Source of the DNA: Rhododendron vialii
Taxonomy: Eukaryota; Streptophyta; Magnoliopsida; Ericales; Ericaceae
Direction: 5' to 3'
NCBI RefSeq assembly: GCF_030253575.1
Contig: NC_080558.1
Location: forward strand, 878,001 to 942,000
Length of the DNA: 64,000 bases
Shown here: piece by piece, positions 1-64,000 of the stretch
How positions within the stretch are numbered: the first letter of the stretch is position 1
Layout: each line of letters begins with the position of its first letter
The notes under the pieces: model-generated
What the model saw: only the letters and a program-made list of their open reading frames with translations
What the model was told of the DNA's origin: nothing
The model's database searches: none
Translations under genes and position numbers: made by a program

Positions 1-315
1 ATTCGCAGCCCTTTATTTTCTCCCGTAGCCCACTACATTTCGGTAAATGGTTGTTGAAAATCATAAATAACATTTCGGTAAATTGCTGTTGAAAACAAGA
101 TTATATTTCGGTAACTACATGTCAAAAATATGTTCAACTTTCGGTAAACAACTGCCGAACATGCATTTTCGGTAAACATCTGTTGAAAAAAATATTATAT
201 TTCGGTAATTGGATGCTGAAAATATATCTCAATTTCGGTAACTAACTGTCGAGTATAATTGGAAATTTTTAACGGGCTATGGGAGTAAATAGAGGGCTGC
301 GAATAGCAGCGCCCT
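1..315. mobile_element. hAT-like miniature element, copy A (cut by window edge)
   Basis: The right end reads, on the reverse strand, AGGGCGCTGCTATTCGCAG, and its inverted partner starts at base 1, so a few bases of the left terminus lie outside the window. The interior holds seven TTTCGGTAA words at 38, 73, 106, 139, 167, 200 and 233. Most are followed by a partly complementary CTGYCGAA-like word, so each unit is a small imperfect palindrome. A second copy with the same ends and interior lies at 49440-53076 and has an 8-bp target duplication, which is why I call the family hAT-like. There is no coding capacity. Confidence 0.75.
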
Positions 316-774
316 AGATTTTTAGGCTAGTGAAGATAATTACAATATGTTTTAGGCCTTTAAAGTTTAAATAAAACAGGAACCATATGAAACTGATGTC
401 CTGGAAAAGTAAAATCTTCAGCTTTAGTTAGAAAGAGCCAGAATCATGTACATATTTATATGGTTAGGGGCGTCCTAGACGCGGATATGTGACATTACAG
501 GGATGCATTGACACGTTGATTTTTAAGAAATGCAGGACATGAAAAGCCAGAGACACGTTTTGAGACCGAACCAAAAATAGGTGGTACAGTTTTATTATTT
601 ACATGGATACGGATATGACGAGCAGTTGATGTGCATTTTTTTAGAGCTCTTTTGGAAATACGACATTTTTTTTTTCTAATATAAGGTGTTTGGGCTAATT
701 TACGCAACTTCAACTAATTCTAGAGATCATAAATTCACCGTCCACTAGCGGGGGGTGTTTGGAAATATGAATTA
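316..774. other. Intergenic, nothing recognised
   Basis: AT-rich sequence with no convincing exon, terminal repeat or RNA promoter. The short reading frame on the reverse strand here has no recognisable motif. Confidence 0.5.
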
Positions 775-929
775 GACAAGAGAAATGGTGTAAGTGGTCG
801 TGCTTGCCTTCATGGGCACCTACTTCTTTCGTTCAAGTGGCGGGTTCAACTCACACTCATACCCTTCTGTATCCCATACATAAGTCGGATTGGATATAGG
901 ATTTTGCATGTAAAAAAAGAAGAAGAAAG
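775..929 (+). mobile_element. SINE-like element
   Basis: A tRNA-like head has a degenerate box A near 792-808 and a box B-like GGGTTCAACTC at 842-852. It is followed by about 75 bases of unique body and an A-rich tail (gtaaaaaaagaagaag). Order and spacing fit a plant tRNA-derived SINE; target duplications were not resolved. Confidence 0.4.
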
Positions 930-1043
930 AAATGGCAAGCTATTGGAAATTTTCTTAACCATCTCTCCCCCTCTCTCACTCAAACCATTTTTGCTTCTAT
1001 TTTATTATTTTTTTTCAGACTAACAATTGATATTCGTCCTACC

Positions 1044-1263
1044 AAAAGTGCTACACACACAACGGTTGTGTAAAACACAACACACAACCAATCTCTCACC
1101 ATCCGTTGTTGTAATAAATGGCCAGGATTCGCTGAAGCTCTTCCCCATAAAAGTTAAACTTTTCCTTGGAAGAGTTTTTATAAAATCTAGACCGTCCAAA
1201 TGCATCTGGACGGTCAGAATTACGCACACAACTAACACAACGGTTGTGCAAGTAGCATTTTTG
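1044..1263. mobile_element. Mutator-like MITE with 11-bp target duplication
   Basis: The 220-bp element is flanked on both sides by TTCGTCCTACC (1033-1043 and 1264-1274). Its ends form an inverted repeat of about 27 bp (AAAAGTGCTAC... on the left, the complement of GTAGCATTTTTG on the right, both leading into CACAACGGTTGTG). The centre has a second palindrome, GACCGTCCAAA...TGGACGGTC. The target size suggests a Mutator-like origin. The open frames through it on both strands come from the palindrome and are not genes. Confidence 0.75.
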
Positions 1264-1875
1264 TTCGTCCTACCTTGCTTATGAAGTTAGAACGCAAATC
1301 CAAGAAACTCAAAAATTGTATCTCTCCCCTCTCATCAATCGTCAAAGGTAACACTTTTTTTTTTCTTTATGAATGCCACATAGTACATAAGTCCTCCATA
1401 ATATCTGAATTTGATTCCCTCCTAGTCCTATATGTAATCTATTTCGTCTAATTTTTATGTAAAATTTCATCCAATTTTGTACAATTTTAGACGAAATAGA
1501 TTGCGATCAAAAAGTTGAGGGACAATATTATTTAGAAACAAAGTAGACAAAATGTGAATAATTTTTGGTATAAAAGTAAAATTAACTCTTTTTAAAAAAA
1601 CATTTTAACAGCACACAAAACATAAGTCTACTTTCATGAAGCCACGTGGGCTAATCATTGAGGAGAGAAAAGCCCTACCCCGAAATATGACCGTTCTGCA
1701 AAGGTTAATAACGTTCTTCTCTCTCATATTTCAAAATTTGAACTTTTTAACATGAACGTTGAGAAATACAGTACTGATTACTGAACTATTCTCCTTTGAA
1801 TCAAAACCAACATCTGCGTTCGAATCAAAACCATTCTCCTTTGAATCAAAACCCCTAATCTTGCACACCCATCAT

Positions 1876-1884
1876 CTCTCTCTC

Positions 1885-1927
<43 letters not shown>
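1876..1927 (+). repeat. (CT)n microsatellite in the 5' leader of the ARM gene
   Basis: A nearly pure CT run ends 10 bases before the ATG at 1938. Pyrimidine-rich leaders recur in front of several genes in this window. Confidence 0.9.
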
Positions 1928-1929
<2 letters not shown>

Positions 1930-1937
1930 GTTAGAAA

Positions 1938-4716
1938 ATGGCACTGAGACCTCTCGACAACGCTCTACCAATAACCCCAGAAAGGCCCAAAAAGCAAACA
2001 AAGGTTGCGATTTCAGTCCAGAAACAATCTGATCTTGGAGTAAATGACGAAAATAGAGCCCCGTTTCCACCAACATCTGCGGATGCTACCATCGATTATA
2101 TCTCTTCTGAGAATCTCAAGGCCTTGCCTGACCCTGACATCAGCATCCAAGTAAGTCCCCCTTCTCTCTCCAAGCTTTCGAAATTATTGCCACGGAGAAA
2201 ACCTTTTTGTGATTTCAGTCGAATCGATGTTTCATATTAGACCTATACCCACTTCTCATTTTCGACGAAGTTTTTATCTTTGCTTCAATAGTCTGAAAAT
2301 GAACCCATTTGTGCCGGGTTCGAATTATGTCAAGCTTGGGGCATTTGCGGGCTCTTTCCGGGACACTTCGATGATCCCCATAGTTCACGAGTAGTTTTGA
2401 CAACATTAGTCACTCAAAAAATCACGTTCATTGCATATAGAAATGTTGAGCAAAATAGACTACAATCCATTGTTGTAATCTTTCCTTACCATAGATGTGT
2501 TCGGAGAACATATAAGGTGCCAAATCACATTTTTGGTGTGGTTAATATAAGCGTGATACGAACACAACATTAAACACAACTCTGAACACAACCGCATTGA
2601 GCCCTGTTTGGATGTATATGGGCCCACATAGTTGTGTTCCTAGACCACGATGAACATTAAAATTTAAAAGTGTACAGTTCCTATCATAATGGGCCCGAGA
2701 TGAGGCTCACGAAGGACCCAATGGGTTAGGTACTAGAGAGGACCTGGAGCTTACTTCAATATTTCTGTTTTTCTGGGGGTAAATTACTTCAAAATTTCAG
2801 TTGCTTTCAATTTGTTGAACGCAGAGTCTTGTTGATGGGCTAGAGTCAAAGGATTGGTTGAAAGTCTGTGACTCACTGAATAACGCAAGGCGGTTTGCTC
2901 TCTATCATTCCACTCTCTTGCTCCCCGTTTTGTAAGCCTTCTGTCTGTGTTAGTAGTTTTGTACGTATCCATACTTCTCGGTAATGTCTTGGTATAGAAT
3001 GGATGTATGTGGAGCTGGGATTTGCTAACATGTTCTCTGAATGCAGGGAGAAAGTTATGCTGGTGCTGGTTAAGGCAATGAAGAATCCAAGAAGTGCTCT
3101 GATTAAGACCTCTATAATGGCTTCCTCTGATATCTTCAATGCCTTTGGTGACAAGATACTACTTGAATCCACCACTTCTGATGCGTTTGACCTATTGGTA
3201 TGGATCCATCAAGTTTTATAATCGGGAAATCGGGGATGATGTTTTGGGGACGTCTTTGCAATGTGAGGCGAAAATGTTAGGCGTTTTAAGGCGTTGAGGC
3301 GTGAGCATTGAAAATTTTACTTTTAAGTTTAGGAAATAAGATGAGTTATAAATTATTCTTAAAAAGAGAGTGAGATAACTATGCTAGGAAAAACTTAAAC
3401 TCCATAAAAGTTTCTCTAAACCTCAAAGTAAATATATTAATATTAGTGCATGTCCATCTTTATATTAAAAAATACCCCAATAGGTACTTCTTCACTTCAA
3501 GCAAAGATTGATAGGTTGACACAGAGGGTGAGAGTGACGATCCATAGGAATCGCGTAAAAATGTCCACTTCTAGAGAACACCCCATGGTCTAAGAGTAGG
3601 TTTTTCGAAAGCCTAACCTCGAGGCGAGCCTCAACTTAGCTTTTGAAAACATTGGTCTCCCAAACCACTATCCCCAATCCTGATCATCAGTGTTAAGATA
3701 TTTGTGTATTTTGAGACTATTTTTGGGTGAAGAATCCTGGTGCTGGTTTTCTCATTTTCGTTCTATGGTGGTGTGGCCTACAGCTGCTGCAGCTTCTACT
3801 GAAGGCTTCTCAAGATAAAAAGTTCGTGTGTGAAGAAGCAGAGAAGGCACTCAAGGCAATGGTGAGGTCCATGGCTCCTCTCTCTTTGCTTCACAAGCTC
3901 CAGGCTTATGTTAGCCATGCCAACCTTAGGATCAGGGCCAAAGCTGCAATCTCCATGTCTCACTGTGCTTCCAAGATGGTAATTTAGCACTTTGACTTCA
4001 GTCGTACCGAAGTTATTAAACATGTTTTCTATTTACCCAATTAAGTTTTGTCTATTCTATTTAAGGAAAATGCTAACATAAGCCGAGCGGGCATTGGTTA
4101 ATGTGCAAAAAGTGCATTGATATCCTGGAAATTGCATTGATATATCTAGAAAGTACATTGAAACTCTAACCTCTCTTTTGCAAAGCGTGGATTATCCACT
4201 GCCTAGTGGGCTAATGGTAGCAAAACCGTTTCTCCAATCATGCTATCCATTTCTCTCTCTTTTAGGTTCCTGCTTTCTCTTCTTTTCAACCAGTTTAACA
4301 CCTTGGTTTTTTTCACTTGATGTTATTTTGTACTAGCCTCTTACCAGTTTATTGGGATAAACTGGGACATATCCTTTGTTTCAGCAATCTTAGACTCTCC
4401 TGAATCTATTTCCTAGCTCCACCTTTTGTTGCATCACTTAACATAGTGTGTGAACTAATGATCTGTTGTTTTGCATTTCTAGGGACTCGAAGCAATGGAA
4501 GAATTCGGGTTGGTTCCGTTGATCCAACTTGCATCGGATTCGCTGATCGATAAACTGCCCGAGGCCAGAGAAGCAGCTCGTAGTATGGTGACATCGATAT
4601 ATGCAAAACTAACAGAGAAGGAAGAAGAGAAGCAGGAGGCATGGCAAACCTTTTGCCAGTCAAATTTACCAGCTATTCATGCACAGTCGGTGATTAAAGT
4701 TGTTTCATCCCAGTAG
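1938..4716 (+). CDS. ARM-repeat / TOG-like small protein
   Basis: Five exons: 1938-2150, 2825-2931, 3047-3197, 3784-3978 and 4483-4716. All have GT-AG borders and consistent phase, giving 299 aa. The first 71 residues are polar and probably disordered (PITPERPKK near residue 11). The rest is a run of amphipathic helix pairs, for example SLVDGLESKDWLKVCDSLNN, EKVMLVLVKAMKNPRSALIK and ANLRIRAKAAISMSHCASKM, the pattern of ARM/HEAT repeats as in TOG and CLASP N-terminal domains. I recall a close single-domain ARM family in Arabidopsis (At4g15830, At3g01450, At5g14790) of about the same length. Such domains usually bind tubulin or act as scaffolds; the exact role of this subfamily is not known to me. 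The ATG follows the CT-rich leader, and no upstream in-frame ATG was seen. The gene converges on the next gene, 590 bp away. Confidence 0.88.
3240..3660. repeat. Possible repeat debris in intron 3 of the ARM gene
   Basis: Contains repeated 'aggcgttttaaggcgttgaggcg' words at one end and 'cgaggcgagcctcaac' at the other. This is a common signature of dispersed plant repeats. No clean termini were found. Confidence 0.25.
4066..4221. mobile_element. Short MITE in intron 4 of the ARM gene
   Basis: AAATGCTAACATAAGCC on the left pairs with the complement of GGGCTAATGGTAGCAAAA on the right. The interior holds three 'tgcattga' words. Target duplication not resolved. Confidence 0.45.
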
Positions 4717-4846
4717 TAGTATTTGTGCTAGTCCAAAAGCAATAGTTATAGCACTAGCAGCAGTGCAAGTAGAAACATTTTTCCTATTTGAATGTGGTTG
4801 AGAGAGATTTATGTTGTTGAAGCACGAGCATAATCAGTTGTTGCAT

Positions 4847-4848
<2 letters not shown>

Positions 4849-4914
<66 letters not shown>
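4849..4914 (+). repeat. Compound (CT)n(CA)n microsatellite
   Basis: About 42 bases of CT followed directly by about 24 of CA, roughly 130 bp past the ARM gene stop and probably within its 3' UTR. Confidence 0.9.
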
Positions 4915-4921
<7 letters not shown>

Positions 4922-5306
4922 GAAGAACAGTATTCTTCATGGCAAGCCCTTGAAAGATCAGTAATCTTCATCACAATTTTCAAGAGGAATGATGCTTCCA
5001 TTAGCAACTTTCTATACACCTGAGGACATTAATCCGAGGACATTAATCCTCTTTCATTTTACCCCCAAGGAAAACAACAAAAGTAGGGGAAAAATCAACA
5101 AATTAAGTAAATATTTGTATGCCTACCTATGATCTGCATATAGCTAATTTTGTTGCAGGACAAATATTCTACAACCCTAGCTAAACTCAGATTATTTTGT
5201 TGATCTGTTGACTCAAAGCTCCTGTCCAAGGGATGCTGCATATGAGAATGAAAATGATAGTTTCCCTTGGGTACTCCTAAAAAGAAGTTGCAGGGGCAAT
5301 TCAACG

Positions 5307-8300
5307 TCATTGAGCTAAAGAGCGCAACGCCATCTCAACTTCTTCAAGAGGTTGTCCTGCATAAAGCTTAAGTTGCCCTTTCTTCACCACAATCACCTTC
5401 ATGTTATCCGAGCTCACTGCCTCATTAAGTTCCTGAAAAGTTGGCATTTCCTACTGTCATGTTAGTACTGATAGTAAAAATTGACGTGATGCGCCACTTC
5501 AATTATTGGGGTTACGAGAACAAAGTGAGCGGTGATTTTTGCAGTCCTCTAAATTAAAAAACAATGTTGTGTTTCATATAAACTAGTAAAGAATTCCGAA
5601 TAAAGAACTCATTATAAAAAAAGTCCGAGCAGCCACTCATGAAAAATATAGTAAAAATTGACGTGATGCGCCACTTCAATTATTGGGGTTACGAGAACAA
5701 AGTGAGTGGTGATTTTTGCAGTCCTCTAAATTAAAACACAATGTTGTGTTTCATATAAACTAGTAAAGAATTTCGAATAAAGAACTCATTATAAAGAAAG
5801 TCAGAGCAGCCGGCAACCAACTAAACAAGTTGATGATAAAGCTAGTAATTATTATGCAAAATGCACGCACAGGTTTAGAATCGAGTAACATCAAGGTTCT
5901 CACTTTTGTTGGCAAAGGAACAATCTCGGCACTAAAATCACCAAGCTCTTCAAAAAAGGATTGCAGAAGATAGCAGAAGTTACTGGCATCACCCTGGTCT
6001 TCAAAGGCAATAGTATGAGATGAGTCACCCTTGCTCTCTAAGGTAAATAACCCCTTGGCTCCTTCACCATCGAGATAGCAGATAACCTGAAATAGAAGTA
6101 CCTAGTAAGAGACACAACAGAATCTTTCTCCAAAACCCACATTTTTATGGGTTTTGTTTACCTAAGAAACTGAAAACTATATAACATGCCACAAAGAATA
6201 ACCAGAAGTGACTACTTGTACATGATGCACTTCTACATGAACTTATCCACATTGAAAAAAAGAGAGAGAGAAAAGAAAATGAAACCAAATTTGAAAAAAA
6301 AAAAAACATATCAGAGTTTCTAAAGCTTCCATTCTTGCAGCTTCTGGATTTGTCCTTTACTTTGTTCGGGCAAGCGTCTATATACTTCCATAAAATGGTA
6401 ACATCATTTAGTCGTTCACATAGATGCAACTATGCAAGTGAAATGAAAAGAATTAAATCAAGTAATAAACGGTTTCTATTGACAATGCTAAGTAGTTGGA
6501 AGAATTCAAGAACCACTTCTTAATCTGTGTATTGAGTTTCAGTTTGTGCATTCAGGTTATTGAAACATCTATTGACAGAAGATTACAGGCTCAGATGTGG
6601 TACTCATGTAGTTCTGGGAAGTTTGTTCCAATATCTACTAGAGCATGTTACGGCAGCACGTTAAGACACTATAAAGTATAAACTTTCAACCTATTAAACA
6701 GAATTTGAGCAGCGCGAAGAAAACCGCTTGAGCTTACAAATTATCTGCGCCTTCACACGTTTCAAACATCTATTACAGGTGTGCTCGGAAAATTTATTTC
6801 AACATCATCTCTCCAGCCTCAATGGGGTGAAGCCAGAACTTGAAATTTCATGTGACATCTCACAAAAGCATATCCATTGCATCATCGGCAATCTTGTCCA
6901 AGTTTTGAAGGTTTTAATAACTATTCCTTTGTCTCAAATGTCCAAACATGTTTCTTCTTAGATGCTAAAAACCTAGTACTCATCTCAGGATCCCATTAAA
7001 GATTATAGTAAAATACAAAGTGGAAAAATAAACTAATAAACTGAAGATGCAACATTTCTAATCACGTACTAGAACATAAGGAAGACTCAACCACCACAAA
7101 TCAGCCTTGTCATCTGAGCGTCTATCTTCGACTTTGCCTCCTGCTCGTTTGCTTCCTATGGATGAGTTGCTTGAAATCACACCTTTAACTAAAGGCCTTT
7201 GAATTCCATTCCCCTGCGTGGAACCTAAACATTAAAAAAAAGCCACTTGAAAATGTAAAATGTAGAAGGGTTCCATTTCATAGGTTCAAAATGATATCCA
7301 TAATCTGACAAAAATGTTTCCACTTATCCAGGGATACGACAAGCACTGATGGACAAGTAGCGAAACGTAGAAAAACAATCAGAAAACTTGTCTAGTAGTC
7401 AAACAAAATTGAATACAAAAAACTAGTACTATATAAGAACAAATCCTCCCAAATAATAAATTGAAGTGGGGTTCTCTAGACGTTACCATTCCCACTTTCA
7501 GGTTTGGCAACTTCATTAAATGGGTACTTCTGTTTAAACATTATTGAGCCTGGCTTCTTCACATTCTCCTGTGCCTTCTCACTGCTTTTTGGCAAACTCT
7601 TTCGAAAATTATCCAACTCTCTTTCCACCTCCAACTCAATGCCAGTTTTAACACCATCAACATTACCGGCCGAATCCAATCTTTCCTTCTCTCGCGCCTC
7701 CCTCGCCATTGCCTGAATTTCATTAATTTTCTTTTCAAATTCAGAACCACCCACAAACCCATTTCGAACTTGTCTAAACCACAATCTCCCTCCCAACGGA
7801 TCGTTGCTTCCAGTTAAAAAAAAAACTGATCTTTCCTCACCATTTCCATCCACACCCAATTCCGAAACCCTAGTTTCTTCACTTCCACTATCCAAGTTTT
7901 CATCTTTCCGGGCAGAATTAACTAACCCAGATACCCAAACAGCACAAATTGCCTGGAAAACAAAAGCTCCAACCAAGAACAACAATACGGACCTTATTGG
8001 AAAATTACCAAACTTGCCCCTGACAACTCCAGCAGCTGCTTCCGAGGTTAAACTCTGAAGTTCTTGAGTCTCTTCTGACTCCTTCGCCACGGGTGTTTGT
8101 GCTTCTTGAGGGGACTCAAACGGGATTACAGAGTTTGTGGGTGGTGTTTTGGGAATTACAGGGTTTGTTAGGGTTTCGAGGAGTTTTTGGCGGAGGTGGT
8201 TTTTTCTTTTTGTGGGTTTTGATGGGAAGGGATTGGAAATGGAACAAAGTATGATTATTGGTTTTCTAGGTGGTGGAAAGAGGTTAGTAGACGGTGGGTG

Positions 8301-8357
8301 GCGGAAGGTGGCGCACTGCGCACCCACCATGGATGAGGAGATGGTGGCGTATTGCAC
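5307..8357 (-). CDS. Chloroplast-targeted single-span protein with DUF3110-like C-terminal domain
   Basis: Four exons read from the right: 8357-7487, 7224-7070, 6086-5904 and 5432-5307, giving 444 aa. The N-terminus is Ser/Pro/Lys-rich with almost no acid residues for about 75 aa, as in a plastid transit peptide. One hydrophobic span lies at about residues 123-144 (SVLLFLVGAFVFQAICAVWV), followed by an acidic stretch and a charged, probably coiled region with EFEKKINEIQAMAREAREKE. Exons 3-4 encode GLFTLESKGDSSHTIAFEDQ and a downstream FCYLLQSFF element, which resembles DUF3110 found in cyanobacteria and plastid proteins. Function unknown; a thylakoid or envelope protein is my inference. A second in-frame Met at residue 10 could also start the protein. 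I may be mistaken about the domain family. Confidence 0.85.
5473..5811. repeat. Recent tandem duplication inside intron 3 of the DUF3110-like gene
   Basis: Bases 5473-5634 and 5650-5811 are near-identical copies (162 bp each, period 177) that differ by only a few bases. Neither copy contains an exon. Confidence 0.92.
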
Positions 8358-9732
8358 TGCTTCAATGGCACTGAAGCTTCAATGCGAGGCTTCTGGTTCG
8401 TTCTAACGTGCACCCTTGGCTAAGCTATACCACCAGATACGTATAGGCCCAACCAAATAAAGAGGCTATGAAGCTTCTGTCCAGCCCAAGTGATATGGGC
8501 TTTTATGGGTTGGGTTTTCAACTGGGTACCCATATTGATGCAGCAACCAAACAAAAACCAGGAGAAAAGTATTATCCTAAGTCACATAATCCTTTGAAAT
8601 GCCTTACGCTCTCTCGCAAATTTTAGTAGTTTAGGATATGTTTCAAAGAATCTTTCACACTTGCTCTCCTGCACATGAATTGTGTGACATAGTCTGTATC
8701 TCTATCTTATTCAATTTTAGGGCTTTTTTGGCTAAACAATCCATTTGTTCATCTTTCGTCCATTTTTGTGGATTTATTACTTCATCATGATTAGTGGAAT
8801 CTAAAATTAAAAAATTAACTTCAAAACCTAATATCCCTTGGCTGAATCCACATTCTATTTTGTCTTACGAGCGTTGTGCCTGTTTGATGCACATCCTCCA
8901 GCTCGCAGCTCGCAAACATGGCGGGTTCTGCCCTACCCTAATTGGGGTAGGTTCCGAAGATCGATTTCGTTTTCGTTTTCATATATAAGGAATTGTAAGG
9001 TAGTTTGAAGCTTATTTTTTAAGATACGCATTCTTTGAAACTGTGTATTCTGTGAAATTTTTTTTATCACTTCACTCTGACTCAGTGACACCGACCAAAA
9101 AAATCACGTTAGTATTTTTTTCAGCTCAGTGTATCGAATGGGCACAACGCTAATTGATGAAAAATATAGTTTAATTTTTTCCATGCCCGTGTGGATGCAC
9201 GCTAATATTGGTCACATTCTATGCACTAAAAGATGTGGTGGAAAATAAATTTGGGACATCATGTCAAAGGCATAGATAAATTTTCCTCTATATTCACACC
9301 CCCTCCCCATGTTTGTCTCTCTCTAAAAAATCAAAAATCTAGAAAGTCAAGATTGGAGGTTTGGACGCTTGTGAAGACAAGACACATTTGCTTATAACAT
9401 GTATTGATTGATTGATGATTGATTAGTTTGGAAGTTTGCTCAAACCTGAAAATTTAGTAGTTTGACAGACCCGATTCCAAATAGAAGGCAATTAGCACGA
9501 AGCTTTGTGTAATTTTAACAGGTCAAACTGAGGCTAGTAACTTGTTAGATGAATGCTCTCTAACCATTTTGATACTATACATTACAGGGGAAAGAAAAAG
9601 GGTGATTGAACTGCAGGTATTGATGTAAATTCACTGCCTATGGCAAGTGCAAATATCTGAAAACATTGGAGTTCGTCTGAAGGTTTATTGCACAACACCA
9701 AGACAAGGATGTCTTTGTTTTTTTACAGGGAC
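8358..9732. other. Intergenic between DUF3110-like promoter and PRMT4 3' end
   Basis: It holds the upstream region of the left gene and the probable 3' UTR of PRMT4 (about 9600-9732). No further exon, RNA gene or clear transposon end was recognised. Confidence 0.5.
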
Positions 9733-12700
9733 TCAACGGAGCTCAGGATCAAAATTTAAGGACGGTTCCTGCATCCACTCGGATAATTCTTCATCCCGGG
9801 ATTGTATTTGTGTATCCTGCTGGGGAGTAAACCAAGTCACCTAGGATTAGAGTTTGAATGACAAAACATAAATTACAAAAACATCAGCAACACCACAAAC
9901 AAAACATTTCGGAGTATATGTCAAAGACATGCATCCCATGGTCTGTGAACTCCAACAGCATGGATATGATTGATTGCTGATTTTAGTAAAAGATTGTCAA
10001 ACAAATTATGTGGGAATGTCAAACGTTGGATGTTGAGTTCGTTGTGATACAGTAGAAAGAACAAGCATGCATAATTCTGCATTTATTACTGCGACCTCTT
10101 TTCAAAACATAACATCTTATAGCGGAAGGGGATTGCTTGAAAATTCCTATCATCGAAGTCTATGACTCTTCTACTTGAAGTGGTTCATCTCTCAAAATAT
10201 GAAGAACACGACCATTTTCCTTTTTCAATTCCCACTCCAGGGAGGTTTGGAAAGAATGCAATGGCATTTCCCTAAGGCCGCATTGGGACCAATAATATCT
10301 TATGGATGGAGAAGAAAATGGGATTTCCCTTTGACAAATTAACATTGCTTCCCCAGGCTTTTCTCTTTCTCAACAAATCCAAGATCCAAAGATTCCAAAC
10401 ACAGCCTATAGTTTCCACCATTTTTTGAATAATTCAAAATTCTTATGGAAGTCTAAGTGTTTTTCAAAATAGCATGTGGACAGGTAATCTTATTAACCGC
10501 CCAAATCATACAGATCATAACACGATGAGAAGGATACCTCATTACCTGTGTATTTAATAGGTTATGTGTTGACTGATCTTGGGTGTTTGAGTAGGGTTGC
10601 GGTTGAGACATTCGGTAATAGGGCTCTTTCAGATCAAGTTTGCAGGATGATGTCTGAAGTATTCCCCCTTGTCCAGCGCCAGGGCCCCACATTTTAGCTA
10701 TTCAAGTTCATTAAAGATTAGTTAGATCTTTCACCAAAACTAGGAATAAAGAAAAATAATTGCACAACAACATTTGGTTTGGATGGAGATGTTTGGAGAG
10801 AAAAGAAAGGATGATGATATCTCACCAAATTTTGGAAGTTTGGTGAGAAATAGTGAGAAGCAAAATAGGCTTTGAATATAGTCATCAATTTCTCTTCACT
10901 TCTCATGATTTCTCACCATTTTTATTCATCCACCAAGTGATAGGATTCTTATTTCTTTTCTTTTCTCGCTCCACCCAAACAATAAAAAAAGGACACGAAC
11001 ACTAACTTGACATTGTTAGATGAATCGTATAGCTCTGGGCATTGTGCGCAATCATGTGGAGTCGGCCTGTAATCTCTTGTCCCGGCATGACATAAAGTGG
11101 CTGAGAGAGAATGCAACGGAGCTGATACCAATGGGTTGTAGGGGCGCCAGGAGCAGTAGTCAGCCACCTTTGTACAGTGCTGCATAAGACAACACAGAAC
11201 ATTTTCATGTCATAACAGAAAACAGCCAATGTAATCAAACTTTGCCGTTCACCCAGAAAATGTTTTCATTGCAACATCATGTCAACTCATTTTCGGTTCA
11301 CAACAGAAAACATATTACATTGATTTTTGTTTTCCTTGAAACAAGCGGAGCATAAGAGTGGTAAGAACTCAGAACATTTAATAGAATCCACAACTGAAGC
11401 ATGAAGGATATCTTGCTAGGTCAGACGTGAAAAAAAATGACATAATTGATCAACATCAAATGATTACCTTCCATCAAACAAAACATCAAACCAGCACGCC
11501 AACCCGTGAATTCTAACACCCACAGAGGCTATAAACTTCAGGGGAACATCAATTTCATATAAATCTTCTTCCTGCAGAATCAAATTAGAAGAGTCTTTGC
11601 TATCAAAATATTGGCATCCAAATAGAGAACAAGTATTGTGGTCCGTAAGTGGATGTTCTTATTCTGATAGTGAACTAATACCTTTATAGAAGTGAAGTCT
11701 ATCACATGAGATATAGCAGGAGCCACCAATACCCTAGGATCAAAAGCATCCACCACAGGCTGTACAGGTAGAAGTTGATGGTTAGGTCTGTGAAGGGGCA
11801 ATAAAGATCACTGCTAATAGGTCGCAGTACTAATAACAGGCACAAGAAAATAACAACCAATAAAACAAGGCAGAAAGGCACAGACACACATGCACATTAT
11901 GCATGAAAGTTGAGACCCCGTTCGTTTTGGGATTTTGGATTTGGATTTGGATTTGTAGGTAATGAGTGTACAGAGAAATAGAGCAATGATTGAAAATAGG
12001 GGTAATGATTGGAGAGAGATAGAGAGAAAAATGAGAGTAATGATTCCAGAGAAATAGGATATTGATTAGAATCCAAAATCCAAAACCCTTAAACGAACGG
12101 GGTATCAATGACCTTCCAATATTGTTTTCCTTCCAACACTTATTGAATTTTAATGCTGACATTGACCGAGTTTACGTTATACATTAAAGCTGCTCGCAGT
12201 CTTTTCCTCCCCCTTAGTGAAATTATCAATGAAATTGTTCAGCTTCAACGAGAATTGACTCTTTAGAAGGTAGAATATACGTCAAAGATTTCAGATCCAC
12301 TGGATTAGAGACCACCAGTAGAATACTCACGAACGGAATCAAATGTACAAAGGAATAAATCTGACATGAAAATGAAGTTCCAAGAAAATAGTCATTGCAC
12401 ATTAAATAATCGCGACTAAAGGTGTTAAATGCATATTTTACCAAGTACCCTTCCCATGCTTTTAAGTTCTTCCTGGTGATTTTGCAAAAGAGGCATTTTG
12501 CTTGACAAAAAGAAGATGTAGCATCAAAGCACCATTAACACCAGCTTCTACTTAAAAAAAACCATTTTCCCTAGCATAGTCTTAGCTGTTGCAAAATATT
12601 TATAAACTGTCACCTTAACTAACCTAACTCTACAAATCTAGAATAAATAATGAAGGACGACAATAAAGAGTAGCCACAACTGAATCTTTAACATGATAAG

Positions 12701-15700
12701 CACAACAAGAGTGGGTTCAGCACATAAAATGCACAACGATGCAGTTGTGGCTGTGGAAAGCCGAGGTGGCATAACAAGAAAACCATCCTAAAGTAACAAA
12801 ACATGTGGCATGTGCAAGATATACAGACCTGAGAAAAATATCCTTGGAATGCAGATCCATATAAGGGAGTTAGGTCAACCCCATAATAATCTTGTTGCTG
12901 CCAAAAGAGAGCCTACATTGATAAGAGTAAGAATGTCATTGTCAAAGATGACAGATAATATCCCTTTCTTAAATGCACTAAACAGAACAAGAGGTTCCAA
13001 AAAGAACAAAATCTTCTCTTGAACTAAAAGGAGCACAAGGGCCCAGCCTATTTACTTGTTAAGAGTAAAGTTGAAATATCAGATGGCAAAGCAGAGCTTA
13101 CATGCAGTCCAGGTTGTCTTACCGCAATTATATTCAATAATCATTGACCTAGTACCTTTCTAGTTCCTTGCTGCTTGTTAATTACTACAGTAATAGCAGC
13201 ATGTATATGCACTAGTATTTTGCATGCCAATGGGCGTAAGACTGTTTCAAGAACTCTGTAATGGAAAGATTAAAAAAAAAAACCCTATTTGCAAGCTGAA
13301 ATAGGAAATTCTATGCCAGAAAATTTTCTCAAGTTGTTCCAAACTTTGATTTCCAGTGCGAAGGACAGAGTAATTGTTGAGAGCAAAAGTAACAAATTTG
13401 CCCTTTCTCTAACAGCTTAAACTTCTAATGAACTTGGTGGTAAACAATTCGATATGGTATCAGACTAAATCCTATGATATTAATAGTAACGTCCCCCTCT
13501 CTCTAGAATACTAAATTTTTAGATGAATTGGTGGCAAAAATTCAACTGCATTTTGATAAACCGTACATATGGTTGAACAAAATCAACTCACATACCTTAT
13601 TTGCAATTTCAACAAACAAATATTCATCACTGAATGGTGCCATATGTATTCTGCAAGGGCATCAACTTTTAAAACATCAAAACCCTCACACACAAGAAGA
13701 CACAATAAAACAAAGGAATGAAGACACTCACAAGGACTCTTATTAGTATAATGAATCAATTATGCATGCATCCATGTCACCTCAAAAAATAAAGAGAACC
13801 AACACACACAAGCACCCAATGAAAGAGATGATGCGTACAAAGAGCCAGTGTCAGACGTGAACAATTTACAGCACACTACATGTAGTAACTCTATATCACA
13901 AAAAAGAAACACTAATTTCAGGGGGGAACATAAGAAAACTACTAACCAAGAACTACTCTCAGGAAGAACAACCAAATTGTAATTCTAAAAATCTGCCTGG
14001 TTGCCCCAACTACACTAGTACATAGTATCTACATGCACAGGAATACAGGATGCAAAAATAACACAATTCAAAAAGAATAGGTGTTGGTATGCTCATCCAA
14101 GCATTACAGTCAACACAAGAGCTCACAAAAGGACTAAGAAACACAGATATGGAAATGATAATAGATGATACATTATGGAAAAAGAACTGCGAATAGAAAA
14201 ACAAATATTAATATCTACTGTGCAAATGTTCTTCAGCAAATCAGATGTTTAATCTTTAGAAATCTTAAAGTTATAAAGCCTCAAGTACGAGATACAAAGG
14301 GTAATATATCCATAATATTGATTTCATTTGAATTCCAAGTTACTTTTTCCAACTTGTGATTTACGTCAAGTCTGTCTGGGTAACCCAGGTATCTGAAACG
14401 TGCAGACTGTCCAGTTCAAAAAGGATTAAACCATAATATGACTTATTAGTACGTGCCCAACACTTGCGGATGATTATTCAAAGAGCATCGGTGTCAAATA
14501 CATAGTTGACACGAAGATTGCACCTTCTTAGAAGTGACCATACTTCTTAACATAACCTAGTCGAGCAGTTGGCTAAAAAGGCTTCAAGAAGAATCCATGA
14601 ATATATAACACTGACAACCATCCAACAGTTTTCATTGATTGGGTAGGTAAAGCAATAATATAAATGGAAATGAGACCCACAAAACCACCTTCCATTCGTA
14701 GGAAACATCTTTCCATTAGGAACAAGAAACCGATCCCTTGCAATTACGTAGGTCTCCAGCATTCTTTCATTAACTAACAATGTACCTACACAAAGAGAAA
14801 AGATCCTAAGTGATTATACTAGCATGTTGCACAACATATAGTCTCCCCATCGCTAGCATAGATTGTTTCTCGACACTTAAGGTTGTTAAGAAGGCAGAAC
14901 TAACAATGAACAGCATCTTGAACAATTTTACTAAAACAAACAAGAAGCAAACTTCCACAAAGCACTCATCTCCAACCCAAGAAAATCCAGCATCAGTTGA
15001 ACAAATTAATAGCAGAGTATAATGGAATCAATAAAGACAACAAACACAAATGGTAAAACTAGTGACATATTGTACTTCAAACGACCGTCATCTTACCATC
15101 TAAAGAGATACTTCATAGTTACAACCTTGCAAATGTTAACAACAAAATTCTAAAACAGAGCAACATTATCAATGATTGTCATGTTGGTTGGTAATTTTAG
15201 CTAAGAAAAAGCAAAGTCCGTTTGATTAGCGAGATAATGGTAGAAAATGCAAGAAAAAGAAAAAAAAAATAGTTTTTTTTTTTTGTGTTCACTGAGCAAG
15301 AATATCCTAGAAAGTGAACTTTCCTGTACAACCCTCTAAAGCATGAGAGCTTGCTTTACTTTTTCTCACAAAATGTGCAAGAAATTTTATTTTCTTAAAA
15401 AAATCAACAACAATTACTCTAACCTCCTTCTTTATCCTCTTCCCACCACCTTTTCTTTTCTAATTTCAACAATTTTATTCTTCCCCAAACAAGGATATCT
15501 TATTTTCTGGCAAAACTTCCATTCTAATCAAACGGATGTGAGAAAAAAATAATTTTTCTTTTTTCTTTTCTTTCACTTCACTTTCTATCATTTTCACTTT
15601 CCATTTTATTTTTCTCGCTAATCAAACGGACCCCAAAGGCTTTTAGCAACCTCATTTTCATGAAAAAAGAAATCTTAGAATGGAACTTCAAGAAGGAAAC

Positions 15701-18700
15701 TAGGAATGGTCTCTCTATGTAAGGGCAAACAAAAAAAAAGAGGAAAGGGGATATAAAGCCTATCTTCCTGCATCCATTCCAGATCAAGAACAGAAACTCC
15801 AGATGCAAGGTACACAAACCAACCCTAATCTTGCCATGAAAGTAAAAATCCACAAAACTATTAAGATATAGGATAATAGGAGCCCAACAGTCCCTACCAA
15901 AGCAATAGACCACTTTGAGCTCTCATCACTAATGCATTCATAGAAACTTGAGAGTTATGCCCTTCCAAACACTAACAAAAGGTCCTGAGTCCGTTTGATA
16001 CTTGAAATCCCTCTTTTCCACAGTCCGTCTGATTCCCATGTGAATCAGGTGGGAGGCCTAAGTTTGCTTAAGATAGGAATCAATGGGAAGTAGTTGTTGG
16101 GCACGAGATGGTAAAGCAGTCAAAACTGAGTGTGTTAATCAGAATTGAAGTAGTTTTTTTTTTTTTTTTTTTGGGGGGGGGGGGGGGGAAGGGTGTGTGG
16201 TTTTGTAATGGAGGACTAGAGCATAAAAAACTAAGCGCATGAATCAGAAATTAAAGTAGCTGATCCAACATCACACACAGTTTCAGTTTATGAGAATCAT
16301 CAACTCTTAAGAACAAATGCAAGAACATTGACTTCAAGCTCACCCATTGGCTCAGAGATTAGAATATCTGCTTTCTCTGGCAGTTCAACTTCTTCAATTT
16401 TACCCTTGACTACCTACATTAAATGAAAACTTGCAGCAAAAGACTGAGAAACAGCACAGTGACCAAAGTACCATTTAACCTGAATCTTAGGAGAACGAAA
16501 GTCTCACCGTAATTCTCTCACCCAGAGACGGGTTCCCAGCAATAAGTTTGTGGGCATATTCTGCCATTTCAGACGCTTCCACCGCATAAACATGTTTGGC
16601 ACCAGCCTGATGTAAGAAAGAGGAAGGGAAGGGGAACCAGGATGGAAGAAAAGGATATCAATTCTACAGGACCAATAGTGCATAGACATATTTATCAGCA
16701 GTCTATTTTCATGCACAGCCGCAGAGAAAGCTAAGGCAACCTGAGCAGCAAATAATGACAGAATACCGCTACCAGCACCAACGTCGACCACCACACGACC
16801 AACAAAATCTGCTCGGTTCTCAATTATAGCAGCATAAAACGTTCCTGAAAAGAAAAAAATTTGCCGTCTTATTTTGTTCAAAAGTATGCTAATCATGTGA
16901 CTCAAGCAGGCACCTTATAATTCATAAACGTTCACTATATAGACGAAGGCAAATTTAAGGTTTCCAGAACAGCAAAAGGCTCGCATAAGTACAGAGCATT
17001 TTACCAGCACAATGGTGCATAAACCTTGGAATATAATTTCTAATAACAAATCCAGAATGTGAACAGCTAAAAGCGAAAGCAAAACACCGGCAAATCAAAG
17101 CTTGCTGATACCTGTCCTCACATAATCCTGTAGCATATTTTGCTGGTGTAGTAACTGTCCATAGTAGTGAAAATACATTTTGGCAGAAGATGGCTCTATC
17201 TTCTCATCAAATTTGCTTTTAGAAGCTGAAAATGTGCCATTTTGTAAACATGATCCTGCGAGGAAAATACCCAAACCAATTAGACCCCTTCACATCATAA
17301 CTTGCAACTGATTTTGATCCCAAGTTCCCAACTATTATGGTATTTTCTTGTATTAATAGTTGCAACTTGCCAAGTGTCTAAAAATCTACATTTGTTTGTG
17401 ACAGTTAGCAACAAAAATACTGGAACCTTTCAGAAATCTTGACTCTTGCACTGAATACACACGTCTTTTGGAGTATCACGAGGTGCGAGTACCAAATGAA
17501 TGTCTAACACGGATAAATCACATAAAAGTCCTCGGTCTCCTTAGGATCATATGATTTCCATATACGGTTCAAACTCATTAAAGGTTCCATGGGAGACGCA
17601 AATCATTCTTTGTTCAAATTACAGGTAATCACTATAGATGACCAAAAAAGACTCAATTGTGCAACAACCGCAAATGCAATGTAGATAGTGAAAATCTGAG
17701 TTCCATCAAATTATGACAAAAGGGTTGTCTAACATTTGACTACATTCCATTAAGCTTTTCAACAAAATCTGCAGATGGAAATCAAAAGAGCACCTTGAAA
17801 AATAACTTCCTTCTTCCATTGCTCAAATGCACAATGGAAGGCCCTACTTTCCTCGTCCTTCCTAAATTGAATGGTGATTCCCCTTGAATATGATTGCTGG
17901 TGCAAAAGTACAAACGTTAACAAACATGGATATTCCGGAGCGCAAACCACCGTACATCACAGAGCCACAAAAATACAAAATCATCATGTTTTGCCTATAT
18001 CGGTGGTAGAATTTTCAGTTTACGCAACAAGAAGTATGGACATGATAACCCTCAAATCAGGGTGTTCTGTAAACTGCATTCAAGCAAGTTAGTTAAACCA
18101 CTAGGGCAAAGGAGATAGAAGATGCATATGCTGCCAAATCCTGTGACCAAATCATATAGTATCTATTACATGCTAGATCTCGTCCCACATTGGTCATTCA
18201 TCAAAGCTAATATGAGCATGGGCAGACTCTCTACTCATTGCCAATTTAGCATTCTATCAAAGCTAGTTTTCAAATGCTCTCTCAGGCAAGACTCTTAAGA
18301 TTTGAACACTTATTGTTTCAGCAACAAGTATGCTTTATTTCCTCCAAGAGATGCTCCAGGATTTTCACCCAGCATTGACAAAAATAAATGATGTGTCAAT
18401 GACGAAAAGCTCTATGCAAAAAATAAACCCTAACTTGGCAAGATATATTATAAGAAAAAGGAAAATGCATATACAGATTCCCCCTTTATTCGTGTACCAA
18501 TCTATCTTTTAGGTTCTAAAATTTATTGGGCTGGGCTTATTTTGGTTTGTTGTGCTACATTATTGAGTTACCCAAATTTAATTGGACTTTGAAATATTTT
18601 ACAAATCGCTAACCCCCTCCCCCCAAACACTTCCAGTGTATACCCACACATACACAAAACACTTAAGGACTTAAGCACACACTCCCATTGTGGTACTGGT

Positions 18701-20508
18701 ACACAAACACTTAAGCGCACAGTCCCATTGTGGGTGGGTATACACTGCAAGTGTGTGATTTTAGAATTTCGTTTATTTTTACTCCGCACGAGTGATCCAG
18801 TTCAGACAATACTAAAGAAAATTTAATCTATATGTAAAACAAGGAGAAATTTTTACTGCATTTTTTGGAGCCAGGGGGGTTGCTACCCCCTCAAATAATG
18901 ATGCTGCCTCCCCTGATTTCCTTTTAATCCATATATACAGAATCCTTCGATTACCTTTGAACATATGAGTCAGGGGGTTTGCACATGCAGGCTATGTTAA
19001 ATCTTCTATGCACTTGGTTAATTTTCAACTCCAAAACTTTTTTTTTTTTTGATAAGTAAACTTCAAAACTAGTACATGAGCCTAGGTGGTCTTTACTCTT
19101 TCCATTCCTTGCCAATTAGTTTAGAGTTAGAAGCATTAAAATCCAAATACTTATATAGATATATATCAGACAAGAAACATAATGGATTAACAAAATTTCA
19201 ATTTGCATACCTCTTTACTGGTTTCAGACCCTTCAGATATGCATACTGATTGAACAGGACTTAGCTTGAAAAGCTGAAAAAAGATAACAGTACAAAAGAA
19301 TAAATCAATCAACCAGCTTAACCTCTTCAAGTAGACTATTTTCCATGCAACAGTGAAATCAATTTGTCATTCGAACTCTGTGACCCAAATGAATGGAATT
19401 CCGTCTTTCACCCATTCATCAGAAAGTACATGAAACAAAAATGAAACTGAAGTTCAACAAAGAAGCTTCCATGAACACTGTCTCACTTGGTCAAGTATTA
19501 TTGCCTGGTCTGGTACAGACATTATGCTTTAAAATACTTCCTTATGGATATCAACAAATGTTGGGCTTGGAGTGCCCTCATGGATTTAGTTACACAACAC
19601 CACTGCATGCGACCGCTCTAAAAACAGAATTGTGGGTGCGATGTCAAATGCCATAAAAGACTTAATTGAAACCCTCCCTAACACCAATTGGTTTTAGGAG
19701 AGATGGTGGAAAAGTGGTCCGACAGTGGTATTAAAGCTAGGAAGTCAAGGGTTCAAGTCGCAGTAGCGTCATCGTGAAGAGGGATTGTTGGGTTCGAAGT
19801 GCCCCCATGAATTAGGTTACAATGCCACACCCTGCGACCACTCCAAAAACAGACTTGCGGGTGCAATGTTGAATGCTATAAATGACTTAACTGAAACCTC
19901 CCACACCACACCAATTGGTTTTAAGAGAGATAGTGGAAAAGCAGCCCAACAAACATTTTGATTCTAAGGGCTCGTTTGGTTCACATCTTATTTGCTCATT
20001 TTCTTAGAAGGTTAAGGTTTAGCTCAACTTTGTTAGACAATAGTCCCACATTGTTTGGGTATGGAATGAGACGGGATATCACTTAATAACACGAGAGACC
20101 TCTCACTTGTTGCCAATTGGCCTCGGGTTGGACATAAAGTTTCCACAAATTTATTGTCTTATCTTATTGTTGACACCAGAAAGATGATCAAATAAGTAGT
20201 GTAGCCAAACGAGTTTTGCTTGCTCATTTACAATTTTTTTTTAAAGTGATAATCGTAGAAGACTATAAGCTTGTAAACAAAACAAGTAATAAAATTATAA
20301 CCTGAGCAGTCCGGAGAGCAACGTGAATAGCCTCGCCCGGTTCAGATTCTGCGTAGAATCGAAGCTCCGGAGCTCCGGAATCGAAGCCGAAGCGAGCAAC
20401 AACGGCCGACGAAGCAGAAATCTTCGTTGGAGGCGAAGCAAGCTCGGAGACGGAGTCTACAACGAACTCCACCAGCTGCTTGTGCTTTTGGCCCACTGTA
20501 ACCTCCAT
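9733..20508 (-). CDS. PRMT4: Protein arginine methyltransferase, CARM1/PRMT4 type
   Basis: Fifteen exons read from the right: 20508-20302, 19273-19211, 17896-17794, 17255-17112, 16844-16741, 16606-16508, 16413-16344, 14785-14689, 13650-13596, 12912-12829, 11759-11682, 11571-11468, 11179-11007, 10697-10546 and 9819-9733. All are in phase and give 539 aa, close to the plant PRMT13/PRMT14 proteins. Residues 1-125 match the N-terminal PH-like region. The SAM-binding motif [13 protein letters not shown] is at 190-201 and the post-I acid (VYAVEAS) is E217. The double-E loop has E261 and E270 (SEPMG...LLVNERM), and the THW loop is at 418-420. It is expected to place asymmetric dimethyl marks on histone H3 and other proteins in nucleus and cytosol; Arabidopsis homologues affect flowering. 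The start was chosen at MEVTVG because homologues begin so; an in-frame ATG lies 18 bases upstream. The last exon is less conserved and its 5' edge could shift by 3 bases. Introns carry several transposons. Confidence 0.93.
11915..12103. mobile_element. MITE in PRMT4 intron 10
   Basis: ACCCCGTTCGTTTTGGGATT begins the element, and AAACGAACGGGGT closes it in inverted form. The inner arms TTTGGATTT and AATCCAAAATCCAAAACCC extend the pairing. 189 bp, non-coding. Confidence 0.7.
15216..15631. mobile_element. MITE in PRMT4 intron 7
   Basis: GTCCGTTTGATTAGCGAG on the left pairs exactly with CTCGCTAATCAAACGGAC on the right, 416 bp in all. Target duplication not clear. Confidence 0.7.
16154..16188. 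repeat. Poly-T/poly-G tract
   Basis: About 19 T followed directly by about 16 G in PRMT4 intron 7. The true length is uncertain because such runs are error-prone in sequencing. Confidence 0.9.
18625..18755. repeat. Inverted repeat with internal direct repeat in PRMT4 intron 2
   Basis: AACACTTCCAGTGTATACCCAC pairs imperfectly with GTGGGTATACACTGCAAGTGT. Between the arms, the words CACTTAAGCACACACTCCCATTGTGG and CACTTAAGCGCACAGTCCC... repeat directly. Probably a small MITE. Confidence 0.45.
19559..19951 (+). mobile_element. TRIM retrotransposon with two 166-bp LTRs
   Basis: LTR 1 is 19559-19724 and LTR 2 is 19786-19951. Both are 166 bp, begin TGTTGGG and end in CA (CCGACA, CCCAACA). Right after LTR 1 comes TGGTATTAAAGC, close to the initiator-Met tRNA primer site TGGTATCAGAGC. 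A purine stretch GAAGAGGGA precedes LTR 2. The internal part is only about 60 bp, so nothing is encoded. It sits in PRMT4 intron 1. No matching 5-bp target duplication was found. Confidence 0.8.
19971..20213. mobile_element. MITE interrupted by a small LTR-like insertion
   Basis: Terminal repeats CTCGTTTGGTTCACATCTTA and the complement of AGTGTAGCCAAACGAG enclose a 145-bp block (20031-20175). The block starts TGTTAGACAATAG, contains GTCCCACATTG, and ends TTGTTGACA, like a TRIM-type LTR. Read as a MITE that later received a TRIM insertion of which only an LTR remains. Confidence 0.5.
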
Positions 20509-20575
20509 TGCTAATTTCTTCAACAAATGGTGTATATAGATAAAGATGTCTGTATGTGTGTGTACGTTTGGAAAG

Positions 20576-20603
20576 GAGAGAGAGAGAGAGAGAGGAGAGA
20601 GAT
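20576..20603 (-). repeat. (GA)n microsatellite = CT-rich leader of PRMT4
   Basis: About 70 bases upstream of the PRMT4 ATG on the minus strand. Read in the gene's direction, it is a CT run in the probable 5' UTR. Confidence 0.8.
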
Positions 20604-20866
20604 GGAGTGTGTATTAGGGTTTCTGAAAAGAGGAGAATCTGGAGCCGGCTACTGAAAGAGGTGAAGAGCGTGTGTGAATATTGTAGGCAAAGGTTGGAGT
20701 GAAGGCAAGCAAAAGCAGAACAAGTGGCTTCTTCTTCTGTGATGCTTTCTAGTTTCTATATGACGACGGTTTGTTTGGATACGGGTCAGGTTGACGGACT
20801 TTTCCGCCCAACCCGTTGCGGGTTGAGATTTTTCTACCCCCAACCCAATTCCGGGGTTCTATAGCG

Positions 20867-21050
20867 CACTCCCACACACTGCACATGTAGTGCGATCAAT
20901 CAGGCCGTTCATTTTGGCAATGGACTACGTGGATTTTAATTTGAATAATGGATGACTCGAATTTATAAGATCACGGATTAAATCCGAGTTGTTCGTGTCG
21001 AGATGAACGGCTAGATCGACCGCACTACGCCGTGTAGTGTGGCTGGTGCT
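20867..21050. mobile_element. MITE between PRMT4 and HSBP
   Basis: Flanked by CTATAGCG (20859-20866) and CTACAGCG (21051-21058), an 8-bp target duplication with one change. Ends carry imperfect inverted repeats that meet at TAGTGCG / CGCACTA. Confidence 0.55.
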
Positions 21051-21072
21051 CTACAGCGTTTCCCGTTCCTCA

Positions 21073-21402
21073 CATGAGCAACTTCAATCTATTTTCTCCA
21101 AAATAGAGAATGAATGAGACACATTGCAGAAATTTTTTGTAATTTATTCTCTTTTCTTTACTTTTTATACTTTTTTTTAGAAGGACGCATTTCATTTTTA
21201 AAGATTTGGTCGTCCAAATTTAAAGGGCCAAAACTAAATTTGGATGATGACCAAATCTCTAAAAAGGAGATTAGTCCATCCAAGATTCTTTCAAATTGTA
21301 TAAAAAGTGAAGAAAAGATGGAGTAAATTATAAAATTTTTCCTCAATGTGTTACTTTCATCCTCCGTTTTGAAAGAATAAAAAAGGGTTGGAGATGCTTT
21401 AA
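21073..21402. mobile_element. Foldback MITE
   Basis: Arms such as AATTTATTCTCTTTTCTTTAC / complement of GTGAAGAAAAGATGGAGTAAATT surround an inner palindrome (AGATTTGGTC...GACCAAATCT). Outer borders are approximate. Confidence 0.45.
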
Positions 21403-21545
21403 CCCTCTTGGGTCGGTCTTTCAAAAGGTTTGGATTCTTTGGAAGTATGATTTTGCGGACATTTTGCACACTCCTTAAAAGTATAATACACTGCCTTTAA
21501 TAATGTGAGTTTGTGAGATGTATGTATGTCAATACGAGCCTATGA

Positions 21546-22465
21546 GAGCATCTCTAATATGGTGCATTAAAGCCAACCAGTGGTAGGACGTTTTTCCCAC
21601 ATTTTGCCCAAATATCTTATGTGACGCGATTTTTCATCATTGATGCAATAAATTTTTGGTAACACATTGCTCATAGCGGATAGCAGGGCGGATATGTCAT
21701 CAAGTGAAGGATGCGCCTAGAAATGGAAAGTTTTCCCACCGAGGACTAAGAGAGTGTTTCATTTTTTCAAAAAGTGAATTTTTGAAAAAGAAGGTAAATT
21801 TCAAGCCCAAATATTATGTGTTTATGCAAATAATTTTTCTACCAATATGGATATTATTTGATAGATTTCATTAAGATCTTTTTATACGGTGCAAAAAAAA
21901 ATCAAAAAATTATTTTTTATTTTCATTATATTTGAGTTTGAAAATTGAACAAAAAAAACTTTTATAAAAAGAAGGGTTAGTGGAACACCCTCTAACTCGG
22001 AAATTATGGGAAACTATTGACTGATACTATCAGAAAGTTCGTATCCGTAACGAAGTTTGGTACATTTGTGTGTTAAAATATTTATTAAAATATGTATTAG
22101 GATAAAAATGGGTCCCATAAATACGTTAGATATTGATAACATGAAAGTGTGTTAACATCTACAATGAGTTTGATAAATTTGTGTGTTAAAATGTTTGTTA
22201 GGATAAAAATAGATCTCACAAGTATGTATTGGGAGTAGTGGATATTTAAATTTTATAATTGGAGTTTGAATTGTAGAGGTGAGACCCACTTATTATTTGC
22301 TAGCACAGTTGCCAAACTTAGCACACATACTAGTACACTATAAGATTTAACACACTCTAGCACACAAACTAACACAAGTATTGTGGCACAAAAAATATAT
22401 TTTTGTTTGCTAAGTCTTAATACATACAATTAAAACACTAGTTAGCACACCTATTGTGGATGCTC
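21546..22465. mobile_element. Long MITE-like element of the GAGCATC family
   Basis: GAGCATCTCTAATATGGTG on the left faces the complement of CACCTATTGTGGATGCTC on the right. The interior has two diverged copies of a 'ttgtgtgttaaaatRtttRttaggataaaaat' block (about 22070-22220). Another element is nested in it (21749-21993). Confidence 0.45.
21749..21993. mobile_element. MITE, inverted relative copy at 54236-54475
   Basis: The core (gcaaataatttttctaccaatatgg... and ...tttttatacggtgcaaaaa) recurs in reverse complement at 54.3-54.4 kb. Ends here are AGAGTGTTTCATTTT and the complement of GGAACACCCTCT. Confidence 0.5.
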
Positions 22466-22546
22466 TTAAACCAGCAAATGGTTGACTCGCATAAAAAGGG
22501 TACATTTGCAAAAAAATCCACAATAGAGGACGTTAATGGTATTGTC

Positions 22547-22554
22547 TATAAAAA
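22547..22554 (+). promoter_or_regulatory. Probable TATA box of HSBP
   Basis: TATAAAAA lies 189 bp upstream of the HSBP ATG, which would put the start site near 22580 and leave a leader of about 160 bases. Position and fit only; no transcript evidence. Confidence 0.45.
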
Positions 22555-22742
22555 GGGGGAGACTATTTATTTCGGAAGTATTCTCAGTGGGTGTTAGTGT
22601 AATTCTCACGGAAATAAACGAACCAAAAAGTGTGAGAGAAGGCTTTCAAATCACGCCTGTCATTTCTTTTCGTTTTGAACTTCGAAAGCGGTCCCCGAGC
22701 AATTCCTAGCCAGCACTCACTCAGCAGCAGAAAACCTCGACC

Positions 22743-25700
22743 ATGGTACTCTCTCTCTCTCTCTCTCTCTCTACATATATATATATATATATATATATAT
22801 AGATCTGCATAATCTGGTCGATTAATCCCTAGTGCTCCTGATTCTCACTTTCGCACTTTGTACCTATTCGATTTGTTCGTTGAGTAGTTCCAGGTTTACC
22901 TATCCTTCAAGCTTTGCTCATTGGTTCCTTGAAACATTCGATTCGAGATCTAATACTTAGCATCTGGTTTGAACTTCAGACAGACAGTAGTTTTCGTTTT
23001 TAATTCCATTTTTTAGAATATTTCAGACCACAGAATGATAAATCTGAGCTTAGAATGGCGCAGGCCTAATTTTTCTTGGTTTCTTAGCTTTAATGGAATT
23101 AATTTACCGAAAAACTTCGAGGGCGGGCCGCGGGATTAAAATCGTACTTGTGTTGTTTTTTTCAAATTATGTTTCGGTTGATGGAGTTGGAGGTTACCTA
23201 TTGAGGTGCTATTACGGACATGTCTAACTACTACTCCCCACTCGCACAAGCAGGGAGTTGCACTAATTTTTATCATGATTTGAGTGAGCAGTTCCAATGA
23301 AACATTTGCAGTTCCACAATGATTTAGGAGAGTGAAGTAATTTTGGTGCTAATCTCGAACTAGAATTATGGTATTAGCGTATTAGTATATACTAGTTGTA
23401 GAAACTCGAAGACTTATGACTTTGGTCACACCCCTGCTATGGAAGACATATTTTGCTTCATGCCACTTGACAAACGAAGACGGAGTTGAAAAAATATGAA
23501 TTCGTAGGATTAGTGGTATTTGACGTAGGCATATGGGGGTGATTTACCTCGGAAGGCAACAATAGGACATGGGAAGGTAGTGAGATGCAAAATTGACGTG
23601 AGGGCCGAGGCGTAAAGATAAATTATGGTAATTATTTGGCTTGTAGCATTGTAAGGATGGCACAAGATGAATTGGTATGACGCATAACTTATAGTATCAT
23701 GGTAGTTGAGGCAAAAATTGGGCCTGTTTTGTTTTGACTTAGAAGGCATGGCAGTACCCTAAGATTTGGCTAATCATGATACCTACTTTGATACATTTAG
23801 GTTGTATTTGGATACTGGAGTTGTGTTCTGATTTTTGACTGGAAAAGAACGGCTAAGGGTTTATACTTCATCATCTTTCCCTATACTCGACTACTTCATT
23901 GTCTTTCCCTATGTAACTAAGAAAAATCCTTAACCTTTCTTTTCCCTCGACAAAACCAAATCCAGACGCATCCCTTCAGAGAACTACATCTCTACTATAT
24001 TGCAGTAGCATTCTTTGACAAGAATTCGATAAATAAGTTTCTTTGATCACACACGGAGATACACATGAGTCATATGACAGTGTTGTATGTTTATCACAGC
24101 AGAAAGGACATGCCTCCATGTAATTGAAAACGTGCCAATGTTTCTTCTTCTTTTTTTGGTTTATTTTGCTCATATGCAAACCTATATAATTTTTATAGTA
24201 GGTTGTTCGTCCTGCTTTACTCTGTTAATAAATTTGTTGTATTTTTAACAGACCATCACTAAACTGAAGTCTTACAGGAACATGAGCTTTTATGCTTGTC
24301 ACATATGTATTTTCCCGCTATAACGTATATCTCACTTCATTATGTTAGAGTTAGAACTTCTGATGCCATGATGGTTTCAACATTTTCTCTTCCTTAGATA
24401 CTGTAAGTCTGTAACCAACTAATCTCAAAGTACATATGGGACTCATTCCAGTAGAATGTGTTTGTTCCCCATGTCAAAGTTGCCTAATGATGGCCTACTG
24501 GGAACGTTAACTCCTTTAACGAACAGTCGTGTGTAGAACATTGTATTTTCTTACAAGAACATTAATGGCTGTGTCAGTATGAATGGATCAATATTGCTGG
24601 TTTTGCAGAAGGAGAACACCCCCAACACCTTTTTACCATTTATTCTCAACATTCAAATGAATTTTTTTAGGTTATAAGTTCATTCAAGAGAGAATGTGGT
24701 GTAAAAATAGGCCAAGAAATATTTACATGATCAGCTAATGGGTGGGATCACCAATCATGCAATCGTGCTCGCTGGTAGAGCTCACGTTGCAATAGCAAGT
24801 TTTTTACTTTACCCAACCTACTCGAACTTGGTCATTTGAGGTTTGTGAATGTGGTGAGAGTGAGCTATCCTACCAGCATATTTTATGATGCTCAGTAATG
24901 TGTTTCTGTAGAGCTGTAAACAGTGTACTTAGTACTAACTCACTGGTTGTGTTGGCAGGATGGCCATGACGCAGATGATCCAAAACAGAGCACGGCTGAT
25001 ATGACTGTATTTGTGAGTTTCCTTACCTGCGTAAAATGAATTATTTTTTATGATTCTTTTCCAACTTATATTACAAAGGAGTGAAAAAAATTAGAGTTCT
25101 GAAAGATACTTGCCTGTGGCTAGAAAATGGTGTAATGAAGGTACGGCCTCTTAATATGAAACCAAAATTACTGAAATTTTGGTACATTTCTTTTTCAGGT
25201 ACAAAATCTTTTGCAGCAGATGGTAAATTTATTACTTTTCAAACATTTGTTTCGTTTTGAGTCCTTGTTCTTTGTTTTGGGAATTTGATTTCTTTGCTTT
25301 TACTCTTGAATTTGCAGCAATCTAGGTTCCAAACAATGTCGGACTCCATCATTACAAAAAATATCCTTCACGGTTTCTCTGTGTTAATCTTATTATGCCC
25401 ATCAAACGTATGCTTTGATAGTTAGATATCTCAAAGATCTAAGTCATTCCCTTTGGTTTTAATATGGTTTATTTTCTTATGTCGCATTTTAAATGAATTG
25501 CTTCTGAACATGCCCATAAAATAAAATTTGAATTGCTTTGGATGGTAATAACTTATAAGATCAGCTCGTCCGTCATTGAGGTGTCCCCTGGGTTCCTGAC
25601 GGAAACACGTAGATATTAGTAGGTTTCACTTTATGCTTCACTGAGATTCAGGAAGGGACTAGTTTGCTCGCAATGACATTATTCTTTTCTCTGATGTTGC

Positions 25701-26146
25701 CTCAGTAGGGATGGGCGCTATGCTATTAAAATCTTTATTTAGTGCCATTTCATTTCCATGGTAAAAGGATTATTACTTGCCTTTTCAACTTCGCTATGAT
25801 CTCCTATCTCCACCCTCGGTGTTAGTTGTAGGAGAGGAGGATGTTTGCTTTGCAATTTCCATAACGACAATGGATGCATGTTGTCAAGCGCAATAATGTG
25901 TGGGTCATTAAACTGCTTCTGTCACATGTCTATTGTGTGCCTGTTATCTGCACAAATGCTGATATGAATTAAGTTACTTGTTTCCTTAACTGTGATCATG
26001 CACTTGATGAGATGGGCAGCCGGATAGATGAGTTGGAGCAGAGCATCAACGATTTGAGGGCTGAGATGGGGCAAGAGGGTTCTCCTTCTCCTTCATCTGC
26101 TCTGAAGCTAAAAGACGAGCCCAAATCAGCTGATGATTCGGCATAA
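22743..26146 (+). CDS. HSBP: Heat shock factor binding protein
   Basis: Five coding exons: 22743-22745 (only the ATG), 24959-25012, 25199-25222, 25318-25360 and 26004-26146, giving 88 aa. The protein opens MDGHDADDPKQSTADMTVF and continues with the strongly conserved heptad coiled coil (residues about 19-66: FVQNLLQQMQSRFQTMSDSI, then RIDELEQSINDLRAEMG) and a short Pro/Ser/Asp tail. HSBP trimerises through this coil and binds heat shock factors, dampening the heat response; in Arabidopsis it moves to the nucleus on heat. The size matches the Arabidopsis protein. Intron 4 is not GT-AG but AT-AC with U12-type signals (see separate entry). Without it the frame IITK-IDEMGSRI would break. The start is fixed by homology, since exon 2's own ATGs are out of frame. 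Confidence 0.95.
22749..22800 (+). repeat. (CT)n then (AT)n microsatellites at the HSBP exon 1 donor
   Basis: CT run 22749-22772, then AT run about 22775-22800. They begin four bases after the ATG codon that forms the whole coding part of exon 1, so the repeat abuts the 5' splice site. Confidence 0.9.
25361..26003 (+). other. HSBP: U12-type AT-AC intron of HSBP
   Basis: The intron starts ATATCCTT, the minor-spliceosome 5' consensus, and ends in AC. TTCCTTAAC, the U12 branch-site consensus, lies at 25982-25990, with the 3' splice site 13 bases later; 10-20 is normal for this class. Joining 25360 to 26004 gives ACA AAA ATT GAT GAG (T-K-I-D-E), exactly the conserved HSBP sequence. 643 bases long. 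Confidence 0.92.
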
Positions 26147-27517
26147 GGTTTTATCACAGTATGTTGTCTTGGCATGTTTGTTTGCTTGCGATTTTTAAAC
26201 CGGAACTGGAAACCAAATTCCTTGTTTGTGATCGATGTATCTCGTTGAGACCTTTTGGTGACTAATTTCTACTGAGTTTTAGCTTGAATGTTGTTGTATG
26301 TCTTGACGTATGGGGTATAGATATTGGAAGAAGCTGAAATTCTGAGATTTGACTGTGCGTTGCCTAATTTTAGTTCTCAAATGGTCGTTGAATTCTAATG
26401 TTTTTATGGCTTCTGACTTCTCTCTCTATTATCTCGAAAAACAACTTCCTCTTGTAAATGGAGCCGGAGACCTAAGGCACAACAGGGTGTTTTGATATCT
26501 AGATGGATCAAACTGTTCGCTTTGTGAAATCGAGGCATAGAACCATTCTATAAAAAGTCAAGTTGATAAAACTCAATGATAACTCAGTGACGGAATCGTA
26601 CTTCTCGCACTTTCAAGATAATTTGGTTCAATCATGTGCTCATCCGTATTAGCTTGATCTTTTGCAAGGATTAGTTAACTTTTCAACCTCTACAAAGTGT
26701 ACGGTGTGAAATGTAAAATTAGGATAGCATAGGATAGATTAGGTTTAACGAATGGCAAAAAAAAATGTAAAATTACATTTTCGAACTTGGCATTCAGAGG
26801 GCACCGGTCCCCTTGAATTGTATTTGTATTTTGGAAAAGAAATTCACCAGGAGTCCTTATACTATTAAACGGAAATATTGTGACTTTGTTAGGGCCATGG
26901 CCCCTTAGAGACGACCTTTACTAGGTTCAACCCCATATCTATACTTGTATTTGAATCTAGACGCTCCGCCGCCCCGGCAACAGGTAATGGCGCTGCAGCC
27001 GCAAATGGTAGGGATTGGCTTCAGCCCCTCGTGGGCAATTGTAGTACGATGCACCGCGTCTCGAGCAGGGTAAGAAATGGCTACGCAGCACACCGTAGCT
27101 TATGTAACCTGTCTATATGCTTAGATAAACAGTATAGTTTTTTTGATCATATGCTTAAAAAGACTTAATATAAACTGAAAACAAGTTTGGTATAACCTTT
27201 TTTTATAAGCTTACATAGAAGTTCAAACTGTTTGGTTACATAAGTTGTTATACATTGGTGGTGTTCGGTTCCCTCATTTTTACATTTTCATTTTTGTATT
27301 ATCCTATTATGGTTGTTTGGTTCATTCATTCTAGAATCCATTTTGTCAGAATGAGTTCACCGTTTTTTGCTCATTATTGCGTCTAAATTGTTCTTAGTTT
27401 TCTTGAAAGCGTGTTTACAGAAAACAATTCTTTAGGCATAATACCTTCACAGTTTAATTGTATCAAACGTGAAATATTGTTCATTCAAAAAAAAAATTTG
27501 AAATATTATTTACATTA
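26147..27517. other. HSBP 3' UTR and intergenic; unclassified GC-rich block at 26895-27110
   Basis: The first about 300 bases are probably HSBP 3' UTR. The 26895-27110 block is much richer in GC than its surroundings (GACGCTCCGCCGCCCCGG...) and has an open frame of 62 codons on the minus strand. I do not recognise it; an old SINE, organelle insert or repeat remnant are all possible. Confidence 0.4.
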
Positions 27518-27640
27518 ATGCTAGGTACCCAAAAAACTTACTTCGAAAAGGAAAGTCAATGGTCCAAGTTGAGTGAATCTGGACTTTTGATTTCCCTTTT
27601 CGGAGTACTTTCTAGCTAAATTGTTTGAATACCTAGCATT
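27518..27640. mobile_element. Short MITE
   Basis: AATGCTAGGTACCCAAA on the left pairs with the complement of GAATACCTAGCATT. The inner arms AGTAAGT.../AGTACTTTC and CCTTTTCG / CGAAAAGG extend the palindrome. Confidence 0.6.
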
Positions 27641-28138
27641 GCTCATTGTTTAGGAATAATAAAGGATTAACGGATTAACCTTAAATTTCAGTACTAATTA
27701 AACAAGAACCGGACACGGGAGGTTAAAAGAAATACAACGGCGACGTTTTGTATAGTGGCGAGGTTACGCGACGCCATAACTGGAAAGGGTTTGATCCAGT
27801 GTTTCCCAACCTTTCTCAAACCATTTTCGGCAACAGAAATGCACTCCGATTAGGTACTAATGAATGTGATATTGACTTGATTTTCAATACAGATGAGGTA
27901 AATGGAAAGTTACACAAAATTAAAGGTTTAGATCATGCAATAAAATCGTTACGGAAACACAATTTGCAAAACTCATGGTGCAAGCCATTTCCTTCATGCT
28001 AAGTTTAAACTTCGCATCTTGAAGATGCGAAGTGTCCTACAAATTTGTATTAAAGCCGTGTTTAGTGATGCCGCTTTTTTCATAACACAAAAAGTGCATG
28101 GGATTTTCTTTCTCCATTTCCAAAACAATAAAAGAAGG

Positions 28139-28258
28139 GGAGTGATTTTGTCACTCCCATTTTTGTTAATGCCACTTCACTTTGTGTCTTTATTAGATGA
28201 TTTGTTTTGTGAAAAAAGGAGAATGACATTAACAAAAAGAAGAGTGATAAAATCAATT
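28139..28258. mobile_element. Short foldback MITE, related to a piece of the 40.0/47.2 kb repeats
   Basis: GTGATTTTGTCACTCCCATTT...TTAATG pairs with CATTAACAAAAAGAAGAGTG. The same arms occur at about 40055-40165 and 47240-47310. Confidence 0.5.
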
Positions 28259-28344
28259 CTCTAAAAAAATGGACTATTTTTGAACTCAAACTAGAAAAGA
28301 CAGAAAGACATTAATTTTTTTTTTAAAAAACGCATTGGTTATTT

Positions 28345-28645
28345 TTGGAAATTATTAATTTGTCTCAACGAGAGGAATAAAAAAAGTGAATTTGTTTTAC
28401 TTTTTCAAATTCTTTTGGAAATATCAAAGATAAAGCCCAAATTTGTGGATTATTGATTTGTCATGACGAAAGAAATTGAAAAAGTGAATTTTTTTTACTT
28501 TTATCCAAATATTTTTCAAAATATCGAAAATAAAATCCAAAAGCCGATTTTTTAGACGTTTTCTTGGATATTTTTAAAAATATTTGGATAAAAGTAAACA
28601 AAAATTTATTTTTCTAATTCTTTTCGTTGAGACAATAAATTTATA
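28345..28645. mobile_element. AT-rich foldback element
   Basis: AATTTGTCTCAACGAGAGGA on the left and the complement of TTCTTTTCGTTGAGACAATAA on the right. The centre is a second palindrome (ATCCAAATATTTTTC / GAAAAATATTTGGAT-like). Confidence 0.5.
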
Positions 28646-28849
28646 AAAATTTAATGCAAAACTAACAAAATATAATTTTTTTTAATAAGAACAAAATTTA
28701 AAAAACAAAAATACCTTAAAAAACTTAGCCGAACTTAGCAGCAGTCTTTTTTATTTTTATTTTCATCGTCAACTTAGCCATAGTTAAAGTCAAGTTGCCT
28801 ATTTTAACATTGGAACAAAGTCCTCGTTTTTCCCAACCAAAGGCAGTCA

Positions 28850-28936
28850 CTGCTTCACGCTTCTCTCTCTCTCCCTCTCTCTCGCTCTCTCAGGCTCTCA
28901 GCTGATCTGTCCCCGTCGATCCGGCCCAAGAATCTG
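28850..28936 (+). other. Probable 5' UTR exon of the AlaX-type gene
   Basis: A CT-rich stretch ending CCCAAGAATCTG, followed by GTACTCTC as donor. The matching acceptor is TTTGACAG at 30653-30660, giving a 1.72-kb leader intron. Inferred from splice signals and from the same pyrimidine-rich leader style as neighbouring genes. Confidence 0.45.
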
Positions 28937-29225
28937 GTACTCTCTCTCCCCCTGAGTACATATAGTATATCTGTATACGGGTATACATTTTTATGTGGTA
29001 TTTGTCGTTTCATTTCCATCTAGAATGGATGGCACTTGGAAGCATGATGAATGGGCCAATTGTTGTATCTATCGAAACAAAAATTGCATATATTCACTTC
29101 TTCTTCTTCTTTTTTGAAGTTGTAAGCTGAAAGTCATTTTTTTTTCCCCTTAAAAGTGTTTTCTTGTTTTTTTTTGATAAGTGCAAGTATATCCCATTAC
29201 AACAAAGCAGACAAACAACCTATAA

Positions 29226-29300
29226 TAACCGACTGGGGCTAACGCAGTTGGTGTAACTCTTGCATCTCAATAGAAGGTCAGGATTTCGAACTCCCCCACC
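29226..29300 (+). mobile_element. tRNA-derived SINE head
   Basis: GGCTAACGCAGTTGGT (29237-29252) fits Pol III box A, and GGATTTCGAACTCC (29281-29294) fits box B with one extra base. The 3' end was not located; it lies in the leader intron of the AlaX-type gene. Confidence 0.5.
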
Positions 29301-29599
29301 TGCGTGTGGATGTGGGTGTTCTTCCCGGACTTTTCATTCTTTCTTTGTTTCTACTTTATAATGGGCTTATTTCTTGTATTGTATTGGTTGAGGTGGTTGG
29401 CTTGGTTGTCTCGTGGACTATTCTAATTGATGTAGTGTCTTGGGTTCGTACTTTGTCCTTCATATATGAGAACTGTACAGGAAAAGACAATGAGGCGAGC
29501 AAAAAAATCAACACCAAATTAGCCCTGCCCCAGAATTAGTTCAGAAACTCCTCAATATGCTTGATTGGTGTTAAAAGAAAAACATGTTGTTGGTTGTGT

Positions 29600-30660
29600 T
29601 TTATAGGGATTTTTTTTTTTTTTTTGGCAAAGGGTGAATAGAAGAAAATGGGTGTCACTGTTCTAAAGAAATAATTTTGCATTATGTCATGCCTCCATTG
29701 AATGCACTTATATAAACAAATAATGCTCCTGGGCGGGAACTTGGGATGATTTGAGAATGGGATGGGTGCAACAGAGGTGGACTCATAGCTCCAACTATTA
29801 TAGTATTATGTTTTGATTTTCACATCTCTTTTGCAAAATGGTTTCTTAAAGGAGTCAAGTCGTGAAAGATCGTTCAAATGCAAATGAATCCTTACGGTTT
29901 GCCTAAGGCAAAAATGGGGGTGTTTCAATGGGAATTAAAGTTGTTGGGTGACGAGTTTCATATGACTAGTTGAAGTGGCACAAGATTTGCCTCTTGGCTT
30001 ATGTCGAGATATTGATTCCTCCACACAACAATTGTATCAATTATAAATTTCCTCTATTTTAATTTCTGTATGTTTCTAATCATGCGCAAAAGACGAAAAG
30101 AGGTTAAAGCCAGTGTATATAACAAAGATGCCGCCCATACATCGCATGGACACAACTCTAGTATGCACACATATCTATGTGCCCTGTTGAAAAATGAAAT
30201 GCACGTAGTTAGTCGCATAACTACGTAGACTAGTGGGAGGGGATGGAATGCGAAAATGAGGTCCGGCTTACGACTGAAACGTTAGGAGTCTTAGGACACG
30301 CCGGACTTGGGATGAGTCCTTAAGGTTTGGCCTTTCTCCTTTTGAGACTAGTCTTGAGGTTTAGTTCATCTCAGTTTCACAAACTTTTTGCTTCAAATTT
30401 GTGCATAAAGGGACAAGTTGTTATTTCTAGATGTAACGGAATATAAATTTTGTACGATGCCCAATTCAGATTATGTGTGTGGAAGTGCAAACTGCTGGTA
30501 AATAAACTCCAAATGGTAGTTTTTGACGTATTTGTGAAATCATGAGTGGCAGATGGGTTGGGCGTCCAATGGTTAACTTGAAATATGTATACTTTCTTTT
30601 GTTTCTTACTGCTCACTTTATTGATTGGTGATGATCCATTCCCTAGTACTACTTTGACAG
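29600..30660. other. Leader intron sequence, nothing recognised
   Basis: Remaining part of the inferred 5' UTR intron. No exon, terminal repeat or RNA promoter that I can support. Confidence 0.4.
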
Positions 30661-30694
30661 ATCTAATCAACTCGACTCGACTTGACTAAACTCA

Positions 30695-32780
30695 ATGCCC
30701 GATCGGTTGATCGAGGATCCAGTCATGGCTATGGAGCCACATCCAACGAAGCTCGAATACTACGACAACATGTGGAAGCTTCAATCCCATTCCACCTTCC
30801 TCTCTTACTTCCAGGTTTTTTCTTCACTCTCTGACATCCATTACAAGTTTCTAGGGGTTCTAACTTCTTACAACTTGAGAGTAAACTTGCATTTCCGATT
30901 TCTTATGGAAGGGCGAAGATGGTCGACTTGTGATGGTACTGGATTCAACCATCTTCCACCCTCAAGGCGGCGGTCAGCCCTTTGACACTGGCGTCATCAC
31001 CCTTTCGACCGATCATGATTTCAAATTTGCTGTCAATGACGTCCGATCGAAAGACGGAATTGTGAGTTACTTCAAATGAGTGTAGTACCTATTTTATGCT
31101 CACACAGAAACACTTAGCGCCTCTCAGATAGACTCACATTTCAAATGAAGGATTTTGTGACATTGTTATTCACTGTGTTTAGTTGAAACTTAGATGTAAA
31201 AGTTCAATAAGTTATTTCGGACGTTGACTTTGAGAGCTAAACACACAATGGATTTGAAATAACTGTGTACGAGGAGTGATTTGAAATCCTGTTAAGGATT
31301 GTAGTTATTGAAAGACCACAAGAACTAAATACCCTTAATCTGTGTTCAAGACTTCAACTCTAGCTTCACAACCTCCCTACAGCTAAAACTCATTTGTTTG
31401 TGATAGAATAGGCTGTTACATTCCTTCATTAAAACATTGGTCTATCCGGATGGCCCGATGGAGCCATAGCTGTTTTATTTTTCTTCACATCTTCGGCTTG
31501 AAACTTTTGTGAAATTCTTTTACATCACAATTAACAGGTTTTTCACTATGGATTTTTTGAGAATACTCGAGAGGGAGTTGAATCAACACTCAAGAAAGGG
31601 GTTCAGGTTGGGCTATTTGTTGATGCGTTGCGTCGCAAACTCAATTCTAGGTACGTACACATAGAAAATATGCTGAACATTGACTTTGTTACGTACAGTT
31701 AAGGGCATGTTTGTTAGTTGGTTTAGGCGTTGGATTGAATTTCAAATTTTGTGGAACCTCATTTCTGGCATCTAAATGCAAGTGCTGGAAGGAGTACAAA
31801 TAAGTAGGACAACCGATTCCATAAGTTATAGGATGTGGTATTGTTAACCAATCAAATGAGACCTAGGCGTGGTTATTCTAATTAGATTTTGTTAATGCTA
31901 CAACTTTGGAAGGGTCACACAAAGACTTTTGCTTCCCAAGTACTTGCCACATAGGCAACATCCCGAGGACAACACTTACATACGTGCAACTTTAACTTCA
32001 AAGGTTATTATTTGTGTACTCGTACTTCTTTAGTTGCCTAACCTGTGTAATGAGTGTGTGGAGCACCTCAACCAAGATGCTCACTTCACCCTCTTCCGAA
32101 GTCTCTAGGATTGTGAGATCATTGCCAGTAGGCCTTCTGTTAGGATCATTGATTTGTTGGATTTGCTATCTGTATTATGGTTTAGTTGACCAGCTTCTAC
32201 GGTATTAGTGTAGAGACTAATCTGGCATTTTTTGTGGAAAATGTCAAATGAGCACATTTTCTCTCCTATGACAGTATTTTGAATGTATGTGTGGAGCATG
32301 TAGCTAAACCAGAGTAAAATGACGATTTCTTATTGTGGTCTTTGCTTTTTTGGACTGGTTTATTTCATCTCCTTCCAATTTCCCCGCAGACCAGAATCCA
32401 TGTGTTTGATCTTCTACTTTGTGCAGGCTGCACTCAGCTGGGCATTTGCTGGATGTTTGTGTGAGGAATGTGGGATTAAGTCTAGAGCCAGGCAAAGGCT
32501 ATCATTTCCCTGATGGGTATGATAAATTAATTTGAGAAGTGAAATGACCTACTGTACATGCTCATTATTACTTTCGATCTTCTGGAAATTAGTATATCAT
32601 TTCATTCATGTTCATGTAAGTCTTGTTTTCCGGAGATTGCATTGACGATATTCTTGTTTATTTTGCCAGGCCATATGTTGAATATAAAGGTTCAGTTCCA
32701 CAGAATGACATGCAAAATAAGCAGGTGGAGTTGGAGCTGGAAGCTAATAAACTGATTGCTAAGGGAGGGAAAGTATGTCC

Positions 32781-32819
<39 letters not shown>

Positions 32820-33955
32820 CATCTGATCTATTTCTTGGAATCTGTCTGTATGCCATTCAGGTTTCTGCTGCTATTGTGTCTTATGAAGAAGCTTCTGAGC
32901 TGTGTGGTGGCTGTCTGCCAGATTACATCCCGAAGGTCAAATTTCCATTTTCACTCTACCAGCATTATCTGTGTGCAGTGTGCACTGCATCTTATGAACT
33001 AATTGCCGTTGGCAAAACTTAATTGCAATCTGAACGACATACTATGTTAATAGAACTGGGCAGGTTGGTAGATCAGAACTTCCAATACTCTTTTTAAGTC
33101 TTATCCGGTAACCTTGACCACAATTTTTTTATCTTTGTATGTCAATGTCCTTTTGCCTTGACACCCAAGGATGGGAGAAGTGTTGACGTAATTCCATCTG
33201 AAATGTATGCCCAGTTAGTACCCAATAGGAAAAGGTAGTGATTTAAGCTAATCATTGGGAGTCAGCATTAAGGATTGCTAATGAGAGAATGTTGGCAGGA
33301 ATTCTTTCAAATCCTTTCTATCCTTGCACCAAGCTCGTTGTCTCTTTTGCATTTGTTACCTTGCTCAAAGCTGGTTGTCTTCGGTTTTAGCTACATATTT
33401 ATAAAGACTGATTCTTGCCAACTAATGCAAATCATTCAGGGAAGTAGTCCTCGGATAGTGAAATTAGGGGACCATCCCGGCTGCCCTTGTGGAGGAACAC
33501 ATGTTTTTGATATCTCAGAGATCAGGAGCATGAAGGTATGATCCTGATCTAATTTAACTTCTGGTATATTAGTTGACCTTCAGAAACTTAATGATGTGCC
33601 ATCAAGGTTCTACATTTCTTATTTATGAGTACATATTGCATCCTCTTACTCGACAAGCCACGGCTGCATTGTATTACCCTTCTCCTGTCCAAGATCAACA
33701 TGGGATATTAGATCCACCTAATTGCTGTTTCTGTTAGCAGATGGCCAGTTTCCATCTCTATCTTCCCTCGCTATCCATTCTTTCCGCATTTTGCCACCTC
33801 AAGTTTCCCAACATCTGTCAATATATCACTCTTTCATGTGATGTTTCAGTTGTACTGATCAAATGATAACTCTGAAGTTTTCATGTCTTGATCAGGTTTC
33901 TCAAATACGGACAAAGAAGGGTATGACGAAAATCTTTTACAATGTCGAGCCCTAG
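30695..33955 (+). CDS. Free-standing alanyl-tRNA editing protein (AlaX type)
   Basis: Eight coding exons: 30695-30814, 30912-31061, 31538-31650, 32427-32516, 32670-32772, 32861-32935, 33440-33535 and 33896-33955, giving 268 aa. It matches the editing domain of alanyl/threonyl-tRNA synthetases without a synthetase part. The glycine loop FHPQGGGQPFDTG is at about 55-67. The zinc site is formed by H130 and H134 (HSAGH) and by C234 and H238 (CGGTH). Such enzymes hydrolyse Ser or Gly wrongly attached to tRNA-Ala in trans. No clear transit peptide, so cytosol is likely. Two in-frame starts exist: 30695, and 30725 (MAMEPHPTKLEYYD) with a better context and closer to homologues as I remember them; the latter would give 258 aa. 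A (CT)n run lies just inside the intron after exon 5 of this list. Confidence 0.92.
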
Positions 33956-35517
33956 ATTTGGCACTTGAACTGCCATTCAGCAGTTACATCTAGATGGTCT
34001 GCTTATTGGTTGAAGGCAAAGGAATCTTATGTGATGCTGAGTAAGTACTAGTTACTATATTGGTGTAATTCTTGGGGGTTGGCATTTGTGATAGCTGGAC
34101 GGGGCCTAATGAACGAACCACTCTTTTGCAAAGCTTGGTGTCCGTTCGAGTGTCACAAATGCAAGTGCAGCCTCTTATTTCCATTCGTCTCCTATGGCTT
34201 GTAAGGTTCATGAACAAGTGAGCAATGGTATCTAAAACTGTTTCGAGTATGGGATATAGCAAGTTTGAAGTTTACATAGTTATGTGGCCTTTTCAGTTTT
34301 CATCCAAACAAATTGAAGCCCATGCTTTTTGTTTGGTACATAGCAAGAATTTACATGGGAGGGTTTAGCCCTCTGTGGCCCACAGGTGTTTTTCAATTGG
34401 GTTTTATTTTGTTGCCATTGAAGAAAAAAAATATAAGTTAGGCATGTGAAGCTTCAATAAACACCTTTAAGTCTCGGATCTGGTCAAGTCTCCCCCGACC
34501 AGTTTCGTCCAGTTTTTAAATCGCATAATTTGAACATTAGTTAGAACGGTTAGATAATTCTCTTTCTCGTCCGAAATCTTGTCTTTTGCAAGAGTAGTAG
34601 AATAATAAAACCTTAAAAATAACAAAGGAAAAAAGGAAAAAGAAAAGCTTGAACTCCAAACATTCATATGTGAGGGGTACTCATGAATATCAACTCTTAA
34701 TAAAGTTCTCCTTCCAATGGGCGCCCGTTGCAAATAGGAGTAGTTTTTCATTTAATCCATGAATCCAAATGGATTGGCATAGTAGTAAGATTTGGGCTCA
34801 CATGCTCCCATATCACTCTGAAGAACATTGATGTACGTAGCAAAAAGTAAGGTAAAATTATTCAAATGGGCGGCCAAACTAGTTTTTTTTGTTACTTTAA
34901 AGATGAATTTACTAAGTGTAAATTCTTACGAGATTTTGTGGTATTCGATCCAATCGGAAATCGAGGAGGAAGGTGCTTTGGAATCACTCAACAGCTCTCC
35001 GGCAAAGGGACAGATTTTCATGCATACAGGTTATGTATGTGAGTTCATTTTATATAACTCGGTGTCTAAGCCAGGTTAATTACAAGCCACAGGTTACAGC
35101 TTTTAGTTACTGTAGCGACTCCAATGAAGAAGCTTAATGCAAAGAATTAAATGGTGTGGTAGACTAGATAAGTCGTGGGAACTAAATGAAATGAGAAGAT
35201 CAACTGACCTTTATAATTCTACAATCACATCCATTTTACACACTCAAATACACACTCACACACAAAAGTGTGTGGGCTCCACATATATTAGAGTGTGCAG
35301 TGTGTGTGTGGGTGTGTATATGAGTGTGGTCCTAGAACTACTCATAAACGGGAAAAGTTGTGTATGTATGGACATCCACATAATAATAGCTTATACGCTC
35401 CGAGCAGCGTTTCGAAAAATCGGACTGGACCGAATTTTTCAAACTGGTCGAATAATTTCGATCCGATTTATGTGTTTTAAAGATCGGTCGAAACAGGACC
35501 TATTTTATATATATATA
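33956..35517. other. 3' UTR of AlaX-type gene and intergenic, nothing else recognised
   Basis: The first 250-300 bases are probably 3' UTR. The remainder is AT-rich with only short random frames. Confidence 0.45.
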
Positions 35518-35907
35518 CGGGGCGGTTTCGAGGATACCCAAAAAAATACCTCATAATTTCCGATCAAATTTTGATGATACGAGCTGCTCAATGTGATCAG
35601 AACATGATTTTTAGGGTACCCGTGTGAAATTAGCAAAAAAAATGACCGGGAAGGGCTTGATCTGAACAGTTTCGAACAATTTTTTATTGAACGATTCAAA
35701 TAAAAACTGCTCAAATCAAGCATTTCTCGGTCATTTTTTTGCTAATTTCTCATAGTCACCCTTAAAATCACATTCTACACAGTCACCCTTAAAATCACAT
35801 TTTACACACATTGAACGGTTCAGATCATAAAAATTTGATCGGGAACTATTAAATTGAGATTTGGAGTGTTTTTTAAGGTTTTTTTGGGTGTCCCTTGAAC
35901 CGTCCCG
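35518..35907. mobile_element. Foldback element F1
   Basis: 390-bp near-palindrome. CGGGGCGGTTTCGAGGATAC at the left faces the complement of TGTCCCTTGAACCGTCCCG at the right. Shared family words are GATCAGAACATGATTTT, AAAAAAAATGACCGGGAAGG and its complement, and CACATTGAACGGTTC. It sits between TA-repeat flanks. Confidence 0.75.
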
Positions 35908-35996
35908 ATATATATATAAACATAGGGGGAGGGGAATCGAACCCTGGAAGGCTAGAAGGATCTCGCCTCTCTTTATCACTAGGCTACCCACCCTTT
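35908..35996 (-). mobile_element. tRNA-derived SINE head, minus strand
   Basis: On the minus strand TAGCCTAGTGAT (35986-35975) fits box A, and GGTTCGATTCC (35943-35933) is a perfect box B. The spacing is normal for a tRNA-type promoter. The arm between them does not fold as a tRNA that I can see, and the body is cut where F1 begins. Confidence 0.6.
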
Positions 35997-36043
35997 AGGT
36001 GTATATTGGTCTAATAAATATATTTATTATATACAATCAATCA

Positions 36044-36044
<1 letters not shown>

Positions 36045-36092
<48 letters not shown>
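36045..36092. repeat. (AT)n microsatellite
   Basis: About 48 bases of pure AT directly left of foldback F2. A second run (about 36447-36482, preceded by GTGTGTGT) lies on its right side. Confidence 0.92.
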
Positions 36093-36095
<3 letters not shown>

Positions 36096-36096
36096 G

Positions 36097-36424
36097 TGAG
36101 GGATCCCTTATTTTTTTAAAATGCGGGACTTTCCTTCCCGATTGAATTTCGATGATCCGAGCCACTCAAAGTGATCAGGACGTGATTTTAAGGGTCCCCG
36201 CGAGAAATCAGCAAAAAAAATGACCGGGAAGGGCTTCATCCGAGCAGTTTTCATTGAACGGTTCAAAAAAAACTGCTCGGATGAAGCCCTTCCCGGTCAT
36301 TTTTTTTGCTGATTTCTCGCGGGAACCCTTAAAATCACATTCTGTACACATTGAACGGTTCGGATTTTCAAAATTTGATCGGGAAATGAAAGTCCCGCAT
36401 TTTAACAAAGTGAGGGATCCCTCA
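36097..36424. mobile_element. Foldback element F2, near-perfect hairpin
   Basis: 328 bp. TGAGGGATCCCT...AAAATGCGGGACTTTC on the left pairs with the complement of the right end over arms of roughly 150 bases, and GACCGGGAAGGGCTTCATCC pairs exactly near the centre. The loop is only about 20 bases. Same family as F1, 41215-41462 and 47682-47775. The long open frames across it on both strands are products of the palindrome. Confidence 0.85.
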
Positions 36425-36434
36425 CTTGATAATT

Positions 36435-36486
<52 letters not shown>

Positions 36487-37374
36487 TTTTATGGGCTTTT
36501 TTTCATGCATTAGGTTCAAAAGTGATCCTTTTTTGTTGGACCCAAAAAAAGGGGGTGGGGGGTTGAATTATGAGTTTTTGGTTGATATTTTGTGGAGTTG
36601 AATTGTGGATTTTTTTATATGTCGGGCTCAAAATATGGCCCATGAATGAAAATCGAATAAACCGAATAAACAAGACTATAACCGGTTGAGCTGGTCGAAA
36701 CCGGTAACGTATTATCTCAGCCGGTTCCAGTTTCTAAAAATCTCAAACTAGATAACCGATTTCGACCGAAAAATACGCTAAAACTGATCGAAACCGGACC
36801 GGTATCACCCCTAGTTTTTAGTACTTGGCATCAAATATACAACACAAAGGTAGTGCGGATCAAGGACGCCGGGTACAATTTTTAAACTCCAAAAAAACAT
36901 ATTTTTACATATTATTTTTTTAAATTGAGTACTTTAACTTGGTGTAAAAAAATATAGTAAATAATAATATGTAGAAACATATTTTTTTAGAGTTTGAAAA
37001 TGCACGAAACTTCGTAAGGAACATTTAAAGTGGAACGGAGGGAGTAATTAACAGTATTATTTTTTTATATACATAATTTCATATTCAATATGGTACTTGT
37101 TTGATACATTTCGTCGAGTAGATTGCAAAGATATTTATTTCATAAAAATTGAACATATAAAATAAAAGTAATAAGTATTTTAAGTTTTAAAATAGAAAGG
37201 GGGGAGGGAGAGAGAGAGAGAGAGAGAGATGCACATACGCGTCAATGTACATTTTCCAGGGAGGGGCATGCTTTAAATGCAAGAGTATGTGTGAAGGCTA
37301 TGCGTACATGGTGGAGAGAGAGGGAGAGGCACGTGAGCTATTTTGGAGAGGATCAAGTGGTGCATTGCACTTTA
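36425..37374. other. Repeat-rich intergenic sequence
   Basis: Holds the AT run, an unclassified stretch with repeated 'accggt' words (36660-36810), and at 37044-37058 GGAACGGAGGGAGTA, the right terminus of a Stowaway MITE whose left end I could not fix. Confidence 0.4.
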
Positions 37375-37733
37375 GAGCAAGTTTACCAATGAATATGTAT
37401 AATGTCTTGTGAACAGTTTACAATTCTACTTTAGCTATCAATTTTTTTCTTCACAACTACACTAATACTATCTATTTTACTTAATACCAATTAAAATATT
37501 TTTTTTTCACTCATTTTCTATTATCTTTATTATTTAAAAGAGGAGAAAGGAGGGGGAAGAGAAAGAAATAATAAAAAAAAAGAGTGTGAATAGTGCATAG
37601 GTAAAAATAGAGTACAATTGTTCATAAATTCATTTTAGCTACTCTTTTACCTCTTCTGGTGCAGGGTGTTTTTTGAGTTTTTCCTATCTAAAGTAGCCAA
37701 AAAGCTATTTCCCCTCGGTTGATGTACTTGCTC
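37375..37733. mobile_element. PIF/Harbinger-type MITE with TTA target duplication
   Basis: GAGCAAGTTTACC at the left and GATGTACTTGCTC at the right are flanked by TTA on both sides (37372-37374, 37734-37736). 359 bp, non-coding. Confidence 0.65.
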
Positions 37734-37818
37734 TTAGATGGCAAAGAATTGGTGGTACTGGCGTTATTTTTTCTCGAAGGTTTCTATTTTTCAATTGGTG
37801 GCACCAAGTGGTCCATTA

Positions 37819-38262
37819 GAGCATCCGCAATGGTACTAATCAAAATGTGTCACGTCAGCATTTGATTATCCATTTAATCAATAATCAAACTTAACAACAT
37901 CTACCTCCACATTAGTTATTTTTGTATCCCTAACAAAAAAAAACCCCACAATACACAATGCACATTTGTCCAATCGCAAACGAGTTTTAATCACGTATCC
38001 GACCACACCAAATTATTCGTCTCGATGAGACGATTCCAATATGAGGTGTTTTTGAGTTATTGAGTTTTGAATTTAATTGTTGAGTTTGGTTATTGAGTTT
38101 TGATTATTGGTAAAAGTTGTTAAGTTTGGTTATGAAAATGGTGGAATTTGGTTATTTACTAAAAGACTTGTAACTTTGGTTATTACAATGTGAAGTATTT
38201 TTTGAGCATTGTTATTAAATTTACTTATTCACATCCATTTGCTTGTTACAATGCGGATGCTC
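37819..38262. mobile_element. PIF/Harbinger-type MITE inserted at the edge of the VAMP724 fragment
   Basis: Termini GAGCATCCGCAATGG and the complement of ACAATGCGGATGCTC, with TTA on both sides (37816-37818, 38263-38265). The right TTA is the first base triplet of the VAMP724-like fragment; the intact gene has TTACACATG at that point. Confidence 0.75.
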
Positions 38263-38548
38263 TTACACATGTTGACATACCTTACACTGTTGTCCGGCAT
38301 AGCACTTTTAACTTGAGAGACTGGGCCTTCACTTTCGATAGTTTTCCAATCTCTTCGGCATGGTCAAAATTTCGTTCGATCGATAGCTCTCGATGTCGCT
38401 CAATAGATTGCTCTGTTAATTGGTAGTATTTACTATTTACTTAGCAGCCAAGTTAGCTTTATTTTCTGTTCTTCTACGAATTGGACAACCATAAACTACG
38501 AACGGATCAAGCCAGGAGCTGAAACACCACTGTGTTGACTTGGCATGA
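38263..38548 (-). pseudogene. VAMP724: Internally deleted fragment of VAMP724
   Basis: 38263-38366 matches 61395-61500 of the VAMP724 gene (3' half of exon 3 and the start of the following intron) at about 90% by eye, with indels that break the frame. At 38367-38372 the match jumps to 62810-63037, the sequence upstream of the VAMP724 ATG. So about 1.3 kb (exons 1-2, introns 1-2 and part of exon 3) is missing, while upstream and exon 3 pieces keep gene order. No intact reading frame. A DNA-level duplication is more likely than a processed copy because intron and promoter sequence are present. Confidence 0.85.
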
Positions 38549-38724
38549 CTTAATTTTAAGGACGGCGGGTATTATTGTTGCTGACGTTCACTGATTTTAT
38601 GTACTAATTTTTAATTAAATTTTTAGTGATACTCACTGCGTCTCCATTTGTTTGTCTAATTTTTGTGATCTTTTGTTTGTACAATATAGTCTATATCTTA
38701 CTAAATACTGTATATTGTTTTGTA

Positions 38725-38940
38725 CTACCTCCGTCCCAAAATATTTTTTCAGTCTGCAAAACAATAACTAAGAAATAATACAATTTGTTTAAGAAAATTT
38801 TTAAAAACAATTCGACAAATTACTAGATATGAATGAGTTCTTTTAATTTTATGAAAAATTATTTGAATCCTTTTTGTAAAAGTGTGTTATTTTTAAATTC
38901 TCATTTTACAGACTAGGTAAACATTTTAGAATAGAGAAAA
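38725..38940. mobile_element. Degenerate Stowaway-like MITE
   Basis: The left end TA-CTACCTCCGTCCCAAAAT is typical. The right end (aaacattttagaataga) is a decayed complement, and the inner arms TCAGTCTG / CAGACTAG still pair. Confidence 0.55.
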
Positions 38941-39598
38941 TATATAGTTTTATATAGTGGAACTTATTGGGGAAAATGACGGCCAAGAAAGTGTTTTGAT
39001 ACAGTAATTAATACCCGCCAATGATATTTTCAGCATTAACAAATGTTCTTAGCTTGTCCTTAGCAGATATTAATTATCAAAACACGTTCTGAAAATGTCA
39101 AAATGTATGGCCAAAATGAGAGAAGGATTGGGTTGGGTTTGTTTGTTGGTTGGGCCGCCATGGATCGATAGTTCTTCGAAGGAAGGTAGTTGTGTAACTG
39201 TAGAAATGAGTTTAATTGGGGTCAAGAGTTTGAAAGGGGTTTGGTTTAAGGGTGTGCTAATGTATTGATTGAAGTGAGGAAGAATTAAGAAAGTTGTTTG
39301 TTCTGAACTAAACAACTAGTACTACTGGTTAGTGGCGTTTATGCAAGTGATTAACTTATGCAGAATAATTTTTTGGTTCAAACTTGTTCAATTTTTTTAT
39401 TGGTATTTGTTAGTTTTACGTCAAACTTTTATGTGCTATGAGTGAGTAAGGATGAGAGAAATCGGAGAAGTAAAAGATTATGAGTTTTACAGAAGTATTT
39501 TGGAAAATATCGAAAGAATAAAGCTCAAACAAATCAGTTTTTGGACATTTTCTTGAATATTCCTCAAAAAAACTTGTTTACAAGTCTAACTTTTTATT

Positions 39599-40005
39599 TA
39601 AAGTACTCTTATGCGTGTCATTACTTTTTTTATTTTTTCTGCATTACTATACAAATTAATTGAGATATTAAATTTGGTGCGAATAAATCAAAAAATAATA
39701 CACAAAAGTGTTTTACTGTTTATTTCAATGACAGGGTGTTTGGTTAGTGCATTTTTGCATTTTCGGATTTTCATTTTTGCATTTTGAGTGTTTGGGAGCT
39801 CATTTTCGGAAAACACATTCACTAATTTTGCTTAAAGAGGCAAGAACCAGAATGAAGGCAAAAGGTCCTTTTCGAGGTTTTGGCTTTTCCCATTTTATGT
39901 TGAATTACCAAAATACCCTAACTATTTTTAGCTATTTACCAGTTTTGTCCTCCCATTATTTCTGCCACATGCTGCACGGAATTGGAAGGGAATTTTAGAA
40001 ATAGA
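39599..40005. repeat. Dispersed repeat, copy 1 (with copy 41954-42795)
   Basis: About 400 bp shared at roughly 90% or better, from AAGTACTCTTATGCGTGTCA to the end AATTTTAGAAATAGAA. It includes the left part of a TIR element starting GGTGTTTGGTTAGTGCATTT. It joins directly to a different repeat at 40002. Confidence 0.85.
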
Positions 40006-40860
40006 ATTTTACACCACAGAGAGAGGGAGACGGAGAGAGATTTACCCATTAACAAAGACTGCTGATTTTGCTACTCCCTTTTTTGTTAATAGTACTTTTC
40101 TGCACCAAAAATACATTTGCAGGGGATGCCATTAACAAAAAATGAAGTGACAAAATCATTTCCCTTAACAAATAGCATTTGAGGAGGAAGTATAACAAAA
40201 TGTTTACCTGGACAGATATTTTATCATGGTGGGGTATGCAATGGGTACCCACATCAACTTTTGCAGGCTTGCTTCACTGGTGGAAGGCTGAAATTGTTAA
40301 GTCAAAACACAAAATTATTTCGGAATCCATTCCATTTGCAGTGATTTGGACAGTATGGAATATTAGAAATGATCGAGCTAGTTTTCGAAAACAAGATGGT
40401 GGATTGGATGGAAACTACTGACCTTATTAAAGCAAGGTTGGCCTTTTGGGTGGCATCAAACAAGGAAGGGTCTGTATACACGATGAACGATATCATGTTC
40501 AGGCTTCACTCTATCATGAAATCTGGATAACTCTATTGGATGAAATTTGAGTTGCGGTTGGCTTTGATGCTTGGTGACTTCTGGCGATCTATCTGTAATT
40601 TCATGGCGGGAACAATTTCTTTGATTGCTAAGCTGTTGGATCTTTCAAGTTGACCCCTTATCAACTTGCGGGCTGAGATGTAGATGATTGTTGCGGGGCA
40701 AGGTGCCCACATTGTTGGGATATTGTCTTTGCGTTGTGATGTTTTCTCTTGACCTTTTATCTGTACTATCCTTTTCTCTTTTATTTATAAAATTCTTCTT
40801 CGCTGTTAAAAAAAAAAAAAACAAAGTGTTTACATACTAAGGAATTAATTATTCTATGCA
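40002..40860. repeat. Dispersed repeat, copy with LINE insertion (relative 47187-47380)
   Basis: 40002-40207 plus 40820-40860 matches 47187-47380 from TAGAATTTTACACCACAGAG to AATTAATTATTCTATGC. The 47 kb copy lacks the LINE and shows the empty site AACAAAGTGTTTAC. Confidence 0.85.
40208..40819 (+). mobile_element. 5'-truncated L1-type LINE
   Basis: 612 bp flanked by a 14-bp target duplication, AACAAAATGTTTAC (40194-40207) and AACAAAGTGTTTAC (40820-40833), ending in a poly-A run. Its start encodes WTDILSWWGMQWVP and ESIPFAVIWTVWNIRNDRA, the C-terminal zinc-knuckle region typical of plant L1 reverse transcriptase ORFs. Then follows a 3' UTR. Dead copy. Confidence 0.9.
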
Positions 40861-41214
40861 GTTAATTATTCGACGAGGAGAGAGAAAATAGAAATGAGGA
40901 CTGGTCCGAAAAGAAAAAAAAAGAAAATTAAATGAGTTGGATGGGTGGGTGGACCCCACACCAACTTTAAGGGTCAAAATTTTCCATTATATACACATGA
41001 AAGTAAAGCATGAATCTTTACCGGCGAGTAGCAACTACTCTAACTTATCGGTTGGTTCCACGACCCACAAGTACTAAACGTAGGACTTATTCTATTTTAT
41101 TCGAGTGGAAGGGTCTCCACCTTTTTTCCCCCGAGTTAAAGGGCAGTCCGTGTCTCACAAGGGGATCTCCATTTTAGTTAAAATGTAGATTTTTTTATTT
41201 CTCTTATTTTTCAA

Positions 41215-41462
41215 TCGAATTTTGATGATTCAAGCTATTTAATATGATCAGAACGTGATTTTAACAGTACTCATGAGAAATCGGCAAAAAAAATGACCGG
41301 AAATGGCATAATTTGAGCAATTTTTATTTGAACCGTTCAATAAAAAATGGTTCGAACTGTTCGGATGAAATCCTTACTGGTCATTGTTTTGGCTGATTTC
41401 TTTTTAGTATCTTTAAAATCACGTTCTGAATATATTGAGCGGCTCGAATCATTGAAATTCGA
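41215..41462. mobile_element. Foldback element F3, diverged
   Basis: Shares with F1 and F2 the words GATCAGAACGTGATTTTAA, AAAAAAAATGACCGG and AAAATCACGTTCTGAATA. Outer ends are decayed; 41145-41215 may belong to it as well. Confidence 0.65.
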
Positions 41463-41499
41463 AACGGTCTACGAAATGTCGCGTAGGAGAAACTCAGAA

Positions 41500-41953
41500 A
41501 ATCAAGGATACCAACGTTAGTTTGGATAAGTGAATGTAAATGTGACATTGTCAGCTGTTTCATCAATTATGCATGTACTTTGTGGAAATCGTTAATTTTA
41601 TGATCTATTGTTTGTAAGTTAAAGGTTAGTGGGTATGGATTATTTTTATTGAGCTTTTGTAGCTCATGTTGTTACCTTTAGTGACCCTGACATATTATAT
41701 TGGTGGCGAAGCTGGTATAATGTGTCAGACCTTATAGTTAAATATGGTGAACTCTACACCTTGAAGGCTTTCGGAGTTGAAGAACTGGTTAACATGGAGG
41801 AGCAGACGGAGCTGTAGATTAGGAACCCTAGTTTCCCTCCATTTTGTAATGAAAGTACTCTTATGGAGGTTGTGATGTAATAAAAAGCCAGACTCCACTT
41901 TTGAGTTCCAATAAAATTGTCTTTTTAACGTACCCAAAATTCGAGGCATTACA
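41500..41953. other. Intergenic, no feature recognised
   Basis: A stretch between repeats. A reverse-strand frame at 41725-41949 (LGTLKRQFYWNSKVESGF) could be a transposon remnant, but no domain was identified. Confidence 0.35.
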
Positions 41954-42795
41954 AAAGTACTCCTATACGTGTCATTAATTTTTTAATTTTTTCTACATTA
42001 CTATACAAATTAATTGAGATATTAAATTTGGTGCAAATAAATTAAAAAATAATACGTAAAAGTGTTTTACTGTTTATTTCAATGACGGGGTGGTTGGTTG
42101 GACTGGGGGAAGCTGTTGTGCAGCTTCGTGCTGCACAGCGTGCTGCGCACCCGCCGGCGAGGCTTTGCCGGCATTGGTCCAGTGATCAGAGACGTTCACC
42201 GCGTAGAGCTCGTCGAGTTCTACGTGCGGGCAAAAATCAACTCGATCAAATATCGATAAGTGCCTCATTCGAACACATATAACTGGAAAAAAATGGATTC
42301 AGTGGTTTTGATCCAATGTTTTGTATCCATTAGGATTTATTTTTTTTCAAGTTATATATATTCCGGTAAGGCACTTAGCAATATTTGATCGAGCTGATTT
42401 TTGGCACACACGTAAAACTCGACAAGTTCTACGCAGTGAACGTCTCCGATCGCCGGACCGATGCCGGCAAGACCTCGCTGGCAGGTGCGCAACACAAAGC
42501 TGCACAGCAGCTTCCCCCAGTCCGTGCTTGGTTAGTGCATTTTTGCATTTTTAGATTTTCATTTTTGCATTTTGAGTGTTTGGGAGCTCATTTTCGGAAA
42601 ACACATTCACTAATTTTGCTTAAAGGGGCAAGAACCCAGAATGAAGGCAGAAGGTCCATTTCGAGGTTTTGGCTTTTAACATTTTATGTCAAATTACCAA
42701 AATACCCTAACTATTTTTAGCTATTTACCAGTTTTGTCCTCCCATTATTACTGCCACATGCTGCACGGAATTGGAAGGGAATTTTAGAAATAGAA
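41954..42795. repeat. Dispersed repeat, copy 2, with a TIR insertion
   Basis: Matches 39599-40005 on both sides of a 422-bp insertion (42101-42522). The TIR element that starts at about 42525 (TGCTTGGTTAGTGCATTTTT) seems complete here and ends near 43113 at AAACACCCC. Confidence 0.85.
42101..42522. mobile_element. Long-TIR foldback element
   Basis: 422 bp, beginning GACTGGGGGAAGCTG and ending CAGCTTCCCCCAGTC, with arms of nearly 200 bases carrying GC-rich words (GCCGGCGAGG, CGTCGAGTTCTACGTG). Flanks TGGTTGGTTG and TGCTTGGTTA represent a 10-bp target site, judged from the uninterrupted copy at 39734 (GTGTTTGGTTA). Mutator-like by target size. Confidence 0.8.
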
Positions 42796-43156
42796 CTTCT
42801 CCATTTGCGCAGGCTCTAAAATTGTCCTTACACCTCACATATGAAAATTCAAAAGAAATGCTATAAAAGAAAAAATAAATATTCATATATATTTTAACAC
42901 AATAATAAAGGCCAAGGACAACTTGGTAAAAACTCAAACCATAATTTATTTTCATCATTTATCTTCCAAACACTATTATTGTTCCAAAATACATTGTAGA
43001 CATATCTTCCAAACACTCTTACCATACTTAAAAACATATTTTGATCATAATCCAAAAACCTAAAAATGCAAAAAATTAAAAATGAAAAGTCAAAAAGTAA
43101 ACTTTTAAACACCCCTCGGAATAAATACTCAAGAACAATGCGAGAAGTGCACTATA

Positions 43157-44384
43157 TCACCCCAGTTCCGATCCAAAGCCATCCGAGATTACATCACCGA
43201 TGAAAAGCTTCCCCAATTCTACACACAGTAACTTGGCCAACCAATTATTCTGCTGTGGTTGTTGGACGGGCGGGTATTCATAATCCAGCGGTGGCGGAGC
43301 TGGCGCGCTGGCCATTCTCGGCCCCCACTTGTAAGAGAAATTCAGCTCGCCTTCGTTGCGCTTTCCCGATGGCCTTCGAACCTGATAGTAATATTCTTAG
43401 AAAATTAGTAAAACACAAACAAGAATTATCTGAATAACGAGACCTCACATTTTCAACCGGAAAACAATGAAGAATGTGCGAGTGTATATATATACTATAA
43501 ACAATTCGGCCATTTTGCTTCATATCATTGCAAAATTCAACAAAATCACCCAGACTTATAATAAGTCACTGTCACTCTTGTGGATCTAAAAAGCATCGAT
43601 CTCTTTGAGTCAGGCCCCGTTCCCGAAATATCATTACAAGGATTTTAATGATTTTACAAGGATTTTGATAAGAACAAAAATGATTTTACAAGGATTTTGA
43701 AAAGAACAAAAATGATTTTACAAGGATTTTAATGATTTTATAAGGATTTTGACAAGAACAAAAATGATTTTACAAGGATTTTGACAAGAACAAAAATGAG
43801 TTTACAAGGATTTTAATGATTTTACAAGGATTTTGACGAGAACAAAAATGATTTTACAAGGATTTTAATGATTTTACAAGGATTTTGACAAGAACAAAAA
43901 TGAAAACAAGAATATTGTTAGAAAATTAGTAAAACATAAACAAGAATTAACTGAATGACGAGACCTCACAATTTCTACCGGAAAACAATGAACAACAAGG
44001 TGAAGACACCTGAAAATAATAATACGCCACCTGATAAGTATCGGATTGCAATAATTCGCCATCGTCAGTCGGCCCAATGAGTTCCGACAGCGGCACGTGC
44101 ACCTCACCGATGTCCTTATCACCGAGGGTCCGCTCGCAACGTATCCTGAACGTGACGCCGAGGCGGTTGCTCTGGGCGGCGGACTCCTCGACCGCGAACG
44201 TCAAGGGGAAGTTCCAGGTGGGGCTGGCGTTTCCGCTCCTGTCCACCGCGGTCCTCTGCTGCTGGTTCGCCCTCGGGTCACCGGAGATCGAAACGATGGC
44301 GTACGCGTGCGTCTTGCTGATTAGGTTGACGTTCTTGAGGTCTTTTGCGGATATCACGTTGATCTCCAAACGCCTGTACGCCAT
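43157..44384 (-). CDS. C2-domain protein, SRC2-like
   Basis: Two exons, 44384-44010 and 43381-43157, phase 0 at the junction, giving 199 aa. Residues 1-125 form a plant SRC2/BAP-type C2 domain, opening YRRLEINVISAKDLKNVN with TWNFPLTFAVEE and DIGEVHVPLSELI. Such domains bind phospholipids, often with Ca2+, at membranes. Of the usual loop acids only some are visible (D15, D89, D91), so Ca2+ dependence is uncertain. Exon 2 adds a Pro/Gln-rich linker (PAPPPLDYEYPPVQQPQQNN) and a hydrophobic end, shorter than many SRC2 proteins. Exon 1 is GC-rich compared with its surroundings. The intron holds a minisatellite. A TATA box is at 44474-44482 and a CT-rich leader at 44414-44434. Related Arabidopsis genes are annotated as CaLB-domain proteins. 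Confidence 0.88.
43391..43995. repeat. Minisatellite bounded by an 84-bp direct duplication, in the C2 gene intron
   Basis: 43391-43474 and 43912-43995 are direct copies (TTAGAAAATTAGTAAAACA...). Between them, at about 43630-43905, two unit types alternate: a 31-base unit TTTACAAGGATTTTGACAAG+AACAAAAATGA and a 20-base unit TTTACAAGGATTTTAATGAT. The array fills most of the 628-bp intron. Confidence 0.92.
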
Positions 44385-44473
44385 GTTAATATGAATTTAG
44401 CATACCAAATTTGAAGAGAGAGAGAGAGAGAGTGTCTGAGAGATGTGTGTGTACTCTTTGTGGGTGGGGAAAG

Positions 44474-44482
44474 TATATATAA
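44474..44482 (-). promoter_or_regulatory. TATA box of the C2 gene
   Basis: On the minus strand CCTTATATATACTTT. It is 90 bases before the ATG, so transcription would start near 44445 and include the CT run at 44434-44414 in the leader. Confidence 0.65.
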
Positions 44483-45231
44483 GGCAATACACCCACCGCA
44501 TCTCTTTCACCGAACCACTCACCGTACCACCCACTGTCTACCACGTAGCAGTGGGGCCATTGTGGAAAAAAAAAACAATTCAAATTACAATCAACTTTTG
44601 TCAAACTTATTAGATAAGAAATTTTAGGCCACCACATAACTGCATCCATCCACACAACCGCATGCATGTGCCTTTCAAAGAAAAAACACAACTGCATGCA
44701 TCTTAAAAAGTACGCTATAGTTCAATCGGCCACCCCACAACTGCATGCATCTTAAAAAGTTCGTTTTTATGTTTTTAGTCTTCCACCTTCTGGACGTGGT
44801 AGACGACCTTGATTGTTTCATTTCATACAAATTTGATTGTTCAAACTTTTGTGGAATTTCAATCGGATAGTGATTTTCACGCTCTCATTTTTTATAATCA
44901 CACTCTTTCTTTGTTTTGTCTTTTTGTGATGTGAATTTACAATGTCGCTCTTCCAAGTGTGAAATAGTATACAAATAAAAGGTTAAGTTTGTAAATTCAT
45001 ATCACAAGAACACAAAAAAGGAGTGTAAAAAAAAGAAGAAGCGTGACAGTCAATTACCATTTGAACATACATGTTCTGATTTGGTTGTACTTATGATCTG
45101 TTTTTTGGGGCCAATTAAAATACAGAATTAGAAGTGGTCATCCTACATTACTACGTACTGACCGGATAGACGATGACCTGATGCAAAACGAAAATAGAAT
45201 CAAATTAAGTAAAAGGGGAATGGAGACAATG

Positions 45232-46292
45232 GAGAAATTATTCATTGCCCTTGGGGTAACACGTCAGCTCTTGCTTCCACCAATCAAAATTTACCTTTTG
45301 CTATTCCCCTCTGACACCCATCCCCGACCCCACAGCACTTTTTCCAAACTTTTCCCCGGCTCTCCCCAGACCCTAAGACCCTAAAACGTTGCCGTTTTAT
45401 TTTTTTAAAAAAAATTCAAAACTATCAATTTGCAATCCTATGAAACAGAAACGTAATTATGAGAGCTTTAGAGCCAAAATTTAACTATGTCCCTTTAGAA
45501 TAATATGATCAGAATAAAAATATCCGCACACCCGTTCAAACGGATTAAAAATTGAAGCACTTAATTTTTAATCATATTTTTTAATATATAAACGGTTTCA
45601 AATAAGTCGAGTCACCCAAAAAAAAATTTGAATAAGGACAAAAAAAAAAAATCACTTGACTTATTTAGCAGAATAACCTACTCAAGTTCTCTGAATCAAA
45701 AGAAAAAGGCTTTCCGCTATCCACTAAAATAATAAGATCTTCACACCCGTTTAAATGGATTAAAAATTGAAACACTTAATTTTTTAACCATATTTTTGAA
45801 TAAATAAACAGTCTCAAAAAATTAAATGCTCAAATTTTTACTCCATTTGAATCAGTGCGAAGATCTTGTAAATATAATCAAAATAAAACGGAGTGAAAAT
45901 TTAAATACTTACCGTTTATATATTAATTTGAGACCGTTTATATATTAAAAAATATGGTTAAAAAATTAAGTGCTTCAATTTTTAATCCGTTTAAACGGGT
46001 GTGCGGATATTTTTATTCTGATCATATTATTCTAAAGGGACATAGTTAAATTTTGGCTCTAAAGCTCTCATAATTACGTTTCTGTTCCATAGGATTGCAA
46101 ATAGATGGTTTTGAATTTTTTTTTTAAAAATAAAACGGCAACGTTTTAGGGTCTGGGGAGAGCCGGGGGAAAAGTTTGGAAAAAGTGCTGTAGGGTCGGG
46201 GATGGGTGTCAGAGGGGGAATAGCAAAAGGTAAATTTTGATTGGTGGAAGCAAGAGCTGACGTGTTGCCCCAAGGGCAATGAATAATTTCTC
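45232..46292. mobile_element. Mutator-like foldback element, 1061 bp, 9-bp target duplication
   Basis: GAGACAATG flanks both sides (45223-45231 and 46293-46301). The arms, about 370 bases each, start GAGAAATTATTCATTGCCC and run through AAAACGTTGCCGTTTTA and ATATCCGCACACCCGTT before the pairing weakens. A weaker related inverted pair fills the middle. Non-coding. Outside the target duplications, a 34-base stretch (GATGCAAAACGAAAATAGAA... and GATGCCAAACTAAAGTAGAA...) is also repeated directly. Confidence 0.92.
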
Positions 46293-46301
46293 GAGACAAT
46301 G

Positions 46302-47049
46302 AGAATGACAATGACTTGATGCCAAACTAAAGTAGAATCAAATCAAATTAAAAAATTCAAACGATTGGCCAAAGGTGTGAACATGAAATAATTTTGTGTT
46401 GTTTCATTCATCTTCACCATCGCTAACATAATTGACAATCAGGACCATCGCTAACATAATTGACAATCAGGAGAAAGAGAGATAAAAACAGATTTCTAGT
46501 AGCTATATCACATATCATCTCTGCTTGCCACTTAGATTGTTGAGAGCACCATATACATAATTTTCATTATTTTTAAATCTACACTGTTGTCGATGCATAT
46601 TGTCTTTGCACATCAAAACCGTCACTTTTCTAAAATACTATCATCAAACCGTCACTTTACTTTATTTTTTGGTTGTAAACCCATTCGAACAATTAACAGT
46701 GAAAAAGTCTCTTTTTTTAATTTAGAGTTTCCGTGTTAGCTTGCTCCTATCTCGATTAATTTTTGGAGATCAATTTCATCGTCCATTATATCGTAAGCCA
46801 ATTAGAATTGAAGAAATGCCCGTATGGATAGTTTCAGACTTTGACCATTGTGCCAACCTGTTAGGCCAAGAAATGAGAAGCTATTTTGTAATTAACAACT
46901 CATTTCAGAATTCTTTCCTTTAGTTAAGTTTAAGTTAAGAATTTTAACCGATGTAAATGTGATGCATGTGCAAGTCGAGTTTTTTCAAAATTGGATCATA
47001 CAAAGCGAGAGCCGAGAAGCTAATTTGCATATTTTGACAAAATTTGACT
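46302..47049. other. Intergenic, possibly Helitron body
   Basis: Contains a short direct duplication (CCATCGCTAACATAATTGACAATCAGGA twice at about 46418-46470). No coding signal. It may belong to the Helitron-like end that follows. Confidence 0.35.
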
Positions 47050-47086
47050 TACACACGCATTGCGTGGCATGTGCCCGAGCCTCTAG
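47050..47086 (+). mobile_element. Helitron-like 3' terminus
   Basis: A small hairpin CACGCATTGCGTG is followed 17 bases later by CTAG and then T, the layout of Helitron 3' ends. The 5' TC end was not found. Confidence 0.45.
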
Positions 47087-47186
47087 TTACTATTAATTGT
47101 TAGAAATGGGGTACCAAATTAAAACTCACTTGTTTTGATGCAGTTGTGCGGGCATTTTTGGGTACGTACATGGACTTTATCAAAAG

Positions 47187-47380
47187 TAGAATTTTACACC
47201 ACAGAGAGAGGGAGACGCAGAGAGATTTACCCATTAACAAAAGTTGCTGATTTTGCTATTCTTTTTTTTGTTAATGGCACTCCTCTGCAAAATAGAGTAA
47301 CAAAATCATTTCCCTTAACAAATAGCATTTGAGGAGGAAGTATAACAAAGTGTTTACATACTAAGGAATTAATTATTCTA
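47187..47380. repeat. Dispersed repeat, copy without LINE
   Basis: Partner of 40002-40860. It shows the uninterrupted target AACAAAGTGTTTACATACTA of the LINE. Confidence 0.85.
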
Positions 47381-47439
47381 TGCGGCCTTGAATTATATAC
47401 GGGAGACGCTACATTACATACTCAGAAAAAACACTCCCT

Positions 47440-47555
47440 TAAAGTTGGTGTGGGGCCCGCCGCCCACCCACCCAACTCATTTATTAATTTTCATTTTTTT
47501 TCCCTTCTCGAGTCAACCGTAATTTCTATTTTCTCTCTCCACTCCTCTTCGTGCA
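47440..47555. repeat. Inverted partner of 40863-40976
   Basis: CCCTTAAAGTTGGTGTGGGG... through GAAAATAGAAAT-like sequence is the reverse complement of the piece that follows the direct match at 40.86 kb. The same neighbours are therefore direct up to TTCTATGC and inverted after it. Confidence 0.75.
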
Positions 47556-47681
47556 AAGACCGTGAGTTTTAAGGGTTGCTTTCATTTTGGAGCCCGCCAA
47601 AACTGAAATCTCTGCAAAATGCAACACCAATTCTCTGCAATCTCTAAGTAGTTCCGTCAAAATCACTCCGGCAACAATTAC

Positions 47682-47775
47682 GTTCTGAACACATTGAGCG
47701 GCTCGGATCATTAAAATTTGATCAGAAAAAGGGGGTTCGCATTTTAACTAAAATAAAGACCCCCTCATGCAGGAA
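47682..47775. mobile_element. Half of a foldback element of the F family
   Basis: GTTCTGAACACATTGAGCGG, AAAATTTGATCAGAAAAAG and GCATTTTAACTAAAATAAAG match one arm of F2 and F3. The other arm is absent. Confidence 0.6.
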
Positions 47776-48301
47776 CGGATTCAGAAATGTCATTTAGTGG
47801 GGCACCTTGTTAATCATAGTGGCGAAATTTTATTTTTCTAGTTAACCACAATAAGATCGTTACATAATTAAAGCATGCAATACAAACCACAAAAATATAT
47901 AACACATACTTTCACTTAAATTATGTAAAAATAAGCACAAATCTCAGACAAAATTTGAGAGTATGTTTTACATGAACATCCACAAGTTTTCGAATGATCG
48001 ATATAGTTTTATTGATGATATTATTTTAAAATATTGCTCTTAGATGGTTAAAAATAAGTACAATTAAGAAAGAATCGATCCAAGTAGACAAATAGTTCGA
48101 AAATCAACAAGTATAAATGCACCATATGATGAAATTGAAACATAAAACTAGTTTTATATGTATATTTTTAAGATATGTGCACTTGTTTATGTGTAATAGA
48201 ACACTTAATTTCATAATTATGCAAATATACGAAAATATAACAAAATTATTTTAGTTTCGAGCGGGAGCACGTGCCCCCACGTTCCCTCCCTTTCCCTGCC
48301 C
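47770..48301. mobile_element. Possible hAT-like non-autonomous element
   Basis: The left end CAGGAACGGATTCAGAAATG...AGTGGGGCAC and the right end GTGCCCCCACGTTCC...CCCTGCC carry the paired words GTGGGGCAC / GTGCCCCCAC seen in many plant repeats starting CAGGGGCGGATCC. Ends approximate. Confidence 0.4.
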
Positions 48302-48956
48302 TCATGGGAGACAGACAAAAATTAAAGGGATTAAGAGCAAAGTTAATCCTTATATATTTTTTTTTAAAATGCAAACATTTTGAAAACAAGCCTAATAATC
48401 TCAATATGTAGTTTTTTTTGTGTTAGAAGCTCTACCTAATCAACTTTTGCATTTTTTTTCTTTATTTTTTTCGATATGATTTAAAAAAATAGCAATGTTT
48501 GTTTTTTGTTTTTTTTGATTTGGTAAATAAAATAGCAGTTAACTAATCAACTTTTGCGTTTTTTCTTTCTTTTTGATATGATTAAAAAATTAGCAATTCT
48601 TTTCTTTTCTTTTGGTTTTGTAAATAAAAAACACTTAGACCACACGAAAAAAAAACGAAGTTTTGTTTTGTTTTTTTTTTTGATTGATGTGGTTGTAAAG
48701 AGTAGTTGGTGTTAGACGATTGGACTAGGGGCAATTTGGACAATTGAACCATTAATCTTTGTCAAACGGTATTCAAAACAAACATAGGACATATGGGATT
48801 AACCTTGTCCGTTGTTGAATCTCATGCTTGGATCTCATTTAGGCAACCAATGATCGAGAGCCTTTCATGCCGAGATGAGATCTGAGCCATTGGATACACG
48901 ATCCGACGACTCGAAGGTATGCAACATGGTGCTGCGTCCACCACTACATAACACCA
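48302..48956. other. AT-rich intergenic, nothing recognised
   Basis: Several T- and A-rich runs, with 'aactaatcaacttttgc' words repeated at about 48437 and 48540. No gene signal. Confidence 0.4.
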
Positions 48957-48980
48957 CCCCCCCCCCCCCCCCCCCCCCCC
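48957..48980. repeat. Poly-C tract
   Basis: 24 consecutive C. Length may be inexact in the assembly. Confidence 0.9.
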
Positions 48981-49065
48981 ATTGCCCATTTCAACTTAAA
49001 ACGACAGTTTTTCCTCGCTCATACCCTCTCCTTCTGGACTCTCTAGGGTAGGGTAGAAACTTAAT

Positions 49066-49316
49066 TATGAGAATTTTAGAGACAAAATTAATTCTGAATC
49101 TTTAGGATCAGAAATAATATCTTCGTACTGGTTCAAACGGATTGGTAATTGAAGTACTTAATTTTTTTTACCATATTTTTCAATATATAAACAGTCCAAA
49201 AAATTTAAGTCATCCAATTTTTAATCCATTTGAACCGGTACGAAGATCTGATCACTTTATTTTAAAGGGCCATAATTTACTTTTGTCTCCAAAACCCTCA
49301 AAATTAAGTTTTTGTT
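49066..49316. mobile_element. Foldback element related to the 45-46 kb Mutator-like family
   Basis: AAACTTAATTATGAGAATTT...TCTTCGTACTGGTTCAAACG on the left pairs with the complement of CATTTGAACCGGTACGAAGA...AAAATTAAGTTTTT. The words 'attaaaaattgaa-cacttaattttt' and 'atatataaac' are shared with 45232-46292. Confidence 0.65.
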
Positions 49317-51138
49317 CTTTAATGGATTAAAAATTGAAACACGTACTGAATTTTTTTGGACAATTTATATATTAAAAAACATGAAAGTGACTACAAAATA
49401 TGGAAAAATCCTTCCGAAATATCAGGGTCGTTTCTTTGAGGGGGTGACTATTCGCAACCCTTTATTTACTCCATTAGCCCACTTCTTTTATTTACTCCAT
49501 ATATCCAATTAATTTTCCTTTATTTACTTCATATAACCCATTAAGTTCCCCAAATCTTCTTATTATACCCCTCTCCTACCGAAACACCAGATTTTCGGCG
49601 TTTCAAGTCCGAAAAAATGTAATGTTTTTGACATTTGAATACCGTAATATTTAAATAATTTCGACAGTTAGTTACAGAATTGTTTATATAACGACCCGGA
49701 TTTTTGCCATAATTTTTTTTTATAAAGAAATTATTTTTAATCAAATAGTTTATAGTAATCGACTAGTTATTTAAAAAGTATTATTAATAATAAAACTAAT
49801 TATTTTTCTTACTAGATTTATACAAATATAATTATCTTAATTATCCTAGTTTATTTTTTTTCAATTTACTTGCACACTCCTTCCGTCTCTTCCTTTCCTA
49901 CTCAGTTTCTACTTTCTCCCTAGCCACAAATTCGTCCGTATTTCCATCCATCTCCTAACCCAAGAGGTAGAGTTTTATTTAAATTCAATTTCATAACCCT
50001 CTTCAAATTCGTTCATAAATACCCCATCACTCCGACCCTAGGGCATACCACAATATTCCCCACGCCCCACCAGTCCAGAAGAGAGAGAAAATTCGAAAAA
50101 AACGAAGCTCCAATCCATGGAGTTTTAGAGTGAGAAGGAAAGAGAGAGAAAAGTGAGTTTCATAGCCACGACCAACCGAGATCCGAATTGATCATTCCAA
50201 TCACTTCCCTCAACCCCAAGCATCCCCAAACATCATTTAATTCCAGCCCAAGGTCCCCCGATCGCCAAAACCGAAGTTGTCTTCTCCAAAAACTCAAGTG
50301 TCGTTTTAAAATCAATTCGGCCCGAACCAAGGTATTATAATCCATTCCAAACACTCATCTAAGTATATTAAGTGTTTTTAAGCCTAACTCTATGCCCTAA
50401 ATGGACCCATGCATCAAAACCGTGACGAAAAACCAAAAAAATCGAATCTGGACCGTACCTTGCGGCCGCAACCTGCGGACCGCAAGAACCAGTCGCGAGT
50501 TTGCGTCTGGGCTCCCAAACTATAAATATATTTTTTTATATTTAATTATCTATTTATTTAATTATTTATTCATTATCTATCAAAGTTTACCGACGAAAAA
50601 TTTTTGCGACCTTCCAAACAACGTTTTAACACCCAAACTAATTTTTCCTAAACTTCTTGCATCTCAAAGATGATATCTTGTTAAATTAATATTTTTTTTT
50701 TATTTAATTTGCTATTTATTGTTATTTCTATAGCGTTTCCGATAAAAAATTCTTTACGACCTTATAAACCTTATTATAAATGCCCGAATAATTTTATTTA
50801 GACTCTCTATATTCTGAAGATGAAATTTTTTTAACCGTAACATATTTTAATTTGTAAATTATTTATTATCTATTTACTTCACTTTCGGCCACTTTATTTA
50901 ACGTTTTTATTTAAATTAATCTCGTGACCCTCCGAACCCAACTTTTGACACTCAACTGGTTGCGTAGGACCTTTAGGACTCTTATTTAGGTCATGATAAA
51001 TATTTCAATATTTTTATCTAATTAATGTATTTAATTAGTTTTTAATTAATCTATTATCTTAGAATTAATTAATAAGAACCTAAAAAATTTTCCTTTTAAT
51101 TTCTTTTAAAACTCTTACTTTATTATTGACATTGTGAC

Positions 51139-51786
51139 TAGGGCTGTAAATGAACTGAGCCATTCGCGAACTGTTCGAGGCTCGATTCGGTAAGAGCTCA
51201 TTCGAGTTCGATTCGTCTGCTAAACGAACTGAACCTGAACCTCAATTCTAGGCTCGTTTCGTAAATGAGCCGAACCTGAGCCTAACGGTATTCGGCTCGG
51301 TTAGGTTTGCAAACCTAAACTTAAATTTAATTAATAATTCAATAGGGGTCTATTTGTAAATGTAAAAAATTTTAAGGTTGTATATATAATTCAATACTTA
51401 TTTTTCTCTCAAATTCTATACGATCAATGAGAGAGTTTGGATTCGCTTGAGTTTAATGAGCGGAGCCGAATCAAACCTAAGTCTTGACGAGCTCAATTTG
51501 AGCTTAGCTTCGGCTTGGCTCGATGATTCATTTGAGTTTAACAAGCCAAACTCGAGCCAAGATGTTCAAGTTCGAATCGAACCCGAGCCGAACTCGAGCC
51601 AGACTAGTATCTTAACGAACCCAACCGAGCCGAACCCGAGCCTTGAAAAATTTTAACGAGCCGAACTCGAGCCAAGTTGTTCAGGCTCGAATCGAACTCG
51701 AGCCGAACCCGAGCCGAACTCATACCTTAACGAACCCGAGCCGAACTTAACAGGGTTCGGCTCGATTCGGTTCGTTTACAGCCCTA
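51139..51786. mobile_element. hAT-type non-autonomous element nested in solo LTR 1
   Basis: 8-bp duplication ATTGTGAC (51131-51138, 51787-51794). Ends TAGGGCTGTAAATGAAC and the complement of GTTCGTTTACAGCCCTA. The interior is full of GAGCCGAAC / CGAGCC words in irregular tandem. 648 bp. Confidence 0.9.
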
Positions 51787-52042
51787 ATTGTGACTATACA
51801 AGATTAAGGGCAACGACCTGTTCATAATAAGTTGCGTGATTACATTGTTTATTAATTGTTTTAATTATTATTGATTTGTTGTATACTGCATCGACACTTG
51901 ATTTAAGTGCTAGATTGGACTCTAGACACATGGGGTGGTATACAAATAGAATTCACTTGGACGGTGCTAAGTAATAGATGAATTGAAAAGTTTTATTTCT
52001 AGATTGCCTGCAGGCGTGATGTTGAGATTTGTAATGAGATTG

Positions 52043-52130
52043 AAACTGGCGTGTGTCCAGTGATGAGTTGATAAACTGGCGTGTGTCCAGTGATGATTTG
52101 ATAAACTGGCGTGTGTCCAGCGATGATGGC
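52043..52130. repeat. Three 30-bp tandem units in solo LTR 1
   Basis: AAACTGGCGTGTGTCCAG starts at 52043, 52073 and 52103, each followed by YGATGANTTGAT. Confidence 0.9.
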
Positions 52131-53654
52131 GAAGTGGTATATAAGATAGGCGAACCCTAGTTGTGATTCAGGCATGATAAACTTTTCCCTTGTTGTAGTT
52201 ATTGGGATGCATACTCGGTACATAACTTAGGTACATCTGCGACAGCAAAGGGAAGTGATCTCATGGGACCGAGCATGGCTAGCGGTTGGGGAGGAAAGAT
52301 TCCGCGGAGGAGATCTTAGATTACACGATAAGTTAATGGATAGTAATAAACTGGTTTATGAGGAACAAACTCTGTCTTGCTTTTTAGCACTACTATTATC
52401 CTGCTGTTTGCTATCTGTAATGTAAGAGGGGTGGTTGGGTTGGATTATTCTACTGGGTGATTTATCACTCATGGATACGTCTATATCCTGGCAAATTGTT
52501 TGCTTCGGCGATCAATTTACTAGAGGGCGCAGGATTCACTGGAGATGATTCAAAGATGTTGCAGTTCAACACGGAAAGAATATCAAGAACGAAGATCGAG
52601 TATGTTTCGGATTTGTATCAAGCCTAGAGTCAGCTCTGAAATTAATGTATTTTGAATCAACAAATTTATCTTTGTGACTGTAATAGCTAAACTTTATTTT
52701 GAAAAATTATATTTATTTAGCAAATTTTCTTAAAATTTTATTTTATTTTGCTTCTGAAAAGTCGGGGCGTTACAGTTTATATATTTTCGGCAGTCCATTA
52801 CCGAAATGTATATATATACAGGACTTTTCTAAGCTTTAGTAATATAATATTGTCAAATATATTTTTAGTAACCTAATACCGAAGTATATATCAGAATTCG
52901 GCAGTTAATTACCAAATTATATATATTTTTTCAACAGTTAGTTACCGAAATATATATTGTGTCCAAAAAGTTAGAAGGGCAAATAGGACATTTTGCATTG
53001 AGGACTTATGTTGTAATTATTTGAAGATTTTTATTGGGCTAATGAAGAAAATAAGGGGTTGCGAATAGTCGCCCCCTTCTTTGAAGATTGCACTTTCATT
53101 TTTGTTCCAATATGAGTGTTTTGTTAGACTATTTTTTTTTGTCATTCAATAGATGTTTAGCCTATCTTAAGAGGATGAGGAAGGAGTGTCGCTAATCAAC
53201 GTAAGGATTGAATAAGTCCAAACCATCACAGTAAGCACTCGCGCTCCTGATGAGAATCGACACCTTCCATGCATATAGAAGAGGTGAAGAAATGTAATGG
53301 ACTAAAAGCCTTTGACCATAGGCCATCATCACGGACTCCGAGTCCCTGCCGTGCTCCAAAAGAACTGCACTTGCAGCCCATCAAAACGGCGCTGTTTTGG
53401 GCCAAGATGCACACAAGTCCCCCCCTCCCCCTCTCTCTCTCTCTCTCTCTCTCTCCTCAGACCCATTTGTCCTTTTCTTTGTGATGGAGTACTCCAAACC
53501 AAAAATCTATAATTTCTGATCAATTCTGGTCATCAAGCGAAATTTTTTATTTTTTTTATTTAAACGACTTCAATTCTAAATCAGATATGGGAAAAATGCT
53601 TCTAACTGAAACTCATTCCACTAGCACTAGAAGGGCTTTTAGGACCTTTTTTTT

Positions 53655-53957
53655 AATTTGTCCTTATTTGAATTTTTTTTTCGTTTGTTAATTTTGTGCC
53701 AAATTTTTTTGACTTTTTGATTCCTCTCAACTCGGAAAAGTAAATTTTTTTTATTTTTACCGAAATATTTCCGGAAATAACCATTATTAAGTAAAAAAAT
53801 TGACTTTTTTTTGCTAAAAAATGGTTATTTCCAAAAATATTTAGATAAAAGTAATTTTTTTTACTTTTCCGATTCGTCTTGTCAAGACTAATCAATAATC
53901 CATAAAATTTTTACATAAAACGAACAATCGCAGAATTTTTTTAAATAAGGACAAAAT
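53655..53957. mobile_element. AT-rich foldback element
   Basis: TTTGTCCTTATTTGAATTTT on the left faces the complement of AATTTTTTTAAATAAGGACAAA on the right. An inner palindrome is AAATAACCATT / AATGGTTATTT. Similar in style to 28345-28645. Confidence 0.55.
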
Positions 53958-54235
53958 GTTCTAAAAGAAAAAGTTCTTAGCGGAACTTAAGATTAATTTG
54001 AAAAGCAACCAATTCATAAAATCTATTAATTCTGGATGAAGAAAGAGAACTACGTAACCAACCATTTTTCCATGGAGTTTATATTCTCGTTTAGAATCTC
54101 TAGCAAACTGGAGTGAATCACAAGAACTGATGGAAAAAACTCAATCAACGATTAAAATTCATCAAAGCTTTGCTAAAAGTGTTCTTGTTCCTCTTTGGAT
54201 ATTACATTTATTTACAACTGTTCACGTACCTTTTA

Positions 54236-54475
54236 GGCACCGTTCCAGAAACCTTCTTAAAATATAAGCAGTTTATTTCACATTTTCAAACTCAAAAATA
54301 ATGTAAATAAAAAATAATTTTTTAATTTTTTTTGCACCGTATAAAAGATCTTAATGGGATCTATCAAATAAGATCCATATTGGTAGAAAAATTATTTGCG
54401 TAAATACATTATTTTTGAGCTTAAAATTGCCTTCTTAAAAATAAAGACTTAAATCGAGTTGCGGAACGGAGCCTA
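54236..54475. mobile_element. MITE, inverted relative of 21749-21993
   Basis: Termini AGGCACCGTTCCAGAAACC and the complement of GTTGCGGAACGGAGCCT. The core is shared with the 21.8 kb element in the opposite orientation. Confidence 0.55.
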
Positions 54476-54589
54476 AGAGGGGAGAGGGTTTGGCCCAAAA
54501 CGGCGGCCAAAACGCTGCCGTTTTGATGGGCTGCAAGTTGCAGCTCGTTCAAAGCATTGTAGGGACTCGGAGTCCCAACATCACCCTTG

Positions 54590-55415
54590 AATAATTCAAA
54601 GTCAGCAACACTAAACAGAAACAAAAATGCTATAACAGATAGAGATTGGTTATGTGTTGTGTTTTACACACTAATTTTGATTGTAAATAGTACTAATATA
54701 AAAAAAAGAAAAGAAAAGTCCACAAGAGTTTTACCGTTGACCTTTTCATTAATTTACTTTGCAAGCCTCCATCATATCTGTTTCGACCATTTTCATGATT
54801 TACTTCGAAAGCCTCCATCATATCCGTTTCTTTCAAGAGAGGAAAGAAGAATTGATTATATCCTTAGCTAACCTAAAAAATATTTTGGTGGGCAAAACAG
54901 TGTATATAATATGTATACAGACAATCTCTAAGAAATAAGGGCTTGTAATCTATTTCATGCACTGTGCATATTGCGAGCGCTTATTGTGAATGTCCAGATT
55001 GTAACGAGTGATTGATATCGGATATCTATTTCTTAAGAGTTAATGCAGTTGTGTTTTTAACATGCACAATATGAAAAAAAAATGCTCCCGTAAAAACCCC
55101 TGGACATCAACAAATCTCAAAAAATGCTCCAAATTTTTTTTGTTATTTCATTATAATTTAAACCTAAAAGAGTAAGATTATATTTTATAATTTAAACACA
55201 CCAGCCAGTATTATGCATCAACCAATCAGTAAAAAATGAACACCAGTCAATACTTTGCATTTAACAACATGCACACCCACCAACCAAGGAACAAATAAAT
55301 GGGTTCGTGACTTGGTGGGTTAGACTAAACAAATAAATGAGCTAAGCTAAAAAAAACTTGGACACAATTTTTATATATAACTTTTTTTTTTGATTTTCTA
55401 AAACGCACCTGGGCT
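54590..55415. other. Intergenic, nothing recognised
   Basis: A direct near-repeat 'CAAGCCTCCATCATATCTGTTTC' / 'GAAAGCCTCCATCATATCCGTTTC' at about 54761 and 54808 is the only structure seen. The reading frame over it is not supported as a gene. Confidence 0.4.
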
Positions 55416-55420
55416 ACAAC

Positions 55421-58291
55421 TGTAACACCCCAATTTTTTAAGAAATTTCGGAAGCATTAACTCTAAAATACACTGAATTTTACAAATTACTAGGCCTCTA
55501 TTTGTCGTTATATAAAATTTACATTTAAAAATTAAAAAAAAAACTAACATTTTATTTAGACATCTTCAGAGCGACTCTAGTGTTGATACAGAATTCAAGA
55601 ATTTTCAGTCTTCGCCTTCGGTATTCTTCCTGTGTCAAACTGCTCCATCATTGAACCTTGCATTCTTTGGCAAATTGATCGCCGAATCAAGTGATTTACC
55701 AAGATACAAATGTATCCGTGAGTGATAATTCACCCAGTAGAATAATCCCAATCCTACCAACCCCTTACTCTACAATTAGCATTCAATAATATCACAATTG
55801 ATAATTCACGAGAGATACAAAATTATAGCACATCGTCTTTTTCTTTACTATCCATCATCTTACATGAAATCTAAGGATCATCTCTACGAGATCCTTTCCT
55901 CCCACATCCACTAATTACAACCGTCTCATGGGTCCACCATTCCTCTTGCTTATCCTGTACCAGGGTCCTAGGTGAGCGCATCTAAGTTATGTACCGAGCA
56001 TGTTCTCACTTAAGATCATAACAGGAGGATCGAGTCATCCCATGACGTATCGTATATTGGGGTCGGACATTCACTACCCCACGCTAACTATAACCGTCTC
56101 ATGGGACCCATTCTCTTCCTTAAAGAGAAACTTCTCATGACATATCATACATTAACATCTAACTAACTATAACCGTCTCATGGGACCCATTCCCCTCCTC
56201 GAAGAGAAACTTTCCATGACGTTTCATACGTCAGTGTCACAACATATCTCATCACCAGACCCCGCAGGTAACCCATTTCAACATAGAGCCCCATAGGTTA
56301 CCCTTGCTATCGCCCTGACTCAATTCACAATCCACACTGTACTCTCACTTTACCATTTTTCATTTACTTATCATCGTCTACATGATTCACTACTCGTAAC
56401 CACCCAGTGAACCTAAGTCCAATCTAGTACGTACAACATGATTTATCAATAACAAGATAACGCATACAAATGATACATTTCAATGACATAACAAAATATA
56501 ACAATTGATACGTGCAAGTAATTAAACATATAAGGGTTTTGGATTGGGCCGGTGCCTTTCGGATTATTATGTTTTTATTGAATAGGTTTCATTTCCATCT
56601 TTATTATACTTGAGATTATTAATTTTGTAGTATCTCGTAAACCTTAGGATACTTTGACATACCTAATTTTTATCAATTCACATCACACTTTCACGTAGTA
56701 AGACATTAATATAACAGTTAATACAAATATTTTAAGTTAACAATAAGTTTAGTTGTTTAACTATTTTTTTGTTTTTGTTTTCATTATTACTACTAATTTG
56801 TCTTTTCATCTAATCCATTTATAAGTTCCTTATAGATTATTATTTATTTTAGCATGTTCTCTATTTTACCTATAGTTTAGTTGATGTATACTTATATACA
56901 CTATAATTACATTAACATGAATCATGGATAAACATGTGTTTGTCATTTCATACTTTAAAATGTAAATGATGATAATAAGTCAAAAATAAGTTTAGGGCCG
57001 AATTTAGGGCGGAAGTAAGTACAGGGACCTAAGTGTAATTCTAGCACAACATTTTTAAAACTCAACGTTCAGCAGCTTCAGCTACAGTAGCTTTCCGAAA
57101 AACAGAGGAAAATCTCGGTTCATGGGTTTTGATGCATGGGCTCGATTTCTAGCACTATAATCCATTAAAACTACTCCCTCCGTCCCTTTTTAAGTGTCCT
57201 GCTTCGTAACTCCAACTTATTAAAAAGACATCATCATTACACCTTTCACATCAATTTTTTCCTCCACTTTCCCTACTTATCCATCATCATTACACTTTTA
57301 CTCACTAATTTTTCAAAATGAAATCTACTTTTAGAGACAAAATAGACAATGCACCAACTTTCACCCTCCTAACTTTACAAAATGGACACTTATTAAGGGA
57401 CAGCCCAAAATGGCATACTGGACACAAAATAATGGATGGAGGGAGTAACATCTAGAAACTAAATATACTTAAGAGATGGTAGGATAGAGATTAATCTACC
57501 TTAAATTCGGTCGAAAAAGCGGGTACTAATTTGCGGACGATTTTGGTGAACCGAAAAAGACGGCGACAGCAGTGGGGGACTCAAGGCTGACTCGAAATGA
57601 TTGGAAGATGGTTTGTAAATGCTTGGTGATGTAGTGGTTGATTGGAAACCTGAATTTGATGTATGGAGGGATTTTATGTAAAAATCTGTCTGTCTCTCTC
57701 TTTCTAGACTCAACAATAGAATGTTAGTGAAATAATACATTGGTATTCAATATTTAATTTTTGGATTTATGTGGGTATGTATAATGAGAGAAAATAAGGT
57801 AGTGAGAATGTGAGAGGATAAGTGTGGAAGTGGTGGAATGGGGAAGGAGAGTGAAGGAGAGGGATACTGATAATGATAAGAGGGATAAGGGACAAGTGCC
57901 ACATTTGGTGGGGTTTTCTTTAATTCTAATGGATGTGGACGCATGTATGTATAGAATGAGAGAGAGAGAAATAGGGGAACAAAATTCCTTAAATGTGGGA
58001 TGTAGTTTGAAGGATAAAAATGAAGGTGATAGAGTGTGAGAGGGAAGTGGAGAGTTAGTTTGAATAAAGTTTTAGTTAGGATTTAAATAACAAAGATAAG
58101 ATATAAATATGAATTCCTGATTTCCTGTATATCTAAAGTATAAATATATATTTTATATAATAGTGTAAATAATATCAATTGTACACATAATAATATATTT
58201 TAATTATTTAATTTAATTAATTATTGAATTAGAAATTTACCAATATAAATTTGTATTAAAAAAAATTGGATCGAAAATCCGAATCGTTACA
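55421..58291. mobile_element. Solo LTR 2, 2871 bp, same family as LTR 1, opposite orientation
   Basis: ACAAC is duplicated on both sides (55416-55420, 58292-58296). Ends TGTAACACCCCAATTTT and AAAATCCGAATCGTTACA. Its left part (GCAAATTGATCGCCGAATCA, GTGATAATTCACCCAGTAGA) is the reverse complement of sequence near the right end of LTR 1. It carries its own 79-bp tandem repeat around AACCGTCTCATGGG (56092, 56171, plus an outlier at 55919). No internal region adjoins. Confidence 0.88.
57174..57445. mobile_element. Stowaway MITE nested in solo LTR 2
   Basis: CTCCCTCCGTCCCTTTTTAA at the left and GGATGGAGGGAG at the right, with TA on each side (57172-57173, 57446-57447). 272 bp. Confidence 0.92.
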
Positions 58292-60356
58292 ACAACCCAC
58301 CCCATGGTGGCTGTAGTTCCGCCCTTGGTTTCTTTTCCTTTTGATGGTATTACTTTGTTTCTATTTGTTATTCTCGGCCACCTCCATCCTCGTGTCAACT
58401 TCCTTGCAGTGCCTCATTTCACGTATCGGAGGCTTTTATCATAGCTACTTAATTTCCATTTCAAGATTTTCTCTCAGTTGTTATTAGGTGGCGACCCCTG
58501 GTTTGTCGGTAAAAAACAGAGTCTACTGACCTTCAAGGTTGTGGGTTCTAGTTGTAAATTTCCCCCTCTGCACCAGCTATTGTTCTGCACTGACCTTCAA
58601 GGTTGTGGATTCTAGTTGTAAATATTGAAAATCCTAAATATGCAATTCCTATTTATTAGTTTTATGCTGTTTACTAGTTCTCTTAAGACCACTTCATCCA
58701 TATTATAGGAGCTCTATTCTCTTGAGAAATTTGAGTTAGCAATATCTTGCTAAATTATTGTCCAACTAAATACGTTCAGCACGAATCCCATACTCTTGCG
58801 AGTGTTGGGTGTCCTGCACAGATACTTTATACATTTTGAAAGATCTATGTGAGATAGGTTTTGAAAATGGGAGCGACTTACTCAAAACACTCGAGGAAAG
58901 TAAGCACAAGGTTTCAAGCCCCCTCAATACAAAAACCATCTGGTAATCGTGTAGGATTTTTCTGAGCATTGTAGCGTGTCATAACAGGAAATGTTGAACT
59001 TTTTTGGGAGCCATGCTACTTGTGCTTTTGGAGTTTCATTACTTGCAATTGCATTTATGTGCAAATACACACGGATCTATCAATGTGGCCGTTATGTTGA
59101 TTCTTTGCCTTTGTTAACTTCCTTGTTTTCAGGCAAAGGAACTGAATCCTGTTTTTCTGATCGACACTTCTGGTTGGACGAAGATAGTAGAAGTCTAGGA
59201 CAGTACTATTAATCCCTTCTAAGTACTACTGTAATTGTAGCTGATGACTTGGTGTGTTCGAGGGTGTCACTTTGTAAGATTAATATGTATTGTTTGGTAA
59301 CACAGTAAAAGATCTCTGTGATTTTATCTCTGCCTGGTGAGATTATTCTAGCAGGCTGTACGTTAAGGGATTATTGAAGAACCCCCTTTGCTTTGGCAGA
59401 ATCTGGCCGGGTGGTTTTCGGGAAGCAGTCATGGCTGCATATATATAATCTACTTAGATCTGCATTGATCAATAGCTGCATATAATTTCCTTTGAACTGC
59501 ATTGATCAGCGTGGTCAATCCTTCTGTGGGAAGTCTTACATGCACTGTATGTAGCGCGCTAGTTTTTCTCTTGGGTTCAGATATTTGTTGGTACATGATT
59601 TGTCTGGCAATATGCGCTGTGAAGATCAAAATGGATCAAATATGTGGGTGAAAAGTGGGCGATATAAGTTTGGAATATTAGAGCAAGTTCACCTGTTGGT
59701 ATTAAATGGTAAATACCTTTACTACAGTTGCTGAATCTTAGATTTGTCATTTCTGAATTTTGACAGCAACTTAGATTACCGGTACTGGAGTACCATTTGG
59801 CAATATATTTTGTGAACTTTGGGCTTTGGCAGTTTAAATAGCTCTCAAGTGAACTTGCTTTTAGTGCCCATCTGCTTTTTCTTTCCCAAATGTTTTGTTC
59901 ACATGATTATCCTGTTCGTATCAATCTTTTTTGGTTTAAATTTAGACCAAACTGGGGGTGGGTATTGTTATGAAAATTCGTTTGAGGATTATTCATTTTC
60001 CCTTCATAATATTCATGTATCTGGGATGGCTTACGCGCAATTCTACTATTTCAAAGGACCATTCTTGTTTCTCACCATCTACTAGTGGGGCCCAATTAAA
60101 ATCATTCCAAAGTCTATATTGATTGGCCGTACGTAATAGAGTCGATAGCGTCGGAAAGTAAGCATATGGGTAGATAAAACCAACAGGAAGTAAGTCAAAG
60201 AAGACAAGGAATACAGGCTTCGAAGAAACAAGATCTATAATATAATTCTACCAGACCATGTAGTTATAGCACAAACAATTACATGAATCATATTTTTTTG
60301 TCATTCCATTCTGTCAGGGGAAAGAATATGATGAATCCAAAACTCTACTGAATTCG
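58292..60356. other. Intergenic; no confident gene
   Basis: Includes a duplicated phrase TGACCTTCAAGGTTGTGGRT (58527 and 58593), possibly SINE debris. A plus-strand frame at 58991-59212 contains TTGTTTTCAG as a possible acceptor (before 59134) and ends SRSLGQYY. I recognise no family and could not build a gene from it. The last about 150 bases before 60357 are probably the 3' UTR of VAMP724. Confidence 0.4.
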
Positions 60357-62613
60357 CTACTGCTTGGCGCAATTGAAACCACGGCAAACAGAAAGCCAGA
60401 TTATCAAGGCCAAAAGTAACAGAATCCCGATCACAACCAACTTTGTTTTCATGTTTTTATACCACATCTTCCGCTTGATCTGCGTCGCCGTTTTCTTGTA
60501 TTGTTGGGCCTGAGATTTGTCAGATAGAGTATAGTTAATCATCCGTGGTGTTTTTTTTTGCACCTTATATAGTTGTTTGTCGCAACTTATGCCTCAGCTA
60601 ATGAGGCAAAACTATGCAGAAAATAGAAAGAAAGGCCGAAGATTATTCTTGGAAGGTAGAAATGTATCTACTTACCGAATCACATAGATCTTGAGCCTTG
60701 CCATCCAAAATTGCAAGGCTTTCTCCCCGGTCTGTAACCTGAAAAGTATACACGAGTAACATAAGTTATAACGGATGTGATAAAACTTGAAAGATTGTGA
60801 AATATTTCAACAGAGGGAAAACATAAGAATGTAAAAGAGACACAACTTTCAGTTAGAATAGCCTATTTTGTTTGTGCTCTTTCTGTAGAAACTTGTGCAT
60901 TCATCTTCGCGAAATCTGTACTTAACTAGCTTGTGATTTCACTGCACATTATTACGGAACTTTCAGTTCATACAATTATTTCCAGACTCTCAAGTATTCA
61001 AATGAGAGAGAGATTCTTCGGTTACTGATTTCAGTCTAGTCTTTCTGAGAACCAAGTAAGGCAGATTATCCAACTAATTCTGCATTCCAACGACAAAAAG
61101 ATTACTTAAGAACAAGAAAAGATCCCGACAGATCAAGCATGAAAATGTAAGAGGAAACAATGCCAACTCATGTTTTTCATTGGGTTTCTGAGGCCTAATA
61201 CGGTCTGCCAACAGCGGATGTACTCTTTCTTCATTGGATACATAGTGGATATTGGTGTGACTGGTGAATGTATTCAACTACGTAGAAAGATGGAGAATCA
61301 CGCAAAAATCTCTATGCCTTTTTCTGGGTTGCGTTATTTACTCGATTGTTCTTCGCGCGTTGCGTACTGTGGTTTGGCCGATTTCTCAAACACATTACAC
61401 ATGTTGACGTACCTTGACAATGTTGTCGAGCATAGCACTTTTAACTTGAGAGACTTGGGCCTTCACTTTCGCTAGTTTTCCAATGATCTCATCGGCATGG
61501 TCAACTGCATACTGCATATGCTCTTTCATAATGGGGCTGCAGATTTCAAATTAGGACAATGTCTTATAAGATTCATTCCATTCATCTCGATTGCACATGC
61601 ATCTCAACAATTAATGGTTCAAGTTTGTTGCGCACTCATACCGTTTTAAGAGTCTTGTACCGTATCTAACTTTTAAAATCACTTTTGAATGACCGAGATT
61701 ACAAGGACTACTCTATTATGTGGTTCAAACCTAGGGTCCTAGACTGCATAGAAGCCATTTACGTTATTCAAACAAGATTGCTTAAACATACCCAAACTCC
61801 TTGTCGAGACTTTTGGCAACAGCCGTGTCCGCTTCAGTACCACCGCCATATATCTTCTCGAAGTCTCCTTTCAGATTTTCCAGAAAAGCGAACGAAAGCT
61901 GATTCTCAACAGATTCTTTGGCAACAGCACAATAAGCTGCAAAATCCGAAACAAGAAACACGTTAAAATGAGTTTGAGACCAAAATTTTCACATTAACTC
62001 TAATTTTGTGCTAACCTAGCTGCCATACTAGTGAAATTGTCCTTTCAATCCTGCGCAGACTGCAGTAATAGTACTAGTCTGAGGACATAGTTATAACTAC
62101 ACGTACCAACGTTATATGATTCAGATGCGTATGAGGTACGCACCCATTGTGTCTCTTGAGTCTGTTAAAGCATCCAGCTCAAAACTGATCGACAACGAGT
62201 GGAGAGGCCGCCAAAACTCATACATTAGTTTTTGGACGTTATAATTAACCAATGTGGAACAAGCTCTAACAGAGACCCATGCATATGTAAAAACGTACTA
62301 CTCGGAAGCACACCTTCTCAAACACAGATTTTCCACAATGTTACATTGGTATTGCACGAAAGCATGCCTGACATTTCGCTAACATGAATGGTGGGGCAGG
62401 AAACATGGAGATCGAAAATCTACCGTAGCCGTCCTCGACGAGGAAGTTGAAGGCGTGGCGTTCGCAGTTGTAGCTGAACTTGTTGTTCGCCGATGGTATT
62501 CTGTGTAAACACTGAGTCGCCACCGCCGGAAAGTTCCCAGTCACGGCAGCGTACTCGGCCACCACCGTTGTTCCCCGAGCCACGGAGCTGTAGACAAACG
62601 ACTCTTGTCCCAT
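60357..62613 (-). CDS. VAMP724: R-SNARE of the VAMP72 group, VAMP724
   Basis: Five exons from the right: 62613-62424, 61936-61792, 61536-61413, 60738-60676 and 60509-60357, giving 224 aa in unbroken phase. Residues 1-115 are the longin domain ([40 protein letters not shown]). Residues 131-190 are the R-SNARE motif with the 0-layer arginine R157 (VTDRGESL). Residues 198-215 are the C-terminal anchor ([18 protein letters not shown]), followed by [13 protein letters not shown]72 proteins drive fusion of secretory and endosomal vesicles with the plasma membrane. The tail and overall sequence fit VAMP724 better than VAMP721/722 from memory. A damaged copy of part of this gene and of its upstream region lies at 38263-38548. 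Confidence 0.94.
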
Positions 62614-63185
62614 ATTGCGGGTGTTTCTTACAACTTTCAAGATTTTACGAAAAAATGATTCTTGAAATGAGAATCAACCTTCACAAAAAAAAAAAAAAAA
62701 ATTCGATTTAAAATTCCGAAACTGAATTCGTGACAAGCACACTAATATAAGTTTCCAAGACGCCAGAATCTAAAATCAATAGCTCTTGGGTTTTTTCTGA
62801 ACGGCGAAGAAAATTTCGTTCAATCGATAGGTCTCGATGTCGTTCAATAGATTGCTCTGTTCGTCATTATATACGTAGCATTGCTCTTGATATAATGCTC
62901 TGTTTGGTATTTACTTAGCAGCCAAGTTAGCTTCTTTATTTTCTGTTCTTCTACGAATTGGACAGCTATGAGCTAGGAACGGATCAAGCCGGGAGATGAA
63001 ACGGCGCCGTGTTGACTTGTCCGCGTGAAAACTCAGGACTTGGAAAAAATAAACTTCTCGATATTTTTTACTTTTTTTTTATTTTTTATTTACGTATCTT
63101 TGACGCGGCAAAGGTTGTGTTTTGTGATTAAAATTTGACTTTTTTTTTTTTTGGAATTTCTTCAATTCCAGCCAAGCTAGAATAA
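62614..63185. other. VAMP724 upstream region
   Basis: Promoter and leader side of VAMP724. 62810-63037 is the part also found in the pseudogene fragment. TTATATACG at 62867 is a weak TATA candidate, about 255 bp upstream of the ATG. Confidence 0.4.
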
Positions 63186-63364
63186 GGCACTTCTATACTT
63201 GGTTCGTTCGGCTTTTGATGTATAAAAAATTTTAAACTACTCAAGATCGGCTTGATTAAAGCTCGTTTAAGATTGGCTCGAACAAATTTTTGAATCTTGT
63301 CAAGATTTCAAACCAATCATAATCAACTACGTGCTTGGCTCGTTTGGCTCATTTACAATCCCTA
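63186..63364. mobile_element. Degenerate hAT-type fragment
   Basis: The right side reads CTTGGCTCGTTTGGCTCATT...ACAATCCCTA, a decayed form of the TTTACAGCCCTA terminus of the element at 51139-51786, with related GGCTCG words inside. Left end uncertain. Confidence 0.4.
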
Positions 63365-63560
63365 CATTGATCTCAGATACCACCTGAATGCTATCCAAAT
63401 ATTGTGTTGTGCGACAATTCAGATATAATAATGACGTGAAAGATCTTGGCCGATGTCGGGGTAAGCTTTTAGTATTTTTGAGAATTTGGTGATTACACGT
63501 TTTTCATTTTTTTAAGCGCTTTTGACTATGTTTTTTTTTATCGAAAAACAATAAACTTTC

Positions 63561-63744
63561 GGGATGGTGCTAGGCCGAAGGTGCTTTGCACGGTGTTGTG
63601 ATTAATTTCAACCGTCCAAAAGTGTTTTGGACGGTTCGAATATTAAAACAACTCCTCCCTATTATTGATTACTGAGACGAGCAGTCCGAATGAAATGCTT
63701 CGGGGACAACATCATGCACAACACCTTCGGCCCTGCACCATCCC
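63561..63744. mobile_element. MITE with central ACCGTCC palindrome
   Basis: GGGATGGTGCTAGGCCGAAG at the left faces the complement of CTTCGGCCCTGCACCATCCC at the right. The centre has AACCGTCCAAAAGTGTTTTG...GACGGTT, like the MITE at 1044-1263. 184 bp. Confidence 0.75.
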
Positions 63745-64000
63745 CGATCATAATTCCAAACTTTTCTTTTCACCAATCAAAAGAATTCATGCATGTTCGT
63801 AAACGACTCGCTGTTTTTTTAATTTCACCTATCAATTTGTGAATTTGCTCGCTTTGTTCACCAACCAAAAGCTTTAAACGAACGATTGTTCACAAAAAAA
63901 CCTTATATCAACTAATCTAATTAAAAACACAACAGTTAAAAAATAGACAAACAAAATGAAACGATAGACAAACAAAATGAAATGAAAGGAAATATATTTA
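63745..64000. other. Window end, nothing recognised
   Basis: AT-rich sequence with a small direct repeat (AGACAAACAAAATGAAA) in the last 60 bases. Confidence 0.4.

What the first reader, a model, noticed from the sequence alone, without database searches (positions are those of the whole stretch)
25318..26004. Minor-spliceosome AT-AC intron splits the HSBP coiled coil
The only way to join the conserved HSBP reading frame is at an intron that starts ATATCCTT and ends AC, with TTCCTTAAC 13 bases before the end. All three U12-type signals are near consensus, and the joined codon restores the family's IITK-IDEMG sequence. AT-AC introns are a small minority even among U12 introns. Its presence ties a regulator of the heat-shock response to minor splicing, which is often slower and can be temperature sensitive; that functional link is inference.
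Basis: partly seen in the sequence, partly recalled or inferred. Interest (0 to 1): 0.85.

Follow-up and report, generated by a model that had tools for sequence, protein, structure and literature searches.

The report
Ancient AT-AC intron in HSBP gene
A Rhododendron-like plant gene for a brake on the heat-shock response is interrupted by a rare kind of intron, and gene models from other flowering plants and from backboned animals point to the same rare intron at the same codon, so it is probably very old; whether heat regulates it is unknown.

Summary
Confirmed. The window (532.6 Mb genome, 13 contigs, Rhododendron-like) carries a five-exon HSBP gene. Intron 4 (25361-26003, 643 nt) has near-perfect U12-type AT-AC signals: ATATCCTT, TTCCTTAAC (branch A 14 nt from the end), CAC. 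Of 9,900 joins tested, only this one restores IITKIDEMG. A diverged paralogue on another contig keeps the intron (ATATCCTTC...TTCTTTAAC...ATGCAC), although intron bodies agree in only 241 of 470 aligned columns.

New here: public HSBP gene models contain translated pieces of this intron. After K/R they read N-I-L, the reading of A|ATATCCTT (a GT start would read S), in 53 of 197 plant models (Amborella, Acorus, Persea, Arabidopsis among them) and 110 of 120 vertebrate models (two of the three lists came from queries containing N-I-L, so these are not frequencies). Re-entry residues and branch-site readings mostly fit an AC end. The intron most likely predates the plant-animal split.

A heat link is inference. 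A Brassica paper reports heat-altered HSBP splicing, but the text I read does not name the intron. No RNA or foreign DNA could be read. Structurally textbook; the inferred age is the interesting part.

The parts
22743..22745 (+). predicted coding exon 1 (ATG only), followed by a 2213-nt GT-AG intron
   Evidence: frame joined; prediction only, no transcript
24959..25012 (+). coding exon 2 (DGHDADDPKQSTADMTVF)
   Evidence: paralogue match 81%
25199..25222 (+). coding exon 3 (VQNLLQQM)
   Evidence: paralogue exon 3 found by translation
25318..25360 (+). coding exon 4 (QSRFQTMSDSIITK plus the first base of codon 42)
   Evidence: 38 of 43 bases identical in the paralogue
25361..26003 (+). intron 4, 643 nt, U12-type AT-AC, phase 1
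   Evidence: same position in the paralogue
25361..25368 (+). U12-type 5' splice site ATATCCTT
   Evidence: paralogue ATATCCTTC; N-I-L readings in gene models
25982..25990 (+). U12-type branch site TTCCTTAAC; branch A at 25989, 14 nt from the intron end
   Evidence: paralogue TTCTTTAAC, one base off
26001..26003 (+). 3' splice site CAC
   Evidence: paralogue ATGCAC
26004..26146 (+). coding exon 5, from the second base of codon 42 to the stop TAA
   Evidence: 124 of 143 bases identical in the paralogue
25373..25973 (+). rival in-frame GT-AG pair inside the intron; would insert 14 aa (NILHVTCFLNCDHA). Rhododendron molle and R. simsii models P0011 and P0006 carry its equivalent
   Evidence: open in frame; donor GTTTCT, acceptor upstream only 40% pyrimidine

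Best explanation
Intron 4 of this HSBP gene is a genuine U12-type AT-AC intron, removed by the minor spliceosome (U11/U12 recognising ATATCCTT and TTCCTTAAC, with CAC as acceptor) to rejoin codon I42 in the middle of the coiled coil. It is ancestral: the same subtype at the same codon and phase is inferred for flowering plants and vertebrates, so it was most likely present in their common ancestor. Its everyday effect is probably constitutive: full-length HSBP can be made only as fast as this slow kind of intron is removed. If the intron stays in, the frame stops after 21 intron-coded residues, giving a 62-aa protein with residues 1-41 (27 of the 48 Pfam-matched positions), which should not form a normal HSBP coiled coil. 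Shown here: sequence, paralogue, gene-model signature. Inferred: actual splicing, rate limitation, homology across kingdoms, any response to heat.
For: Unique join restoring the family sequence. Both U12 signals and an AC end at that join. Paralogue on another contig keeps the signals while the intron body agrees in 241 of 470 aligned columns. In 120 plant relatives found with the correctly spliced protein, 16 are broken at this junction (17 fail the pattern, one by plain substitution), against none at junction 2 by pattern and 3 disturbed around exons 3-4. N-I-L after K/R in 53 of 197 plant and 110 of 120 vertebrate models, S-I-L in 0 of 317. In-frame re-entry residue L (C|TT, an AC end) in 13 of 13 plant and 23 of 30 vertebrate cases; branch-site-like xL[ND] just before re-entry in 11 of 13 and 13 of 23 of the L cases. 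[quoted passage not shown]
Against: No RNA. No DNA from other species: the cross-kingdom claim rests on translated gene models, and N-I-L fixes only A[C/T]AT-. The lists were made with queries containing N-I-L. Seven of 30 vertebrate re-entries are V, F or I; Acorus P0185 re-enters with A; Ceratopteris P0159 reads N-L. The paralogue's branch site is one base off consensus. PMC10499616 gives BrHSBP1 only two exons, which if right would mean the intron is missing there (passages). Presence of minor snRNAs in this genome was not tested (tool not answering).
Confidence: 0.9

Rival explanations
1. Heat-responsive switch: heat limits minor splicing of this intron, HSBP falls, and HSF trimers stay active longer, so the intron acts as a thermal brake release.
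For: HSBP is a negative regulator of HSFs (PMC12582567 and PMC12922113, passages). 37 C altered BrHSBP splicing and lowered transcript while 4 C did not alter splicing (PMC10499616, section 15). Minor splicing can be stress-regulated through U6atac in human cells (PMC3728624, passages). Retention truncates HSBP here.
Against: The Brassica text does not name the intron, and its 74-nt loss is not simple retention. Human heat-induced retention showed no heat-response enrichment. p38 activation raises U6atac, the opposite direction. AT-AC introns convert to U2 type less often anyway, so persistence needs no function (PMC2831892, passages).
Confidence: 0.15
2. The intron is real here, but the plant and vertebrate introns at this codon are not one inherited AT-AC intron: they arose in parallel, or the gene models mislead.
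For: No DNA of other species was read. Fungi, invertebrates and algae were not sampled. Queries were built to find N-I-L.
Against: Same codon, phase and subtype with branch-site readings in both groups; the unbiased list already shows 7 K-N-I-L models. A referee in PMC2426677 calls parallel insertion highly improbable for shared U12 introns (passage).
Confidence: 0.06
3. Twintron-like use: the inner GT-AG pair 25373-25973 is also spliced, giving an HSBP with 14 extra residues in the coiled coil.
For: The pair is in frame, and two Rhododendron gene models carry the equivalent 14-aa insert.
Against: Poor donor (GTTTCT) and pyrimidine-poor acceptor. Insert lengths in other plants vary from 6 to 18 with 4 of 13 multiples of 7, as expected of predictor artefacts.
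Confidence: 0.04

Closest known systems
U12-type (minor) introns, AT-AC subtype
   Same: Consensus 5' splice site and branch site, AC end, branch A 14 nt from the end; one such intron among GT-AG introns of a gene.
   Different: Nothing in the signals. It lies in a heat-shock regulator, and its AT-AC subtype is inferred for both plants and vertebrates.
U12 introns shared by human and Arabidopsis (EXOSC5 and BRCC3 in U12DB; 20 in PMC2426677; 8 of 93 in PMC7367187)
   Same: Position apparently kept since the plant-animal ancestor.
   Different: HSBP is not named in the passages or word searches I made of those main texts; their supplementary lists were not open to me, so it may be among them.
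HSBP / HSBP1 family (PF06825)
   Same: Full family match, coiled-coil core, 88 aa.
   Different: No protein difference seen.

Membership tests
U12-type AT-AC intron | 5' splice site ATATCCTT (consensus recalled; cf. SMYD2 example in PMC7367187) | tested here: met
   exact at 25361-25368; example seen
U12-type AT-AC intron | branch site TTCCTTRAY close to the acceptor | tested here: met
   25982-25990, branch A 14 nt from the end
U12-type AT-AC intron | AC end at the joined codon | tested here: met
   only join of 9,900 restoring IITKIDEMG
U12-type AT-AC intron | conservation of the signals against a diverged intron body | tested here: met
   paralogue; its branch site is one base off
U12-type AT-AC intron | removal in RNA by the minor spliceosome | not testable with these tools
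   no RNA data held
U12-type AT-AC intron | minor snRNAs present in this genome | not tested
   RF00619 and RF00007 requests did not complete
HSBP1 family (PF06825) | family domain above the curated cut-off | tested here: met
   85.6 bits against 28.6
HSBP1 family (PF06825) | binding to HSF trimers and attenuation of the heat-shock response | not testable with these tools
   known for relatives (passages)
twintron (U12 intron with competing inner U2 pair) | competing U2-type GT-AG pair of usable strength at the same place | tested here: inconclusive
   in-frame pair exists but its signals look weak; no RNA

The most novel reading that the evidence does not exclude
An AT-AC minor intron fixed at one codon of HSBP since before plants and animals split is kept because it makes the HSF brake depend on AT-AC-specific minor splicing (CENATAC and DROL1/TXNL4B class factors). 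It would be an ancestral post-transcriptional control of heat-shock attenuation, in which stress or temperature shifts retention of this one intron.
Probability: 0.12. Interest if true: 0.82.

Novelty: new member of a known kind. Interest (0 to 1): 0.52.

Why it matters
Few U12 introns are reported as shared by human and Arabidopsis (2 in U12DB, 20 in one study, 8 of 93 in another), and here the AT-AC subtype seems to have been kept in both lineages in a core stress regulator. It offers a precise, cheap test of whether minor splicing gates the heat-shock response. It also explains why HSBP gene models break at one spot in many genomes: models with N-I-L after the K/R of exon 4 are probably annotation errors (or retained-intron forms) worth correcting.

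Tried and rejected
Motif pair as evidence by itself: rejected, because 75 of 200 simulated 64-kb windows contain one. GT-AG alternatives at the junction: none of those enumerated restores IITKIDEMG. Retrocopy as evidence of splicing: the spliced-CDS search returned 5 matches, exon by exon, at two genes; no match spans the junction. DNA of other organisms: scans of viral and prokaryotic contigs for HSBP or for the exon-intron junction confirmed no relative, as expected. Heptad-preserving insertion: 4 of 13 plant inserts are multiples of 7, no signal. Ceratopteris P0159 reads N-L, not N-I-L: inconclusive. My first join enumeration ended at a wrong coordinate and returned nothing; one search replaces it. 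Rfam on the window at gathering thresholds: no hits. Print check: no paper in the held library tying HSBP to a U12 or AT-AC intron was found (72 papers hold two of the three terms, 25 listed, none holds all three, since the listing puts papers with more terms first; 0 papers; 9 papers, 8 listed; 1 paper, an ovarian cancer study, listing only). Supplements could not be opened.

Full report
Check. The HSBP gene lies on the + strand with coding exons 22743-22745, 24959-25012, 25199-25222, 25318-25360 and 26004-26146 (that script printed the last exon to 26145, and the stop TAA ends at 26146, as used). Introns 1-3 are GT-AG. Intron 4, 25361-26003, starts ATATCCTT and ends CAC, with TTCCTTAAC at 25982-25990. 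I enumerated 9,900 joins: 2,122 are open, five keep the one-residue spacing K-x-DEMG, and one restores IITKIDEMG, the AT-AC join. The joined protein is an ordinary plant HSBP. Exon 1, which codes only the ATG, is a prediction without transcript support.

Chance. RTATCCTT occurs 9 times in the window (4.66 expected, 5 of 100 shuffles reach 9) and TTCCTTRAY once (4.99 expected). A complete motif set somewhere in 64 kb occurs in 75 of 200 simulated windows, so the motifs mean something only because the protein dictates the junction. For a fixed junction the joint chance from those means is about 2e-8 (my arithmetic).

Where it comes from. The window lies at 878001-942000 of contig C2 of a 532.6 Mb, 13-contig genome. 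Five of the six best protein relatives are from Camellia, Actinidia (two), Diospyros and Rhododendron, which I recall as Ericales; the sixth is Cornus. Rhododendron molle P0011 carries at its N-terminus a stretch almost identical to an ORF in this gene's intron 1 (23597-23680), and R. griersonianum P0121 ends in a tail that differs at two residues from the window's retained-intron reading. Thirteen chromosomes fit Rhododendron (recalled). The species is not determined.

Paralogue. A search of the own genome with the spliced CDS found a second HSBP on C4. Its intron at the same codon is 546 nt, ATATCCTTC...TTCTTTAAC...ATGCAC. Exon 4 matches in 38 of 43 bases and exon 5 in 124 of 143, but the intron body (ends left out) in only 241 of 470 aligned columns, with 176 more columns gapped. 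The splice signals have outlived the rest of the intron, with one base of drift in the branch site. This is DNA-level support from a second copy.

Intron pieces in gene models. Ab initio predictors handle non-canonical splice sites badly (PMC5716242, passages). In the list of 120 proteins found with the correctly spliced protein (120 shown of 647 hits), 17 failed the junction-4 pattern; one, P0047, is a plain substitution, leaving 16 broken. At junction 2 all 120 passed the pattern, although P0102 has an altered exon 3; at junction 3, 7 failed, 4 by plain substitution and 3 disturbed (P0089, P0102, P0103, which are also among the 16). Seven of the 120 read K-N-I-L, which is how A|ATATCCTT reads in frame; A|GTATCCTT would read S-I-L. 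Because of codon degeneracy N-I-L fixes only A[C/T]-AT-..., which excludes GT.

To find more I used the retained-intron protein as query (120 shown of 313) and a vertebrate-type HSBP1 with N-I-L inserted (120 shown of 411). These queries favour such models, so the proportions are not frequencies. Across, 53 of 197 distinct plant-list models carry N-I-L, one D-I-L, none S-I-L. They include Amborella, Acorus, Persea, Vitis, Arabidopsis thaliana, Brassica, legumes, cotton, Salvia, Ilex and Camellia. Of 120 vertebrate models, 110 carry N-I-L, 9 differ (8 of them begin N-I) and 1 (P0208) is spliced normally in a duplicated protein; mammals, birds, reptiles and fishes are represented. Human itself is not in that list. 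Where models run on into exon 5 in frame, the first residue is L in 13 of 13 plant cases and in 23 of 30 vertebrate cases (4 V, 2 F, 1 I otherwise). L means C|TT, an AC end; an AG end would give V. In all 36 L cases the preceding residue can be coded NNA, and an xL[ND] reading, as TTCCTTRAY would give, lies 1-4 residues before re-entry in 11 of 13 and 13 of 23. Acorus P0185 re-enters with A and was not counted. Ceratopteris P0159 is inconclusive. PMC10499616 gives B. rapa BrHSBP1 two exons and AtHSBP1 five (passages); if the former is right, the intron is missing in that copy. I read no DNA from these species.

Meaning. The same rare subtype at the same codon and phase in angiosperms and vertebrates is best explained by descent from their common ancestor. 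Published counts of U12 positions shared by human and Arabidopsis are 2 in U12DB (EXOSC5 and BRCC3; PMC2831892, passages), 20 (PMC2426677, passages) and 8 of 93 (PMC7367187, section 16). HSBP does not occur in the main text of PMC2831892 or PMC7367187 and was not in the PMC2426677 passages I saw (there I searched 'heat', 0 occurrences). AT-AC minor introns convert to U2 type less often than GT-AG ones (PMC2831892, passages), which can explain persistence without any function.

Mechanism. The minor spliceosome should remove the intron. [quoted passage not shown] the DROL1 paper itself was not read). Retention gives a 62-residue protein cut after half the coiled coil. HSBP is a negative regulator of HSFs (PMC12582567 and PMC12922113, passages), so retention would be expected to lift a brake. 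That heat does this is untested. The Brassica report (PMC10499616, section 15 and passages) shows heat-altered splicing and lower transcript but, in the text I read, not which intron. A human heat-shock study found no heat-response enrichment among genes with retained introns and does not mention HSBP1 in its main text (PMC11482332, passages). Human stress signalling through p38 raises U6atac, which would favour splicing rather than retention (PMC3728624, passages).

Verdict. Its inferred age, in a heat-shock regulator, is the part worth following up.

Noticed in passing
L007 (G000:C4:41569500-41574500, - strand): Second HSBP gene in the same genome with the same AT-AC intron, 546 nt, branch site TTCTTTAAC.
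   Followed up: yes
window, both strands: RTATCCTT occurs 9 times against 4.66 expected (5 of 100 shuffles reach 9), but only the HSBP site has a matching branch site and end.
   Followed up: partly
window 25373-25973: Inner in-frame GT-AG pair; public Rhododendron molle and R. simsii HSBP models (P0011, P0006) carry the equivalent 14-aa insert and look misannotated.
   Followed up: partly
window 23597-23680: ORF inside intron 1 that the R. molle model P0011 uses as its N-terminus; probably a prediction artefact.
   Followed up: no
window 20266-20613 (-), 43950-44396 (-), 5763-6101 (-), 62344-62673 (-): Neighbouring coding stretches: arginine methyltransferase N-terminal PH domain (PF25350), C2 domain (PF00168), DUF3110 (PF11360) and a Longin-like stretch below its curated cut-off (PF13774).
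   Followed up: no
public gene sets: Many HSBP records listed contain translated intron (N-I-L after K/R) and are probably misannotated at this junction.
   Followed up: yes
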